Shown here piece after piece: positions 1 through 64,000 of a stretch of DNA of 64,000 nucleotides. This DNA is from Acidobacteriaceae bacterium (GTDB lineage: Bacteria; Acidobacteriota; Terriglobia; Terriglobales; Acidobacteriaceae). The DNA is taken from assembly GCA_021323655.1 (NCBI GenBank), contig JAJPKO010000027.1, positions 1 through 64,000 on the forward strand. Reading direction: 5' to 3'. Below the pieces are notes generated by a model. It ran no database searches. It had not been told where the DNA came from and saw nothing but the letters and a program-made list of their open reading frames with translations. The translations under genes and the position numbers were made by a program. How positions within the stretch are numbered: position 1 is the first letter of the stretch; every line of letters begins with the position of its first letter.

Positions 1-97
1 CGGTTGGTTCCATCGTCCTCGTCCCGGAGGTCTCGCTCCCCCTGTTTGTACCAACCTTCCAAGCCTACAAGCCGAACCAATTGTGCGAAAGAAATCC

Positions 98-164
98 TAC
101 GTTATCCCTACGTTATCGCTACGTTTATCCCTACGTTATCTCCTACGTTATCCCTACGTTGTCC
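98..164. repeat. Short tandem repeat, six units of 11-12 bp
   Basis: Six consecutive imperfect copies of the unit TACGTTATCCC. Units differ by single substitutions or one-base insertions (a TTT variant at about 124-126, a TCTCC ending at 139-143, and GTTGTCC in the last copy). There are no spacers, so this is not a CRISPR array. It lies downstream of the minus-strand secreted protein gene. I see no coding gene in 1-242; function unknown. Confidence 0.85.
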
Positions 165-242
165 TGCTCATTTTGCTTACAAATGATTGGCCAGATACTG
201 GTATAAGGATTCCCTTCCACACAAACAATGCATCAACTACTA

Positions 243-824
243 CTACTTTGTTTTAGCGGATGGGCTAGAGGAATGAACAAAGGAACTACTTGGCAGTAGC
301 TGCATCCAAACCATCTTTTCCGTCGAAGAATCTTCTTCGGGAACGCCGAAAGACAAAATACTGTTAAAAACTAATCTCCACTCGGAGGTTGCCTTCACGC
401 ACGGAATATCTTTCAGCAACTTGTCACGTTTGAAGACGGCAACCCCCTCAGCATCGAAGTTATTTCCGATACCGGTGTAAACAACATAGCTGAAAAGTCC
501 GTTGCGAAAACGAAGGTACTCATCATCTTCGCCTGTTGCATCATTATTCATCTCGGATATGGTTAAATTCTGACGGAATGTGGCTGGGTCTTTTGGTAAT
601 GAGATCTCCACATGTTGATCTTTGGTCCCATATATGTACCGTATACTGCCAGATTTTTCGCTCAAATCAGGAGAACCACATATGGAAGCGAGTTTTCCGT
701 TCATGAGTTGACAGGTGAAAATAGGCGATTCTTCTTCGGAGCAAAAGCTGACCTTCTGTGCATAGGAAAGGCGGCCCCATGACAACATTACAGTTGCGCA
801 AATCAACCATATTACTTGCTTCAT
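243..824 (-). CDS. Secreted hypothetical protein, candidate periplasmic immunity protein
   Basis: A 193-residue protein of no family I recognise. Residues 1-22 form a clear Sec signal peptide (basic start, hydrophobic core VIWLICATVML, probable cut after SYA), so the mature protein should be periplasmic or exported. It has four cysteines after the signal peptide, an acidic middle and a Ser-rich C terminus. Its ATG follows the stop of the upstream GH19 gene by only 3 nt (TGA ACT ATG), so the two are almost certainly co-translated. A peptidoglycan hydrolase without a signal peptide followed directly by a small periplasmic protein is the usual layout of a type VI effector and its immunity protein. 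That role is inferred. The stretch is visibly AT-richer than the housekeeping genes to the right, suggesting transfer. Confidence 0.75.
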   Translation of the reverse strand: MKQVIWLICATVMLSWGRLSYAQKVSFCSEEESPIFTCQLMNGKLASICGSPDLSEKSGSIRYIYGTKDQHVEISLPKDPATFRQNLTISEMNNDATGEDDEYLRFRNGLFSYVVYTGIGNNFDAEGVAVFKRDKLLKDIPCVKATSEWRLVFNSILSFGVPEEDSSTEKMVWMQLLPSSSFVHSSSPSAKTK

Positions 825-827
825 AGT

Positions 828-1868
828 TCATCTCATCCCGGAAAGGGAAAGCGTGTTCGCGTAGGCATTATTTACAAGATATCTTGCTAAGAAAGCGCGC
901 CCATCCTCAATCGCACTTTGGAAAGTGCGCAGGTTGTGGGTCCCACCGTTTACGGCACTGCGAGCTGATTTGAAATCATTTCGTTTCAGTGCTGCACGAA
1001 TCCGGCTTTCATGGTTTTTCAGATATCTGGCCAGCAACATCGCTGCCGCCCATGGGTCATTCGCAAGATCTGGCTTGGAATCTAAGGGCCAGCCGAAATA
1101 TTTTCCATATTTCGCATAGTTTCCACGTCCAGTAAGTTGGACAAAGCCTCGTCCGCAATAGTTGGCGCCATCGGGAGGTCCATTGTTTCCCAGATCATGA
1201 CGGTAATCGTATAAGTCGAATAAATGCGTCCCGGGTTCGTGACGCCTGGCAGCAAGCGACGAGTTATATTTTGAGATTCCCTCAGAAACGGGTGCAGCAC
1301 TGCCGGTTTCAGCTGCAATCGTGGCCAGAGCCATCAATACCATTTCTGTATCCGCCAGACCATTATTGGCTAATGCCTGAAGAATGTATGGCAAGTAGAT
1401 GGCAAGGTGTTTCGCTGCGAGATTGCCGGGCAGCATGATATGCGCCAACTGGTACATCACTGGAGAGTAGCGCACAACCAGATTTGCATTTCCTGCGGCC
1501 AGATGTACGATGAACGCGAACAATGGACTTCCATTAGCAATAATCTTCTGTCCAAACGGGCTGGCCATCCCGGAAAGGTATTTATTTTCGATAGCGCCTA
1601 GGGCCCGATCCAGATTGATGTCCCAGGAGCCGGTTTCCGGAAGACGAGTTGCAGCTTGATCCTCAAGATAACCAAGATCAATCAAGATGTTCACAATCTG
1701 CTGGACGAGCACAACGTCTTCAGGAAAGTTCGGTTCATTCCAGCCAACAGAAGAAGCAAGCATCGGGGGCTCGTAGGCCCAAGCGGATGGATCATCCCTG
1801 AAGCTGGTATAGGGGCTGAACAGGCTGTAAGCAGGCAACGGGGGACAACCTCCTGAATCGCCGTTCAA
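828..1868 (-). CDS. GH19-family chitinase/peptidoglycan hydrolase, putative type VI effector
   Basis: About 346 residues. Residues ~38-120 resemble the peptidoglycan-binding module of type VI effectors (PEDVVLVQQIVN...LGYL...GMASPFGQKI). Residues ~170-335 are a GH19 catalytic domain: a Glu in TIAAETGS (probable catalytic acid), then YCGRGFVQLTGRGNYAKYG and NDPWAAAMLLARYL. GH19 enzymes cut chitin or the glycan strands of murein. There is no signal peptide, so a secreted chitinase is less likely than an injected effector or phage-type lysin. The start is uncertain: TTG at 1868 has no clear ribosome site, TTG at 1838 follows GGAGG by 10 nt, and the first ATG is at 1763. The next gene, 3 nt downstream, encodes a periplasmic protein. 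An Hcp-like gene is divergent, 73 bp away. Confidence 0.8.
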   Translation of the reverse strand: MNGDSGGCPPLPAYSLFSPYTSFRDDPSAWAYEPPMLASSVGWNEPNFPEDVVLVQQIVNILIDLGYLEDQAATRLPETGSWDINLDRALGAIENKYLSGMASPFGQKIIANGSPLFAFIVHLAAGNANLVVRYSPVMYQLAHIMLPGNLAAKHLAIYLPYILQALANNGLADTEMVLMALATIAAETGSAAPVSEGISKYNSSLAARRHEPGTHLFDLYDYRHDLGNNGPPDGANYCGRGFVQLTGRGNYAKYGKYFGWPLDSKPDLANDPWAAAMLLARYLKNHESRIRAALKRNDFKSARSAVNGGTHNLRTFQSAIEDGRAFLARYLVNNAYANTLSLSGMR

Positions 1869-1941
1869 GATTCTAACACTGCCATGTTATAAAATTTGCG
1901 CAGAGCTGAGGGAGGAAGGTCTCATCTCTTCCACTGTTGGT

Positions 1942-2367
1942 ATGACAAGCAATAATCTGAGCAGCGTAACAGTGACAATTGGCGATCTTAAGATCGATGC
2001 CTATTCGGCCCATGCGGGGATTGCCGCCCTTCCGACCGAGCATGTGGGGATGCCGGCCATGGGTACAGTCGAACCGAACATCTCCTTTCAGATTGACCTG
2101 AACAACCAATCCAACCCCGACACGTTTCCAATTGTTCAAAAGCTGTTTGATCTGTGCAATCGAGTCACAAAGGACAAGATCGTACCCATGAAGCTCGAGT
2201 TCTGGAAAGACCAGAGCCATCAGGATGTGCATTTGAGCATGAGCTTCGAAGGGTGGGTCAGCTCCTGGCATGTATCGAGCGGAGTCGGACATAATCATGT
2301 TCTGGCTGTATCTCTGCAACCCAAGCTCGACGCCCAGCACTTCATCAAAATTGATTTAGGAAATTAG
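1942..2367 (+). CDS. Hcp/TssD-like secretion tube protein
   Basis: A 141-residue protein without a signal peptide. Its alternating beta-strand pattern and C terminus (SFEGWVSSWHVSSG, then LAVSLQPKLD and FIKIDLGN) recall Hcp-like (TssD) proteins, which stack as rings to form the type VI inner tube and can carry effectors. This is pattern recognition without a search, so the family call is tentative. No other T6SS gene (sheath, VgrG, ClpV) is visible, so it would be an orphan hcp. A GGAGG at 1911-1915 is too far from this ATG to serve it, so initiation may be weak or further upstream. coaE begins 13 bp after its stop. A 155-residue ORF antisense to it (1873-2340) looks like a shadow. Confidence 0.5.
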   Translation: MTSNNLSSVTVTIGDLKIDAYSAHAGIAALPTEHVGMPAMGTVEPNISFQIDLNNQSNPDTFPIVQKLFDLCNRVTKDKIVPMKLEFWKDQSHQDVHLSMSFEGWVSSWHVSSGVGHNHVLAVSLQPKLDAQHFIKIDLGN

Positions 2368-2379
2368 CCAGGAACCTTG

Positions 2380-3024
2380 ATGCTGCGTACAGGGCTTACT
2401 GGCGGGCTGGGGAGTGGGAAGACGACCGTCGGTGCCATGTTTGCTGCGCGCGGCGTGCATGTGATCTCTGCCGATGAGGTGGCGCGCAGGTTGATGCAGC
2501 CGGGTGAAGCGGTGTATCGCGGTATCGTTGAACATTTTGGCCCGGGAGTTGTGCTTCCTGATGGACAGCTTGACCGGAAGAAGCTGGCGGAACTGGCTTT
2601 CCAGCGGGGACGTCTCGATGAATTGAACCGGATTGTGCATCCTCCGGTAATTGCCGAGCAGGAGCGATGGGCCGATGAAATTTTTGCTCGCGAGCCGGAT
2701 GCGATTGTGATGGTCGAGTCGGCGCTGGTGTTTGAGGCAGGTGCGAGTGGCAGCGTTCCGGAGTGGCACAAGCGATTTGACCGCATTGTTCTGGTGACAG
2801 CTCCGGATGAGTTGAAGGTCCAGCGCTTTGTGCAGCGGATGGGCGCGGGTCGTGGTGAAGCTGAGCTCCGGAAGATTGCAGAAGATGCGCGTGCGAGACT
2901 TGCGGCGCAGATTCCGGATACTGAAAAAGCTGCGCTGTGTGATTTTGTGATTGATAACAGCGGGATGCTTGAGAATACCGAGCGGCAGGTGGATGAGGTG
3001 TTTTCGCAATTATGGCGGCTGTAG
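2380..3024 (+). CDS. coaE: Dephospho-CoA kinase
   Basis: Catalyses the last step of coenzyme A synthesis, ATP-dependent phosphorylation of the ribose 3'-OH of dephospho-CoA, in the cytoplasm. The P-loop GGLGSGKTT is at residues 8-16, followed by the family motif ISADEVARRL and a lid region with HPPVIAEQE. The length of 214 residues is normal. I prefer ATG 2380 over the TTG one codon upstream; AGGA lies just before it. It may be co-transcribed with the Hcp-like gene but is a standard housekeeping gene. Confidence 0.95.
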   Translation: MLRTGLTGGLGSGKTTVGAMFAARGVHVISADEVARRLMQPGEAVYRGIVEHFGPGVVLPDGQLDRKKLAELAFQRGRLDELNRIVHPPVIAEQERWADEIFAREPDAIVMVESALVFEAGASGSVPEWHKRFDRIVLVTAPDELKVQRFVQRMGAGRGEAELRKIAEDARARLAAQIPDTEKAALCDFVIDNSGMLENTERQVDEVFSQLWRL

Positions 3025-3196
3025 ACCAGGGCTCAGGGCAAGGCATAGTGTCAGGGGCAGGGGCCAGGGCGCAGGTAAAAGATTTGTGGGAGTTTCGTGC
3101 AACAACTGGATACCGCAACCTGGGCAGTTCTTCATCGTTAGAATTGATGTGATGCTTTAACTCCGCCTGCGTCCATAACGCATACGGGATTGGATA

Positions 3197-4378
3197 ATGA
3201 TTGCCATGATTTTTCGCAGAATTCTTCTGGTGCTATTGCTGGTTGGCGGCTTCTGGTATGTGGTGAACCATAATCATCCGGCAGGTCTGGTGCCTGGTTC
3301 GGGAATGGGAGAGCTGCATCTGAGTGAGGCCCATGCCGCTCCTGAATACGACGCGGAAGAACTGAACAATATTGCGGTCTATAAGAAGGTGCTGCCTTCG
3401 GTTGTAAACATTACGGCCACATCGCGCGTACTCAACTTCTTCTTCGAGGTAGTGCCGCAACAGGGACAGGGGTCGGGATTTATTCTGACGGCTGATGGGA
3501 AGGTCCTGACGAACTTCCACGTGATCTCGAATGGAAACGGCAGCGTGCAACGCGGGACCGTTGTGGATGTGACCACCTATGACAAGCGCCACTACAAAGC
3601 GAACATTGTGGATGTGGACCCGCATCATGACCTTGCACTGCTACAACTGCGCGGTGCGAGCAACCTGACACCGGCGGTGCTGGCGGATTCGCGCAATCTG
3701 GTGGTGGGCCAGAAGGTATATGCGATTGGCAATCCCTTTGGCCTGAACGGGACCATGACGACGGGAATTATCAGCGCGATCCGTTCGATCCACGGGCCGA
3801 TGGGCGACCCGATTGAGAATGCGATTCAGACCGATGCTGCGATCAACCCGGGCAATTCTGGTGGACCGCTGCTGAATTCGCGGGGCGAGGTGATTGGAAT
3901 TACTTCGCTGATTGCGACCAATCCGAATGAACCGGTGGAGCAGAATGCGGGCATTGGGTTTGCCATTCCGATTGACACGGCGAAGGCCGTCCTGAGCGAT
4001 TTTCAGAAATACGGGCGCGTGCGGCGTCCGTGGATGGGCATTTCGTCGCTTGAGATTGGGCCTGATCTGGCTGAGCAGATGGGGCTGGCGGCCGAGTACG
4101 GGCTGTTGATTGACCGCGTGCTTCCCGGAGGCCCGGCGGAGCGGGCAGGGCTGCGCGGAGGCAATGAGCCTGCGTTGCTTGACAACCAGCAAATCCACAT
4201 TGGCGGCGACCTGATTGTGGCGATTGATGGCAAGCAGGTGACCAGCCAGCAGGACCTGGCCGACATTATGAATACCCATCAGGTGGGCGATTCGGTGAGT
4301 GTGACTTACTTCCGCGGGCGGCGGAAGATGACCACGCGGGTGACACTTGGCGAAGCGCCGAGCGACCGGTCGCTGTAA
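3197..4378 (+). CDS. HtrA/DegP-like trypsin-type serine protease with PDZ domain
   Basis: A 393-residue periplasmic quality-control protease. An N-terminal membrane anchor or signal (FRRILLVLLLVGGFWYVV) is followed by a trypsin fold with the full triad: His in TNFHVI, Asp in HHDLALLQL and Ser in NPGNSGGPL. One PDZ domain covers roughly residues 275-385 (GLLIDRVLPGGPAERAGL...VSVTYFRG). A single PDZ and an N-terminal anchor fit the DegS/HhoB-like subgroup better than the two-PDZ DegP. A second ATG three codons in is also possible. It is monocistronic, with a 172-bp upstream spacer in which I see no convincing promoter. Confidence 0.93.
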   Translation: MIAMIFRRILLVLLLVGGFWYVVNHNHPAGLVPGSGMGELHLSEAHAAPEYDAEELNNIAVYKKVLPSVVNITATSRVLNFFFEVVPQQGQGSGFILTADGKVLTNFHVISNGNGSVQRGTVVDVTTYDKRHYKANIVDVDPHHDLALLQLRGASNLTPAVLADSRNLVVGQKVYAIGNPFGLNGTMTTGIISAIRSIHGPMGDPIENAIQTDAAINPGNSGGPLLNSRGEVIGITSLIATNPNEPVEQNAGIGFAIPIDTAKAVLSDFQKYGRVRRPWMGISSLEIGPDLAEQMGLAAEYGLLIDRVLPGGPAERAGLRGGNEPALLDNQQIHIGGDLIVAIDGKQVTSQQDLADIMNTHQVGDSVSVTYFRGRRKMTTRVTLGEAPSDRSL

Positions 4379-4395
4379 TACAATATGTAATACGA

Positions 4396-4704
4396 ATGAG
4401 GTACTGGGGCCGGCAAAAACCAGGCCAACCAGCGCAAGCATGACGGAACCTTATTCGAGATGGCCGCTCTCGTCTTTGAGGATGAGCGCTGTCTGGTAGC
4501 TCCAGACCGCACAGATGCCACCGGAGAAGAGCGATAGCATGCAAAGTTGGTGCCGTTCGTTTAGAGCCAGAAACTGAGGCCATTCTCGTGGTCGTTCATG
4601 TGTGCAGGGAGAACAGACATGGCGAGGAAATCATCCGCATCATCCCAACGCGCAGAGATGAAAAGCGTCAGATCAGAAGATATCAGGAAGAGGCGCCGGA
4701 CTGA
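4396..4704 (+). pseudogene. brnT: Broken brnT toxin gene
   Basis: Reading three frames in turn rebuilds a BrnT-type ribonuclease toxin. It begins MRYW at ATG 4396 in one frame. It continues in the next frame with QANQRKHDGTLFEMAALVFE and CLVAPDRTDATGEER, which ends in an in-frame TAG at 4535-4537 where the family usually has Trp. It resumes in the first frame with GAVRLEPETEAILVVVHV, CREN and HGEEIIRII, ending at TGA 4702-4704. So there are two frameshifts (near 4408-4415 and 4541-4546) plus a nonsense codon. No open copy exists here, so the RNase toxin should not be made. The 3' end overlaps the intact antitoxin gene. Confidence 0.8.
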
Positions 4705-4981
4705 AAAAGAGCGCAGGGCCGCGCGAATGGCTGCGCTTCGGCAGGCGGCGGGAGATGACTCGGATATTGATTGCAGTGATGTCCCTCCGCTTACGGGCGA
4801 TCAGTTGGCCAATCTGGTCGCCTCTCGGAAATCCGGGCCTAAGGTCCCTGTAAGTGTCCGTCTGGATCCGCGCGTCATCGAATGGTTGAAATCCAAAGGA
4901 ACCGGGCACCTTACACGTATCAATGACATACTGACAAACCTGATGGAAGCGGAGAAGCGTTTCGCAGCTTCCCGCCATTGA
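4619..4981 (+). CDS. brnA: BrnA-family antitoxin
   Basis: The C-terminal half carries the BrnA signature: IDCSDVPPLT, then PVSVRLDPRVIEWLKSKG and a closing helix ending in LTNLMEAEKRF, a ribbon-helix-helix DNA-binding fold. In intact systems BrnA binds BrnT and represses the brnTA promoter. ATG 4619 is preceded by AGGGAG at 4607-4612. However, that stretch still encodes the brnT remnant in another frame, so the ancestral start may be ATG 4658 (MKSVRSED). ATG 4598 is less likely. The frame is open and uninterrupted although the toxin gene is broken. mmuM begins 10 bp downstream. Confidence 0.8.
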   Translation: MARKSSASSQRAEMKSVRSEDIRKRRRTEKERRAARMAALRQAAGDDSDIDCSDVPPLTGDQLANLVASRKSGPKVPVSVRLDPRVIEWLKSKGTGHLTRINDILTNLMEAEKRFAASRH

Positions 4982-4991
4982 CCTGTCGCCC

Positions 4992-5939
4992 ATGAAGCCT
5001 GCTTCTCAGCCCGACTTCTCTCCCATGCACGTGCTGGATGGAGGCATGGCGACTGAGCTTGAGCGCAGAGGATGCGACATCAGCGGGCCGCTCTGGTCGG
5101 CGCGTGTGCTCGAGGACAATCCAGAAGCAATTGAGGCGGTCCACCTGAGCTATCTGGAAGCCGGGGCCGATTGCATTCTTACGGCGAGCTATCAGGTTTC
5201 GGCTTTGGGGTATGGGGAAGGCGGCAGGGCCCGGCTTTCGCAGAATGCGCATCAGGCGGCAGCGGCTGCTATTCACAGGTCGGTGGACCTGGCTGTTTCT
5301 GCGCGGAAAAAATATCAGCAAGAAGTCGCGCGTCCGGTCTGGATTGGCGCTTCGCTCGGTCCCTATGGGGCCGCTCTGCATAACGGGGCGGAATACCACG
5401 GCAATTACGACATTGGCTTTGCGGAGCTGGTAAGGTTTCATGCAGAACGGCTGGCGGTGGCTGCGGATACCGAAGCTGATTTTGTGGCCATCGAGACGGT
5501 TCCTTCCATGGAAGAAGCGAAGGCGGTGGTGGAGGCAATGTGTCAGCATCCGACGGCGTATGGATGGATTTCCTTTACCTGCCGCGATGGTGAGCGCGTC
5601 GCGCATGGGGAGAAGCTGGCAGAATGCGCAGCACTTCTGGATACAGAGCCGCAGGTCCTGGCCGTTGGCGTGAACTGCACACACCCGAAATACGTCACTT
5701 CACTGATTGGGAGGCTTAAGCGGGCTACCCACAAGCCGATTGTGGTTTATCCCAACTCCGGTGAGGGTTGGGACGCCAGGAACCGCCGCTGGACGGGTAC
5801 TTCGAGCGCAGCGGAGTTTGGAGAGATGGCGCAGGAGTGGGTAAGGGCTGGGGCCCAGATAGTTGGAGGGTGCTGCCGTACCGGGCCGGAGCATATTCGG
5901 GCAATCCGCGAGAAGCTGCTGAAGTGGCAAGCTGAATAA
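4992..5939 (+). CDS. mmuM: Homocysteine S-methyltransferase
   Basis: A 315-residue pterin-independent enzyme that methylates homocysteine with S-methylmethionine (or SAM) to give methionine. The zinc cysteines are visible in VGVNCTHP and GGCCRTGPEHI, and the N terminus shows VLDGGMATELERRG. The length matches MmuM/YagD. ATG 5025, which begins MHVLDGG, is an alternative start. No SAM riboswitch is seen; only 10 bp separate it from brnA. Confidence 0.93.
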   Translation: MKPASQPDFSPMHVLDGGMATELERRGCDISGPLWSARVLEDNPEAIEAVHLSYLEAGADCILTASYQVSALGYGEGGRARLSQNAHQAAAAAIHRSVDLAVSARKKYQQEVARPVWIGASLGPYGAALHNGAEYHGNYDIGFAELVRFHAERLAVAADTEADFVAIETVPSMEEAKAVVEAMCQHPTAYGWISFTCRDGERVAHGEKLAECAALLDTEPQVLAVGVNCTHPKYVTSLIGRLKRATHKPIVVYPNSGEGWDARNRRWTGTSSAAEFGEMAQEWVRAGAQIVGGCCRTGPEHIRAIREKLLKWQAE

Positions 5940-6035
5940 AACGCCTACCCTCTCTTACGGCAACGAGGAGCAACCATACACGAAACCCTTTCCGCTGGAG
6001 CGCAATCCCCATGCGACAATAGAGTTGTAACCATC

Positions 6036-8357
6036 ATGAAATCTCAACCGTCCGCTGCCACTGTTACGCCGGAGCTGCTGGCGCAGCACGGCATTACGCT
6101 TGATGAGTACGCGCGCATCGAAGCCGCTCTGGGACGCACGCCCAGCCTGACCGAGCTTGGCATTTACTCTGTGATGTGGAGCGAGCATTGCTCCTATAAA
6201 TCTTCGCGGGTGCATCTGAAGCGGCTGCCTACCAAAAGCGATCGCGTGGTGCAGGGGCCGGGGGAGAATGCCGGAATTATTGACGTGGGCGACGGATGGG
6301 CCTGCGCCTTCAAGATTGAGTCGCACAATCATCCTTCTTATATTGAGCCTTATCAGGGAGCGGCGACCGGGGTCGGCGGCATTCTGCGCGACATTTTTAC
6401 CATGGGCGCGCGTCCGCTGGCGGTAATGGATTCGCTGCGCTTTGGGCCGATTAGGGATGACGGCAGGACGCCGCACGAGATTGTCCATAAGAACCATTCC
6501 ATTCTGGAAGGCGTGGTCCACGGGATTGCGGGATACGGAAACTGCTTCGGCGTTCCGAACCTGGGGGGCGAGACGCGCTTTGAAGAGTGCTACTCAGGCA
6601 ATCCGCTGGTGAATGCTTTTGCGCTGGGGCTGGTGCGGCGCGATGAGATTTTCTATGCCAAGGCGACGGGCGTTGGCAATCCGGTGATTTACGTCGGGGC
6701 CAAGACGGGACGCGACGGAATCCACGGCGCCACGATGGCGAGCGAGGAGTTCAAGGAAGGCTCGGAGCAGAAGCGGCCCAATGTGCAGGTGGGCGACCCG
6801 TTTATGGAGAAGCTGCTGCTTGAAGCCTGCCTGGAGGCGATGAAGACCGGGGCCATTGTCGGTATTCAGGACATGGGCGCCGCCGGCCTTACCTGCTCGA
6901 CCTGCGAGATGGGCGCGCGCGGCGGGGTGGGACTGGAAGTGGAGCTGGACCATGTGCCGCAGCGCGAGACGGGCATGACGGCCTACGAAATCATGCTGAG
7001 CGAATCGCAGGAGCGCATGCTGCTGGTGGCGGACAAGGGCCGGGAGAAGGAAGTGCTGGATGTTTTTGCCAAGTGGGGGCTGGATGCGACGATTGTCGGC
7101 ACGGTGATTGCCGAGCCGCGGCTGCGCATTCTGCACCATGGCGAGCTGGTTGCGGACATTCCGAACCAGTCACTGACGGATGATGCTCCGGTATATCACC
7201 GCCCGGTAGGCGAGTGGAAGGCGCCTGTTCCGGCAGAGCCGACGAAGAGCGCACTGGCCAGGCTGGGCTTTGAGGACAAGGTTTCGGACCGCGATTACAC
7301 CGAAGATTTGCGTGCGCTGCTTGGTTCAGCCAATATCTGTTCGAAGTGCTGGGTACATGAGCAGTATGACTCGATGGTGCAGACCAACACGGTGCAGGGG
7401 CCGGGCGGCGAAGGCGGCGTGATGCGCATCAAGGGCACCAGGCGCGGACTGGCGATGGCGCTCGATGGCAACGGACGCTGGTGCTATCTTGACCCAAAAC
7501 TTGGCGCGAAGCTGGCGGTGGCGGAGGCGGCGCGCAAGGTGGCTTGTACTGGCGCGACTCCGATTGCTGCGACGAACTGCCTGAATTTTGGGAATCCGGA
7601 AAAGCCGGAGATTATGGCACAGCTTTCCGCCGCGATTGACGGCATTGCGGAGGCCTGCACTGTGCTGGGCACTCCGATTACGGGCGGGAATGTTTCGCTG
7701 TATAACGAGACCCGCGGTGAGGGGATTTATCCCACACCGGTGCTGGGAATTGTAGGCATTCTGGAAGACATTACGAAGACCGTGCCTGCGGACTTCCGGC
7801 AGGAGGGCGATGCTGTTCTGCTGATTGGAGCACGGAAGCTTCCGCCAATAGAACATCGGCTGCGGGAGTTTGGCTCTTCAGAATACGCGAAGACTGTGCT
7901 GGGCGAGGTGTGGGGAGCGCCGCCATCGCTTGATCTTGCAGCGGAAGCGGCACTGCAAAAATGTGTGGCGGAGCTGGCCGAGGCCGGCCTGGTGCATTCG
8001 GCACGGGACATTTCTGACGGCGGGGTTGCAGTTTCGCTTGCGGAAGCGGCATTTGCCAATGGCGTGGGCGTGAGCGCAAATCTGACGGAACCGGCGGATT
8101 TGCCTGCGGCCTGGGCGTTGTTCCATGAGTCGGCCACGCAGGTGATTGTTTCCTGCGCGATGGCTTCGGTGGAGAAGGTCAAAGCGGTTGTGCAGAAATA
8201 TCCGGAATTGCTGGTTGCAAATCTGGGCGAAACTGTAAAAGATAGTCTGCGCATTCAGATCAATGGAAAAACAGTGATCGAGGAACATATTTCCGGATTG
8301 CAGCATGTGTGGGCGAATGCGCTCGAAGCCGCACTTCATGAAGAGGTGCTGGCGTGA
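6036..8357 (+). CDS. purL: Phosphoribosylformylglycinamidine synthase, large subunit
   Basis: A 773-residue PurL of the small, three-component type that needs separate PurQ (glutaminase) and PurS; neither is in this window. It converts FGAR to FGAM in purine synthesis using ATP and ammonia. Typical motifs are [10 protein letters not shown] near the start, [10 protein letters not shown] (ATP/Mg site), [20 protein letters not shown] and [12 protein letters not shown]. Its TGA overlaps the GTG of purF by 4 bp, so the two are translationally coupled. Confidence 0.97.
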
Positions 8358-9895
8358 AACATCTGCTGGTTGAAGGTATTGCGGGAAAAACCTCTTTCTT
8401 ATCTCTCCATGCGGAGGAAAAGCAGGTCCTTCGCTGCGTTCAGGATAACAAGGGAGAAACCTGGGTGCCTGGGGATTCGCCGTATGACAAGCTGCGGGAA
8501 GAATGCGGTGTTGTTGCCATTCACGGACACCCCGATGCAGCGCGGCAGGCGTACCTGGGGCTTTATGCGCTTCAGCACCGTGGGCAGGAGTCTGCTGGAA
8601 TTGCCACGGCGGACGGCACGAATCTCTTCAACATTAAAGGCATGGGACTGGTTGCGGACATCTTTACTGAAGAGGTCCTCTCAAAACTTACCGGCGACAT
8701 GGCCATTGGGCACACGCGCTATTCGACGACCGGAGACTCGGCGCTGCTGAATGCGCAGCCAATCCGTGTGGACTCGACGAAGGGACTGATTGCGATTGCG
8801 CACAACGGAAATCTCGTCAATCTGGGGAATGTGCGGGCGCGGCTCGAACGCGAGGGCGCTTTTTTCCAGACGACGAGCGATTCTGAGATCATCGTGCAGC
8901 TGATCGCGCACTCGAAAGAAAGTACGCTGGTGGAGGCCATCGCGGACTCGCTGCGGCAGGTGGACGGCGCGTTTTCCATTGTGATGATGACGCGCGACCG
9001 CATTTTTGCTGCGCGTGATCCGCGCGGCTTCCGGCCGCTCTCGATGGGGCGCATTGAGAACCCTGATGGGCCGGACACGATTGTGTTCGCCTCAGAGACC
9101 TGCGCCTTTGACCTGTTGCGCGCGAAGTTTGAGCGCGATGTGAAACCGGGCGAGCTGGTAATGGTCACGAAAGATGGCGTGACTTCAGTGCAGTATGCGA
9201 GTGGGGTGCCGCAGTCGAGCTGCATTTTTGAGCATGTGTACTTTGCGCGGCCTGACAGCAAAATCTATAACCGCTGGGTGCAGGAGAGCCGCGAAGAAAT
9301 GGGGCGGCAGCTTGCACGCGAGTCGCATGTGGATGCAGACCTGGTTGTCCCTGTGCCGGACAGCGGAGTGACGGCGGCGATTGGATATGCGGCGGAGAGC
9401 GGCATTCCGTTTCGATTTGGGCTGATTCGCAATCACTATGTGGGGCGCACCTTTATTGAGCCGGAGCAGCGTGTGCGCGACTTCGGCGTAAAGCTGAAGC
9501 TGAATCCGGTGCGCAATCTGCTGGCGGACAAGCGCATTATTCTGATTGATGACTCGATCATTCGTGGCACGACGAGCCGCAAGATTGTGCGCATGGTGCG
9601 TGCGGCAGGCGCAAAAGAAGTGCATATGCGCATCAGTTGTCCGCCAACCACGTCACCATGCTTCTACGGCGTAGACACCCCGCGCAAGAAAGAGCTGATT
9701 GCCGCCAACAAAACAATCGAAGAGATTCGCCAGTTTATCGAGGCCGATTCGCTCGCGTATTTGTCACTGGAAGGGTTACAAAAAGGCTGTGATGGCGGTG
9801 AGGGCAATCGCTTCTGTGTGGCCTGCTATACGGGCGAGTACCCGACGGAGTGGGTGGACGTGGAAGAGATCCTGCCTGCTGCTGCTTCGCGGTAA
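8354..9895 (+). CDS. purF: Amidophosphoribosyltransferase (Fe-S type)
   Basis: The committing step of purine synthesis: PRPP plus glutamine gives phosphoribosylamine. The nucleophilic Cys is residue 51 ([13 protein letters not shown]), so a propeptide of about 50 residues would be removed if GTG 8354 is the start, unusually long compared with the 11 residues of Bacillus PurF. Part of the propeptide is a dispersed repeat (8421-8452). The PRPP loop is [17 protein letters not shown]. Cysteines in [14 protein letters not shown] and CVACYTG match the ligands of the 4Fe-4S Bacillus-type enzyme. It is coupled to purL by a 4-bp overlap. A later start would shorten the propeptide, but I see no better candidate. 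Confidence 0.96.
8421..8452 (+). repeat. Dispersed repeat copy inside the purF propeptide
   Basis: AGCAGGTCCTTCGCTGCG followed by TTCAGGATAACAAG closely matches the complement of 49426-49460 inside the glucoamylase gene, and partly matches 28251-28270 and 44230-44240. Here it is in frame and adds the residues [11 protein letters not shown] ahead of the catalytic cysteine. Confidence 0.65.
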
Positions 9896-9912
9896 AACAC
9901 TACTTCTTGGGC

Positions 9913-9937
9913 CCCAGGTCCGCTACACAAACCTGGG
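9913..9937. terminator. Hairpin between convergent purF and GH35 genes
   Basis: CCCAGGT (9913-9919) and ACCTGGG (9931-9937) form a 7-bp stem with an 11-nt loop, in the 71-bp gap between two converging genes. There is no strong U-tract, so it may be a repeat-derived barrier rather than a classical terminator. Confidence 0.5.
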
Positions 9938-9966
9938 ACACCCGTGTTATCAGCCCAACAAACAAA

Positions 9967-11784
9967 TTATTTAGCGACTGGCGCGTCGAGGATGTGCTTC
10001 TTCAGACCTTGCAGAGTGCGGCCAGATGCTCCTTCAAGGTCGAATACCACCACTTCATTCTCGCCGGATTTGAGCCAGGGACCAGGAACGTAGAGTGTCT
10101 TCTGCGGGCCGATGTTCCAGATGCGGCCGAGGGCGTGCCCGTTGAGCCAGACTTCTCCCTTGGTGAAGGCGCTGGTGTCGAGGAAGGTGTCGGCTGGCTT
10201 CTCTGCTTTGAATGTGGCGCGGTAGAAGCATGCTCCGTTGCAGGTTGTGCTGCGGTAATGGAGCTCCTGCGTGTTCTTCATGGGTAGGGAGTAGATGTCC
10301 CAGCCGGTGACAGGCTTGCCGTCGAGTGTGACCTGCTTTGTGATTCCCTTACGCTCACCGCGGATGACCTTGGTGAAGTTTACGCGGCCCGTGTTTTCGA
10401 CGAGAACGTCGAGGCGCGCTTTCTGCGCAGATATGTTGAGCGGCAGAGAGTTTTGATTGAGGCGGCGGTCGAGCGTGCCGATGAGTTTTCCATCTAGGTA
10501 AATCTGCGCGTAGTCATGGAGCTGGTCGAGGGTGAGATCACCGCTGACCGGACCGTTGAGAGTGGTGCGGTAGAGGATGTAGCCGTAGGCCTGGTTGATG
10601 TCTTCCATGGAAAGCGGCTGTTTGCTGTGGATGGCTTTTGGCAGGTTCTGCCAGAGTGAGGCGGATTGTGTCAGCGGGAACGCCGGGACTTCGATTGTGG
10701 GGGCAACGGGCGGGACCGGCGGCGGAGTTTTTCCGGTGGCCTTTGCAATGGTGTCGCGGAAGAGGAAGTATTTTGCAGTGGGACGGCCACTTTCATCGAG
10801 CGGTGCATCGTAGTCATAGCTGGTGACATCGGGCTCGTAGTTTTTGCCATTGGAGTTAGCGCCGTTCATCCAGCCGAAGCTGGTGCCGCCGTGGAACATA
10901 TACAGGCTGATGGAGTAGCCCTGCCGGAGCGTCCAGTCAATGTCTTTCGCCTCCTGCTGAGCATCGGTGACCTGGTGTTTTGAGCCCCAATGATCAAACC
11001 AGCCGTCCCAGTATTCGCTGTTCATAAAGGGACCTTCGGGGCGCAACTTTTTCAGGGTGGCGAATCCCTTTTGCGATTCTCCCGGGCCGTAGTTCACTGC
11101 GGCGGGCAGCTCGGGCAGAGAGCCGTTCGGGACCTGCTCGGGGCCATCGGCCGTGTAGAGCTGGGCCTTGGTGAAGCCGGCATCCACGAGCATGTGGTGG
11201 ATGTCCTCCATATATTCGTGGTCCTTGTCGAAAGAGCCGTATTCGTTTTCCACCTGGACGAGGATGATGGGACCGCCGTTCCCAATCTGAAGGGAGGCCA
11301 GTTCTTGTCCGAGACGTGTGAGCCAGCGCTTCGACGCGGCGAGGAACTTCGGATCGCGGGAGCGCACAACCATGCTGTGGTCTTTGAGAAGCCATGCGGG
11401 GTAGCCACCGAAATCCCACTCAGCGCAGGCATAGGGGCCGGGGCGGAGGATGACGTAGAGCCCTTCCTGCTGGGCCTCGCGCACGAATTCGGCGACATCG
11501 TTGTTTCCGGAGAAGTCGTAGACGCCCGGCTGGGGCTCATGCACATTCCAGAAGACGTAGGTGGTGATGGTGTTGAGGCCCATGGCCTTTGCCATGCGGA
11601 AGCGGTCACGCCAGTAAGCGCGGGGGATGCGGGCGTAGTGCATTTCACCGGAGATGACCTGGAAGGGTTTGCCATCGAGCGTGAACTGGCCGTGCTCGGC
11701 CTTGAAGGTATGCGGCGTAGATGCAAACGATTTCACAGGCAGGAAGCTTGCGGCCAAAAGTAGCAGCGCGAGGTTGCGTTTCAT
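9967..11784 (-). CDS. Secreted GH35 beta-galactosidase
   Basis: About 605 residues from ATG 11784, chosen because it starts a clear Sec signal peptide (MKRNLALLLLAASFLPVKSFA) with AGGAG upstream; the open frame extends further but without such features. The GH35 TIM barrel shows the acid/base Glu in QVENEYGSF (near residue 181) and the nucleophile Glu in MNSEYWDGW (near residue 257). C-terminal jelly-roll domains include DIYSLPM and WNIGPQKTLYVPG. It likely removes terminal beta-galactose from plant or microbial glycans in the periplasm or outside the cell. Confidence 0.93.
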   Translation of the reverse strand: MKRNLALLLLAASFLPVKSFASTPHTFKAEHGQFTLDGKPFQVISGEMHYARIPRAYWRDRFRMAKAMGLNTITTYVFWNVHEPQPGVYDFSGNNDVAEFVREAQQEGLYVILRPGPYACAEWDFGGYPAWLLKDHSMVVRSRDPKFLAASKRWLTRLGQELASLQIGNGGPIILVQVENEYGSFDKDHEYMEDIHHMLVDAGFTKAQLYTADGPEQVPNGSLPELPAAVNYGPGESQKGFATLKKLRPEGPFMNSEYWDGWFDHWGSKHQVTDAQQEAKDIDWTLRQGYSISLYMFHGGTSFGWMNGANSNGKNYEPDVTSYDYDAPLDESGRPTAKYFLFRDTIAKATGKTPPPVPPVAPTIEVPAFPLTQSASLWQNLPKAIHSKQPLSMEDINQAYGYILYRTTLNGPVSGDLTLDQLHDYAQIYLDGKLIGTLDRRLNQNSLPLNISAQKARLDVLVENTGRVNFTKVIRGERKGITKQVTLDGKPVTGWDIYSLPMKNTQELHYRSTTCNGACFYRATFKAEKPADTFLDTSAFTKGEVWLNGHALGRIWNIGPQKTLYVPGPWLKSGENEVVVFDLEGASGRTLQGLKKHILDAPVAK

Positions 11785-11790
11785 GCTTGA

Positions 11791-12168
11791 GGGTTTTCTC
11801 CTGAACAAGTAGTTTACAGCGGCGGGTTGCTGCCCGGGAGTTTTGCATTGCCTGCCGGATGGGGAGATTTTTTTATTGGTTTGACCGCTCCTCTGATCGC
11901 GCTTCGTTTTGTGGGGCGGCAACATCGCGCGGTCTTTCTTCTGTGGCAGGCGCTGGGCATGCTGGATTTAGTGACGGCCGTGAGTTCGGGGGTGCTGAAT
12001 GGAGTTTTCGGCTCCGGACCGGTGACGATGGACCCGATTGCAGCATTGCCTTTGAGCCTGATTCCAACCTTTGGCGTACCGCTGTTTTTTATTCTTCACA
12101 TCATCAGCATTGCGCAGGCGTGGCAGTGGCAGGGCGCAGATGTGCGGCTTTCAACGGTTGCTGTTTGA
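11791..12168 (+). pseudogene. C-terminal remnant of an integral membrane protein
   Basis: Up to 113 residues with three hydrophobic helices (FALPAGWGDFFIGLTAPLIA, LLWQALGMLDLVTAV and LIPTFGVPLFFILHII). The sequence resembles the second half of longer bacterial membrane proteins of unknown function. The frame is closed by a stop at 11788-11790, and the expected N-terminal half would lie inside the antisense GH35 gene. The only start available is TTG 11827. I read it as a truncated gene; a genuine short membrane protein is possible. Confidence 0.45.
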
Positions 12169-12187
12169 TTTCTGGCCTAGCCCACAA

Positions 12188-12215
12188 CCCCATACATGCT
12201 TCGGCGTGTATGGGG
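12188..12215. terminator. Hairpin with UUCG tetraloop
   Basis: CCCCATACATG (12188-12198) pairs with CGTGTATGGGG (12205-12215) with one G-T pair, closed by CTTCGG, a very stable cUUCGg tetraloop. It lies between the truncated membrane gene and the GH57 gene. No strong U-tract follows. Confidence 0.6.
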
Positions 12216-12308
12216 CGCATCTCTTATTAAAGAGTCTTAAGCGCTTATGTCGGATTTGCGCTTTCCTGCATCTGAATGAGTAAAACTAACTAAGGACGAG
12301 GGCGCGCA

Positions 12309-14795
12309 ATGCCGAATGTAAGCCGTTATGTGTGTATTCATGGGCACTTTTATCAGCCCCCGCGAGAGAATCCATGGCTGGAGCAGGTAGAAACGCAGGA
12401 CTCTGCTGCGCCGTTCCATGACTGGAATGAACGGATTACCTCAGAGTGTTATGCGCCGAATGGCGCTTCGCGCGTGGTGAACCAGAAGGGCGAGATCATC
12501 CGCATTCTGAACAACTACGCGCATATGAGCTTTAACTTTGGGCCGACCCTTCTCTCGTGGCTGGAAGCGCTGGCGCCGCGCACGTACCGGATGATTCAGG
12601 AAGCGGACCATGCCAGCCAGAAAAAATTTTCCGGGCATGGGTCTGCGATGGCGCAGGTTTACAACCACGTAATTATGCCGCTGGCGAACCGGCGCGACAA
12701 GATCACGCAGATCCGCTGGGGCATTGCCGATTTTGAGCGCCGCTTTGGACGCCGGCCGGAAGGCATGTGGCTGGCTGAGACGGCGGTGGATTCTGAAACG
12801 CTGGAGCTGCTGGCCGAAAACGGCATTCTGTTTACCGTGCTCGCGCCGCACCAGTGCGCGCGCGTGCGACCGCTGGGCAAGGACAAGGATGCACCGTGGA
12901 CGGAGGTGAATGCGGACACGCTGGACACGAAGCATCCTTATGTGGTGCAGCTGAAAAACAAGAAGAAGATCGCCATCTTTTTCTACGATGGTCCGCGCTC
13001 GCGCGCTGTGGCCTTTGAGGGCCTTTTGAACAGCGGTGAGGCGTTTACGGCGCGGCTTACAGAAGGATTCGCAGACACCGATGCTCCGCAGCTGGTGCAC
13101 ATTGCCACGGATGGCGAGAGCTATGGACATCATCACAAGCAGGGCGAGATGGCGCTCTCGTACACGCTGAAGCTGATTGAGCAGGATCCTGACACAGCGC
13201 TGACGAATTATGGAGAGTTTCTGGAGAAGTTTCCACCGCAATGGGAGGCGCAGATTGCGGAGAACACATCGTGGAGCTGCGCGCATGGCGTGGAGCGCTG
13301 GCGCTCCAACTGCGGGTGCAATGCGGGCCATGTGGGATGGAACCAGGAGTGGCGCGGGCCGCTGCGCGAAGCACTGGACTGGCTGCGGGATGCGGTGGCT
13401 CCGTTGACGGAAGAGGCGGGAAAAAGGCTGTTCAAGGATGTGTGGGCTGCGCGCGATGAATATGTCTGCGTGGTGCTGGAACGCGCGAGCACGAATGAAT
13501 TCTTTACCAGGCATGCGACCCATGGGCTGAACGCAGAAGAGCGTATTGCTGCCCTGAAGCTGATGGAACTGCAACGCCATGCGCTGCTGATGTATACGAG
13601 CTGCGGGTGGTTTTTTGATGAAATCTCCGGCATTGAGACGGTACAGATTATTGCCTATGCGGCGCGAGTATTGCAGCTTGCGGCGCAGCTGTTCGGCGCC
13701 AGAGGCGCAGCGCTGGAGGAACAGTTTGTTCAGATGCTGGGGAAGGCGAAGAGTAACATTCCGCAGGAAGGCGATGGGGCCTCGATTTACCAGCGCAGGG
13801 TCGGGGCGCTGAAAGTGGGCCTGGAGCAGGTGGCGGCGCATTACGCGATCAGCTCGCTGTTTAGTAATTATCCTGATGAGGCGACGCTGTTCTGCTACAC
13901 GGCGAGAAGACTGGGCTATGAGGTGGTGACTTCAGGCCGTTCGCGGCTGTTGCTGGGACAGGCCCGGATTACTTCGCAGATTACGGAAGAAACCCAGACT
14001 GCAAGCTTTGCCGTGGTCCATTTTGGCGATCAGAACATTAACGCGGTGGTGCAACGCTATGACGAATCGCAAAGCGCCAGGTATGTGGAATTTGCGGAAA
14101 AGGCGCGCGCGGCGGTCACGAATGCTGATTTCCCTGAAGTAGTGCGGCTGTTTGACCGGACCTTCAGCGGGCCATCGTACTCGCTTCAGTCGCTCTTTAA
14201 AGATGAGCAGCGGCGCATTCTGAATATGATTCTGCAGTCGCCTGTGTCCGAGGTGGAATCCAACCTGATTGCGATTTATGAAGACCACGCTTCCCTGCTG
14301 CATTTCCTGAGCCGGAACGGATTTCCTAAACCGCGCGCGCTGGAGCTCGCCGCCGACTATGCCGTGAATGCGGGCCTGCGTCGCGCGATTGACAGTGACC
14401 CCATTGATGCATTGCAGGTGCGGACGTGGCTGAGAATTGCGGACACTGACAAGATTGAACTTGATGTCGGGCTGCTGCGCTACATTGTTGATCTGAAGAT
14501 GAAGCGCGTGATGGTGGCGTTGCAGGGCGCTCCGGGACGCATGGACCTGCTGGAAGATGCTCTGCTGACGGCGCGCACAGTGAGCGAGCTGCCCTTTGAT
14601 CTGAATCTTTGGCAGGCACAGAACATCTGGTATGACGTGCTGAAGCTCTCGTGGAACCAGGACCTCCCGCAGGAGTGGAAAGACAAGTTCCACGAGCTGG
14701 GCGAGCAGATGAAGATCCTGGCAGATGAGCTGGTGGTGGAGGAAGAGGCGACGGGCGATGCTCGCGAGGAGAAGGTAGAGAGCGCTGTCTCTTAA
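12309..14795 (+). CDS. GH57-family protein with DUF3536
   Basis: An 828-residue cytoplasmic protein. The N-terminal 300 residues are a GH57 (alpha-amylase/4-alpha-glucanotransferase/branching-enzyme type) barrel starting YVCIHGHFYQPPRENPW, with GMWLAETAVD and ATDGESYGHHHKQGEMAL. The rest matches the large DUF3536 region that accompanies this subgroup. A role in glycogen or other alpha-glucan metabolism is likely, but the exact reaction cannot be read from sequence. It sits upstream of the cellulose operon, separated by 454 bp. Confidence 0.88.
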   Translation: MPNVSRYVCIHGHFYQPPRENPWLEQVETQDSAAPFHDWNERITSECYAPNGASRVVNQKGEIIRILNNYAHMSFNFGPTLLSWLEALAPRTYRMIQEADHASQKKFSGHGSAMAQVYNHVIMPLANRRDKITQIRWGIADFERRFGRRPEGMWLAETAVDSETLELLAENGILFTVLAPHQCARVRPLGKDKDAPWTEVNADTLDTKHPYVVQLKNKKKIAIFFYDGPRSRAVAFEGLLNSGEAFTARLTEGFADTDAPQLVHIATDGESYGHHHKQGEMALSYTLKLIEQDPDTALTNYGEFLEKFPPQWEAQIAENTSWSCAHGVERWRSNCGCNAGHVGWNQEWRGPLREALDWLRDAVAPLTEEAGKRLFKDVWAARDEYVCVVLERASTNEFFTRHATHGLNAEERIAALKLMELQRHALLMYTSCGWFFDEISGIETVQIIAYAARVLQLAAQLFGARGAALEEQFVQMLGKAKSNIPQEGDGASIYQRRVGALKVGLEQVAAHYAISSLFSNYPDEATLFCYTARRLGYEVVTSGRSRLLLGQARITSQITEETQTASFAVVHFGDQNINAVVQRYDESQSARYVEFAEKARAAVTNADFPEVVRLFDRTFSGPSYSLQSLFKDEQRRILNMILQSPVSEVESNLIAIYEDHASLLHFLSRNGFPKPRALELAADYAVNAGLRRAIDSDPIDALQVRTWLRIADTDKIELDVGLLRYIVDLKMKRVMVALQGAPGRMDLLEDALLTARTVSELPFDLNLWQAQNIWYDVLKLSWNQDLPQEWKDKFHELGEQMKILADELVVEEEATGDAREEKVESAVS

Positions 14796-15249
14796 AAAAG
14801 TACTCGCGCTCGGATCCAGCGGGATGGCTGTTTGATGAGGTCTGCCACCACGGCCCGGCGGAATATTCGTTCCGTCCAGAGCATGAATACGCGCGCCGCC
14901 GGTCATTGATACCAGCCAGTTGCGTCGGAGTTGTGTAGCCGTATCTGTCCTGTTCATACCAGACGCTGTAAGGATCCCATCGCTTCGTACTTGCAGAGTT
15001 CCTTCCTGTACCATTCCGTCTTCAAATTGGCCAGTTTGTGAAAGGTCCTTTGATCAGCACTCCCAGAAGAAAAACGATTTGGTATTCCCGAAACGGTTAT
15101 GCTGAAATATTCCGTTGCCTCGAATCCAAATCCGGCAGTACAGTGCATATATCAAGACATGCTATCCGTAGGAAAGGGCCAAAGGCCTGAGGACAGGTGT
15201 GTAAAACAGGATGTCGAACCGGCAGCACGAGAACAAAGAAGGAGACGTT
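14796..15249. other. Non-coding region upstream of the cellulose operon
   Basis: About 450 bp without a gene I can support. It probably holds the promoter of the bcs operon, but I see no convincing -35/-10 pair and no c-di-GMP riboswitch core. An ORF on the minus strand entering from the GH57 gene (to 15014) looks like a shadow. Confidence 0.5.
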
Positions 15250-16266
15250 GTGGACGTGGACCAGGAGCTGGCGCGCGATGTGGCCCGGTTGTACTCATGG
15301 GCAAATGTGGATGAGCCTGCGTACCATAGTTTTGCGCGGCGGCGCAGACTGCACTCCAACCCGCCCGTAAACAATCCGGTTCAGCGGGAGCAACAACAGC
15401 AGTCTTCCCTTCCATCTGCTCCCGTTGCACCCAAACCGGTGCTGCCTCTCGCGGCGGAAGCGCCCGTAGCCGCTCCTGCACAGGAAAAAACAGCCTGGCC
15501 TGAAGTAGCGATTGCGCCACCGAACGGCGCCTCCTCTACCGCGATTGCCGTGTATTCGCTGGCTGGCGGGGTAGGAAAGACCACTCTGTGCGCCAACCTG
15601 GGTCGCATTTTCTGCTCTTACGGTGAAAGAGTCCTGCTGGTGGATGGGTCCGGTTGCGGCCTGTTGCCTTTTTATTACGGTGCAAGCGACTTTCGTCCCG
15701 GAATGAGAACGTTCGTTGCGCCCGGCGGTAATTATGCGCCCGTACAGGTCCTGGGAGCGGAGGAACCGAACGCCGACTGGCTGGAAAACCAGGTGAAGCC
15801 AGCCATGCAGAAGGTGCAGCGGGTCATCTTTGACCTCGGTACAGCCTCCGCCAGCGTGCTGCAGCAAATTCTAAGCCTGTGCCGCGTCGTTCTCGTGCCG
15901 GTTTTGTCAGATTTGAACTCCATCCTTACCATTTCCCGTATCGAGGCGACATGGAAAAACATGATCGCCGATGGCGCAAAGGTGCCCTCGCCCTTTTACG
16001 TCTTCAATGAGTTTGATCCACAGGATCCAATCGAAGAAAAAGCGCGCTCCCTCGTTGCTCGCCAGATCGGCGACCGGCTCCTGTCCCATTCCATCCGTTA
16101 TAGCCCCGCTGTGGCCAACGCCATTGCTGACCGTATGACTGTCGCCGACCATGCTCCCGATTCGCCCGTCGCGCAGGACTACATGGAGCTGGCGCTTTGG
16201 CTGCAAAAAGTTGCTCCAGTCGCCGAACTACCGCTGACTGTTCGCAGGCGATGGAACGAGCAATGA
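15250..16266 (+). CDS. bcsQ: BcsQ-like ParA/MinD-family ATPase of cellulose synthesis
   Basis: About 338 residues. GTG 15250 is preferred because AAGGAG lies 5 nt before it; ATG 15211 has no good ribosome site. Residues 1-90 form a variable Pro/Gln/Ala-rich N-terminal extension. The ATPase domain opens with a deviant Walker A (SLAGGVGKTT, near residue 103), followed by VLLVDGSG and VIFDLGTASASV. BcsQ/YhjQ proteins localise and support the cellulose synthase at the inner membrane. Its stop overlaps the bcsA-bcsB ATG by 4 bp, confirming operon membership. Confidence 0.85.
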   Translation: MDVDQELARDVARLYSWANVDEPAYHSFARRRRLHSNPPVNNPVQREQQQQSSLPSAPVAPKPVLPLAAEAPVAAPAQEKTAWPEVAIAPPNGASSTAIAVYSLAGGVGKTTLCANLGRIFCSYGERVLLVDGSGCGLLPFYYGASDFRPGMRTFVAPGGNYAPVQVLGAEEPNADWLENQVKPAMQKVQRVIFDLGTASASVLQQILSLCRVVLVPVLSDLNSILTISRIEATWKNMIADGAKVPSPFYVFNEFDPQDPIEEKARSLVARQIGDRLLSHSIRYSPAVANAIADRMTVADHAPDSPVAQDYMELALWLQKVAPVAELPLTVRRRWNEQ

Positions 16267-19200
16267 AGCGTATCTTTACCTTTTGGAGCTCACTCGGCAC
16301 CCGCTCTAGTTTCTTCGCAACCCTGGCGCGTTTTATCGTCTACACCGTCCTGCTTTTCCTGGCGATTGAGTGCATTACGATTCGCTTCCAGTGGCCCGAG
16401 CAGCTTGTGCTTGGTACTCTCACCATTCTGCTCGCCTATGCCATTCACCGCATCTCCGATGGGGAAGTGGTCACTCTGGCGTTGATGTTCGCCTCCATGC
16501 TGGCCACCGCGCGCTACGCTTACTGGCGCATCACCACCGTGGCGGAGGCCATTGCCAGCCAGGGACGGGCCATCGGGTGGATCAACATCCTCTTCATGTT
16601 CGTGCTTCTCTCCGCCGAGTTCTACGCCTTCAGCATCCTTTTTCTTGGCTATATCCAGACCATTCGCCCGCTGCGTCGCAGACCCATCCCTTTGCCCCGC
16701 GATATTGATGCATGGCCGCACGTGGATGTCCTGATCCCCACATACAACGAGCCGCTCTCCGTGGTCAGAAGCACTGCCTTCGCCGCGCTCAACATGGATT
16801 ATCCGCAGGAAAAGCTCCATGTGTATGTCCTTGACGATGGCAGGCGTGAGGAGTTCCGCAAATTCTGTGAAGAAGTGGGCGTCGGCTACATCATCCGCAA
16901 AGACAACAAGCACGCCAAGGCCGGGAACATCAATCATGCCCTCAAGCTGCTCGATTCCCCCTACGTTGCCATCTTCGATTGCGACCACGTGCCCACGCGC
17001 AGCTTCCTGCAGGTCACGCTTGGCTGGTTTCTGAAAGACAAAAAGCTGGGCATGCTGCAAACGCCGCACTTCTTCTATTCGCCCGACCCTTTTGAGCGGA
17101 ACCTGCACCAGTTCATGTCCATCCCCAATGAGGGAGAGTTGTTCTATGGCGTCGTTCAGGACGGCAACGATTTGTGGAACGCCACCTTTTTCTGCGGCTC
17201 CTGTGCTGTCCTCCGCCGCGAAGCACTCGAAGAGATCGGCGGAATTGCAACCGAGACTGTTACAGAAGATGCGCACACCTCGCTGCGCATGCAGATGCGG
17301 GGATGGAACACGGCCTACATCAACATTCCTCAGGCCGCCGGACTGGCCACAGAGAGCCTCTCCAGCCACGTTGGACAGCGCATCCGCTGGGCACGTGGAA
17401 TGGTGCAGATCATGCGCACAGACAATCCTCTCTTTGTCAGGGGACTCAAATGGCCGCAGCGGCTCTGCTACTTCAACGCCATGGTGCACTTTTTGTATGC
17501 GGGTCCGCGCTTGGTCTTCCTCACCGCGCCTCTTGTGTACATGCTCCTGGGTAAAATCAATATCCCCGGCTACTGGATCGCCATCACGGCCTACGCGCTT
17601 CCCCACTTGTTTCTCGCCAACGTGACCAACTTCCGCGTGCAGGGCAAACACCGCCACTCGTTCTGGAATGAGGTGTACGAGACCGTACTCGCGCCCTACA
17701 TTCTGGGCCCAACTCTGCTGGCATTCGTCAATCCCAAGCTGGGTAAATTCAACGTGACGGCCAAAGGCGGCATCGTCAAAAAAAGCTATTTCGACAAGCG
17801 TATTGCCCTACCATATATCGTTCTCATTTTGCTGAATGTCATCGCCCTTCTGATTGCTCCCATCCGCTTCTTCTACTGGAACGCGGGCCATCCCGGCACA
17901 GTCATCATGAATGTGGTGTGGGTGCTCTTCAATATGGTGATCGTGGGCACCGCCAATGCTGTTGCCTTTGAATCAAAGCAGACGCGCAAAGACGTCCGCA
18001 TCTCTCTCAAAATGCCCGTACAGATCAAATTGCCCAATGGCAAGAGCCTCTTTGGCGAAACTGCCGACATCTCCCGCGGAGGAGCCTGGATACGCTCCGA
18101 AATCCCGCTCAACCTTCCATCGTCCACCCGGGTCAAAGTCATCTATCCCTTGCGGGGACAGGAAGCCGAGTTTCCCGCCGTGGTCGTCAAGACCGAGGGG
18201 CTGAATCTTCGCCTGCATCATGCTGAGCTTTCCCTTGAACAAGAAGAGCTTTTGACCCTGGTCCTGTATTCGGGTGCTGATACATGGCTCAGCCGCAGCG
18301 AATTCCGCGAACCCGACAAGCCGATGCGCAGCTTTCTCCGTCTGGTGCGCCTCTCAGTCAAAGGCGTCTGGCTGGCCCTGACCGCAGTCGTCCCCACAAG
18401 AAAGTCCGGTGCTCTCAAAACAGCGCGCGCAGAAGCAGCCATTCTGTTGGCAGCCGTGCTGCTGGGAAGCTGCATCTCCGCTCGCGCGCAGACCGCCCCA
18501 CCCGCCGGACCAGCAGAAGGTACCTTTCGCTCTGATTTTTCCCTGAAGGACATAGGTATTCCCGAGGCCGTCGTTTTTCGCGGAGTCGCATCCGGGCGCA
18601 ACATACCTTTTTCCCTGCCCCAGACGAACATCGTCCAGCAGGCATCGCTCAAGCTGCAATATGCGTTTTCCCCCGGCCTCATTCCACAGATGAGCCACCT
18701 GAGCGTTCTGCTCAATGGAACGCTGGTCGCCACAGTTCCGGTCCCGCAAAACAAGGCAGATGCCTCAGTCAACCAGACTGTGACGCTGCCTCTGCCGGCT
18801 GATTTGCTGGTGCGCAACAACGTGCTCTCCTTCCAGTTTGTGGGCCACTACACGCAGCAGTGTGAAGACCCCGCCAACACCACGCTCTGGGCGCGAGTGG
18901 AAAATACCTCTCAGATTCAAGTCTCCGGCTCGTTGATCCCTCTCGCCGATGACCTTGGGATATTGCCGCTTCCGTTCTATGACGGGCAGGTAAGCAGCGC
19001 CTCCAGCGCCATCCCTTTTGCCTTTGCCTCATCCACCGCAGATCCATCTGTGCAGCAAGCGGCGGGCATCGTCGCCTCATGGTTCGGCGTAGTGGCCAAG
19101 TCTCGCCCCCTGAACTTTCCCATCAGCACAGGAGACATTCTCCCCAAAGGAAACGTTGTCCTGTTCGCAGACAATTTCTCTGATTTGCCGCCTGGGTTGG

Positions 19201-20651
19201 ACGTTCGCGACGATGGCCCCGTCGTCGCCATGCGCGTGAATCCCAGCGACCCGTACGGAAAGGTGCTCATCATCGCTGGCGGCAACGGTGAGCAGTTACT
19301 CACTGCTGCCCGCGCCGTTGCTTTAAGCAGTCCGCTCCTCCAGGGAAAGACCGCCCGCATCACTACCTTTCAGGCACCTGCGCCGCGTCAGGCGGATGAC
19401 GCACCTCTGTGGCTGAAGACCGACACAACATCCTCGCTCTGGGACTACGCCGGAGACACGGACCTCCAGAGCGATGGCTCCGGCCCACTTGCCGTCTATC
19501 TTCACGTACCACCCGACCTGTATTACGGCGATCGGCAGAACCTGCCGCTTCACGTGGACTACCGCTACAACGCCATCTCTCTTGCCAATGCCTCCACGCT
19601 GCGCATCACCGCCAACGGCGGACTGGTCAACGAGCTGCCGCTTCCGCACGAGAACAATCCCAAAAAATCCCTGTCTTATGACGCCGACGTGCCGCTTTCC
19701 GATATGCGGCCCTTCGCTAACACATTTCTCTTCAACTTCTATTTTCAAATCGCCAAGATGGGCAATTGCCAGGACACTCCGCCCATCAATCTCCAGGGCG
19801 CCATCCTGCGCAGCTCTTATCTCGATCTGCGCGGGCTGCACCACTGGGCTGCCATGCCCAACCTCGAGCTCTTCGCCAACGCCGGCTTTCCCTTTACGCG
19901 TTTTGCTGATCTTTCCCAAACCAGGATCATCCTTCCCTCCCGCCCTTCTCAGCAGGAGATGGAGGTCTATCTCACCTTGCTTGGATACTTCGGCGAACAG
20001 ACCGGCTACCCTGCGTTGCGCGTCCAGACCGGAGACACGTCCAAACTCGGCGGCGATGAAGACTACCTGGTTCTCGGCACGGCCGCAGACCAGCCCGCCT
20101 TCGATCGTCTCAACGATCACCTTCCCGTCCGCATTCAGGAAGCTGGTCTGACCGTCCGCGATACCGGCGGTCTCTTCGCCGCCATCAAGCGCGCGTGGTG
20201 GCAGGTGGCGGAAATGCGCCCTGACTGGTGGTGGAAGATCGGCCGTTTTGATCGCGATGGTCTCATCGAAAGCCTTGGCCAGCTACCCGAAGCCCTGTTG
20301 CAGGGCATCGAATCGCCCTGGCAGCCCGGCAGGTCAGTGGTCACCATCACCTTTCGCGACAAAGACTCCATTGCACCCTTCACCACTGCCTTCTGGAAGA
20401 CATCCATGTCCGGCGATATCAGCGAGTCGGTCAGTGTCCTGAACGGCAAGCAGTTCCACTCCTACCGTCTGGGAGAGCGCTATTACCACGTTGGCGACCT
20501 GCCTCTGTGGGCTCGCATCCGCTACTGGATCCGCAGCTTCCCCTGGCTCATCGTCGTGCTCACCTTTGTATTGGGTATCTTCATCGTGCCGTGGACCAAA
20601 TTGTGGCTGGACCACAGGGCGCGGGCCCGTCTTGAGGTCAAAAATCTATGA
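16263..20651 (+). CDS. bcsAB: Cellulose synthase BcsA-BcsB fusion
   Basis: About 1462 residues from ATG 16263 (ATGA overlap with bcsQ). BcsA part: several N-terminal membrane helices, the GT2 domain with DDG (~190), DCD (~238), TED (~334) and QRIRW (~371), more helices, then a PilZ domain with RKDVR (~574) and DISRGG (~601), the c-di-GMP site. BcsB part from about residue 740, preceded by a leader-like stretch (LLAAVLLGSCISARAQ) that probably acts as a membrane crossing, then carbohydrate-binding beta domains and a C-terminal helix (WLIVVLTFVLGIFIVPW). It polymerises UDP-glucose and passes the chain through the periplasm. The fusion resembles AcsAB of acetic acid bacteria. Confidence 0.95.
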   Translation: MKRIFTFWSSLGTRSSFFATLARFIVYTVLLFLAIECITIRFQWPEQLVLGTLTILLAYAIHRISDGEVVTLALMFASMLATARYAYWRITTVAEAIASQGRAIGWINILFMFVLLSAEFYAFSILFLGYIQTIRPLRRRPIPLPRDIDAWPHVDVLIPTYNEPLSVVRSTAFAALNMDYPQEKLHVYVLDDGRREEFRKFCEEVGVGYIIRKDNKHAKAGNINHALKLLDSPYVAIFDCDHVPTRSFLQVTLGWFLKDKKLGMLQTPHFFYSPDPFERNLHQFMSIPNEGELFYGVVQDGNDLWNATFFCGSCAVLRREALEEIGGIATETVTEDAHTSLRMQMRGWNTAYINIPQAAGLATESLSSHVGQRIRWARGMVQIMRTDNPLFVRGLKWPQRLCYFNAMVHFLYAGPRLVFLTAPLVYMLLGKINIPGYWIAITAYALPHLFLANVTNFRVQGKHRHSFWNEVYETVLAPYILGPTLLAFVNPKLGKFNVTAKGGIVKKSYFDKRIALPYIVLILLNVIALLIAPIRFFYWNAGHPGTVIMNVVWVLFNMVIVGTANAVAFESKQTRKDVRISLKMPVQIKLPNGKSLFGETADISRGGAWIRSEIPLNLPSSTRVKVIYPLRGQEAEFPAVVVKTEGLNLRLHHAELSLEQEELLTLVLYSGADTWLSRSEFREPDKPMRSFLRLVRLSVKGVWLALTAVVPTRKSGALKTARAEAAILLAAVLLGSCISARAQTAPPAGPAEGTFRSDFSLKDIGIPEAVVFRGVASGRNIPFSLPQTNIVQQASLKLQYAFSPGLIPQMSHLSVLLNGTLVATVPVPQNKADASVNQTVTLPLPADLLVRNNVLSFQFVGHYTQQCEDPANTTLWARVENTSQIQVSGSLIPLADDLGILPLPFYDGQVSSASSAIPFAFASSTADPSVQQAAGIVASWFGVVAKSRPLNFPISTGDILPKGNVVLFADNFSDLPPGLDVRDDGPVVAMRVNPSDPYGKVLIIAGGNGEQLLTAARAVALSSPLLQGKTARITTFQAPAPRQADDAPLWLKTDTTSSLWDYAGDTDLQSDGSGPLAVYLHVPPDLYYGDRQNLPLHVDYRYNAISLANASTLRITANGGLVNELPLPHENNPKKSLSYDADVPLSDMRPFANTFLFNFYFQIAKMGNCQDTPPINLQGAILRSSYLDLRGLHHWAAMPNLELFANAGFPFTRFADLSQTRIILPSRPSQQEMEVYLTLLGYFGEQTGYPALRVQTGDTSKLGGDEDYLVLGTAADQPAFDRLNDHLPVRIQEAGLTVRDTGGLFAAIKRAWWQVAEMRPDWWWKIGRFDRDGLIESLGQLPEALLQGIESPWQPGRSVVTITFRDKDSIAPFTTAFWKTSMSGDISESVSVLNGKQFHSYRLGERYYHVGDLPLWARIRYWIRSFPWLIVVLTFVLGIFIVPWTKLWLDHRARARLEVKNL

Positions 20652-21784
20652 GAGCAGCAGTCCTGATGGCGGCCGCCCTGTTTTCGCTTGTCTCTCAAGG
20701 TGGCACGACCCGGAAAGCCTGGCCGTTCTGGGAGCAGTACGCGTCCAGCTTTATCAGTCCGCAGGGACGTGTGATTGACCCCGACCGCAACGCCATGACC
20801 ACGTCGGAGGGCCAGTCCTATGCCCTCTTCTTTTCGCTTGTCGCCAATGATCGCGCGACCTTTGACCGCCTGCTTGCCTGGACAGAAAAGAACCTGGCCG
20901 GAGGCGATCTCGGCAGACAGCTCCCCGCATGGAGCTGGGGCACAAAACCCGACGGCTCCATGGGCATCATGGACCCCAATTCAGCCTCCGACGCAGATCT
21001 CTGGATTGCGTATTCAATCCTTGAAGCCGGAGACCTCTGGAAAAATCCTGCCTATACCCAAAAGGGAAGAGCGCTGCTTTCGCACATTGCGCACGAAGAA
21101 GTGGCCACAGTCCCCAGCATTGGTCCCGTGCTGTTGCCGGGAAAAGAAGGCTTCCATCCTACCCAGAACGAATGGCTCCTGAACCCGAGCTATTTCCCGC
21201 TTCCTGTCCTCATGGGAGCGGCCCACTTCGCTCCGGAAGGTCCATGGCTGAAGATGGCCCAGGGATTACCGGCATGGCTGAAGGAAGCAAGTCCTGCCGG
21301 GTTTGCCATGGATTGGGTAAAATGCGATGGCAAAGGCATTTCCGCAGCCGTCCCGCTGGGAAATTCATCCGAAGCGCCACGCGGCAGCTACGATGCAATC
21401 CGCGTTTACCTTTGGATTGGGATGGCCCCCGGAGAAATGCCCGGGCAGGCGCAACTGCTGAGTACGTTTGCTCCCATGGCGAAATATGTAAAGGCCAATG
21501 GAGCGCCGCCCGAAAGTGTCGCACCCGATGGCCGGGTTTTGAGCGCGGCCGCCCCTCCGGGATTTCTGGCTGCCGTCTTCCCTTATCTGCAGGCTACTGG
21601 CGATGTGTCCACGGCAGAGGCCCTGCTGCGCGAAGTCAAGGCGCGTATCCCACTTTCCACTGGCCTGCTCGGCACACCTGCCCGATATTACGACCAGAAC
21701 CTGGCGCTCTTTGCGCTCGGCTGGTATGAAAAACACTTCCGGTTTGCGCCGGACGGGACACTGAGGCTCGCATGGAAAAACTGA
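20648..21784 (+). CDS. bcsZ: GH8 endo-1,4-beta-glucanase of the cellulose operon
   Basis: A 378-residue periplasmic cellulase that trims or edits nascent cellulose. A short signal peptide is followed by the GH8 catalytic Glu in TTSEGQSYAL (residue 54) and Asp in NSASDADLWIAY (115/117). It overlaps the bcsAB stop by 4 bp (ATGA), and bcsC begins 13 bp before its end. The position and order match known bcs operons. Confidence 0.94.
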   Translation: MRAAVLMAAALFSLVSQGGTTRKAWPFWEQYASSFISPQGRVIDPDRNAMTTSEGQSYALFFSLVANDRATFDRLLAWTEKNLAGGDLGRQLPAWSWGTKPDGSMGIMDPNSASDADLWIAYSILEAGDLWKNPAYTQKGRALLSHIAHEEVATVPSIGPVLLPGKEGFHPTQNEWLLNPSYFPLPVLMGAAHFAPEGPWLKMAQGLPAWLKEASPAGFAMDWVKCDGKGISAAVPLGNSSEAPRGSYDAIRVYLWIGMAPGEMPGQAQLLSTFAPMAKYVKANGAPPESVAPDGRVLSAAAPPGFLAAVFPYLQATGDVSTAEALLREVKARIPLSTGLLGTPARYYDQNLALFALGWYEKHFRFAPDGTLRLAWKN

Positions 21785-24700
21785 CCCGTCAATCAGCCCG
21801 AATCTGCACCCTTGCACTCCTCTGCGCATTTTCCATTGGCACCTCCACTCCTGCACTGGCCCAGTCTGCCTCAGAAAAGGCGCTGCTCGCCAAGGCCCAG
21901 AAACTGGCCGAGTCCGGCCATCTGGACATGGCCGCCCAGACGTGGGAACAGGTGCTTCTCGCTGACCCCAACAATCGCGAAGCCCTTCTCGGCATCTCCA
22001 AAGCGGACATGCAGCTGGGCAAGACCGCTGACGCGCGCCGCTATCTTGACCGCCTGCGCGCAGCCGGAGGAACCCAGCAGGAAATCACAAAGATTCTCGA
22101 AACACCCCGCACCCAGTCGCGCTCCGAGCGCCTCGAGGAAGCCGGACGTTTCGCCCAGGAAGGCAACTACTCCGAGGCCATGCGCGTCTACCGCGAGGTC
22201 TTTGGTGACAAGCCCCCCGCGGGAGACTATGCCCTGGCCTACTATGACACGGAAGCCGCCATTCCCTCCGAGCGCGCCCACGCAGTCGAAGGGCTGCGCA
22301 GTCTTGCAAAGCGGTTTCCTGCCGATTCCCGCTACGCCGTCACTCTCGGCCGTGTCCTCACCTACGATCCGAAGACCCGCGCCGAAGGCATCGCCATCCT
22401 CCGCCAGTATCCGCAGGTGCCCGATGCACAGGCCGCTCTGCATCAGGCCGAGACATGGAGCGCCAGCACTGGCAATGCCGCCGCCCCGGAACGCGTCACC
22501 GCCCCTGCCGGGAATCCACTCGAGGCAGCCGCGTATCACGCACTCAACAGTGGACGCCTCAATGAAGCCAAAGAAAAATTCCAGGATCTGATCGCCAAAC
22601 AGCCCCGCAATGCCCGCGCTCTCGCTGGAATGGGCTACCTCTACATGCGGCAGCAGGATTTTGTCTCCGCCGCCGATTACTTTGAGCGTGCCCGCGCTGC
22701 CGGAGAGCACGGCCTCGACAGCGCCATTGCCAATGCGCATTTCTGGCAGAAGATGACCGATGCCGGAAATGAGCTCGGTTCAGGCCGCGCCGAGTCCGCC
22801 ATCGCAGGCTACCAGGCCGCCCTGCAAATCAAGCCCAACAACACTGATGCACTCGAAGGACTGGGCAACGCCTTTCAACAGACCGGCGACTACCAGCAGG
22901 CCGCGCAGACACTCGAAAAAGTCGTTCGCCTTGACCCGCAGCGCACATCGGCATGGCGCAATCTTCTCCTCACCCAATCCTCAGCCAACGACTCGCAGGC
23001 CGTGGTGGACACAAGCGTTCGCTTGCCGCGCAATGTGCGCGCGCAGCTTTCGAGTGACCCGGATTACCTCCGCGTCCTCGCGCAGGCATATCAGGCCCTC
23101 GGCAGAAAGTCCGACGCCGACAAGGTCATCGCCCAGGCACTTGCCCTGCCTTTTCCCAATGAAGGGCGCGACCTGCCCGTTGCAAAACAGCTGCAATATG
23201 CCGGCCTGCTGCTCGCCGCCAGACGTTATGCCCCTGCCATCCGCCTTTATCGGCAGGTAGTGGCGCAGGACCCTGAAAATGCCGGGGCATGGCGCGCCCT
23301 GATCGCTGCCCAGCACGAGAGCAATCATGATGAGGAGGCCCTCACCACCATTGGCCAGATGCCACAGTCATTGCTCGGCCAGCAGCAGAATGATCCCGAC
23401 TTTCTCGTCCTTGCCGGATCCATCTATCAGTCGCGCCACGACTATCCTCGCGCCGCAAAGTATCTGGAAAAAGCGCTCTCGCTGAACCCGGCTTCTTCCA
23501 CCACCGTGGCCCTCCAGCTTGCCGATGTCTATGCCGCTGAGGGAAACACGCAGAAGGCATACACCATCTATCGCGGAGAACTGGACCAGGACCAGTCCAG
23601 CCAGCAGGCATGGCGCGGGCTGTTGAATGCTCTGCATCAGTCAGGGCGTGACCGCGAAGCACTGCGCCAGATCGCCTCCATGCCGGAACCAGTCCGGCTT
23701 CGCCTGGAGGCCGATCCTGGCTACCTGCAGACGGTTGCCGCCATTCAGGTCTCCACTGGTCAGTCTCAGGCTGCCCTGCGCAGCTTCCAGCGCATCCTTG
23801 ATATTTATCACGACCAGGACCAGGATGTCCCCGTCGCCACGCAGATTCAATATGGATGGGTACTCCTCAAGGCCGGGGATGACCGCAAGCTGTATTCGCT
23901 GGTCTCCAGCCTCTCTGCTTCCGGTGAGATGACCGACGAGCAGCAGGCTGACTTCAACAGCCTGTGGGCCGCCTGGAGTGTGCAGCGCGCCAACACCCTT
24001 CTCGCTGCCGGAGATCAGCGCCGCGCTGTTGCCATTCTGCAGGCCGCCACACAGGCATTTCCCAAAAATCCGCGAATCTACTCGGCACTCGCCGCGGCCT
24101 ACCTCAAAGCGGGCGAGCCAAAGCAGGCCGTCGCCATTTATTCCTCGCTCGATATGGACCACGCCACGCTGTCCCAGTATCAGGGCGCGATTGGCGCAGC
24201 ACTCGCCGCGCGCGACATGAAGCACGCGCAGGACTGGCTCGAAAGCGCCCTGGGCCAATACAAGAACGACGCAACCATCCTGAAGATGGCCGCGCAGTAT
24301 GAGCAGGCGCGCGGCAACGCAGAACGCGCCGCCGCCTACTATCGCGCCGCCCTCGACGCCCTGGGCCCTGCTTCACCCGGCGATGTTCTCTCTCCCTCCG
24401 GCCCGTCCGCTACACAGCAGTTGATGCAACTGCTCGCTCCCACCGGACGCGCCACGCTCTCCGCACCGGACAACATCAATCAGCACGGCACCGATGTTTC
24501 CTGGCAGAATGCCCCCAGCGAAACCACGCCCACTCTCGGCGATTTCGCTGAATCCGGCCCGGGTCAGTCTGCGGCTTCGTCCATCGAGCAGCAGAACACA
24601 GCTACGCTCGACAGCTTTTCCAGCGATGCCGAGACACCTTCCGGCCATCGCTCCATCCACCCCGCAGAAGCGCCCCCCACGGAGGCCGCCCCGGAGACCG

Positions 24701-26187
24701 CTGCCCATATCGAATACCTGCGCCCCGCACCAGCCCGCGTTGCCTCCATCCAGCCCGCCGCCACGCAATCTCCGGCGCAGTCTCACCATCGCCTTACCTT
24801 CACGAATGATCCCAATCCAGCCAGCCGCCTCCAGTCCGCCGTGCAGGAAATGAACGGTCAGGCGCAACCGCCAGACTCCGGGACACCCGCGCCCGTCGAA
24901 CCAACTGCACGGCCTCAGCAGAATTTCCTCACCACTCCGGCCCCCGCGGCAAAAACAGCCGAATTGCCTCCTCTTACCGGCCCCGCGCCCACGCACGTGG
25001 TACGCCAGAAGACCGAGCGCGAGCAGATTGAAGACCAGCTCGCCAAAATCCGGGGTGAATCCAGCGCCTGGATCGGCGGCTCCTCCGGTGTGGACTACCG
25101 CAGCGGTCAGCCCGGATACGACCGCCTCGCCAACTACACCACCGAAATCGAAAGTTCTGGCATGATTGGCCCAAACGTTCGCGCCACCGTCATCGCCCGC
25201 CCCGTCCTGCTCGATTCTGGAACAGCCACCACCACCGCCACCTTCCAGCAGGGGACCCTGCCCGCCACCTCCACCCCTTATTTGCAGTCAGCCGCGGGCA
25301 TCGGCGGCGAGTTCCAGCTCCGCACCTCATCCTTCGGCGCCAGCATCGGCTACACCCCCCACGGTTTCCTGATTGAGAACACGACCGGAAGTCTCTACGT
25401 GCATCCGCTACAGTCGCACTTTACTCTCACCTTCAACCGCGCTCCCATCATGGACACGCAGCTCTCCTACGCCGGACTGCGCGACCTCGGCAGCAAAGGA
25501 CCCAACTATATCGGCAATATCTGGGGTGGAGTCATCTCCAACGCCGGCGAAGTGCAGCTTGCCTTCGGTGACGCCCTCTCCGGATGGTACATCCAGGGCG
25601 GCGGCCAATACATCACCGGACGCCATGTGCAGGACAACCGCCGCCTCGACGGCGACGCCGGTGCCTATTGGCAGGTCTGGCACCATCCCGACTACGGCAC
25701 CGTCAGCCTGGGCATGAACTTCTTCGGTATGCACTACGACCACAACCTGCGCTACTTCACCTATGGACAGGGCGGTTATTTCAGCCCCGCGGCTTACATG
25801 CTCGCCGGAGTGCCCTTCACCGTGAACGGCCACCGTGGCCCGCGCTTCCACTACCGCGTGACCGGTAGCTTTGGCGTCCAGGCATTCCAGGAGAACTCCA
25901 CTCCGTATTATCCGCTCGATCCCACCATTCAGTACGCGCGCAACAATCCCTACTACCCTGAGAGCACCAGCGTCAGCGGCAACTACAGCCTTGACGCGGA
26001 AGGCGCCTACGCAGTGGCCGAGAAATGGTATGTGGGCGGTTATCTCAACTTCAACAACACCCGCGACTATGCCTCCAACAAGATCGGCTTCTACCTCCGT
26101 TACCTCTTTCGGCCGCAGCCTGTGGGCGAAAACGGCCCCACCGGGCTCTTCCCCATACAGGGTGTCCGTCCGCTTCAGGTGCCATAA
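21772..26187 (+). CDS. bcsC: Cellulose export protein BcsC (TPR plus outer-membrane barrel)
   Basis: 1471 residues. The signal peptide (TLALLCAFSIGTSTPALAQ) is followed by about 850 residues of TPR repeats, a Pro/Ala/Thr-rich linker (about 890-1080) and the BCSC C-terminal barrel (from TEREQIEDQLAKIRGE to YLFRPQP). The TPR part bridges the periplasm and the barrel lets cellulose leave through the outer membrane. The linker is longer than I would expect. It is the last gene of the operon, followed by a strong hairpin at 26197-26232. Confidence 0.94.
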   Translation: MEKLTRQSARICTLALLCAFSIGTSTPALAQSASEKALLAKAQKLAESGHLDMAAQTWEQVLLADPNNREALLGISKADMQLGKTADARRYLDRLRAAGGTQQEITKILETPRTQSRSERLEEAGRFAQEGNYSEAMRVYREVFGDKPPAGDYALAYYDTEAAIPSERAHAVEGLRSLAKRFPADSRYAVTLGRVLTYDPKTRAEGIAILRQYPQVPDAQAALHQAETWSASTGNAAAPERVTAPAGNPLEAAAYHALNSGRLNEAKEKFQDLIAKQPRNARALAGMGYLYMRQQDFVSAADYFERARAAGEHGLDSAIANAHFWQKMTDAGNELGSGRAESAIAGYQAALQIKPNNTDALEGLGNAFQQTGDYQQAAQTLEKVVRLDPQRTSAWRNLLLTQSSANDSQAVVDTSVRLPRNVRAQLSSDPDYLRVLAQAYQALGRKSDADKVIAQALALPFPNEGRDLPVAKQLQYAGLLLAARRYAPAIRLYRQVVAQDPENAGAWRALIAAQHESNHDEEALTTIGQMPQSLLGQQQNDPDFLVLAGSIYQSRHDYPRAAKYLEKALSLNPASSTTVALQLADVYAAEGNTQKAYTIYRGELDQDQSSQQAWRGLLNALHQSGRDREALRQIASMPEPVRLRLEADPGYLQTVAAIQVSTGQSQAALRSFQRILDIYHDQDQDVPVATQIQYGWVLLKAGDDRKLYSLVSSLSASGEMTDEQQADFNSLWAAWSVQRANTLLAAGDQRRAVAILQAATQAFPKNPRIYSALAAAYLKAGEPKQAVAIYSSLDMDHATLSQYQGAIGAALAARDMKHAQDWLESALGQYKNDATILKMAAQYEQARGNAERAAAYYRAALDALGPASPGDVLSPSGPSATQQLMQLLAPTGRATLSAPDNINQHGTDVSWQNAPSETTPTLGDFAESGPGQSAASSIEQQNTATLDSFSSDAETPSGHRSIHPAEAPPTEAAPETAAHIEYLRPAPARVASIQPAATQSPAQSHHRLTFTNDPNPASRLQSAVQEMNGQAQPPDSGTPAPVEPTARPQQNFLTTPAPAAKTAELPPLTGPAPTHVVRQKTEREQIEDQLAKIRGESSAWIGGSSGVDYRSGQPGYDRLANYTTEIESSGMIGPNVRATVIARPVLLDSGTATTTATFQQGTLPATSTPYLQSAAGIGGEFQLRTSSFGASIGYTPHGFLIENTTGSLYVHPLQSHFTLTFNRAPIMDTQLSYAGLRDLGSKGPNYIGNIWGGVISNAGEVQLAFGDALSGWYIQGGGQYITGRHVQDNRRLDGDAGAYWQVWHHPDYGTVSLGMNFFGMHYDHNLRYFTYGQGGYFSPAAYMLAGVPFTVNGHRGPRFHYRVTGSFGVQAFQENSTPYYPLDPTIQYARNNPYYPESTSVSGNYSLDAEGAYAVAEKWYVGGYLNFNNTRDYASNKIGFYLRYLFRPQPVGENGPTGLFPIQGVRPLQVP

Positions 26188-26196
26188 CATGGTCTT

Positions 26197-26232
26197 GGCC
26201 TGAAAAGGGTTGCCCGTAATCCTTTTCAGGCC
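26197..26232 (+). terminator. Hairpin after the cellulose operon
   Basis: A perfect 12-bp inverted repeat, GGCCTGAAAAGG and CCTTTTCAGGCC, separated by 12 nt and starting 9 bp after the bcsC stop. There is no U-tract of note after it. It probably ends the bcs transcript or protects its 3' end. Confidence 0.75.
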
Positions 26233-26273
26233 ATACACATCTAAGCATGGGGACAGAAAGGGACACCTTCCTC

Positions 26274-28094
26274 ATGCAGAGAATCGAAGATTATGGCGCA
26301 ATCGGCAACATGCGCTCCATTGCTCTGGTAAGCACACGCGGCGCAATTGATTTCTTCTGTTTTCCAAGATTTGACTCCCCGACCGTCTTCGCTGCTCTCC
26401 TCGACGGCAAGTCGGGCGGCACCTTCTGCATAGAACCAGACCTCGGAAATCTTCGCACCAAACAGCTCTACCTGCCCGATACCAACATCCTGCTCACGCG
26501 CTTCCTCTCCGATTCCGGCGTCGTCGAGCTGACCGACTTCATGCCCATTCTTGCCGGAAAAAAAGGCGAAATCTACGCCCACCAAATCGTCCGCATCGTC
26601 CGCATCATCAAAGGAGAAGTCCGCTTCCACGTCCGCTGCTCTCCCCGTTTCAACTACGCCCGCAGCGGGCACAAAGCCATCTGCGGCGACAACGCTGTCC
26701 TCTTTTGTCCCGATTGTGCAGACGTCCCCAGAATGGCCCTGCACGCAACCGTTCCGCTGCTCCTCGATGGCAGCGACGCCATAGCCGATTTCACGCTCAA
26801 GCCCGGCGAATCCGCTACCTTCACCTTTGGCGAAGCAAGCCCCGAAATCAAAATCCTCGACCCCGAGGCCATCGAGAACCACTTCCAGCAAACCGCCCAT
26901 TACTGGCGCGACTGGATCAGCCGCTCCAGTTACAAGGGCCGCTGGCGCGAGATGGTCAACCGCTCTGCGCTCATGCTCAAGCTCCTGTGCAGCCAGGAGT
27001 ACGGCTCTCTTATTGCCGCTCCCACCTTCGGCCTGCCGGAAAGAATCGGCGGCGAGCGCAACTGGGACTACCGCTATACCTGGCTCCGTGATGCATCCTT
27101 TTCCCTCTACGCTTTTCTCCGCCTGGGCTTTACTGAGGAGGCCCGCAGCTTCACCGAGTGGCTGCACGGCCGCCTTCATGAAGACGCCGAGCACGGCCCG
27201 CTCCAGGTCATGTACCGCGAAGACGGCAGTCAGGAGCTCGACGAGTCCATCCTTGAAAACATGAGCGGCTATCGCGATTCGCGCCCCGTCCGCATCGGCA
27301 ACGGCGCCTCCAGACAGTTGCAGCTCGACATTTACGGCGAGCTCATGGACGCCATCTACCTCTCCAACAAATATGGCGACGCAACTTCCTATGACGATTG
27401 GCGCGGTGTCTGGCGCATCCTCGAATGGCTGGGGAACAACTGGCAGCGCGCCGACGAGGGCATATGGGAGGTGCGCGGCGGCCGCAGAAAATTCCTGCAC
27501 TCCCGCCTCATGTCCTGGGTCGCCTTCGACCGCGCCATACGTCTCGCGCGCAAGCGTTCGCTCAACGCCCCTCTGGGCGATTGGCTCAAGACCCGCGATG
27601 CCATCTACGACGACATCTTCAAAAATTTCTGGGACGATTCGCTTCAGTCCTTTGTCCAGTACCAGGGCTCAAAAAATCTCGATGCAGCCACTCTGCTCAT
27701 GCCGCTCATGCGCTTCATGAGCCCCGTAGACCCGCGCTGGCTCTCCACCCTGAAAGCCATCGAAGATCGCCTTACCGAGGACAGTCTCGTCTATCGCTAC
27801 GACACGCAAGGCGAGCACATTGACGGCATGACCGGAATGGAGGGCAGCTTCACCGCCTGCTCTTTCTGGTACATCGAGTGTCTCGCCCGCGCCCATCAGT
27901 TGGACAAGGCCCGCCTGCTCTTCGACAAAATGCTTGGCTATGCCAACCACCTCGGCCTCTACTCAGAGGAGCTGGGCAGCAGCGGCGAACACCTGGGAAA
28001 CTTCCCCCAGGCCTTCACCCACCTGGCCCTCATCAGCGCCGCCACATACCTGGACCGCGCCCTGTCAGAAAAAGAATTCGGCCCCTGGCATTGA
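26274..28094 (+). CDS. GH15-family glycosidase (glucoamylase/trehalase-like)
   Basis: About 606 residues from ATG 26274, where relatives begin (MQRIEDYGAIGN); ATG 26247 is an in-frame alternative. A beta-sandwich N-terminal domain (GAIDFFCFPRFDSPTVFAALL) is followed by an (alpha/alpha)6 barrel with NWDYRYTWLRDASFSLYAF and LYSEELGSSGEHLGNFPQAF. There is no signal peptide, so it is cytoplasmic. Members hydrolyse alpha-1,4-glucan ends or trehalose; I cannot separate these by eye. It follows bcsC after a hairpin, so it is probably transcribed on its own. Confidence 0.9.
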   Translation: MQRIEDYGAIGNMRSIALVSTRGAIDFFCFPRFDSPTVFAALLDGKSGGTFCIEPDLGNLRTKQLYLPDTNILLTRFLSDSGVVELTDFMPILAGKKGEIYAHQIVRIVRIIKGEVRFHVRCSPRFNYARSGHKAICGDNAVLFCPDCADVPRMALHATVPLLLDGSDAIADFTLKPGESATFTFGEASPEIKILDPEAIENHFQQTAHYWRDWISRSSYKGRWREMVNRSALMLKLLCSQEYGSLIAAPTFGLPERIGGERNWDYRYTWLRDASFSLYAFLRLGFTEEARSFTEWLHGRLHEDAEHGPLQVMYREDGSQELDESILENMSGYRDSRPVRIGNGASRQLQLDIYGELMDAIYLSNKYGDATSYDDWRGVWRILEWLGNNWQRADEGIWEVRGGRRKFLHSRLMSWVAFDRAIRLARKRSLNAPLGDWLKTRDAIYDDIFKNFWDDSLQSFVQYQGSKNLDAATLLMPLMRFMSPVDPRWLSTLKAIEDRLTEDSLVYRYDTQGEHIDGMTGMEGSFTACSFWYIECLARAHQLDKARLLFDKMLGYANHLGLYSEELGSSGEHLGNFPQAFTHLALISAATYLDRALSEKEFGPWH

Positions 28095-28250
28095 GCGGAG
28101 CGCGCTGCCGAAAGGAACCGCATCATAACGCGTGCGATTTGTTGCGCGAGCAACCACCTTCCCAGAGCGCATCGGGCAGATCAATCCTCGGTGCCCGGGT
28201 GCCTGCCCCATGTCTTGAATAGACCTGGTCCAAACTAGTCCGCGCGATGC

Positions 28251-28270
28251 AGAATCCTTCGCAGGATGAC
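28251..28270. repeat. Partial copy of the dispersed repeat
   Basis: AGAATCCTTCGCAGGATGAC shares the CCTTCG and CAGGATGAC blocks seen at 8421-8452 and, inverted, at 49426-49460. It lies in the 227-bp gap between the GH15 gene and tRNA-Pro, in which I see no gene. Confidence 0.4.
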
Positions 28271-28321
28271 TTCCGGCATAGGAATGCTCGACTGACATAA
28301 GAAAGAGATGAAGAAGAGAAA

Positions 28322-28398
28322 TGGTCGGGACGGGCAGATTTGAACTGCCGACCCCTCGCACCCCAAGCGAGTGCTCTACCAGGCTGAGCCACGTCCCG
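28322..28398 (-). tRNA. tRNA-Pro (anticodon GGG)
   Basis: The complement folds as a full cloverleaf: acceptor CGGGACG with CGTCCCG, D-stem GCTC with GAGC, anticodon stem CTCGC with GCGAG around loop TTGGGGT (anticodon GGG, reading CCC and CCU), and T-stem GGCAG with CTGCC around TTCAAAT. The discriminator is A and the 3' CCA is encoded (28322-28324). Length is 77 nt including CCA. Confidence 0.96.
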
Positions 28399-28565
28399 AC
28401 ACGAGGGTTCCTCTTCAGTGTACACGACACAACCCGCTACTTAAGGTACGCCTACTGTTGATAATTCAGTCGAGCCGGCCCCTGCCGCTGTGTCAAAAAT
28501 ATCGCGGAAGGAATGTTTCTCCTAAATCCCCTGAATCGTAGACTTTACGCGCAAAGTACCCAAGG

Positions 28566-29168
28566 TCAGTAGTAGAGATACTTCCTCCACTTCACATCGC
28601 TGTGCCCGATCATCCGCATGATGTGCCGACTCGTGTGCAGGGTAAAAGGACGAGGCTCTCGCAGCAGCTTCATGTCCTCAAGCTCATGCAGAAGCTGGTT
28701 TCCCTTCCGGCGGTTGCAGGAGTGGCAGCAGGCCACAAGGTTCTCCCACGTAGAAGCACCTCCCCGCGACCGGGGAATCACATGGTCCAGCGTCAGTTCG
28801 CAGGCTGGCAGCACCACGCCGCAATACTGGCAGGTGTTCCGGTCACGCAGCAGAATGTTCTTGCGCGATAAGGCCCGCGTCTGGTGCGGAATGCGCCTGT
28901 ATTCCAGCAGCCGGATCACCGACGGCAAAGGCATCCGCACCCGCGCCGCATGCAGCGTAGCCCCTTGTTCTTCTTCGGTCTTGGCGACGCCCTTCAGCAC
29001 CAGCACCAGCGCCCGTCGCGCCCCGCAGATGTTGATCGGCTCATAGGAGGCATTCAGCACCAGCACCGGGGCCTGCATCACCGTACTGGTGTGGACGCGC
29101 ACCTCTTCGCGTGGAATGGCAGCGTGCTTCTGTTTACGCGCGTGAATCATGGCCTTCCCCAAAGACAT
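28566..29168 (-). CDS. HNH endonuclease family protein
   Basis: About 200 residues from ATG 29168, which has GGGAGAAG just upstream. The C-terminal half holds a zinc-bound HNH fold: CQYCG, then [13 protein letters not shown] (the catalytic DH), [14 protein letters not shown]. The N-terminal half ([26 protein letters not shown]) is the conserved lead-in of this widespread free-standing HNH family. The biological substrate is unknown. It lies 47 bp downstream of the ComF gene on the same strand. Confidence 0.9.
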
Positions 29169-29215
29169 TTCTTCTCCCTCACTGTCCAGAGATGAAATGA
29201 GCACAGTCCCCGGCC

Positions 29216-30061
29216 TTATGTGCCGCGGACCGCAGGAACAAAACCCGGATCCCAGAACGCCACGTCTTCATGCATGGGCACTTCGACCATCTCCAACCGC
29301 TGCGCCCTTGCCACCGTCGCCACCCGCACGCTCTTTGCTCCAGCGCGGCGCAAAGCCAGCGCACACGCGCGCGCCGTGGCCCCCGTGGTGTAAATATCGT
29401 CAATCAGAAGCACGTCTGCGCCCTTTACCTTTTCCGGACGCGGAACAAAAAAAGCGCCGCGCACATTCGCGCGACGCTGGTGCGGGGTAAGCCCCGCCTG
29501 ACTTTCCGTGGCGCGCCGCCTCTCAAGCACTCCAGCCGCCATCGTCCAGTGCATCTCAGGGCGGGTTTTCTGGAGCATCCTGACTGCGGCCCGCGCCAGC
29601 AATTCGGCCTGATTAAACCGCCGCTGCCTCCCCTTGGCCCGGAAGAGCGGCACTGGAACTACCATCACCTTATACGGAAGCTCATCGAAGCGCAGGACCT
29701 GTGCAGCCACCAATGCGCCCAGCCGGTCCGCAATCGGCTCCATTCCCGAATACTTCAGCAGATGAATCAGCTCCCGTAGCCGACCCTGATAGAGACCATG
29801 CGCCACTGCCTTTGCAAACGGCGGAGCAGCCACACGGCAAGGACGGCACACATCTCCTGGCCGGACCGGCACATCGCCAAATCCTTGCGCACCAAGCGCT
29901 TCGCCACAGACAGTGCAAAGGTTTCCAAACTGTTCAGGAAGTTGTTTCCAGCAGGAATCGCAGACAGGAACGCGGGTCATCCGCGTCAAAGAATCGCCGC
30001 AAACGCGGCAGGAGGCAGGAAATAAGACGCAGCAGAGGGCATCAGCCGGACTTCGTAACAC
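29216..30061 (-). CDS. comF: ComF-family phosphoribosyltransferase-like protein
   Basis: About 281 residues from GTG 30061; the frame is open to 30235 but that extension is not ComF-like. An N-terminal zinc-ribbon pair ([27 protein letters not shown]) is followed by a type I PRTase domain with the PRPP loop [19 protein letters not shown]. ComF supports DNA uptake during natural transformation in Gram-positive and some Gram-negative bacteria. No other competence gene is in the window. Confidence 0.88.
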
Positions 30062-30285
30062 GCGAGCAACCGCTCTCCATGCCGAGGTCCCAGAGGACGC
30101 ATGTGCTACACGCTCACTGCTGAAGACGCACCTCTCACAACGGCCTTTCCGCTGTTGCCCAGAGTATACCGCGAAATACTGCACAATTCCAGGTGCTTCA
30201 GAGAAAAGGAGGCTGCGGTCTTGCGATGTGCGCATCCCAGGGTTGGGTTCTCCCTCTGCATAAGAGCAATCCTTTTCGCTCTGGG

Positions 30286-30366
30286 CTGGATCCTGCGTTC
30301 AAGATTGTTGGTAACTCCGATATACGATGCACGACTTGTGCTGGCTGCGATGCAAGTGTAGTAAGG
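30286..30366 (-). pseudogene. Fragment of a GIY-YIG endonuclease gene
   Basis: The minus strand encodes YYTCIAASTSRASYIGVTNN followed by LERRI, the first strand pair and catalytic helix of the UPF0213/YhbQ-type GIY-YIG nucleases. The family continues with about 60 more residues, but here the sequence becomes unrelated after LERRI. It sits in the spacer between the ComF and PD-(D/E)XK genes. Likely a decayed remnant. Confidence 0.55.
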
Positions 30367-30460
30367 CAATTGGATTGATACTGAATCTGATGGTCTGACG
30401 GTAAATAAATAAAAATGGGTCCTGTATTGTGCTGAGGATGACATAAGTTTCCCACCCGCA

Positions 30461-32014
30461 CTAAGGCTCTCTTCTCTTCCGGAAAATGACCCGCAGCCGC
30501 TGCCGCCAGTGCTCATCCAGCGCCACCAGCACCCACTCGATCTCTGGCTTCAGATACTGGAGCACAGTCTCATTCGCTGGATGAATTCGCAGCGCCGGAG
30601 CCACAAGCATCAGCAGCGGCGGCTGCTCTGATAACTCCACCTGAGGGAAATACCCATGTTTCCGCAACTCGCCATCTGCAAGAACACGCCGCACGCGTAT
30701 CCAGTAGTCCAGCCCCTGCAGCGGCAGATGCAAGTCTTCATCCGCCTTGATCTCAATCACCACGAGTCGGCCCGCTCGCGTCACGCTCAACAAATCAATC
30801 ATCCCGCGGTCACCGGCCGAAAACGCCGGCACCTGCGAATAGACCATATTGCCGCGGACCGACGGCTCAATCTCAGACAGGCATCTCCTCAACTCCGATT
30901 CCAGCCATCGTTCGGGCTGCATTCGATAAAGCGGGTCCCTCGACGAACCTGCCGCCGTTCGCGCCTCTCCCAGACGCCCTACCAGTTCGCGAAACAGGTC
31001 CTCTGTCTGCTCCGTAAGCAGGGTCTCATTGGCTCCCGTGCCAAACGTAATCGCATCCTGCCGCGCAAACGATCCCGCCGCCAGGCTATGCTTTGCCCGT
31101 GCAAATTCCAGCCCGTGCAACCTGAAACCAATTTCCGCCGGACTGGCCGCGCGCAATTCCACGCGTGGCCGCAGCGCCTCCGGAAGCAACGCAAAAACGC
31201 GCTCAATCGCGCCCTGCATCCGCTCTCTGACGCGTTCCTGATCAAAGACATGCACCAGCCGTGTCTCAATATTGCCTTCTACAATGATGAGCGCCTCCAG
31301 TTCCTCCGCCCGCTCATCCAGCGCATACAACTCCCACTTCGCCAGCGCCGGATTCAGCCACGCCATGCGCGCTCGCGTGACCTCCGCTGCTCCTGCTGGC
31401 ACAATCACCTTCAGCCCTTCAAAGACTCGCCGTCCGCCGCTGCGCTCCCGGCAATAAGTAAGCCATAAAATACCCAGCGTGAGCGCTCCATCCACGGTGG
31501 CCTGCATTTCTTCGGCATTTACTGCAATCACAGCCCATGCCTTTGGCCCGCGCACCAGAGTGGCGCGCGCATACGCTGGACCAAAGCTGTGCTCCAGGTC
31601 CATTGCGCTGTGGAGACCACCAATCTTGTAGTCAGGAAAGGCCCGCGTCAGCACGCGTTCCAGTATGCGGAGATACCGCTTTCGGGTCGTCTCACGCGCT
31701 GTCGGAGTGCGCCGGTCCCGGTCTGGGACCACCTCCAGAATCTGCGGCTTTGCCTGGCCAAAACGTCGGGTCTCTATGCGCAGCGTATCTTTGCGGACAG
31801 CGGTCCCGATGACGGTGCGCACCATATTGCGCTCCTCTGACCACAGTTGCAGAACACAACGTCCATGCTCGGCAGAAAGTGCATAGCGCGTGCGCTGCAT
31901 CTCGAAAAGCACCCGCCCCTCTTCCAGTACCGCCGCGCGCGGATGTTCTGCAAAAAAGACCTCGAGCGCGCGGGCAAGCTGCGCAGCAGAAATCTCAGTT
32001 GTCACAGAAGGCAT
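30461..32014 (-). CDS. Uncharacterised protein with C-terminal PD-(D/E)XK nuclease-like domain
   Basis: 517 residues, no signal peptide, not a family I can name. The C-terminal 130 residues carry a RecB-type nuclease signature: Asp in DRGMIDLLSV, then VVIEIKAD (ExK) and QGLDYW (QxxxY). The N-terminal 330 residues are mixed alpha/beta with no recognised motif. A DNA-processing role is inferred from the active-site pattern and the nearby HNH, ComF and UvrC-like genes. A DinB-family gene lies 48 bp upstream on the same strand. Confidence 0.7.
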   Translation of the reverse strand: MPSVTTEISAAQLARALEVFFAEHPRAAVLEEGRVLFEMQRTRYALSAEHGRCVLQLWSEERNMVRTVIGTAVRKDTLRIETRRFGQAKPQILEVVPDRDRRTPTARETTRKRYLRILERVLTRAFPDYKIGGLHSAMDLEHSFGPAYARATLVRGPKAWAVIAVNAEEMQATVDGALTLGILWLTYCRERSGGRRVFEGLKVIVPAGAAEVTRARMAWLNPALAKWELYALDERAEELEALIIVEGNIETRLVHVFDQERVRERMQGAIERVFALLPEALRPRVELRAASPAEIGFRLHGLEFARAKHSLAAGSFARQDAITFGTGANETLLTEQTEDLFRELVGRLGEARTAAGSSRDPLYRMQPERWLESELRRCLSEIEPSVRGNMVYSQVPAFSAGDRGMIDLLSVTRAGRLVVIEIKADEDLHLPLQGLDYWIRVRRVLADGELRKHGYFPQVELSEQPPLLMLVAPALRIHPANETVLQYLKPEIEWVLVALDEHWRQRLRVIFRKRREP

Positions 32015-32062
32015 TAAGAAAACTATGCTTGCCCGCCTGAGGTGCGAGCAAGCATTTTTACG

Positions 32063-32590
32063 CTACCAGCCGTTGCGCTTCCGCAATTCGGTAATGTGCG
32101 CCACATGATGGCGGCAATGCCAGTCATAAAGCTGGACAACATCAGCCAGCTTCTGCCGCCCATTTTCCGAATGGACATAGCCCCGCTGCCAGTCCGCGTC
32201 CGGCAACGATTTCAGCAGCGCGGCCCACCGGATATGCAACGCATCCAGCAGCTTCAGAGATACTTCCACCGGCAGCGTTTTTGCATCCGGCAGTTCCGCC
32301 CATACCTTTTCGTCATATGCAGCGACCGCCGGCCAGTCCTCCGTCAGCGCCTTGCGCGTGCGCACATAGGCATTCGTATGGCTGTCCGCCACATGATGCA
32401 CCAGTTGCCGGACCGTCCAACCGCCCTCACGATACGGAGTATCCAGTTGCGCTTCCGTAAGACCACTAACCGCCGACCGCAGGTTTTCCGGCAGTGCCGC
32501 CAGAATCGCAATCGAAGCCCGGCGCTGCTCCGGGGACTGCTCGACTGGTCCGCCAAAATCACCAATGGGATAACGCATGTCTTCACTCAT
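32063..32590 (-). CDS. DinB/YfiT-family putative metal-dependent hydrolase
   Basis: A 175-residue four-helix-bundle protein. The metal histidines are visible in RQLVHHVADSH and in YDWHCRHHVAHI, and the C terminus has the family's HITELRKR. YfiT/BstA-like members often act as thiol-dependent transferases or hydrolases (bacillithiol-S-transferase type); the substrate here is unknown. A histidine-rich exported peptide is encoded 36 bp upstream on the same strand. Confidence 0.88.
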   Translation of the reverse strand: MSEDMRYPIGDFGGPVEQSPEQRRASIAILAALPENLRSAVSGLTEAQLDTPYREGGWTVRQLVHHVADSHTNAYVRTRKALTEDWPAVAAYDEKVWAELPDAKTLPVEVSLKLLDALHIRWAALLKSLPDADWQRGYVHSENGRQKLADVVQLYDWHCRHHVAHITELRKRNGW

Positions 32591-32626
32591 ACGCCGAACA
32601 GTATCACAGAAGACATGTACCCGGCA

Positions 32627-32740
32627 CTATTGCGCCTTGTGATGAAAATGGTGTGCCCGATGATGGCGATGATGATGGGTTTTCGCAAATGCTGAGGCCG
32701 AAGCCAGCAGGACCAAAGACAGAACAATCAGCTTCTTCAT
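32627..32740 (-). CDS. Histidine-rich exported micropeptide (37 aa)
   Basis: ATG 32740 opens a 37-codon frame ending in TAG 32627-32629. Residues 1-19 are a textbook Sec signal peptide (MKKLIVLSLVLLASASAFA). The predicted mature peptide of 18 residues, KTHHHRHHRAHHFHHKAQ, contains nine histidines. It probably binds metal ions (Zn, Cu, Ni) in the periplasm; this is inferred from composition. No strong ribosome site is visible. It shares strand and close spacing with the downstream DinB-family metalloprotein gene. Confidence 0.7.
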   Translation of the reverse strand: MKKLIVLSLVLLASASAFAKTHHHRHHRAHHFHHKAQ

Positions 32741-32837
32741 GCCGTGATGCTAGCAGGAAAAAGTACCTCTTTCGCATGTGGAAATTCGCTACAGGAACCA
32801 AACGCGCCAATGCCGCCAGCGGTAAGCCGGTTCTCCG

Positions 32838-33416
32838 TCACCGGCTCGTAACATCCAGGCCGAGGATGCCGAGTCCACAGACCGCAATCAAAATGGACAC
32901 AAACGCCGCCCATCGCGTTTCGCGACCAGCCTGAATGGATATGGCCCTCGCGGCCCCCCAGTAAAATCCCGCCCCCATCAGCACAAGCAAAGCCTCGAGA
33001 GAAGCGGACAGCATAGGAAAGCGCCACAATCCCCACCCGAGCCGAGGTAAGTGCCCCAGGTTCGCAGGCAAAACAGGCATATCGGCGCGATGAACAATCA
33101 AATCGAGCACCCAGTGCGAAACAGCTACCAGGCCGATGACGATTGCGCTTCGCCTGCCCCAGATCGGCCAACAGAAAGTTGTCAGAATCGCCGAGAGCAC
33201 AAGCGCCCCTACGATCGAATGCGTGTAGTCGGCGTAGATCACCGCAGCCCCGTATCCTGAGTGGCTCGGTACGGAATGCATCGTCTCTTTCCCTGCAAGG
33301 AAAAGAGGAACAAACACAATATCAAGCCACACCGACGCCAGCATCAACATCCAAAGGGGCGCAGACCGCTCCCGGCCCTTCACAACCGCAGCAAAGCCGA
33401 AGTGCCCGGCGATCAT
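32838..33416 (-). CDS. Integral membrane protein, possible metal-dependent hydrolase type
   Basis: 192 residues with about five membrane helices. The N terminus MIAGHFGFAA, the central YADYTHSIVGAL and VSHWVLDLIVHRAD place conserved-looking His and Asp residues near membrane faces, reminiscent of YdjM/LexA-regulated membrane hydrolases, though the match is weak. Its ATG overlaps the stop of a one-helix peptide gene by 4 bp. Substrate unknown. Confidence 0.75.
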   Translation of the reverse strand: MIAGHFGFAAVVKGRERSAPLWMLMLASVWLDIVFVPLFLAGKETMHSVPSHSGYGAAVIYADYTHSIVGALVLSAILTTFCWPIWGRRSAIVIGLVAVSHWVLDLIVHRADMPVLPANLGHLPRLGWGLWRFPMLSASLEALLVLMGAGFYWGAARAISIQAGRETRWAAFVSILIAVCGLGILGLDVTSR

Positions 33417-33514
33417 ATACGCGTACCTTCCTTTTTACTTGCAGGCCAGGGCAGCCGGGCATCCAGTGCCCCTATCACCACAACGAAAAGAAACACACCA
33501 AGAATAAACTGCAC
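33413..33514 (-). CDS. Single-helix membrane micropeptide (33 aa)
   Basis: GTG 33514 (or GTG 33523, adding three residues) opens a frame of 33 codons ending in TGA 33413-33415. AAGGAG lies 10 nt before the first of these starts. The peptide begins MQFILGVFLFVVVIGALDAR, one hydrophobic helix, followed by LPWPASKKEG and a basic tail. Its TGA overlaps the ATG of the downstream membrane protein (ATGA), so the two are translationally coupled. It may be a subunit or regulator of that protein. Confidence 0.65.
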   Translation of the reverse strand: MQFILGVFLFVVVIGALDARLPWPASKKEGTRI

Positions 33515-33636
33515 GCGATCCACTCTCCTTCACTCTCTGCATTATCACCCACATACTTCTGTAGCAATTAAGGTTTGAACAAACTTTGCGAAATCTAGAC
33601 GTCCAGGCGCTAGCCAGAGAATAATCAAAACAACCA

Positions 33637-34887
33637 ATGCTCACGCAGTCCGCAGCTTTCAACCCGTCCACACCCAAATCCGCTCTGGCGCAGGTTCCCT
33701 CTCAAGCCGGGGTCTTCGCCCTTTTCGGCCCTGACAAACATGCCGAACCCTACATCAGCCGTACTCCAAACCTGCGCCGAAGGCTCGGCCGCTTTCTCGA
33801 TGCGGGTCCTGCACAATCCAAACGCTTGAGACTGACAGAAAAAATCTCTCGTATTGAATGGTCCACCACTGGCTCCGAGTTCGAGTCGCTCCTGCTGCTC
33901 TATCGCATCTCTGCCCAAATTTTTGGCGGAGCAACGCGCAAGCGCATGCATCTGCGCACCCCATTTTTTCTGCGCATGGCCATGGAAAACCCTTACCCTC
34001 GCCTTTATGTAACCAACAAAATTACAAAACCCGCGTGCCACCATCTCTTCGGGCCTTTTCCTTCACGCGTTGTGGCAGAAAAATTCTCAGATGAGCTGCT
34101 GGACCTGTTCCAGCTACGGCGTTGCCATGAGGACCTCCATCCCCATCCTGCCTTCCCCGGCTGCATTTATTCCGAGATGAAGATGTGTCTCGCCCCCTGC
34201 TTCAAAGGATGTACAGACGAACGCTACGCCGAAGAAGCAGCCGGCGTGTATGCTTTTCTCCGGACGCGCGGCACCAGCCTCAAGGAAAAGCTGACATCGG
34301 AGCGCGACGCCGCCTCCGCTGAACTGGACTTTGAAAAGGCAGCACAGCTCCACGCAAGGCTGCAAAAAGTAGAAGCAGTTTCATCTTTGCTTTCCCCGGC
34401 CATACAGCAGCTATCCAGCCTGCGTGCGATCATCCTCCAGCCCTCAGTAGAACCAGAAGCGGTTTCACTCTTCCTGCTCTCGCGCGGAGTTCTCTCCGGT
34501 CCAGTCCCCTACTCCATTGCCGGAATGCGCCTTCACAACGAGCGCTCCGGCTCTACTTCGCTCTATGTGGCTCCCGTCGCAGTCGAGGCCGTTCCGCTCG
34601 CTGCTCCTGTACAGACCGCACCTCACGATGTCCTGCTCCAAAGACTCGACGCTGCACTCCAGGCGCTCGAATCTGAATCAGAAAAAATCAAGGCAAGTAG
34701 CCAGGCCGTCTCTGACCATCTCTGCCTCTTCAAACGCTGGTACTATCGCCCGCAAACCCAGCGCGTTGGAGAAATATTCTTCGCGGATGAAACCGGCGCA
34801 CTCCCTGGAAAACAAATCCTGCGCGGAGCCTCCCGTGTCTTCATCAGCACGCAAAAAGAAGAGGCCGGAGACGCGCTCCGGCCCTGA
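33637..34887 (+). CDS. UvrC-like protein (GIY-YIG and UVR regions only)
   Basis: 416 residues resembling the N-terminal half of UvrC. A GIY-YIG-like domain (GVFALFGP...PYISRTPNLRRRLGRF, with the catalytic-type Arg and a downstream Glu in SEFESLLLL) is followed by cysteines matching UvrC's cluster site (CIYSEMKMCLAPCFKGC) and a UVR coiled-coil (SAELDFEKAAQLHARLQ). The RNase H-like 5' nuclease and HhH domains are absent. The GIY/YIG motif is altered (GVF/YIS). It could make only the 3' incision, like Cho, or be regulatory. Confidence 0.8.
   Translation: MLTQSAAFNPSTPKSALAQVPSQAGVFALFGPDKHAEPYISRTPNLRRRLGRFLDAGPAQSKRLRLTEKISRIEWSTTGSEFESLLLLYRISAQIFGGATRKRMHLRTPFFLRMAMENPYPRLYVTNKITKPACHHLFGPFPSRVVAEKFSDELLDLFQLRRCHEDLHPHPAFPGCIYSEMKMCLAPCFKGCTDERYAEEAAGVYAFLRTRGTSLKEKLTSERDAASAELDFEKAAQLHARLQKVEAVSSLLSPAIQQLSSLRAIILQPSVEPEAVSLFLLSRGVLSGPVPYSIAGMRLHNERSGSTSLYVAPVAVEAVPLAAPVQTAPHDVLLQRLDAALQALESESEKIKASSQAVSDHLCLFKRWYYRPQTQRVGEIFFADETGALPGKQILRGASRVFISTQKEEAGDALRP
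34863..34883 (+). terminator. Hairpin at the end of the UvrC-like gene
   Basis: GGCCGGAG (34863-34870) and CTCCGGCC (34876-34883) form a perfect 8-bp stem with a 5-nt loop, immediately before the TGA. The convergent aminopeptidase gene ends 22 bp further on. No U-tract is present. Confidence 0.5.
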
Positions 34888-34909
34888 GAGAATGGCCCCT
34901 CCTGTTTCC

Positions 34910-37510
34910 TTACTTCTGCGCTGCAATCCACTCCTTCAGTTTCGGCCCCTGCTCACTGCGCAGTTCAATACAGTCATTGATCTGGTCCTTCGCGCGCGCC
35001 AAAGACCGGTCTGACGCCGGCACCTTGTGCGTAGAGAAGAAGTCCACCACCTGGTCGCGTGCCTGGGCGCTGCAAAATGCACCCGTCGCACCCACAAGAT
35101 ACGCCCCCATCGAGGTCGTAAGCTGCGCCTTCACCTTGTCCCAGTTCTGCTGAATATACTGCCATGCTTCATCACGCGTTTCCTGCCCATGCAGCATAGT
35201 CAGCAACTCAATGGCGGCATCCTGGTTCCGCACCTTCCCGGATACGGTGTAGTCCAGAGCGCGCTGCTCCAGCGGATGGCTCTTGAAGAGCGCCAGCATG
35301 CGTAGGGCACCTTCCTGAAGCTGAGGATTGTTTGCCGTTTCATACACCTTCTGTAGCTGATTAAAGAAGTCCTCGTCCCCGTGCTCAGCGGCGATACCTG
35401 CGGCCGTCTGCGCCAGCGTGGGTTCCACCGACGAAGGATCCGTCAGAAACTTCTCCGCAATCTGCTTTGCTTCCGCAATTACTTCAGGATCTTCCCCAAT
35501 CGTACCCAGTGCCCCAAAAAGCGACGCGCGCAGCTCTTTCTTCTCCGGCGAATCACTGTCCGATGCCTTGCCCAGCCGCTCATACGCGGGCTTAAAGTTC
35601 TTCACCACCCACACAGCCAGCGCCTTGTGCTCTTCATCAGTAGAAGCAATCTGATCATCAATGGTGCCTACCGCGTTCAGAGCAGTCTGCACCACAGCCG
35701 CACTTGTGTCGTCCTTCACTGCCGCCGCAAGATTCAGATAGTCTCCCACCTCCATCTTGCTCGCGCGCACCTGCGCCCACACATCGCCAAGCAGGCTGAT
35801 GCGTTCTTCCGGAGCCAACCCCGTCTCTACATTCGAGACGACTTTCTCATACACATCCTTCGGATACGTGCTGCGGTAATAACCCTTGCCGCCCGCATTG
35901 GCAAAGAAGAACTGCGCCTGTGGAACTTTCAGCGACTGCTGCGCCGAAGTCAGTACCTGGCAATCGCTCGCCGTGCCCGTCTTGATGCACACCGGCACCG
36001 TCCACGATTGCGCCTGCTCCGCCTTCACGCTCGGGTTCAGGAAAAACCGCTGCTGAGAGACTGCAACGCTGCCATCCTGCGGCTGACTGAATGTCAGGAT
36101 CGGCTCGCCAGGCTGGACCACAAAGCTTTCCATGATCTTGTCCACAGGTTTATGGCTTGTCGCCGTCTGCGCATTCCAGAAGTCTTCCGCCGTGGCATTG
36201 CCGTACATATGCGCTGCAAGATAGTTGTGCACACCCTTGCGGAAGGTCTCTTCGCCCAGATAGTTCTCCACCATCAGCAGCACCGCGCCAGCCTTGCCAT
36301 ACGTAATGCCGTCAAACATCTGGTTGATCTCATCTGGCGTATCGGCCTTCGCACGAATCGTGCGCGTCGTGCGCTGCGCATCCAGATTCAGCGTATTGTT
36401 CAGTCCCTGGGCCACACCCTGCGGAATGTTCCATTCCGGATGCCACGCCGCCACCGGCTTGTTTTCCATCCATGAGGCAAAGCCTTCATTCAGCCAGAGA
36501 TTGTTCCACCACTGCATCGTCACCATATCGCCAAACCACTGGTGCGCCATCTCATGCGCTACCACCAGCGCGACGTTTTTCTTCGCGCCCACCGAGGAAT
36601 TGTTTTCATCTAGCAGCAGGTCGGTTTCGCGATACGTGATCGCGCCAAAGTTCTCCATCGCGCCAGCTTCAAAATCCGGCAGCGCAATCATGTCCAGTTT
36701 CGGCATTGGATACTTGATGCCGAAATAGTTGTCATAGTAATGCAGAACAAACTCGGCGGCCTTCACCGCATATTTCGCCAGCTCCACTTTGTCCGGGGTC
36801 GCGCATCCGCGAATCGGCACGCCATCACTCTCGCCCGACGTGCACTGAAAATCACCTACGAGAAACGCCACCAGATACGTAGACATCTTCGGCGTCGTCG
36901 CAAACTTGATCGTGTGCTTGTCCTCGCCCGGCCCAGGCGTATCAGAAATAATATTTGTGTTCGAGATGGCCGTGTCGCCCTTGTCTACAACAATCGTCAC
37001 ATCAAACCTGGCCTTGAAGGCAGGCTCATCAAACGAAGGAAAGGCCCTTCGAGCATCCGTCGGCTCGAACTGCGTAACCGCATAGTTGCGCTTCGCCGTC
37101 TTTGAAAGATAAAAGCCCCGCAGTTCGTTGTTCAAAATGCCCGAGTAATCGATGTCCAGTGTCAGATGTCCCGCCGGCAGCTTCTGGTGAAAATCAAATG
37201 TCGCCTGCTCTTTGCCCGCATCTTCTGTGACCGCAGCGTCCAGGGTTTTTCCATTCAGCGTTGTCTTCACGCTCTGGAACTTGATCTCCGCCGCATTTAG
37301 CGTGATCGAGTCCGCGGGCTGCGACAGAACGACATCAATGCTCTCCTTGCCGGTGAACGTTGCATTCTTAAGATCAGGCGTCAGCACCAGGCTGTAGTGC
37401 TCCGGGCGGACCGTCTCCGGCAGCCGTTGGGCCCTTGCTTCCTGAAATGACGAGAGCCAGAAAGCAACACAACAAGCGGCCCCCAAAGAAATACGAAAAA
37501 ATTGCGACAT
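34910..37510 (-). CDS. M1-family zinc aminopeptidase, exported
   Basis: About 866 residues from ATG 37510, chosen for its signal peptide (SLGAACCVAFWLSSFQEARA) and the GGAAGG just upstream. The M1 signature GAMENFG (near 283-289) precedes the zinc site HEMAH (319-323) with the third ligand in NEGFASW (342). The C-terminal ERAP1-like helical domain follows (LLGDVWAQVRASKME onward). It removes N-terminal residues from peptides, probably in the periplasm. Confidence 0.95.
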   Translation of the reverse strand: MSQFFRISLGAACCVAFWLSSFQEARAQRLPETVRPEHYSLVLTPDLKNATFTGKESIDVVLSQPADSITLNAAEIKFQSVKTTLNGKTLDAAVTEDAGKEQATFDFHQKLPAGHLTLDIDYSGILNNELRGFYLSKTAKRNYAVTQFEPTDARRAFPSFDEPAFKARFDVTIVVDKGDTAISNTNIISDTPGPGEDKHTIKFATTPKMSTYLVAFLVGDFQCTSGESDGVPIRGCATPDKVELAKYAVKAAEFVLHYYDNYFGIKYPMPKLDMIALPDFEAGAMENFGAITYRETDLLLDENNSSVGAKKNVALVVAHEMAHQWFGDMVTMQWWNNLWLNEGFASWMENKPVAAWHPEWNIPQGVAQGLNNTLNLDAQRTTRTIRAKADTPDEINQMFDGITYGKAGAVLLMVENYLGEETFRKGVHNYLAAHMYGNATAEDFWNAQTATSHKPVDKIMESFVVQPGEPILTFSQPQDGSVAVSQQRFFLNPSVKAEQAQSWTVPVCIKTGTASDCQVLTSAQQSLKVPQAQFFFANAGGKGYYRSTYPKDVYEKVVSNVETGLAPEERISLLGDVWAQVRASKMEVGDYLNLAAAVKDDTSAAVVQTALNAVGTIDDQIASTDEEHKALAVWVVKNFKPAYERLGKASDSDSPEKKELRASLFGALGTIGEDPEVIAEAKQIAEKFLTDPSSVEPTLAQTAAGIAAEHGDEDFFNQLQKVYETANNPQLQEGALRMLALFKSHPLEQRALDYTVSGKVRNQDAAIELLTMLHGQETRDEAWQYIQQNWDKVKAQLTTSMGAYLVGATGAFCSAQARDQVVDFFSTHKVPASDRSLARAKDQINDCIELRSEQGPKLKEWIAAQK

Positions 37511-37616
37511 AGGCCTTCCTTTCCAAACTGCTCTATTTACCATAACGCAAGCACACCCCACAAATTGCCGGCCCACTAGACCCGTAAAAGTGCTTTTGTC
37601 TCAGGACCACAGGGTG

Positions 37617-37639
37617 CCCACATCTTGAAAAAATGTGGG
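37617..37639. repeat. Palindromic repeat CCCACAT/ATGTGGG (copy 1)
   Basis: CCCACAT (37617-37623) and ATGTGGG (37633-37639) form a 7-bp stem with a 9-nt loop. It follows GGGTG, as the copy at 41663 does. It is located between the CopD gene and the aminopeptidase gene, both minus strand, so it could also end the CopD transcript. Confidence 0.65.
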
Positions 37640-37698
37640 TTTGCAGAACACGGAGCAAACCTTTCTTCGGCTGGTGCCAGACGGGCCACAGCAGTCTT

Positions 37699-39300
37699 CT
37701 AAGACTCCCGATAATCCAGCAACACCAACCCCACCAGCACCAGACACACAGGCCAAATATACGAAGCGATTTGAGACCAGCGCTTATCAGGCAGCCGCAA
37801 CTCCAGCCAGCGGCCCCATCCTGCCGTCGCGCCCAGCAACGCAATCGGAGTATGGCTCATCTCCGCCAGCATCTCTTCCTTGATATTACCCAGCGCGTGC
37901 TGATGGGTCAGCAAAAGGGCGCCTCCCGCCGCGCACAACAGTGGGAAGACATACGCCGCCCACCGCGCGCGCACGCGCTCCGTCTCCACCGCCCACTCGA
38001 ATACAGCAAATGCAGCAATCAGCAGCGCATAAAGCCGGTGCTGCAATACATCCGGGCCGGTAAAGCTCGCCCAGAAAGGACGCGGCCCCAGCGGCCAGTT
38101 CTCCGGATCAGCACGCAACAAAATAAAAATGGAGAGCCCCAGGAACAACAACGGCCAGTGCCGCGCACAACCCATGCGCCGCCATCGTGCCAGCAGCGCA
38201 AACAATCCTGCACACAGCACAATCAGTCCGGCCCAGTGGTGGTTATACTCGCTCCATGCACGATCATTTGCATCGCTCTGGCTTCCACCATTGAACGTGG
38301 ATACCGGAATAGCAACACTCAGCGGACTCGGCGGTGCCAGCGCCTTCAGCGGCGGACTCGTCATCCGCGGCCACTCCCAGCGCATCCGCTCCACAATTTC
38401 GTGCCTTGTTAAACGATCATGCGCCAGGTCCACCGCCGGAGGCTGCGACGTCATCGAAGCCGCCGCCAGAATCGCCGTAAAACCCAGGCCAATCTCTGCT
38501 TCGCTGAATCGCCGAAGTCGCACTAGCAGCGGCACAGGCGCACGCTCCACCTGCCGCGCCAGGAAAAAATTCCCTGCCCCAAGTCCGAGCACCACCAGCA
38601 GCAGGTACACTTTCGCCACCAGCATCACGCCGTAGCTCGTGCCATACAACCCCTGCCACGACCCCACATAAAACAGCGCCATCCCAATGCCGCCAGCCAG
38701 CAAAAACACAACTCCTGTTATCGCGAGAGAAGAAAACCTCTGCGTATATCGCGCAGCTTTCGCTTCGTCGCCCTCTCGCCGCAGCGCAAGCAGCAAAAAC
38801 GGCATCGCGCCAATCCACGCCGCCGTGCCCGCGTGATGCAGCGTCGTAAGCACCAGCAACAGCGGGCGATGATCCAGTCGCGCCGCAGCATGACTCATAC
38901 CGACAGAAGCCGTGAGCACAAGAACAGCAGGGAGCATGCAGAAAAACAGGGCCTTCCGGGAGCGTGCGCGCAGCAGCAGAAACAGCGCAGCCGCACTCAA
39001 CGCGAGCACGCTGCCCAGAAGAAAAAAATCCGCCGAGAGAACATCATGAAAGCGGAAGCCCGATCCCCCCACAAGAATGGCCGAGCTTACAGCAACGGAT
39101 AGGATTTCCGCCGCGCACAGACTCAGCGCAGCAAACGATGCCGCCCGGCGCAAGCCGCGCAGGCGCTCTCCATCCATTCCACAAGGCTGGGCGATGAAGA
39201 ACAGAAACACCACACTGCCCAGCGTCAATGCTTCCAGCGCAAGCGCTGCCGCACGCAGCAGAACAGAAAGAAGGTCGAAATCTCGAAGTAGCCAGATCAA
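37699..39300 (-). CDS. copD: CopD-family copper resistance membrane protein
   Basis: 533 residues with about 13-14 hydrophobic helices. The CopD domain shows GMSHAAARLDHRPLLLVLTT, LHHAGTAAWIGAMPFLLLAL and a GF(T)AILAAASMTSQPP segment. A further helical region at the C terminus (VLQHRLYALLIAAFAVFEW, LLTHQHALGNIKEEM) extends it beyond plain CopD. It probably moves copper across the inner membrane with CopC, encoded upstream. The start is uncertain: only TTG 39300 is available near the first helix, without a clear ribosome site. Confidence 0.85.
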   Translation of the reverse strand: MIWLLRDFDLLSVLLRAAALALEALTLGSVVFLFFIAQPCGMDGERLRGLRRAASFAALSLCAAEILSVAVSSAILVGGSGFRFHDVLSADFFLLGSVLALSAAALFLLLRARSRKALFFCMLPAVLVLTASVGMSHAAARLDHRPLLLVLTTLHHAGTAAWIGAMPFLLLALRREGDEAKAARYTQRFSSLAITGVVFLLAGGIGMALFYVGSWQGLYGTSYGVMLVAKVYLLLVVLGLGAGNFFLARQVERAPVPLLVRLRRFSEAEIGLGFTAILAAASMTSQPPAVDLAHDRLTRHEIVERMRWEWPRMTSPPLKALAPPSPLSVAIPVSTFNGGSQSDANDRAWSEYNHHWAGLIVLCAGLFALLARWRRMGCARHWPLLFLGLSIFILLRADPENWPLGPRPFWASFTGPDVLQHRLYALLIAAFAVFEWAVETERVRARWAAYVFPLLCAAGGALLLTHQHALGNIKEEMLAEMSHTPIALLGATAGWGRWLELRLPDKRWSQIASYIWPVCLVLVGLVLLDYRES

Positions 39301-39342
39301 AATTTGAACAGCAAAGAAGAAGTTATCGCGCTTCGCAGGTTC

Positions 39343-39379
39343 CCCCGTCGTTCTGAGAAGCGCATAGCGCGACGAAGGG
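39343..39379. repeat. Dispersed repeat copy between copC and copD
   Basis: On the minus strand CCCTTCGTCGCGCTATGCGC, followed by TTCTCAGAACGACGGGG, has the same CCTTCG...CTCAG(G/A)A layout as 8421-8452 and the complement of 49426-49460. It occupies much of the 100-bp copC-copD gap. Confidence 0.45.
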
Positions 39380-39400
39380 CCCCAGCGGCCTTACGCGCCA

Positions 39401-39775
39401 TCATTCCACAGTAAAAGGAATCTCCCCACGCGTAATGTGCCCGTCCGTCGCCAGTGCCTGCCAGCGAATCGTATACGCTCCCGCACTCAGCCGTACACTC
39501 TGCGCGGCAAGTTCATCCGGAGCAGCCTGCCCTGCCAGCACCAGTGTCTTCACTTTGCCATCCGGGCCAACCAGATACAGCCGAGAGTGCGCGCCATCAA
39601 TGCGTGAATTGAATTTCAGCTGGATCGCTACATGCGGCCCCTTCACCGAGGCATGCGCAGCAGGAGTAGAAGAAACCAGCACAGCGTGGGCCAGAGCATC
39701 CCTGGGCGTGAGTAGCAGCAAACTCAGCACAGCCACAAACAGCCCCATCCTCGAAACAAAACGTGCAGTCTTCAT
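39401..39775 (-). CDS. copC: CopC-domain periplasmic copper-binding protein
   Basis: About 124 residues from ATG 39775. A signal peptide (GLFVAVLSLLLLTPRDALA) would be cut to leave an N-terminal His (HAVLVSSTPAAHA), the type II Cu site of CopC. The partner His lies in ATDGHITRGEIPF near the C terminus. The single beta-barrel fold length is normal. It is followed by copD and preceded by glk by 32 bp on the same strand. Confidence 0.92.
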   Translation of the reverse strand: MKTARFVSRMGLFVAVLSLLLLTPRDALAHAVLVSSTPAAHASVKGPHVAIQLKFNSRIDGAHSRLYLVGPDGKVKTLVLAGQAAPDELAAQSVRLSAGAYTIRWQALATDGHITRGEIPFTVE

Positions 39776-39807
39776 ATCATCAGAGACGCACCGAAATTGC
39801 ATTCGAT

Positions 39808-40839
39808 TCAGGAAAACTGCACCGACGCGGCACGCATTGACTGCCCACTGATCTCCGCCGCCCGCGCCTCAGCATACGCCGCAGCACCCATCAACGCTGC
39901 GCGGCTTTCCAGAATAATGCGCACCGGAGTGTGTACCAGAAGGTCGCTCAAACGGCCCTTATCTGTAAAGGCCTTCATAAAAGTGCCGTCTTTCATCTTC
40001 TTAAGGATTTTGGGAGCAATGCCGCCGCCCAGATAAATACCACCTGTTGCCAGTGCCTTCAACACCAGGTTCCCGGCCTCCGCTCCATACGCGGAGACAA
40101 AAATATCCAGCGTCTTCGCGCACAGTTCGTTCTCGCCACTCTCGCCCAGCTTGCCAATGACGGCATTCGGGTCTTCTTCCTTCATGCGGTCGCGCAGCCA
40201 TGCCGGCTCATCCATCTTCTTCTCATCACGCAAAAAGGAATAGATGTTCTGCAAGCCAATGCCAGAAACCACCCGCTCATAACTCACGCGCCCATTCAAC
40301 TGCCGTTGTAAATAACGCAGCAGATCAATCTCCAGATCGTTGCGCGGACCAAAATCGCAGTGCCCGCCCTCTGAAGCCATCGGCACATGCGCGCGTCCGT
40401 CCCAAACCAGAATCGCCTCACCCAACCCGGTTCCTGCTGACACGAGTCCACGATTCCCCACCGCCGCCGCGTCACCCTCGCTCAGCACATAAATCTGCTC
40501 CGGATGCAGCTCCGGAATCCCATACCCATTGGCTTCGAGGTCATTGATAAGAAACAGGTGCTGGATATCGAGGTTTTTCGAAAGCTCACGGCTGTCCAGT
40601 ACCCACGGCAGATTCGTCAACTTCAGCCGTCCCTGGCGCACGGGTCCCGGCACTCCAAAACACGCCGCCGTGACCTCAGGACCACCGCTTTCTTCAATAA
40701 ACTTGCGCGCAATCACTTCCAGCCCTGCATAATCCTGCGCAGGAAACTTCTCATCTCGAACGTGCGTCAGTTCGCCCTTTTCGAACCCATACAACGCCAG
40801 GTGGACCTTCGTTCCGCCCACGTCTCCGGCCAGAATCAT
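39808..40839 (-). CDS. glk: Glucokinase
   Basis: 343 residues of the Glk (not ROK) type: LAGDVGGTKVHLALY (phosphate loop), FGVPGPV, LINDLEANGYG (catalytic Asp), GTGLGEAILVW, EGGHCDFGPR and YLGGGIAPKIL. It phosphorylates glucose to glucose 6-phosphate. Its ATG overlaps the pgl stop by 4 bp, so it is translated with the pentose phosphate genes upstream. Confidence 0.94.
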   Translation of the reverse strand: MILAGDVGGTKVHLALYGFEKGELTHVRDEKFPAQDYAGLEVIARKFIEESGGPEVTAACFGVPGPVRQGRLKLTNLPWVLDSRELSKNLDIQHLFLINDLEANGYGIPELHPEQIYVLSEGDAAAVGNRGLVSAGTGLGEAILVWDGRAHVPMASEGGHCDFGPRNDLEIDLLRYLQRQLNGRVSYERVVSGIGLQNIYSFLRDEKKMDEPAWLRDRMKEEDPNAVIGKLGESGENELCAKTLDIFVSAYGAEAGNLVLKALATGGIYLGGGIAPKILKKMKDGTFMKAFTDKGRLSDLLVHTPVRIILESRAALMGAAAYAEARAAEISGQSMRAASVQFS

Positions 40840-41633
40840 CGTTCAATCTCCAGTCTTCCTTTTCCATCTGCGCCAGGCGCCGGCAGTTGCGCCCCTGCAT
40901 TCTTGTCCAGAAGCAAAAGCAGCTTGCCGCTCTTCGGTCGAATCAATTGCGATGGAAGCGCCTCCGGATCATACGGCCCCTGCAACACACGATGCAGCGG
41001 ATCGGCCTTGTCCTTGCCGCCAATCAGGAAGAACACTTCACTCGCCTCAATCAGCACAGGCCAAGTCAGCGTGATGCGCCACGTATCTTTTTGCGGAACA
41101 TGGTTCGCCACCACAATGCGCCCCAGTTCATGGATCGCCTGCGTATGCGGGAACAATGATGCCGTATGCCCGTCATCGCCCATGCCCAACTGGACCACAT
41201 CAAAGCGCGGTACCTCCGCGCCTTCCAGCCGAAAATTGTTCCGAATCAGCGATTCATATCGCGCCGCTGCCTCTTCCGGCCCCAGTTCGCCTTCCATGCG
41301 AAACACCTGCTCCGGTTTCAGCGGGACCTTCTCCAACAGCGCTTCGCGCGTCATGCGATAGTTGCTGTCTTTGTCCGTTGGGGGGACCGTGCGCTCATCC
41401 ACCCAGTACAGTTCGAGTTTGTTCCATGGCATCGCCGCAAGAAACTTCTCTTGCGGATTCGCCAGCAACTCAAACGTGCGCTTCGGCGTGCTCCCGCCGG
41501 AGATAGCAATCCGCGCCTTCCCGCGTTGCGCCACGGCTTGCTGCACCGCCTCCAGAAAGTGCTCCGCCGCGGCATGGGCCAACGCGTCCGGCCCATCATA
41601 TACGCGATATTCGACTACAATTTTTCTCGCCAT
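40836..41633 (-). CDS. pgl: 6-phosphogluconolactonase
   Basis: About 265 residues from ATG 41633 (MARKIVVEYRVYD). DevB-type motifs: IAISGGSTPKRTFELL, LYWVDERTVPP, DVVQLGMGDDGHTASLFPHT. It hydrolyses 6-phosphogluconolactone to 6-phosphogluconate, the second step of the oxidative pentose phosphate pathway. It lies between zwf and glk; the gap to zwf holds a palindromic repeat. Confidence 0.95.
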   Translation of the reverse strand: MARKIVVEYRVYDGPDALAHAAAEHFLEAVQQAVAQRGKARIAISGGSTPKRTFELLANPQEKFLAAMPWNKLELYWVDERTVPPTDKDSNYRMTREALLEKVPLKPEQVFRMEGELGPEEAAARYESLIRNNFRLEGAEVPRFDVVQLGMGDDGHTASLFPHTQAIHELGRIVVANHVPQKDTWRITLTWPVLIEASEVFFLIGGKDKADPLHRVLQGPYDPEALPSQLIRPKSGKLLLLLDKNAGAQLPAPGADGKGRLEIER

Positions 41634-41662
41634 TTTGATCTCTATGCCATAACCCGGGTGCC

Positions 41663-41686
41663 CCCACATCTCTTGAGAAATGTGGG
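41663..41686. repeat. Palindromic repeat CCCACAT/ATGTGGG (copy 2)
   Basis: CCCACAT (41663-41669) and ATGTGGG (41680-41686) with TCTTGAGA inside the loop, forming a nested palindrome. It is preceded by GGGTGCC, as is copy 1. It sits in the 100-bp gap between zwf and pgl, inside a likely operon, so it does not behave as a full terminator. Confidence 0.7.
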
Positions 41687-41733
41687 CTCAGGGCTAAACA
41701 GAAACACGAGACACCCGTAATTTTCCTGCCACA

Positions 41734-43278
41734 TCACAACTGGTGCCACTTCCTGCCATCCCGCCCAATCAAACCATCCGCAGCCTTCGGTCCCCACGTC
41801 CCGCTGGTGTAATTCGGAAAGTCTCTCGGCTTGGCCTTCGCCCACGCTTCCAGCACCGGAGTAAACAACGACCACGTCGCCTCCACTCCATCGCGGTGCG
41901 CAAATAGAGTCTGGTCTCCCAGCATCGCATCCAGCAGCAACCGCTCATACCCGTTCGCCAAATTCACTCCAAAGGCCGACGCATACTGGAAGTCCATCAC
42001 CACCGGGCACACATTCATGTCCGGCCCCGGCACCTTTGCACCAAAGCGCAGCGAAATACCCTCGTCCGGCTGAATGCGAATCGTCAGAATGTTCGGTTGG
42101 ATCTCATTGCACGGCCCAGCGCCCGAGCGGTCAAACAGTAACAACGGAGGCTGCCTGAACTGGATCATGATCTCTGTCGCGCGCTTCGCCAGCCGCTTTC
42201 CTGCCCGCAAATAAAACGGCACCCCGGCCCAGCGCCAGTTTTCAATCTCCAGCTTGATGGCCGCAAATGTCTCCGTCGTCGAATTGGGGTCCACGCGGTC
42301 TTCTTCACGATATCCCTGCACCTGCTGACCATCTATCGTGCCCAGCGCATACTGCCCGCGCACAGTATTTTCAATCGCAATCGGCTTCACCGCACGCCAC
42401 ACTTTTACCTTCTCGCCGCGCACCGCATTCGCCTCAAACGATACGGGAGGTTCCATCGCCACAAACGAAAGCAGCTCCATCATGTGGTTCTGCACCACAT
42501 CGCGCAGCGCTCCGGCCTTCTCATAAAACGGGCCGCGGCCTTCAATGCCAATGCTTTCCGCTGCCGTAATCTGCACGTGATCAATAAAATTGCGGTTCCA
42601 GATCGGCTCAAAAATCCCATTCGCAAAGCGAAACACCAGGATGTTCTGCACCGTCTCCTTGCCCAGGTAATGATCAATGCGGAAGATCTGGTCTTCATCA
42701 AAGACCCGGTTCACATCATCATTCAGCTCTTTGGCCGACTTCAGGTCATGACCAAACGGCTTCTCAATAATGACGCGCGCATATCCCTTCTCCGGATGCG
42801 CCATTCCATGCTCACCCAGCCGGTTGATGATGTCCGCAAAGTACTCCGGCGCAACCGCCAGATAAAACAGCCGATTGCCCTGTGTACCGCGCTCTTTGTC
42901 TATCTTGTCCAGCAGCGATTTCAGCTTGGCATACCCGGCATCATCATCAAAGTTCATCGCATGGTAGTCCACCTTGCTGATGAAGTTGTCAATCGTGTCA
43001 TCCCCGTCCTTGCCGCCGCCGAACTTCAGAATGCCGTCTTTCATATCAGCGGCAAATGAAGACTTGAGGTCGCGCCGGGCCACACCCACAATCGAAAACT
43101 CGGCCGGAAGCAGCCCCTGCTGCTCCAGATGAAAGAGCGCCGGCAACAGCTTGCGCTTCGTCAAATCGCCCGACGCGCCAAAGATCACCACGACTGCAGG
43201 ATCAGGGATCCGCTCGCTGCGCCGTGCTGCCGCCCGCACATCCTCCGGCGCTACCCTTACTTCCGTTGCTGTCGCCAT
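41734..43278 (-). CDS. zwf: Glucose-6-phosphate 1-dehydrogenase
   Basis: 514 residues: the nucleotide-binding loop VVIFGASGDLTKRKLLPAL, the active-site signature RIDHYLGKETVQNI, and FEPIWNRNFIDHVQI. It makes 6-phosphogluconolactone and NAD(P)H from glucose 6-phosphate. gnd ends 3 bp upstream of its ATG, so gnd and zwf are co-transcribed. Confidence 0.97.
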   Translation of the reverse strand: MATATEVRVAPEDVRAAARRSERIPDPAVVVIFGASGDLTKRKLLPALFHLEQQGLLPAEFSIVGVARRDLKSSFAADMKDGILKFGGGKDGDDTIDNFISKVDYHAMNFDDDAGYAKLKSLLDKIDKERGTQGNRLFYLAVAPEYFADIINRLGEHGMAHPEKGYARVIIEKPFGHDLKSAKELNDDVNRVFDEDQIFRIDHYLGKETVQNILVFRFANGIFEPIWNRNFIDHVQITAAESIGIEGRGPFYEKAGALRDVVQNHMMELLSFVAMEPPVSFEANAVRGEKVKVWRAVKPIAIENTVRGQYALGTIDGQQVQGYREEDRVDPNSTTETFAAIKLEIENWRWAGVPFYLRAGKRLAKRATEIMIQFRQPPLLLFDRSGAGPCNEIQPNILTIRIQPDEGISLRFGAKVPGPDMNVCPVVMDFQYASAFGVNLANGYERLLLDAMLGDQTLFAHRDGVEATWSLFTPVLEAWAKAKPRDFPNYTSGTWGPKAADGLIGRDGRKWHQL

Positions 43279-43281
43279 AAC

Positions 43282-44196
43282 TTACTCCTGTTTTTCGGTC
43301 TTCACCGCATGGCCGCCAAAGGCGTTGCGCATAATCGCCAGCATGCGATCGCTGAAGTTGTTGTCTTCGCGCGAACGAATACGCCGGATCAGCGACTCAG
43401 TAATCACCGGCGCCGATACATTCAGATCAATCGCCTCAAACACGGTCCATCGCCCTTCGCCGGAATCGGCCACATATGCTTCCAGACCCTCCAGCGTCGG
43501 GTTCTTCTTCAGAGCATCCGCCGTCAGGTCCAGCAGCCATGAGCGCACCACGCTGCCATAGCGCCAGATCTCTGCAATCTGGGTCAGGTCCAGATTCAGC
43601 TCTTTCTTGTGGCCCATAATCGAGAACCCCTCGGCATAGGCCTGCATCATTCCGTACTCAATGCCGTTGTGGACCATCTTCACAAAGTGCCCGGCACCCG
43701 CAGGCCCCACATGCCCCCAGCCTTTGTCCTTCGCCGGGGCCAGGGCCTCAAAAATCGGCCGCAACCGCTCGACCGGCTCCTTATCACCGCCGACCATCAT
43801 GCTGTAGCCCTCTTTCAGCCCCCACACACCGCCCGACGTTCCAACATCTACAAAGTTGAAGCCCTTCGCGGTCAGCTCTTTGTACCGCCGCTGCGAATCC
43901 TTGTAATTTGAGTTGCCACCGTCAATAAAGGTATCGCCCTTCTGCATCAACGGCTCAAGTTTGGCAATCGTCTGGTCTACCGGATCACCCGACGGCACCA
44001 TGATCCACACCGCACGTGGCGCTGACAGGTTCTTCACCAGGTCTTCCAGCGATGAAACACCCACAGAACCGGCATCTGTCAGCCGCTTCACTGCATCCGC
44101 ACTAAAGTCAAAGCCGACAATCTTGTGACCGGCTTTGCGCAGACGCTCCGCCATATTGCCGCCCATCTTTCCCAGACCAATAATGCCCAGCTCCAT
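43282..44196 (-). CDS. gnd: 6-phosphogluconate dehydrogenase, decarboxylating (short form)
   Basis: 304 residues from ATG 44196, which has GGAGGAAG 4 nt upstream. Motifs: GIIGLGKMGGNMAERL (dinucleotide loop), FIDGGNSNYKDSQRR, DVGTSGGVWGL, and HFVKMVHNGIEYGMMQA (catalytic Lys). It is the short type, about 300 rather than 470 residues. The acidic residue after the second strand (VGFDFS) hints at NAD preference; this is an inference. It converts 6-phosphogluconate to ribulose 5-phosphate. Confidence 0.95.
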   Translation of the reverse strand: MELGIIGLGKMGGNMAERLRKAGHKIVGFDFSADAVKRLTDAGSVGVSSLEDLVKNLSAPRAVWIMVPSGDPVDQTIAKLEPLMQKGDTFIDGGNSNYKDSQRRYKELTAKGFNFVDVGTSGGVWGLKEGYSMMVGGDKEPVERLRPIFEALAPAKDKGWGHVGPAGAGHFVKMVHNGIEYGMMQAYAEGFSIMGHKKELNLDLTQIAEIWRYGSVVRSWLLDLTADALKKNPTLEGLEAYVADSGEGRWTVFEAIDLNVSAPVITESLIRRIRSREDNNFSDRMLAIMRNAFGGHAVKTEKQE

Positions 44197-44229
44197 ACTT
44201 CCTCCAAAAAATCTCGAAATAAAAACGCT

Positions 44230-44274
44230 GTCATCCTGAGCAAAACCGGGGGCCCACATCTCGCAGAGATGTGG
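44230..44274. repeat. Palindromic repeat with dispersed-repeat tail (copy 3)
   Basis: CCACATCTC (44254-44262) and GAGATGTGG (44266-44274) form a perfect 9-bp stem with a 3-nt loop. Just before it, GTCATCCTGAGCAAAACC is the complement of the TCAGGATGAC block found in other repeat copies. It lies between the HAD gene and gnd. Confidence 0.7.
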
Positions 44275-44282
44275 AATATGTT

Positions 44283-44909
44283 TTACCCCACACTCACCGC
44301 AAAAACACCAAATTCCGTCAACTTCGCCTTCAACTTCTCTGGGCCTTCATACACAATCCCGTGCATCCCAACGCTGGTCGCCGCCTGCACATTTCCAGCA
44401 CGGTCGTCCACAAACACAATCTCACCAGGTTCCCGCTGGAGCACGTCGCACGCTAGCCGAAACATCCGCGCATCCGGCTTCCGCAGTCCCACATAGCACG
44501 AGCTCAGGAACACACCAAAAAAATCTGTCAGCCCAAATTGCTGAATCCGAAAATCATTCAGCTCGCGCGCTTCATTGTTTAGCATTCCCAGCATCACCGC
44601 TTCGGATGCCGCAATTTCCTTCAGGATTCCCAGAGCGCTGTCCTCCAGCACCTGCGACTCGGCCTTCATGGCATCTACAAATTCCGGGACAGTAAACTTC
44701 CGCGGCTCATAAAAGACCGTCCGCGCCAGATATTCCTCAACCGGGACCAGCCCCTTTTCCCAAGCGTCATTCGCCTCCGGATGCCGCTGCTCAAACGCAT
44801 CGCGGTCCAGCCCGAAATGCGAAAGCACCGCCGCGCGCTCCTGATGGCCCCACCCATTTGTCAGCAAAACTCCGCCCACATCCCACAAAATCGTGCTTAT
44901 GGTTGCCAT
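44283..44909 (-). CDS. HAD-superfamily phosphatase
   Basis: 208 residues of the HAD-IA type. Motif I is ILWDVGGVL (nucleophile Asp, with Gly where most phosphatases have the second Asp), motif II lies near MLGMLNNEA, motif III Lys is in GLRKPDARMF, and motif IV is IVFVDDRAGN. It resembles the YihX-like glucose-1-phosphatase branch, which would fit the surrounding sugar-phosphate genes, but the substrate is inferred from context only. Confidence 0.85.
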   Translation of the reverse strand: MATISTILWDVGGVLLTNGWGHQERAAVLSHFGLDRDAFEQRHPEANDAWEKGLVPVEEYLARTVFYEPRKFTVPEFVDAMKAESQVLEDSALGILKEIAASEAVMLGMLNNEARELNDFRIQQFGLTDFFGVFLSSCYVGLRKPDARMFRLACDVLQREPGEIVFVDDRAGNVQAATSVGMHGIVYEGPEKLKAKLTEFGVFAVSVG

Positions 44910-44964
44910 TTACGCTCCCGCGCTGCATTCAAAGAGTGCTGTCAGCTTTCCACAGAGTAGAAGC

Positions 44965-45018
44965 ACCGGGCTTCAGCCCGGTGAAAAGACCGCAAATAAA
45001 GAAAGGGGCTTCAGCCCC
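44965..45018. repeat. Two tandem hairpins with GGCTTCAGCC core
   Basis: ACCGGGCT and AGCCCGGT (44965-44972, 44975-44982), then GGGGCT and AGCCCC (45005-45010, 45013-45018), each with a TC loop. Both share the core GGCTTCAGCC. They lie between rpiB and the HAD gene and may attenuate read-through from tkt-rpiB. Confidence 0.75.
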
Positions 45019-45026
45019 GGAACACC

Positions 45027-45512
45027 TTACGCCGAATGGTTCTCTGCCTTCGCTGCTTCCGGCATGTTGCGCGCCTCAATCGCTTTCACTTTATTCAGCC
45101 TGCGCACAAAACGCTCTTCCTGCTTCTGGAAGCGCGCATTCAGATACGACGACACCAAATCAAACGCCAGCGCCGGGCCAATAATTCTCGCCCCCAGCAC
45201 CAACACATTCATGTCATCGTGTTCCACGCCCTGATGCGCTGAATACGTGTCATGACACATAGCCGCGCGGACCCCCGGCATCTTGTTCGCCGCTACGCAT
45301 ACACCGACGCCGCTGCCGCATATCAGGATCCCGCGTTCCGCACGCCCCGCTGCCAGCGCCTTACCCACAGCTTCCGCAAAGTCCGGATAATCCGATGGCT
45401 CCGTGTTATAAGCTCCCAGGTCCACGACTTCGTGCCCCAGGCGCTCCAGATAGCCGCGGACCTCCTCCTTTAGAGGAAAGCCCGCGTGGTCAGCCGCAAT
45501 CACCAGCTTCAT
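45027..45512 (-). CDS. rpiB: Ribose-5-phosphate isomerase B
   Basis: 161 residues: [46 protein letters not shown] (catalytic Cys and phosphate loop), [19 protein letters not shown]. It interconverts ribulose 5-phosphate and ribose 5-phosphate. Its ATG follows the tkt stop by 2 bp, so it is part of a tkt-rpiB operon. The last 20 or so residues are a variable tail. Confidence 0.95.
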
Positions 45513-45514
45513 AT

Positions 45515-47533
45515 TTATTTCCCCGCCAGTGCAGCTTCAGATTTACGGACGCGCTCCACCAGCGCCTTGCCGCGGGTAGCAATGTTCCCCGCACCAAAGC
45601 CCAGCTTTTCCAGTACGACCTTGCCCGGGGCCGATGCGCCAAACCGCTCCAGTCCGATCACGTCACCGTGGCGGCCTACATACTTCCACCACCCGATCGG
45701 GCTGCCCGCTTCCACCGCCAGCTTCGGCAGATGGTCCGGGAAAATCGAAGCCTTATAGTCTTCGCTCTGCTCCTCGAAAAGCTTCCAGCTTGGCATGGAA
45801 ACTACCCGCGTCGCAATTCCTTCCTTCTTCAGTTGCGCCGCCGCTCCCAGCGAAGGCCACAGCTCAGCGCCCGTCGCCACAATCAGCAGATCAGGCGAGT
45901 CCCCTCCCTTCTCCACAATGTAGGCCCCGCGCTTCACGCCTTCATAAATGTTGTGCTGCGCAGCATCCAGCACCGGCAGGTCCTGCCGCGAAAGCGCTAT
46001 CCACGACGGCTTGTTCCGCTCAAGTGCCAGCCGCCATACCGCCGCCGTCTCATTTGCATCTGCCGGACGGAAATCCGTCAGCTCCGGCACCGCGCGCAGC
46101 GCCATCAGATGCTCAATCGGCTGGTGCGTCGGCCCGTCCTCACCCAGTGCAATCGAATCGTGCGTAAATACAAAGATCGAATGCACGTGCATGATCGCCG
46201 CCATGCGCAGCGCCGGCTTTGCATAGTCCGTGAACACAAAGAAGGTCGAGCCATACGGAATCACACCACCATGCGCCGCCATTCCGTTCACCATGGCGCA
46301 CATCCCAAACTCGCGAACGCCGTACCAGATGTTCACGCCCTTGGGATCCACATGGAAATTCCCGCCGTCCTTCACAATTGTTTTCGTCGAAGCCGTCAGG
46401 TCCGCCGCGCCGCCAATCAGCTCCGGCACCTGCTTCACAAACGCGTTCATGATGAGGTTGCCGGCATTGCGAGTCGCCACGGCCTTGTCTGTCGGAAAGA
46501 CCGGAATTGTCTTCTCCCATCCGTCCTTCAGCTTGCCCGCCTGGGTGCGCTCAAACTGCTCGGCCAACTCAGGAAACTGCTTCTTATACTCGCCAAACAG
46601 CTTGCTCCACTCGGCCTCATACTTCGCGCCTTTCTCTTTCACTTCCTCCCAGTGCTTCCGCACTTCATCCGGGACATAAAAGAACTTGTCCTCCGGCCAC
46701 CCAAGGTTCTTCTTCGTCTCCGCCGCCTCTGCCGGCTTCAGCGCTTCACCGTGTACCTTGTTCGTTCCGGCAATCGGGCTGCCATAGCCAATCACCGTGC
46801 GCACCGCAATCAGCGACGGCTTGTCCTTGACCGCCTTCGCCGCTTCAATCGCCTGCGCAATCGCATTCAGATCATTGCCGTCCCCGACCTTCTGAACATG
46901 CCAGTGATAGGCCTCAAACCGCTTCAGCACATCTTCGGTAAACGAAAGGTCCGTCGGTCCATCCAGCGAAATCAGATTGTCGTCGTAGAAAAAGATCAGC
47001 TTGCCCAGTTTCAGCGTCCCGGCCAGTGAAGCCGCTTCATGCGAAATGCCTTCCATCAGGTCGCCATCGCCGCAGATGCCATAGGTATAGTGGTCCACAA
47101 TATCAAAGCCAGGCTTGTTATAGGTGGCTGCCAGATGCTTCTCCGCAATCGCCAGCCCTACGGCCATGGCAAAACCCTGCCCCAGCGGTCCGGTCGTCAC
47201 TTCCACGCCATCCGTATCGCCGCGTTCCGGATGCCCGGGCGTATTCGATCCCCACTGCCGGAAATTCTGCAAGTCCTCAATGCTCACCTTGTAGCCGGAA
47301 AGATGCAGCACGCTGTAAAGCAGCGCCGAGGCGTGTCCATTTGAGAGCACAAAGCGGTCACGGTTCGACCAGTGCGAATTCGCCGGATTGTGGCGCATGT
47401 ACTTGTGAAACAACAGATACGCCAGTGGAGCATCGCCCAGCGGCGCTCCCGGATGCCCGCTGTTTGCCTTGTCTACGGCGTCCACCGCAAGAAAGCGGAT
47501 GGTATTAATCGAAAGTTGTTCTATGTCACTCAT
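45515..47533 (-). CDS. tkt: Transketolase
   Basis: 672 residues, full length. Thiamine diphosphate and metal site [17 protein letters not shown], substrate His in [19 protein letters not shown] and [12 protein letters not shown], and the C-terminal [14 protein letters not shown]. It transfers two-carbon units between pentose and other sugar phosphates. It is the first gene of the tkt-rpiB pair, 169 bp after the glucoamylase stop. Confidence 0.97.
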
Positions 47534-47702
47534 AACCTGAATTCACGCTCCCAGAAAATTTCTCTTTATCACCTGGACATCAATTACCGGCGCACCAAAG
47601 AACTTCCGCCCCTTCCTCTTCCTATTCTCACCCATGCCGCACAAAACGAAAAATCAGCAGATTTTGTCCCAACATCGCCAGAGTGGCCCTGGGCCCTGGG
47701 CC

Positions 47703-50207
47703 CTATTCCACTTCCACCTCAAAATTCCGCCCTTCCCACTGTTGCCGCTCCGTCCAGAACAGTGTGAACACCAGCTTCCCGCTCTTCTCTGTCGAAATAT
47801 CCGCGAAGGACCCCGCATACCCCACGGTCGAACTCACAGCAGACTGCTGCGTCTTCCACTCATCCATCGTCCACTGCACCTTGAACCGCTCCTGTGCCGT
47901 GATTCGCAGCCTCTTGCCTGCCGCCACCTTCCGCACAGGACGCCGTAGCTTGAAGACCTCAATCGGGCTCTGCCGCTTCTCTCTGTACCGTTCCTCTACT
48001 ATAGAGATGCGGTCGAACACCCGCCCGTCCGTGACCGAGCGCAATAACTTCAGGTACTCGGCATGCGCCCACACCAGCGGCATCGCCGACCCCGCCGGGC
48101 CACCACACACCAACCCATGCCGGTCAGGCTCTTCCCATATCTGCTCCGGAAGCATTCCGCCTTCCGATGCATAGCGCTCAATCGCCTCAATCAACGGCCG
48201 CACATCACGCCCCGCCGACAGCTCGTAGTGCGCCCGCTCCCCTACCAGCAGCGGCCAGGGACGTCCCTTTCCATGTCCCAGAAATGGCCCGCCATCCTCC
48301 CGCTGCCCATATCCATCATGGTTGTAGCGGTACCAGCACGGCCCCTTCGGGGTCTCCACTTTTAGCACATGGTCAACAACCTTTAATGAATCCACGATCA
48401 ACGGATCATCCGCCCGCCGCACCCCATACCGCACCAGCTCCAGAAATCCGGCGTCTATAATCTCGCGCGCCTCATATTCGTTCTTCTCACCCGGCTTTCC
48501 ATTCGCAATGTGCACCAGCTCCGTCCCACACTCCTCATGCGCATAGGGCTCTCCGCACTCCGGTGGACGAATCCTCATGTAGTGCCGCTTTACCTCCGGA
48601 TGCAGCACGCCGTTGTTCGTTACCGTCCAGTCTTCCAGATGGCTCTCAATCCAGTCCGCGTGCTCTTCCAGAAACTGCCCCAGCTCCGCCGAATCGTGCG
48701 CCCGCGCAATGTCCGCCGCGCACACCAGTGCTGAAATCACCGCCGCCAGCGTCGAAGGCGAATACCCCGCCGCTTCCTCCCACCGCTCCTGCTGCGTCAC
48801 GGGAGCATACCGCACCAGAAACCCCGCCGCGCGCTCCACAAATGGAACAACATCAAACTTCCCCAGCCCGCCGCGCTTCCACAGCCGCCACGCCAGAATA
48901 ATCGGGAAGGCCACCTCATCCAGTTGAACTCCCGTCCAGTACGGTGTCCCGTCAATCCAGAAGTTCTGCGCAAACCCTCCATCCGGCTTCTGCGTGCAGG
49001 CCAGATACACCAACGCCCGCCGTGCCGTTTCAATCCTCCCGCACGCCAGCAGTGCCGTCGCGCTCTGCACCATGTCGCGCGTCCACACCAGGTGATACCC
49101 GCCCAGGTCATCGTCACTCTTCGCATACCCCCAGGGGATCGAAGCCGAAGCAATAAACGCGCCGCCGTAGGTTTTGTCCTCATGCGCCAGAATGATGTTG
49201 TGACTGATCTGCATCAGCCTGCCGTCATCAGCTGAACTCGCCGCCAATTCCCTCGGACTGGCTGCCCGATGCCACTGCTCAATAAACCGCTTCAAGTGCT
49301 CTTCAAATGGCTTGGCCAGTGCCGCCATCGTCACCGCCAGCGCGGCATGATGCCCATCGCCAAACCCCAGCGCCACCGTAAATTCCAGTTGAGATACCGC
49401 CCCATCCATCTCTGACAATGACAATTTGTCATCCTGAGGCAAGGCCGAAGGGCCTGCTTCTTCTGTGCCCAGCGCCCCATCTTTTGCGCGCGTAGTTTGG
49501 ACAAAGGGTGGGATCTTTCCCATCACCGCAACATTCCCATCCAGCGCCGCCCCGACCTCCCAATCCATCCTGAAGTTCTGTTTCAGGTCCTGCCATCCAT
49601 CGCTCGCGCCCACATAACCACAGCTCGCGCGCGAGAACCCACAATCCGCCGCCACAGCCAGCGATGTACGGTCCTTCCACGCCACCAGCACGAGCTCACC
49701 CGCCACATCCGCCACACGCGCACTGTTCCCCATCCCGCCGCACTCAATATGCGGAGAAACCAGCACATACACCTTCAGTCGCGGCAGCAGGTCAGCGTCA
49801 CCCTCAATGCGCACTCGCGTCAACACCACCGGATAATGCGGATCATTGATGATCTCTTTTGTAATGCAATACCGCCCCTCAGCATCCCTGTTTCGAACGC
49901 GCACCGCCAGCGCATCCGCATCAATGTACTCAAACTCGTGCTTCAGATCGCGCCGCTCTTCGTGGAAAAATGTCTCGCCATCGGTAATAAGCAACTGCAT
50001 GTCCCGAATCTGCGCGCGGTCAATCGTCGGGTAATAGACCTCGTTCAGAATCCCATGCGAAACCGTGTACCAGGCCCGGCTCGAGGAAGAATAAGCAGTT
50101 CCCACCGCGTCCTTCGCGCTGGAAGTCCATCGAGGCTCCAGTCCCGGCCCGCCAAACGCACTCCCCTGCCCCTCCACCCAGCGATACTGTGGCGCAAGCA
50201 AAGCCAT
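47703..50207 (-). CDS. GH15 glucoamylase (bacterial type)
   Basis: 834 residues, start supported by AAGGAG 9 nt upstream. An N-terminal beta-sandwich (SRAWYTVSHGILNEVYYPTID) is followed by an (alpha/alpha)6 barrel: GYHLVWTRDMVQSATALLAC, DGTPYWTGVQLDEVAFPIIL (catalytic-type Glu), and GPAGSAMPLVWAHAEYLKLL. There is no signal peptide, so it should act on intracellular alpha-glucan and release beta-glucose. It is first in a minus-strand run leading to glk and the pentose phosphate genes. Around residues 250-262 it contains a dispersed repeat (AGPSALPQDDKL), unlike anything expected in the family. Confidence 0.92.
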   Translation of the reverse strand: MALLAPQYRWVEGQGSAFGGPGLEPRWTSSAKDAVGTAYSSSSRAWYTVSHGILNEVYYPTIDRAQIRDMQLLITDGETFFHEERRDLKHEFEYIDADALAVRVRNRDAEGRYCITKEIINDPHYPVVLTRVRIEGDADLLPRLKVYVLVSPHIECGGMGNSARVADVAGELVLVAWKDRTSLAVAADCGFSRASCGYVGASDGWQDLKQNFRMDWEVGAALDGNVAVMGKIPPFVQTTRAKDGALGTEEAGPSALPQDDKLSLSEMDGAVSQLEFTVALGFGDGHHAALAVTMAALAKPFEEHLKRFIEQWHRAASPRELAASSADDGRLMQISHNIILAHEDKTYGGAFIASASIPWGYAKSDDDLGGYHLVWTRDMVQSATALLACGRIETARRALVYLACTQKPDGGFAQNFWIDGTPYWTGVQLDEVAFPIILAWRLWKRGGLGKFDVVPFVERAAGFLVRYAPVTQQERWEEAAGYSPSTLAAVISALVCAADIARAHDSAELGQFLEEHADWIESHLEDWTVTNNGVLHPEVKRHYMRIRPPECGEPYAHEECGTELVHIANGKPGEKNEYEAREIIDAGFLELVRYGVRRADDPLIVDSLKVVDHVLKVETPKGPCWYRYNHDGYGQREDGGPFLGHGKGRPWPLLVGERAHYELSAGRDVRPLIEAIERYASEGGMLPEQIWEEPDRHGLVCGGPAGSAMPLVWAHAEYLKLLRSVTDGRVFDRISIVEERYREKRQSPIEVFKLRRPVRKVAAGKRLRITAQERFKVQWTMDEWKTQQSAVSSTVGYAGSFADISTEKSGKLVFTLFWTERQQWEGRNFEVEVE
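49426..49460 (-). repeat. Dispersed repeat copy inside the glucoamylase gene
   Basis: On the minus strand GAAGCAGGCCCTTCGGCC, then TTGCCTCAGGATGACAA, aligns with 8421-8452 over most of its length. It is in frame and encodes EAGPSALPQDDK, in a likely surface loop of the N-terminal domain. Confidence 0.65.
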
Positions 50208-50519
50208 TCCCGAACACTCCTTTCCCTCAAGAAAGAACAGAACTGTAAATGTACTCCAAAACCTTGGATTGCCACGGAACAGAAATGATTCTTCAGAAAT
50301 TTTTCCGAGGACCCTGATTACCGCCCAGGCAAGGCTTATACTCCAGAATTGTCATATTAAGAGACCAAAAGAAGATGCAGCCTTCTGAGTTAGAATAAGA
50401 GCATGCAGTTAGCTCCTGCCAACAGCGCTCTTCTTTAGCGGCCTCCGCCGCCGATACATCTGTCTGTCCATTTTCCTGTAACAATTCCATTCAGCAGCCG
50501 CATTGCGAGAGAAAATTCC
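50208..50519. other. Divergent intergenic region between glucoamylase and prfA
   Basis: 312 bp between two divergent genes; it should contain both promoters. I see no convincing -35/-10 pair, no riboswitch and no gene (a 65-codon minus-strand frame here looks random). GAGAG just before ATG 50520 is the likely prfA ribosome site. Confidence 0.5.
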
Positions 50520-51596
50520 ATGTTTGAACGTTTAGACCAGATTGCCGCCCGTTACGAAGAGCTTGGCGAGCAGCTCGCTCGGCCTGATGTTGTTTCCGAT
50601 CCACAGAAGTACCAGAAGATCGCCAAACAGCACCGCGAGCTTGAGGCCGTTGTAGAAAAGTACCGCGAATATAAACAAATCCAGACCGGCATCAGCGATG
50701 CCAAGGCCATGCTCAACGAGAGTGACCCGGACATCCGGGCCATGGCTGGCGAAGAGCTGGCCGCACTGGACGAGCGCCAGCCGAAAATTGAAGAAGAACT
50801 GAAGCTGCTGCTTTTGCCAAAAGACCCCAATGACGAAAAGAACGTCATTCTGGAAATTCGCGCTGGAACAGGCGGTGACGAGGCATCGTTGTTTGCCGCG
50901 GAAATTTTCCGCATGTACTCGCGGTTTGCCGAGCAGCACCACTGGAAAGTGGAAGTGCTGTCGAGTTCTGAATCGTCCGTTGGAGGGTTGAAAGAAGTCA
51001 TCGCCATCATTGAAGGCGACCGCGTGTATTCGCAATTGAAATACGAGAGCGGAGTACATCGGGTGCAACGCGTTCCCGCAACGGAAACACAGGGCCGCGT
51101 GCATACTTCCGCGATCACGGTTGCGGTGCTGCCTGAGGCCGAAGACGTAGACATAAAAATTGAAGCGAAAGACCTCCGTGTGGACACCTTCTGCTCTTCC
51201 GGCCCCGGAGGACAGTCGGTGAACACGACCTACTCGGCCGTTCGCATCACACACCTGCCTACCAACACCGTCGTAAGCTGCCAGGATGAGAAGTCGCAGA
51301 TCAAGAACCGCGAAAAAGCAATGCGTGTACTGCGCGCCCGTCTCTACGAAGTAGAAATGGAGCGGCAGCAGGAGGCGCTGGCCAAAGAACGCAAGCAGCA
51401 GGTCGGCTCCGGGGATCGCAGCGAAAAGATCCGCACTTACAACTTTCCGCAGAACCGGCTGACGGACCATCGCATCGGGCTTACCATCCATCAGCTGGCG
51501 GACGTAATGGAAGGCAAGCTGCAGCCTGTGATTGACGCACTGATTGCTCACTTCAACGCGGAACGGCTGAAGGCCGAAACCGCATCGGCTGCCTGA
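50520..51596 (+). CDS. prfA: Peptide chain release factor 1
   Basis: 358 residues. The PAT tripeptide in [10 protein letters not shown] (186-188) reads UAA and UAG, marking RF1 rather than RF2. The GGQ loop ([16 protein letters not shown], 230-232) triggers peptide release. Its GGQ glutamine is normally methylated by PrmC, encoded at 62528-63355. It is followed by a clear rho-independent terminator. Confidence 0.98.
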
Positions 51597-51611
51597 GGCA
51601 AGTACAAATGG

Positions 51612-51635
51612 CCCGCCAACACGGCGGGTCTTTTT
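51612..51635 (+). terminator. Rho-independent terminator of prfA
   Basis: CCCGCC (51612-51617), loop AACAC, GGCGGG (51623-51628), then TCTTTTT. It starts 15 bp after the prfA stop. The U-tract touches the stop of the convergent membrane-protein gene, so it probably serves both directions. Confidence 0.93.
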
Positions 51636-52029
51636 ACCAGGGCACTCCAGTTTGACGAAGCCACAGCGTCCCGCCGCACAGTACAGCCAGGGTAGGAATG
51701 ACGATTAATAGCAGCAGATAGTAGACCGGCTGCTTGTCTTTCATCTGCAATGCGGAAAACGCGCTGAACAAAAGCACCACCAAAGCCAGCATGAGTGCGT
51801 GGACCAACGGATTACCCTGGGAAAAGCGTGCCGTGATGTATCCGCCAAGCAGCGATGTCGCCAGGCCGATGCCCACATTCACGGCCATGATGAATGGATC
51901 GGCGGGCGCGTTTTCATCCGTCAGCGACGGCACCACCCTTTTCAGCACCACTCCGGCAATTCCGGAAAGGCCAATGATCGTAATAAATCCGGCAAGGATG
52001 GCAAGAAACGACTGCGCAATGGACTTCAT
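51634..52029 (-). CDS. Four-helix integral membrane protein, unknown function
   Basis: 131 residues with four hydrophobic helices: SFLAILAGFITIIGLSGIAG, MAVNVGIGLATSLLGGYITA, LVHALMLALVVLLFSAFSA and YYLLLLIVIPTLAVLCGGTL. The pattern resembles small conserved acidobacterial membrane proteins; I cannot name a family. Its ATG overlaps the stop of the upstream Xaa-Pro aminopeptidase gene by 4 bp, so the two are coupled. Confidence 0.8.
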   Translation of the reverse strand: MKSIAQSFLAILAGFITIIGLSGIAGVVLKRVVPSLTDENAPADPFIMAVNVGIGLATSLLGGYITARFSQGNPLVHALMLALVVLLFSAFSALQMKDKQPVYYLLLLIVIPTLAVLCGGTLWLRQTGVPW

Positions 52030-53378
52030 TTCCTGTGCATTTCCGCTTCAACCGCGTCGGCTTCCTTGGGCAGAGCGCAGGTAAGGCATTTAAGTTTGCC
52101 ATTCTGGTCTGCATAGAACACGTCTTCAATCCTCACGCCGATTTTTTCTTCAGGAATGTAGATCCCAGGCTCGATCGTGAAGACCATGCCCTTCTGGATG
52201 GGCTGCGAGTAGTCATAGGGGTCATGCACGTCAATGCCGACCGAGTGGCCGATTCCATGAATAAAATACCTGCCCAGTGGTGCGCCGTGCAGGTCTTTGC
52301 CGTGCGCATTCATGTAGTTCCAGGCAATTGTATCGAGCGAATCAGGATACTTGTGCTGCGGATCATTGATGTGTGACTTCCCTGCTACGAATGCATCCAT
52401 GGCGGCCTTCTGCGCACCCAGGACGATGTCGTAAATCTCGCGCTGGCGTGCCGTGAAGTGGCCGCTGACCGGGACGGTGCGAGTGATGTCCGAAGCGTAC
52501 ATGGAGTATTCGCCGGCCGCGTCCACAACAACCACATCGCCGTCCTGCATGGTCTGGCTGTTGTCGGCATAGTGCAGCTCAGTAGATTTTTCGCCGGAGC
52601 CAACGATGGGAGCATAGGAGGGACGCTCGCAGCCATTCTCCATCAGCTTCTCGATAATGGTCCCGGCAACAGTGCGTTCTTTTTGTCCGGGGTGTATCGA
52701 TTTCATCATGGCGAACTGCGCCTGGATGGAAGCATCAGACGCTTTGTGCAGTAATGTGAGCTCACCCGCATCCTTGATGGCGCGTAACTGCGCCACCTGT
52801 GCGCGTACATCACTGACAGGAGGCGTGCTCTCCATGCCGAGGGTCGCCGCCGTCCAAGCGACGAGCGACTTTGCCTGCTCAACATCGGGCTCAGACCAGA
52901 TGCGATACATGGCTGCGCGATTTTCAGCCGCAAGCTGGTTAAGGGTGACCGCCAGTTCGCTCATGGGCTTTACTTCATCCACACCCGTCACCTGCGGAGC
53001 ATCGGAGGCGGCAGCATCCAGCTTCCTGCCCGTATACAACTCCATGTGCAGATTGCGTGTGGGCAGAAACATGATCTCGCGGTAAGCGCGCGCGGGGTGC
53101 GGGCCCTGCGCTGCGAGGGGAGCTTCAATGAGCAGCGCTGCTCCCGGCTCGTTCCAGCCGGTAAGATAGTAGAAATCCGAGTCCTGCCGGTAAGGCATGA
53201 AGTCGAGCAGCGGTTCCTCAGCAGCAAAAAGTACGGCCACGCCGCCATTCAGCTTACCCGCCAGGGCCATGCGGCGGGCGTGATAGTCAGCATTTGATTG
53301 GCGGTCGAGGGCGTGGGCTGCTGTGACGAATACGAGAACCAGAAGAAGTGATACCAGGGTGCGACACGAAGATTTCAT
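52026..53378 (-). CDS. pepP: Exported Xaa-Pro aminopeptidase (M24B)
   Basis: About 450 residues from ATG 53378, which begins a signal peptide (TLVSLLLVLVFVTAAHA). A creatinase N-terminal domain is followed by the pita-bread fold with all five metal ligands: Asp in VVVDAAGEYS and SDITRTV, His in HGIGHSVGIDVHD, Glu in TIEPGIYIP and VRIEDVFY. It cleaves the residue before proline, probably in the periplasm. The N-terminal frame extension beyond 53378 overlaps the GT2 gene and is not needed. Confidence 0.93.
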   Translation of the reverse strand: MKSSCRTLVSLLLVLVFVTAAHALDRQSNADYHARRMALAGKLNGGVAVLFAAEEPLLDFMPYRQDSDFYYLTGWNEPGAALLIEAPLAAQGPHPARAYREIMFLPTRNLHMELYTGRKLDAAASDAPQVTGVDEVKPMSELAVTLNQLAAENRAAMYRIWSEPDVEQAKSLVAWTAATLGMESTPPVSDVRAQVAQLRAIKDAGELTLLHKASDASIQAQFAMMKSIHPGQKERTVAGTIIEKLMENGCERPSYAPIVGSGEKSTELHYADNSQTMQDGDVVVVDAAGEYSMYASDITRTVPVSGHFTARQREIYDIVLGAQKAAMDAFVAGKSHINDPQHKYPDSLDTIAWNYMNAHGKDLHGAPLGRYFIHGIGHSVGIDVHDPYDYSQPIQKGMVFTIEPGIYIPEEKIGVRIEDVFYADQNGKLKCLTCALPKEADAVEAEMHRK

Positions 53379-53454
53379 GACTAGCCAGTGTAACGTGTAG
53401 CTGGTTTTCTCCATAGAAACTGCCGGTTTGTGCCTTGAGAATTTCTGAATTGCT

Positions 53455-55080
53455 TCAAACGCCCACTGGATAGGGCTTCGGAGATGACTCCTCAAAATTC
53501 GCACCGGAGCGCCAGCGTTCAAAACGGCCCTGCAATAGTGACAGCAGCCCTGTATACCAGTAGCCCATCACAAAGATAAACAGGAAGGGCACGGTGAAGT
53601 AATTCTCATTGCTGATGGCATACCAGATCGTCAGCGCAAAGTAGCAGCCAATCAGCAGCTCAATCCAGGGAACAATCCCCAGACGCTTGCGGTACTTGGC
53701 AGCTTTTGATTTCTCGCCGCGCTTCTGAACGCGATACTTAGGAGTGCGCTTGAAGGAACTCTGGATCCCGAAGAGGGCTTCCATCACGGCCTTCGTATTG
53801 GTCACCGTCAGCCCGATTCCCAGCGCCATCAGGAACGGCAGGTACAGAAATGTCTTATACCAGCTGCGCGGAAAGAGTTCCTTTTGCGAGACCAGATAAA
53901 AGGACGAAATAGAAAACGTAGATGCCATAAAGAGTGGTACGTCAATCAGCAGCATCTGGAACCACCCCTGATAGAAGCGGATGATCATGGCCGGCATGAG
54001 CAATGTTGAAAGCACCACCATGAGCGGGTAGCTGATGTTTGCCGTGAGGTGATACCAGGCCTCAATTTTGGTATGAAAGGGGACATCGCTTTTAAAAACT
54101 CGAGGCAGAATTTTTTTCGATGTCTGGATGAGGCCCTTGGCCCAGCGCGCCTGCTGGGTTTTGAAGGCCGTCATCTCAATCGGCACTTCCGCCGGGCACT
54201 CCACATGCTGCAGATACTTGAAACGCCAACCTTTTAATTGCGCCCGGTAGCTCAGGTCGGTGTCTTCTGTAAGAGTGTCATGTTGCCAGCCGCCGGCCTC
54301 TTCAATCGCCTTGCGCCGCCACATGCCGGCAGTTCCGTTGAAATTAAAGAAGACATCCGCACGCGAGCGGCCACCGTGCTCCAGCACAAAATGCCCATCG
54401 AGCAGAATGGCCTCCACCTGGGTAAGGAAGCTATAGTCGCGGTTCAGGTGTGTCCAGCGGGTCTGCACCATGCCCACATCTGGCTGGGCAAAGTGATGGA
54501 TGACCTGCATAAGCCAGTCGCGCGGAGGCACAAAGTCCGCATCAAAAATGGCAACGAATTCACCTTTCGCTGTTTTCAGGCCATGGTCGAGTGCCCCGGC
54601 CTTAAAACCATGCCGGTCCTCGCGGTGGATATAAACAATAGGGTTCCCAGCCTGCCTGTACTGCTCAACCAGATTGCGCGCCACCTCTTTAGTTTCGTCG
54701 GTCGAGTCATCGAGTACCTGGATTTCCAGCAGATCGCGCGGGTAATCGAGGTTGCAGCAGGCCTCAATGAGACGGTCAATCACGAACTGCTCATTAAAGA
54801 TAGGCAGCTGGATCGTCACGCGTGGCAGTTGCTGAAACTGCTGCGGCGGCTCAGTGGCAGCGTTTTTACGGTGTTTGTAGTACAGATACACAAGCTGATA
54901 GCGGTGCATTCCATAGGATGCAAGCACGATCATGACCGCAAAATAAGGAATGAGCAGCGATGTATCGAACCAGTTCCAGCGGTACAGATGCTCAAAGGTG
55001 CGATCACCATAATGAGAACGCAGATAATGGGAAAGGCTATGCTGGCTGAGTTGCGCCAACAGCGAGATACAACCATGCAT
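53455..55080 (-). CDS. Processive GT2 glycosyltransferase (cellulose/mannan synthase-like)
   Basis: 541 residues. One N-terminal helix (SLLIPYFAVMIVLASYGMH) is followed by a GT2 domain with LDDSTDET, FDADFVP (DxD), LTEDTDLSYR (TED) and QQARWAKG (QxxRW), then about five helices. The active-site set is that of processive beta-glycan synthases. The closest style is plant CSLA-type mannan/glucomannan synthase-like proteins of bacteria; no PilZ domain is present, so direct c-di-GMP control is not expected. It is separate from the bcs operon by 27 kb and has no partner gene beside it. Confidence 0.88.
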   Translation of the reverse strand: MHGCISLLAQLSQHSLSHYLRSHYGDRTFEHLYRWNWFDTSLLIPYFAVMIVLASYGMHRYQLVYLYYKHRKNAATEPPQQFQQLPRVTIQLPIFNEQFVIDRLIEACCNLDYPRDLLEIQVLDDSTDETKEVARNLVEQYRQAGNPIVYIHREDRHGFKAGALDHGLKTAKGEFVAIFDADFVPPRDWLMQVIHHFAQPDVGMVQTRWTHLNRDYSFLTQVEAILLDGHFVLEHGGRSRADVFFNFNGTAGMWRRKAIEEAGGWQHDTLTEDTDLSYRAQLKGWRFKYLQHVECPAEVPIEMTAFKTQQARWAKGLIQTSKKILPRVFKSDVPFHTKIEAWYHLTANISYPLMVVLSTLLMPAMIIRFYQGWFQMLLIDVPLFMASTFSISSFYLVSQKELFPRSWYKTFLYLPFLMALGIGLTVTNTKAVMEALFGIQSSFKRTPKYRVQKRGEKSKAAKYRKRLGIVPWIELLIGCYFALTIWYAISNENYFTVPFLFIFVMGYWYTGLLSLLQGRFERWRSGANFEESSPKPYPVGV

Positions 55081-55234
55081 CGCAGGAATTGCAGTCTGGG
55101 TCAGCAGAGCCTTGTCTCCACAGATGAATCATTGGTTATTTTACGGGATGGCGCGCCAGACTACTCCTGCCTGCAATAAAGCTGGAGGAGTACGACGGGC
55201 CCCAGAATCATTTCCATACAGGAATCTTCGATAT

Positions 55235-56053
55235 TCAGAACAGCGCCATCATCCGGTAAAGTGCGTCCCGCTGCGCCGGACGGAAGCCTGCTTCCCGAAT
55301 CACCCTGCGGAGGTCCTCTTCTGTCGTCCCGGGAGGTACCGGCCCAGCATCGTTCGCGCCAAATCGCAGGGCCATCTGCAATACTTTCAGTCCCTGTGCC
55401 GTCGCACTTGCCTGAATGTGCTCGACCTCCGGCACATAGAGGCGGGATATGGCCACCATCTTCAGATATTCCACTCCGGTTGGAGCGTCGAGGTCTCGTG
55501 CAGGCGCGTAGCTGATGGGAGCAAGAGCAAGAAATCCGCCCGTTTCTGCCTGCAAACGACGGATTTTGTCGAGAATGTCGAGACGCAGGCTGAAGTCATC
55601 GCCCTTTCCGAAGATAAAAGCAGCGATGGTCTTCATTCCCGCGCGGTGCGCCGAGCGATGCACGCTCAACCACTCCTCCACATCTGGTCCGCTGGCCAGC
55701 CCATCCTCTGCCACCGAATCCAGCCCCGCAGCGTGAAGGCGGCGAAAAATTTCATCCAGACCCAGACCACTCGACCCGGCCAGGGAAACCACGGCCCACG
55801 CGGACACAAGGAGTTGTGAATGGGGGAACTTTTTGCGGAACTCCCGAAGCGATTCTTCCAGACCTTCGAGTGTCTCGGATGTTTCAGTTTTGATCCGAAT
55901 CGCGCCGTCTTTGAGTTCGGACGAAGCTGTCTCGCTGAGCGAATAGGTCACCACTTCTTCAGGATGGGCCGTTCTGCGGGCGGCATCGGCCTCCATCCCC
56001 AGACCAATGAGGTCGCTCGAAAGAAAAGATTCAAAGGCTTGTTCGCGGGTCAT
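55235..56053 (-). CDS. MqnC/CofH-like protein lacking the radical-SAM cysteine motif
   Basis: About 272 residues from ATG 56053. It aligns by eye along dehypoxanthine futalosine cyclase (MqnC): N-terminal MTREQAFESFLSSDLIGLG and HPEEVVTY, later LRRLHAAGLDS-like and EEWLSVHRSAHRAGMKT, then LQAETGGFLAL, PTGVEYLKMVAISRL, HIQASATAQGLKVLQMALRF, GANDAG and REAGFRPAQRDALY. Where MqnC has CxxxCxxC after VVTY there is SLSETASSELKDGAIRIKTE, with no cysteine at all in the protein. So the cluster cannot form and the radical chemistry is lost. It could be a partner or regulator in futalosine-route menaquinone synthesis, or a repurposed fold. Confidence 0.75.
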   Translation of the reverse strand: MTREQAFESFLSSDLIGLGMEADAARRTAHPEEVVTYSLSETASSELKDGAIRIKTETSETLEGLEESLREFRKKFPHSQLLVSAWAVVSLAGSSGLGLDEIFRRLHAAGLDSVAEDGLASGPDVEEWLSVHRSAHRAGMKTIAAFIFGKGDDFSLRLDILDKIRRLQAETGGFLALAPISYAPARDLDAPTGVEYLKMVAISRLYVPEVEHIQASATAQGLKVLQMALRFGANDAGPVPPGTTEEDLRRVIREAGFRPAQRDALYRMMALF

Positions 56054-56175
56054 GTGCTTCTTTTTATTGTATGAGTTCCATTTGGCATGGCCCAAATGGA
56101 GTACCGCGATTTTTTCTGTGCTCTGTTGTCACAAATCCGCATGCTTCTTCGTCTTGGCTGCGGAGGAAAACTGAG

Positions 56176-57381
56176 ATGGAATTCTATGTGGTGATTGGTG
56201 GCGGACTGACTGGGCTGACTGCGGCAAATGCTTTGGCGGATGCCGGCCATCGAGTCAGGCTCGTCGAGCAGGCGCACGCTGTGGGCGGACGCGCGCAGAC
56301 CCAGCAACACGGTGAATACCGGATGAACCTCGGGCCGCATGCCCTCTATTGCGGAGGCATCGCCATGAAGACCTTCCGTAACTGGAAGCTTCCGTTTTCC
56401 GGAAATTTCCCGCCCGCGGAAGGACGCAGCTACTTTGTACGCGAGAACAAGCTGTATCCAGCCGTGCGTGATGTAAAAAGCCTCCTCACAACGCGCCTGT
56501 TTTCTCTGGGCGAAAAGCTGGAGGCCGCGCGCGTCTTCAGCGCGTTCTCCCGCGCAAGCGCGGAAGACGGAGAAACCATGCAGCAGTGGATAGATCGTCA
56601 TGCGCAGTCAGAGCACGTCCGCGAGTTTGCTGCTACGATTACGCGCATCGCCACATATACAACGGACATGGATCGCCTGAGCGCAAAAGCCGCAGTGGAG
56701 CAGATCGCGATGGCGGTCCGCCATAATGTGCACTATCTGGATGGAGGATGGCAGACGCTGGTGGATGGCCTGCGCGAACGCGCAACGCGGCTGGGCGTGG
56801 AGATACGTTGCGGCGAACATCTGACGTCACTCGATCATCTGGATGCAGATGGCATCGTGCTGGCCGTGGGTCCGGCAAGCGTGCAGAAGCTTACCGGAAA
56901 ACAGGTCCCGAACCAGCAACCCTTACGCATGGCAACGCTTGACATTGGAATAAGAAAGCTGCCGAAAGGCGCTGCGCATGTGGCATTCGGATTGGACCGG
57001 CCCCTGTATTTCTCCGTGCATTCCCGTTCCGCACGCCTTGCGCCCGAAGGGGCAGCGCTCGCGCACGTTGCCAAATACATGGACAACATCCAGGCTGATC
57101 CAAAAGCATTGCGCGAAGAACTGGAGGAGTATGCTTCACTGGTGATGCCGGGCTGGCAGCGCGAAGCAGAGGCCGTCCGCTTCCTTCCAAACCTTACCGT
57201 TACGCCGATGATGGTCACTCCGGAAGGCCGCCCGGATGTGGATTTCCTCGGTCTCGACAACCTGACCGTTGCCGGAGACTGGGTGGGCGCAGAAGGCATG
57301 CTGGCAGACACAGCCGTTGCCAGTGCTCTGAAAGCGGCGAGTCTGATACAGAAGCAAAAATCAAACGTATTGGTTGCGTGA
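56176..57381 (+). CDS. FAD-dependent oxidoreductase (amine oxidase/phytoene desaturase-like)
   Basis: About 401 residues from ATG 56176, with GGAGGA 8 nt upstream. The FAD-binding motif VVIGGGLTGLTAANALADAG is at the N terminus, with the second GG motif VGGRAQTQQHGEYRMNLGPH. The C-terminal FAD site is GDWVGAEGMLADTAVASALKAA. Substrate unknown. The following ECF41 sigma factor gene overlaps its stop (GTGA). ECF41 factors are typically encoded beside the redox enzymes they control. Confidence 0.85.
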   Translation: MEFYVVIGGGLTGLTAANALADAGHRVRLVEQAHAVGGRAQTQQHGEYRMNLGPHALYCGGIAMKTFRNWKLPFSGNFPPAEGRSYFVRENKLYPAVRDVKSLLTTRLFSLGEKLEAARVFSAFSRASAEDGETMQQWIDRHAQSEHVREFAATITRIATYTTDMDRLSAKAAVEQIAMAVRHNVHYLDGGWQTLVDGLRERATRLGVEIRCGEHLTSLDHLDADGIVLAVGPASVQKLTGKQVPNQQPLRMATLDIGIRKLPKGAAHVAFGLDRPLYFSVHSRSARLAPEGAALAHVAKYMDNIQADPKALREELEEYASLVMPGWQREAEAVRFLPNLTVTPMMVTPEGRPDVDFLGLDNLTVAGDWVGAEGMLADTAVASALKAASLIQKQKSNVLVA

Positions 57382-58253
57382 CGATGGACCGTGAAGCTGC
57401 ATTTCTGGAGTTAAAACCTATGCTCTTTTCTCTGGCCTATCGCATGCTGGGCATACGCGCCGACGCGGAAGATGTTGTGCAGGAAGCCTATCTCCGCTGG
57501 CGCGATGCGGCCGAAGAGGAGATACGCTCGCCCAGGGCGTATCTCGCTACCATCACGTCCCGCCTCTGCCTCGACTCACTGAAGTCTGCGCAGCGCAAAC
57601 GCGAAGTTTATGTAGGACCATGGTTGCCCGAGCCTTTGGTCGGTCCGCTCGAACAGCTTTCCGTGGACATGGCCGAGTCACTCTCGCTGGCATTCCTCCA
57701 CCTGCTGCAATCGCTTTCGCCTCCGGAGCGGGTCGCGTTTCTGCTGCATGAGATATTCGAAATGCCGTATTCGGAGCTCGCCACAGTGCTGGAAACATCC
57801 GAGGCCAATTGCCGCCAGCTCACGGCGCGCGCCAGAAAACATATTCAACAGAAGAAGCGCCGCTTTACCGTGGACCGAGAGCAGCATCGCGAAATTGTCG
57901 AAAAGTTTCTTTACGCCTGCACTTCCGGCGATCCGGCACAACTTGCTCTCCTGCTGCATCAGGACGTCGTGCTCTACTCAGATGGCGGCGGAAAGGCACG
58001 GACCGCTTTGAACCCAATCTATGGTGCGGACAAAGTCATGCGCTTCTTCATAGGAATCATTCGGAAGCACGCTCTCGAGGACTATTCCGCCAGATTGACT
58101 GAGGTGAACGGTGAACCAGGAGCGGTCTTCTACAAGAACGGTGCGCTGGCGCAGGTGCTCGGTATCGAAGTAGATGAAGCCGGTCGCATCATCCATATCT
58201 TCGTAGTGGCAAATCCGGACAAGCTGTCCGGGAAAACTTCGCTTCAATTGTAG
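57378..58253 (+). CDS. ECF41-type sigma factor with fused SnoaL-like domain
   Basis: 291 residues. Sigma region 2 (FSLAYRMLGIRADAEDVVQE) and region 4 (LSPPERVAFLLHEIFEMPYSELATVLET) are followed by a C-terminal SnoaL/NTF2-like domain. The three ECF41 hallmarks are present: WLPEPL in the linker (residues 82-87), DGGGK, and NPDKL near the C terminus. In ECF41 factors the C-terminal domain replaces a separate anti-sigma factor. It is translationally coupled to the FAD oxidoreductase; ATG 57384 is an alternative start. Confidence 0.95.
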   Translation: MTMDREAAFLELKPMLFSLAYRMLGIRADAEDVVQEAYLRWRDAAEEEIRSPRAYLATITSRLCLDSLKSAQRKREVYVGPWLPEPLVGPLEQLSVDMAESLSLAFLHLLQSLSPPERVAFLLHEIFEMPYSELATVLETSEANCRQLTARARKHIQQKKRRFTVDREQHREIVEKFLYACTSGDPAQLALLLHQDVVLYSDGGGKARTALNPIYGADKVMRFFIGIIRKHALEDYSARLTEVNGEPGAVFYKNGALAQVLGIEVDEAGRIIHIFVVANPDKLSGKTSLQL

Positions 58254-58290
58254 TAACAAGGGGCAGGTATCATAAGTACATAGATTCTGC

Positions 58291-59607
58291 ATGGCAGATC
58301 AGCCTCCAAGTACCCAGCCCACCGGCTCAGGGGCAGTAGCATTTCTGTCCCGCGATTTTCGCCTCTACCAGCTTGCGCGCGTGCTCGTCATTATCGGCGC
58401 AGAGGCGCAGACGCTCGCCATTGCGTGGCTCGTTTATCAAATTACGAACAGCGCGCTCTATCTTGGATACACGGGGCTGACACTCTTTCTGCCCGGACTG
58501 CTGTTTGTGCTGCCCGCCGGACACGCCTCTGACCGCTTCGACCGGCGGCAGGTGATTATTGTCTGCTACACGCTCCAGATTTTCTGCACGCTGACGCTGT
58601 TTCTCTTTGCATGGCATGGCCTGCATCGCGTCTGGCCCATTTACTCTGTGCTCTTTTTAATCGGCACAGGGCGCGCCTTCAGCGGGCCAGCCAGTTCTGC
58701 GCTCATTCCACATCTTGTTCCTAAAGAACATTTTGTGAATGCGGTCACCTGGGGGGCCACTGCCTTTCAAGTCGCAAACGTAGTGGGGCCATCCATGGGC
58801 GGCATTCTCTACACGCTGCCTTTGCATGACCGTATTGCGGGCGCACCTGTGGTGTTTCTCTTCACTCTGGCCACACTGCTTATTTTTGTCTCGCTAATGC
58901 TTTCGCTGCATGTGCGGCCGGGCCGCATGGAGCACCGCGCCGTTTCGGCTGAGGTACTACTGGCCGGGCTGCGCTATGTGTGGAAGACGCAGCTCCTTCT
59001 TGGGTCTATTTCGCTGGACATGTTCGCCGTGCTGCTCGGCGGCGCAACCGCACTGATGCCGATCTTTGCCAAAGAAATACTCCATACCGGTCCGCGAGGC
59101 CTGGGCCTGCTCCGCGCAGCGCCAGCCGTAGGAGCGCTGGCGGTTTCCATCTGGCTCACGTGGATGCCGATCAAGCGGCGTGCCGGAGCAAAGATGCTGA
59201 TGTGCGTTGGAATCTTTGGGGCCGCTACGGTCGTCTTTGGACTTTCAAAGAATGTGTGGCTTTCGCTTGCAGCGCTGTTTTTTGTCGGCGCATCTGACAT
59301 GGTCAGTGTGGTGACCCGCTCTTCGATTTTGCAGCTCGCCACGCCGCAGCAAATGCGCGGGCGCGTCAGTGCTGTCAATTCCCTCTTCGTCGGCGCTTCA
59401 AACGAACTGGGAGAATTTGAGAGCGGCCTCACTGCTTCCTGGTGGGGAGCAGTGCGTGCCGTGCTCTATGGCGGTATCGGATCACTCGCCATCACTGGCT
59501 TGTGGAGCGCTTTCTTCCCCAGCCTGCGCCGCGCAGATCAGCTTACAACTGAAGCTCTCCTGCATCTGGAAGAAGAGGAAGCAGCCCAGGAAGTGCGCAA
59601 GCTATGA
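58291..59607 (+). CDS. MFS transporter (EntS-like efflux type)
   Basis: 438 residues with about 12 helices. It resembles the MFS_3 exporter group: FLSRDFRLYQLARVLVIIGA, HASDRFDRRQVIIVCYTLQ (the loop 2-3 A-motif), PASSALIPHLVPKEHFVNAV and ATPQQMRGRVSAVNSLFVGA. Such proteins export siderophores, drugs or metabolites. It starts 37 bp after the ECF41 gene on the same strand and may belong to its regulon. Confidence 0.9.
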   Translation: MADQPPSTQPTGSGAVAFLSRDFRLYQLARVLVIIGAEAQTLAIAWLVYQITNSALYLGYTGLTLFLPGLLFVLPAGHASDRFDRRQVIIVCYTLQIFCTLTLFLFAWHGLHRVWPIYSVLFLIGTGRAFSGPASSALIPHLVPKEHFVNAVTWGATAFQVANVVGPSMGGILYTLPLHDRIAGAPVVFLFTLATLLIFVSLMLSLHVRPGRMEHRAVSAEVLLAGLRYVWKTQLLLGSISLDMFAVLLGGATALMPIFAKEILHTGPRGLGLLRAAPAVGALAVSIWLTWMPIKRRAGAKMLMCVGIFGAATVVFGLSKNVWLSLAALFFVGASDMVSVVTRSSILQLATPQQMRGRVSAVNSLFVGASNELGEFESGLTASWWGAVRAVLYGGIGSLAITGLWSAFFPSLRRADQLTTEALLHLEEEEAAQEVRKL

Positions 59608-59662
59608 CGCCCTGATTGCCTCCTTCTTGCAAGTGCGGCGGAGTTTTCTCCTGCCGCATCTT

Positions 59663-59986
59663 TTATCCAGCCAGCGCGGCCAGTTTTGTTCCGGCTGTGA
59701 CAGCTTTGGTAATGATGTCAATCACTTGCGAAATCTTGTCCAGGTGGTTTGTGCAGTCTTCAATTTTCGCCTGTTCATCGTGCATCTGGCGCACCAGCGA
59801 GATCACCCGCGGATCATCCTCATGGAAAATTTTGTTGACGCAGCTCCAGTAGTTTCGCCGGGCCGTGACATACTGCGTCATCAGATCGTCACGTTGTGTC
59901 TGCGTCTGACACGCCGCCAGAAACAGGGAGAGTTGTTGGGTCAAAAACATATACTGGTCTTCCAGTGCCTTCAAAGAATCTCCCAT
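59663..59986 (-). CDS. Small helical protein of unknown function
   Basis: 107 residues, hydrophilic, predicted mostly helical with coiled-coil-like heptads (MGDSLKALEDQYMFLTQQLS, MHDEQAKIEDCTNHLDKISQ) and three cysteines. No signal peptide or recognised domain. ATG 59986 is a reasonable start. The neighbours are on the opposite strand. Confidence 0.6.
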   Translation of the reverse strand: MGDSLKALEDQYMFLTQQLSLFLAACQTQTQRDDLMTQYVTARRNYWSCVNKIFHEDDPRVISLVRQMHDEQAKIEDCTNHLDKISQVIDIITKAVTAGTKLAALAG

Positions 59987-60096
59987 GTCCGCTCCATGTC
60001 ATAGGCAGATTACTCGCTCCCGCACGCAGACGGAAGCAAAGAAGTGAGTATTGCGCCAGCCGCGTGAGGACCGATAGCGTATGGAGCAGAGATTCC

Positions 60097-61227
60097 ATGC
60101 AGCGAAAAAGATGCTTCGTATTCATTGTGCTGCTTGCTGCTTCGCCCTCAGTGGCGCAAAGCACGCGCCAGAATGCCCTCGCGCTGGAAAGCCAGGGCCA
60201 GTTCGCCGAAGCGGAACAGGCCTGGCAGCAGATTGCCGAAAAAGGGCCGCGAAATGCTGAGGCCTTCGCCCATCTGGGTCTGCTCGAAGCGCGCCAGCAG
60301 AACTACGGCCAGGCCATCACTTGGTACCGGCGGGCACTGGCCCTCGATCCGTCCTATCCCGGCCTTGAGATGAATCTTGGGCTCGCGCTCTTCAAGGCCG
60401 AACGCTTTCAGGAAGCCATCCAGCCATTCACCGCCGAGCTGAAAAAGCATCCCGGCGACCAGCGTCTTCTGATCCTGCTCGGCATGTCCCACTATGGGAT
60501 GGGCGACTATCTGGCCGCCGTGCCTTACCTCAAACGCGCTGCGGCCGCAGACCCGAAAAACCTGCCTCTCCGTCTGGCGCTGGCCCATGCCTGCCTGTGG
60601 AGCAAGCAGAGCCAGTGCGTCATGAATGTGTACAAGGAGATCCTCGCACTCAATGCCGAATCCGCAGAAGCCGACATGCTCGCAGGAGAGGCCCTGGATG
60701 AGGAAGGCAAAGTCGTCGAAGCGACGCAGCAGTTTCGTGCCGCAACCAAAGCCAATCCGAAAGAGCCTAATGTCCACTTCGGCCTGGGCTATCTGCTCTG
60801 GGAACAGAAGCAATATGACGAAGCACTGAAGGAATTTCAGGCGGAGCTTGACAATGATCCGCAAAGCTCGCAGTCCCTGGCTTATCTGGGAGACACCTAT
60901 GTCGAGCTGAACGACTACGACAAGGCCCTGCCTGCGCTCGAAAAAGCAGCCACCGCAGTTCCCTCCACCGCGTTCGTTCACCGCGATCTCGGCGTTGTGT
61001 ACGCCAGCCTGGGACGCAAGGATGAAGCCGTGGCCGAACTACAGAAGGCCATTGCACTTGACCCGAAGGACGTAACTCCGCACTGGCGCCTCGGTCGCCT
61101 CTATCAATCCATGGGCAAAAAAGAAGAGGCCAAAGCGGAATTCACCAAGGCCAGTACCATGAATAAAGAGTCCGTACAGGCGCTGGTCGAGAAGCTGGGC
61201 CAGGACCACAGCACTCCACAACAGTAG
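60097..61227 (+). CDS. Exported TPR-repeat protein
   Basis: About 376 residues from ATG 60097, chosen because it starts a signal peptide (CFVFIVLLAASPSVA). About nine TPR units follow, for example AEAFAHLGLLEARQQNYGQA, VHFGLGYLLWEQKQYDEALK and VHRDLGVVYASLGRKDEAVA. It is probably a periplasmic scaffold for protein interactions; partner unknown. The frame upstream of 60097 lacks TPR character. Confidence 0.85.
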   Translation: MQRKRCFVFIVLLAASPSVAQSTRQNALALESQGQFAEAEQAWQQIAEKGPRNAEAFAHLGLLEARQQNYGQAITWYRRALALDPSYPGLEMNLGLALFKAERFQEAIQPFTAELKKHPGDQRLLILLGMSHYGMGDYLAAVPYLKRAAAADPKNLPLRLALAHACLWSKQSQCVMNVYKEILALNAESAEADMLAGEALDEEGKVVEATQQFRAATKANPKEPNVHFGLGYLLWEQKQYDEALKEFQAELDNDPQSSQSLAYLGDTYVELNDYDKALPALEKAATAVPSTAFVHRDLGVVYASLGRKDEAVAELQKAIALDPKDVTPHWRLGRLYQSMGKKEEAKAEFTKASTMNKESVQALVEKLGQDHSTPQQ

Positions 61228-61254
61228 GAACGTTGTTCCAGGCCGCGCCGATTC

Positions 61255-62511
61255 TTAGGCCCACTCGCCCTGGCGCATCAGCGGTTCCGCCGCGCCGGAG
61301 GCCGTGATTCCGTCAATGTCCAGCTTGTCTGAGCCGATCATCCAGTCCACGTGAATCAGGCTGCTGTTCGCCCCTCTGGCTGCAAGCTGCTCCGGTGTGA
61401 GCTTGTCTCCATCCTTCAGACAGGAGCTGTAGGCCTGTCCCAGCGCAATGTGGCAGGCGGCGTTTTCATCAAACAACGTATTCAGAAAAAGCAAACCGCT
61501 CGATGCAATCGGCGAGGAATGCGGCACCAGCGCCACCTCTCCCAGACGCCTCGCGCCCTCATCGGTATCAAGCAGCTTTTGCAGGACCTCCTGGCCCTTC
61601 GTGGCCTTCGCATCCACAATGCGGCCCTTTTCAAAGCGCACCTGGATGCCTTCGATCATTGTGCCCTGATGCGAGAGCGGTTTGGTCGCCGTTACAACTC
61701 CGTCGGTGCGGTCCTTATGCGGAGTGGTGAAGACTTCCTCCGTGGGCATGTTCGGGATGCAGTAGAGCCCATTGCCGGCCGTGGTCCCGCCGCCCAGCCA
61801 CAGATGACCATCCGAAAGCCCCAGCTTGAAATCCGTCCCCGGGCCGCGATATTGCAGCGCCGCATAACGCTTGTTGTTCAGGTACTCGGCGCGCTTGTGC
61901 AGTGTAGCGTCATGCGTCTTCCATGTCGCTACCGGGTCCTCTGCATCTACGCGCGAAGCCTTGAAGATAGCATTCCACAGCTTTTCCAGCGCAGTTTCAG
62001 GTGCGTCATCAGGAAATACAGCCGCGGCCCAGGCTGGCGTGGCGCTGGCCACGATGGTCCAGTTGATCTCGTGCCGGGTAATCAGTTCGAGAGCAGGGCG
62101 GTACGCTTGTGACACGGCGCGATTGGCACGGCCCACTTTTTCCGGATCTTCATTCGAGAGCAGCGATGGATTCGCGCCTGCCACAGCCAGCCTTGCCGCG
62201 CCGCTTTTAAAGGCCGCGCCCATTCCGTCATAGAGCCACGCCGCAGCGCGATCAAAGCTCTCGTCGGGCGCAAACCTGTAGCGCATCAGCGTGGATTCAT
62301 CATCGCTGAATAGAGTCGTGACCAGCGAGGCCCCGGCACGATATGCATGCTCCGTAATGCGCCGCACCAGCGGCAGCGCGTCCAGCGATGCGGTCATGAC
62401 CAGCTCTTGTCCGCGTTCAAGCCCAAGGCCAGCGCGAATCGCAACTTCAGCGAGGCGGTCGAGCTTCTGTTCATGCGTAAGATGTTCGGTGGCAACTGCT
62501 GCTGTCGTCAT
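61255..62511 (-). CDS. M29-family metal-dependent aminopeptidase
   Basis: 418 residues of the AmpS/thermophilic aminopeptidase family. Metal-site residues are in NMPTEEVFTTPH (Glu), GEVALVPHSSPI (Glu, His), HIALGQAYSS and LIHVDWMIGS (His, Asp). Cytoplasmic; releases N-terminal amino acids. prmC lies 16 bp upstream on the same strand, so the two may be co-transcribed. Confidence 0.93.
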   Translation of the reverse strand: MTTAAVATEHLTHEQKLDRLAEVAIRAGLGLERGQELVMTASLDALPLVRRITEHAYRAGASLVTTLFSDDESTLMRYRFAPDESFDRAAAWLYDGMGAAFKSGAARLAVAGANPSLLSNEDPEKVGRANRAVSQAYRPALELITRHEINWTIVASATPAWAAAVFPDDAPETALEKLWNAIFKASRVDAEDPVATWKTHDATLHKRAEYLNNKRYAALQYRGPGTDFKLGLSDGHLWLGGGTTAGNGLYCIPNMPTEEVFTTPHKDRTDGVVTATKPLSHQGTMIEGIQVRFEKGRIVDAKATKGQEVLQKLLDTDEGARRLGEVALVPHSSPIASSGLLFLNTLFDENAACHIALGQAYSSCLKDGDKLTPEQLAARGANSSLIHVDWMIGSDKLDIDGITASGAAEPLMRQGEWA

Positions 62512-62527
62512 AGATCCAGTGTATTCC

Positions 62528-63355
62528 TTACTTCTGCGCGCACGCGACGCGCGGAATCCCCCGGAGATCGCTTATAAAGCCCAGATTTCTCCATCCAGAA
62601 AGAAGATGTGCCAGCGCATCATCCTGGCCCTGACCCATTTCCATCACCAGCCAGCCATCCTGCTTCAGCAGCGCGCGCGCCTGGGGAATCAGCCTTTCAT
62701 AGATATCCAGTCCCGAAGACCCTGCAAACAGCGCATGCGCGGGCTCATAATCACGCACCTGTGGCTCCAGGGACGCCCTGTCGCCTTCCGCCACATAGGG
62801 CGGATTGGAAACAATCGCGTCAAAACTCTCTCCTGCCACTGCGGCCAGCAGATCGGATGTGACAAAGTGAATGCGCTCGGAGACATGATGCCGTTCCGCA
62901 TTCCTGCGCGCTATCGCCAGCGCTGGTTGCGAAATATCCAGGGCCACCACCTCGGCCTGCGGCAGAGAAACAGCCAGCGCCACCGCGATGGCCCCTGAGC
63001 CGGTGCCCACATCGGCAATGCGTAACGGCTCGCCGTGCGGCACACGCTCCAGGAGGGCCTCCACCAGATGCTCCGTCTCGGGCCGGGGAATCAGAACGTC
63101 GGGCGTGACAGAAAATGTCAATCCGAAAAACTCCTGCTCCCCCAGAATGTATTGGATCGGCTCATGGGCGGCACGCCGGTCCAGCCATGCTTCGTAAATT
63201 TCGCTTTGGCCAGATGCAAGCGGTGCATCAGGATGCGTCAGCAGGAATGCTCGGTCGCATCCGAGCACCTTCATCAGCAGCAGTTCCGCATCCAGTCGCG
63301 GCTGCGCAGAGATACCCTGCAGCTTGTCTGCGCCTGTAGCGATGGCCTGTTTCAA
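62528..63355 (-). CDS. prmC: Release factor glutamine methyltransferase
   Basis: 275 residues. A helical N-terminal domain (RLDAELLLMKVLGC) is followed by the Rossmann methyltransferase: FSVTPDVLIPRPETEHLVE, ADVGTGSGAIAVALA (SAM loop) and IVSNPPYV (the NPPY motif that holds the target glutamine). It N5-methylates the GGQ glutamine of release factors, including PrfA encoded here. The start is uncertain: TTG 63355 fits best and has only a weak ribosome site. Confidence 0.94.
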   Translation of the reverse strand: MKQAIATGADKLQGISAQPRLDAELLLMKVLGCDRAFLLTHPDAPLASGQSEIYEAWLDRRAAHEPIQYILGEQEFFGLTFSVTPDVLIPRPETEHLVEALLERVPHGEPLRIADVGTGSGAIAVALAVSLPQAEVVALDISQPALAIARRNAERHHVSERIHFVTSDLLAAVAGESFDAIVSNPPYVAEGDRASLEPQVRDYEPAHALFAGSSGLDIYERLIPQARALLKQDGWLVMEMGQGQDDALAHLLSGWRNLGFISDLRGIPRVACAQK

Positions 63356-63432
63356 ATGAAGTTCTGAAGAATGCAGGGTTATTCTGCTCCGTTACCGAAG
63401 ACCATTGTGGCAGCGCAGTCGCGCTTCCTGCA

Positions 63433-63460
63433 ATGTGACTGGTCTGGGCGGACGAGGCCA
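63433..63460. terminator. Hairpin between the outer-membrane protein gene and prmC
   Basis: TCTGGGCGGA (63433-63442) and TCCGCCCAGA (63451-63460) form a perfect 10-bp stem with an 8-nt loop, 21 bp downstream of the minus-strand outer-membrane gene. It probably ends that transcript before prmC. There is no long U-tract. Confidence 0.75.
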
Positions 63461-63481
63461 TCCGCCCAGAATGCATAGAAG

Positions 63482-64000
63482 CTACCAGCGGACGCCAAAG
63501 GTAACAGGCAGGGTCCCGAAGCTGCCCGTGCCCTGCTGTGTTGCCGTGGCAGACGGCGAATCTACCCAGACATAGCGGACTTCAGCAAAGAGTTTGCCAT
63601 TGCTGTCAGGGCCGAAGGCCTTCCAGGTAAACCCGGCGCCAATGTTCATGCCGCCCTGGTTGCTCGAGAAGTGCCCGATTGTGACATTGGTGACACCCTC
63701 ATAGCAGAAGCCAAAGTAGTCGCAATACAGCACAGGCTGCGGCGAAGTAAAGGTAGTGACTTTGCGGTAAAAACCGCCGCCGCCCGTAAAGTATGCCCCG
63801 AAATTGCCCCTCGAGGGCAGGTAAACAATAGGATCAATCGTGAACGACCACACATGCACATTCCCGCCAGGAGCACCCACCGCGGCGAGCGTCCGGCCCG
63901 GAATTTTGTCCGCAATAAACTGATACTCCACCAGCGTCCCGAGCCACTTGTTGAAATTCCACCCTGCTCCCAGGGTGATGTTTCCACCATAGGTCGCATA
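63482..64000 (-). CDS. Outer-membrane beta-barrel protein, C-terminal part (cut by window end)
   Basis: The frame is open from the window edge (YATYGGNITLGAGWNFNKW...) to the stop at 63482, giving 172 residues of the C-terminal part. Alternating strands, Gly/aromatic content, GGGGFYRKVT, MNIGAGFTWKAF, KLFAEVRYVW and a terminal Trp (FGVRW) match an OmpA/opacity-type barrel with the usual aromatic last residue. Two cysteines in LYCDYFGFCYEG are unusual for a barrel loop. The true start is outside the window. Confidence 0.85.
   Translation of the reverse strand, partial: YATYGGNITLGAGWNFNKWLGTLVEYQFIADKIPGRTLAAVGAPGGNVHVWSFTIDPIVYLPSRGNFGAYFTGGGGFYRKVTTFTSPQPVLYCDYFGFCYEGVTNVTIGHFSSNQGGMNIGAGFTWKAFGPDSNGKLFAEVRYVWVDSPSATATQQGTGSFGTLPVTFGVRW

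Follow-up and report, generated by a model that had tools for sequence, protein, structure and literature searches.

Within the window, by which we mean the whole stretch of 64,000 nucleotides analysed here, an open reading frame runs on the minus strand from an ATG at 56053 to a stop codon ending at 55235 (55235-56053), with the ribosome-site-like sequence AAAGAAG immediately 5' of the ATG. On the plus strand, the frame over this interval is interrupted by a stop. The encoded protein, P0001, is 272 amino acids long and contains zero cysteines, hence no CxxxCxxC motif for [4Fe-4S]/SAM. Its top profile was MqnC (TIGR03699; 2.3e-39; 135.2 bits, below the cut-off of 428.1), followed by MqnE (TIGR03700; 109 bits, below the cut-off of 434.55). 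Among Pfam domains, CofH_C (PF19288) was matched at 49 bits, above the cut-off of 27, and Radical_SAM (PF04055) at 11.7 bits, under the gathering cut-off of 29.5. An earlier note on this DNA, made from the letters alone, had described an MqnC homologue free of cysteine, and on both counts we agree (MqnC best profile, 135 bits). The profile scores also exclude a misread MqnA or MqnD, a guess suggested by the length of the protein; those genes lie elsewhere. On the basis of frame, Pfam and profile scores we call the gene A-prime, a cluster-less mqnC, and use the same label for any MqnC-type protein without CxxxCxxC.

Compared with the canonical MqnC of the family, P0001 retains an N-terminal segment (residues 1-39; 55937-56053, minus strand) with 15 of 18 invariant residues, and a CofH/MqnC C-terminal region (residues 192-268; 55250-55480, minus strand), assigned from Pfam and from the comparison of invariant residues. 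At the C-terminal end (canonical 319-348), 18 of 21 invariant residues are kept. Between these lies a junction (residues 38-50; 55904-55942, minus strand) that lacks the CxxxCxxC segment of MqnC; none of the 23 residues invariant at canonical positions 42-75 survives, and the 301-318 loop is also shortened. Full-length MqnC of sister genera (~350 residues) aligned to residues 1-40 of P0001, mostly at 55-69% identity, and to residues ~62-271, mostly at 46-52%, with the cluster segment falling between. The end-to-end match to MqnC described in the note stands as regards order and fold, except at two gaps, the cluster segment and the 301-318 loop; the cluster segment, said to be replaced, is instead deleted. 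Because no [4Fe-4S] motif is left, radical-SAM chemistry of the known kind is impossible, as the note had argued, and cyclase activity of P0001 would be ruled out, judging by the missing motif.

An AlphaFold model of P0001 reached a mean pLDDT of 82.5 and a pTM of 0.82, with pLDDT below 50 at residues 41-58, the deletion junction; its input alignment included seven canonical relatives, so that the model leans to the MqnC fold. The best solved match was MqnE 6xi9 (Foldseek TM 0.83 by query length), which VIA-align superposed on the model with a Z of 28.8 and an rmsd of 2.6 over 271 residues.

We also examined the place of the gene. Downstream of A-prime lies a glycosyltransferase family 2 gene (53455-55080, minus strand; annotation and comparison of loci), which accompanies mqnC or A-prime across genera. 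A divergent FAD oxidoreductase, HpnE-like but below cut-off, merely forms the other flank (56176-57381, plus strand; profile/domain match). A same-strand glycosyltransferase was found downstream of A-prime in 12/12 loci compared, at distances of -2 to 842 nt (486 and 842 nt in G121 and G164, with just short frames between). It was also downstream in four of the nine canonical mqnC loci compared (G034, G153, G256 and G230) and was not shown at the other five (G009, G014, G032, G088 and G140). An upstream outer-membrane-type protein was common to the A-prime loci of G001, G064, G090 and G164 and the canonical locus of G140. Since neighbours are shared with canonical mqnC loci, A-prime descends from mqnC in place: P0001 is mqnC in its own position with the cluster loop deleted, and not a side paralogue.

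Using the MqnC profile, we found four matches in the window's genome (G000): MqnE on contig C61 (TIGR03700, 502.7 bits, above the cut-off of 434.6), an unlinked divergent radical-SAM protein on contig C13, here called C, P0001 itself and a weak 19-bit match. The note had proposed locating genuine mqnA/C/D/E. MqnE and MqnA/MqnD-like proteins were found, and for MqnC there was no canonical copy, only P0001 and the divergent C. This removes the suggestion that P0001 is a partner of the true MqnC, there being no separate canonical MqnC in the genome; since P0001 is itself the positional mqnC, the partner idea shifts to MqnE or C.

Spread of A-prime and its association with protein C

The survey covered 250 genomes from the family, a sample of a larger group. 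P0001 was matched at E <= 0.001 in 246 of them, MqnE and C being included in these matches, and frames were read in a subset, comprising 17 with a motif-less and 68 with a canonical copy. A-prime was found in G000, G001, G064, G090, G091, G121, G139, G164, G173, G191, G205, G219, G232, G237, G244, G249 and G273, the copies of G173 and G244 being identical; the motif CTEYC[TS]FC was present in the 68 other genomes with a read copy. The same shortened, motif-less form, 60% identical to P0001, was found in G001, the sole other genome of the genus compared, and its recurrence there and in 15 further genomes of the family makes it more than chance. Total absence of cysteine is particular to P0001, the other 16 A-prime proteins having 1-5 cysteines, none in a CxxxCxxC motif. 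An assembly or annotation artefact is excluded: in G001 and G273, each assembled as a single contig, the A-prime frame is open. In G008, which has the usual MqnC-type copy on contig C22, we observed a second, more divergent full-length MqnC-type match (C25:11342-12055; 347-aa frame; 41% to P0001).

Protein C was present in all 17 A-prime genomes as against 1 of the 68 canonical ones (G230). Across the whole sample it occurred in 19/250 genomes (the 17 A-prime genomes, G230 and G122), at 76-87% identity to the C of the window's genome. G122 is 85% complete, and no MqnC-type copy was found in it. G230 combines canonical MqnC with C and an MqnE-type protein (loci L130, L146 and L139), and may represent an intermediate state. 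C and A-prime were never neighbours in the loci compared. No neighbour of C was common to all 20 loci compared, with some neighbour sharing among G000, G001 and G091 and between G121 and G273.

Next, we considered how often the motif-less state arose. On a quick-type rpoBC tree built from 15 A-prime and 25 canonical genomes (40 in all), the A-prime state required 8 changes, and starred branches carried at least 7 of these. Of 7 independent contrasts on this tree, C went with A-prime in 6.9 on average and against it in 0, and in 0.1 there was no difference; a sign test gave a median p of 0.016. The best MqnC gene tree needed 2 changes, with long branches meeting and several A-prime copies long-branched; when eight long rows were removed, a single A-prime clade was compatible with the data (AU p = 0.487). 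The lengths of the lost loop differ among A-prime copies in the alignment, which fits several indel events, and would not amount to proof of several origins. The tree of C is compatible both with and without transfer. Repeated loss in place and a single origin followed by locus exchange through recombination both stand.

The menaquinone route and its candidate cyclase

The note had named a genome lacking the futalosine route, or a resemblance to MqnC that vanished in profile searches, as grounds for giving up its reading; we found the route kept in the genome and the resemblance persisting. Two proteins with the PF02621 (MqnA/MqnD) domain, one MqnD-like and one MqnA-like, were present in 16/16 A-prime genomes searched. 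An NCBIfam search of three such proteins returned no matches and so did not separate MqnA from MqnD; these names rest on PF02621, on sequence reading and on a compact cluster in G217. MenB was found above cut-off in 0/35 genomes searched, with weaker crotonase-type matches in 31 of these 35. An MqnE-type protein was seen directly in 5 of the 17 A-prime genomes (G000, G001, G064, G090 and G091) and inferred from match counts in 11 more, while a search in G139 did not find it, possibly owing to a contig edge or a MAG gap. In genomes inspected for MqnE, both A-prime and canonical MqnC accompany it.

The C of the window's genome (G000:C13:11806-12867) carries the cluster motif CVAQCDYC and Radical_SAM and CofH_C domains. 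It scored 312 bits against TIGR03699 MqnC, below the cut-off of 428.1, and has 80 of 148 MqnC-invariant residues, where MqnE has 84. Its reaction is a guess, given a score under the cut-off and no more invariant residues than in MqnE. As the route genes are kept and the MqnC motif is gone, the cyclisation would be left without an enzyme unless C performs it.

In a sister family, f2 (G037-G050; L069-L071 and L273-L281), C was present in 12 of 14 genomes, and two had no member of the protein family at all; MqnE, canonical MqnC and A-prime were each found in 0/14. The C proteins of f2 were 67-78% identical to that of the window's genome (8 compared), and two PF02621 proteins were observed in 6/6 f2 genomes searched. 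Two further genomes differed from the usual pattern. In G217, genes resembling those for MqnE, MqnA, MqnC and MqnD are packed into one compact cluster (L309, G217:C1:4812000-4829000, 6534-10395). They are unlike those in the other genomes of the family, and the cluster looks laterally acquired; the genome additionally encodes a PF02621 protein of the type common in the family. G189 (L310), 99% complete, had no MqnC-, MqnE- or C-type match, yet has one MqnD-like PF02621 protein.

Selection and conserved residues

All 17 A-prime frames were open. By a simple counting method, dN/dS was 0.08-0.23 in nine A-prime pairs and somewhat lower in eight canonical MqnC pairs (0.02-0.09), with saturation of dS in some pairs; the close A-prime pair G173/G232 (dS 0.36) gave 0.09. 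Constraint on A-prime is thus partly relaxed relative to canonical MqnC. Residues invariant in canonical MqnC were kept in A-prime at fractions of 0.92 at positions 1-20, 0.90 at 21-41, 0.09 at 42-75 and 0.82 at 319-348. Gone or largely replaced were the cysteines, two residues of the GGGAE stretch (G163 and E166), L96-M97, T245, L247, W252 and the 304-314 loop, and a comparison of the pocket found the residues common to canonical MqnC lost in A-prime. Among the A-prime copies themselves, the ends were most conserved and the barrel and pocket positions least.

A-prime combines an open frame, purifying selection and lost catalytic residues, as is expected of a pseudoenzyme. The pattern fits a pseudoenzyme that has kept putative surfaces at its ends, and goes beyond simple decay. 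The retained non-catalytic role that the note had proposed is supported by the open frame, the purifying selection and the preserved terminal motifs.

We also compared the A-prime of G139 with that of its sister G249. The G139 copy had 30 private amino-acid changes vs 11 in G249, with 18 vs 21 synonymous changes (Fisher p = 0.022), a single case chosen after the data were seen. For C, the corresponding changes numbered 21 vs 14 (p = 0.32).

Possible roles of a cluster-less MqnC

We lean, by a modest degree, towards an account in which mqnC lost its catalytic centre, C took over cyclisation and MqnC survives as a pseudoenzyme. The cluster segment has been deleted in place, and the divergent radical-SAM protein C would have taken over the cyclisation of dehypoxanthinyl futalosine in this lineage. 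The old MqnC would remain as a pseudoenzyme whose kept ends may form a binding surface. Its client would most likely be MqnE, and then C, and the structural role of MqnC would predate the loss of catalysis. Partnership with MqnE is favoured over partnership with C on account of the co-occurrence with MqnE, the f2 family that is without all three of MqnE, MqnC and A-prime, and the excess of A-prime changes in G139, the genome in which MqnE was searched for without success, though the case is thin. Counting against the account as a whole are the sub-threshold MqnC score of C, the intact MqnC that accompanies C in G230, the f2 genomes that have C and no A-prime, the small number of A-prime genomes with MqnE seen directly, and the partly relaxed constraint on A-prime. 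The fuller statement, that MqnC has a non-catalytic job, likely as a partner of MqnE, that the loop was shed wherever C replaced catalysis, possibly repeatedly, and that C is the cyclase, we offer tentatively and consider rather doubtful as a whole.

A-prime could instead be an obligate non-catalytic subunit of C, with C giving the cluster and A-prime the terminal elements. The co-occurrence of the two in 17/17 genomes speaks for this, as does the C-terminal tail of C, which differs from that of MqnC, whereas A-prime keeps the MqnC tail. However, C was detected without any A-prime or MqnC in 12/14 f2 genomes and so dispenses with A-prime there, an argument weakened in that C of this sister family may work differently. 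C also occurs alongside an intact MqnC in G230 and without any MqnC-type copy found in the 85% complete G122, and taken together we regard an obligate subunit as unlikely.

Still less likely is a pseudogene on its way out, in which mqnC became redundant after the arrival of C and is slowly losing sequence, with stops not yet gained. Loss of the catalytic segments, the long branches of several A-prime copies and a dN/dS above that of canonical MqnC would fit such a course, but every one of the 17 frames is open, dN/dS is far from 1, and change is concentrated in the catalytic segments while both ends stay. We give slightly less credence again to a new function of A-prime, either as the sensor of a futalosine-derived ligand that the note had suggested or as a cluster-free barrel enzyme. 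The predicted barrel fold and purifying selection are consistent with this, but it is the ends and not the barrel and pocket that are most conserved among A-prime copies, the alignment shows no new shared motif, and loss of the canonical pocket residues weakens the sensor idea. Retention for DNA- or RNA-level reasons, as a promoter or through translational coupling for the glycosyltransferase found downstream on the same strand in every A-prime locus compared, is highly improbable, since selection acts on amino acids and the distance to that gene varies.

Among known systems, A-prime most resembles MqnC, the cyclic dehypoxanthinyl futalosine synthase, which gives its best profile and shares its genomic position, its N-terminal and C-terminal segments and its predicted fold. 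It differs from MqnC in the absent CxxxCxxC, the deleted cluster loop, the shortened 301-318 loop and a score of 135 vs 428 bits. MqnE, the aminofutalosine synthase (PDB 6xi9/6xig), offers the closest solved fold (Z 28.8), although its profile score is lower (109 bits vs 434.6) and the genome has its own MqnE. QTRT2 is the non-catalytic paralogous partner of tRNA-guanine transglycosylase. A-prime is like it in having an enzyme fold without catalysis, possibly as a subunit, and unlike it in that the loss took a whole metal-cluster loop and not single residues, with no catalytic orthologue left in the genome. HemW, a relative of HemN that serves as a radical-SAM heme chaperone (PMC10964404), is likewise a radical-SAM relative with a role other than the parent reaction; A-prime differs in being without the cluster motif. 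A table in PMC3914697 counts MqnA, MqnC and MqnD in 5/5 acidobacterial proteomes, and the accessible portion of that paper makes no mention of a cluster-less MqnC. Nor did we find a report of one in an open-access library, which subscription journals mostly fall outside, and a pseudoenzyme in the radical-SAM MqnC family appears new on that basis.

Nature seems to have performed a separation-of-function experiment on MqnC, in which catalysis is gone and the remainder is kept. If the favoured reading is true, the kept surfaces would point to an unlooked-for interaction in menaquinone biosynthesis, and C would be a candidate for a second kind of cyclase. For annotation, the warning is that an MqnC match without CxxxCxxC should be taken neither for a broken gene nor for an active enzyme. 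That a crippled MqnC is conserved across several related lineages suggests that the protein has a second, non-catalytic job.
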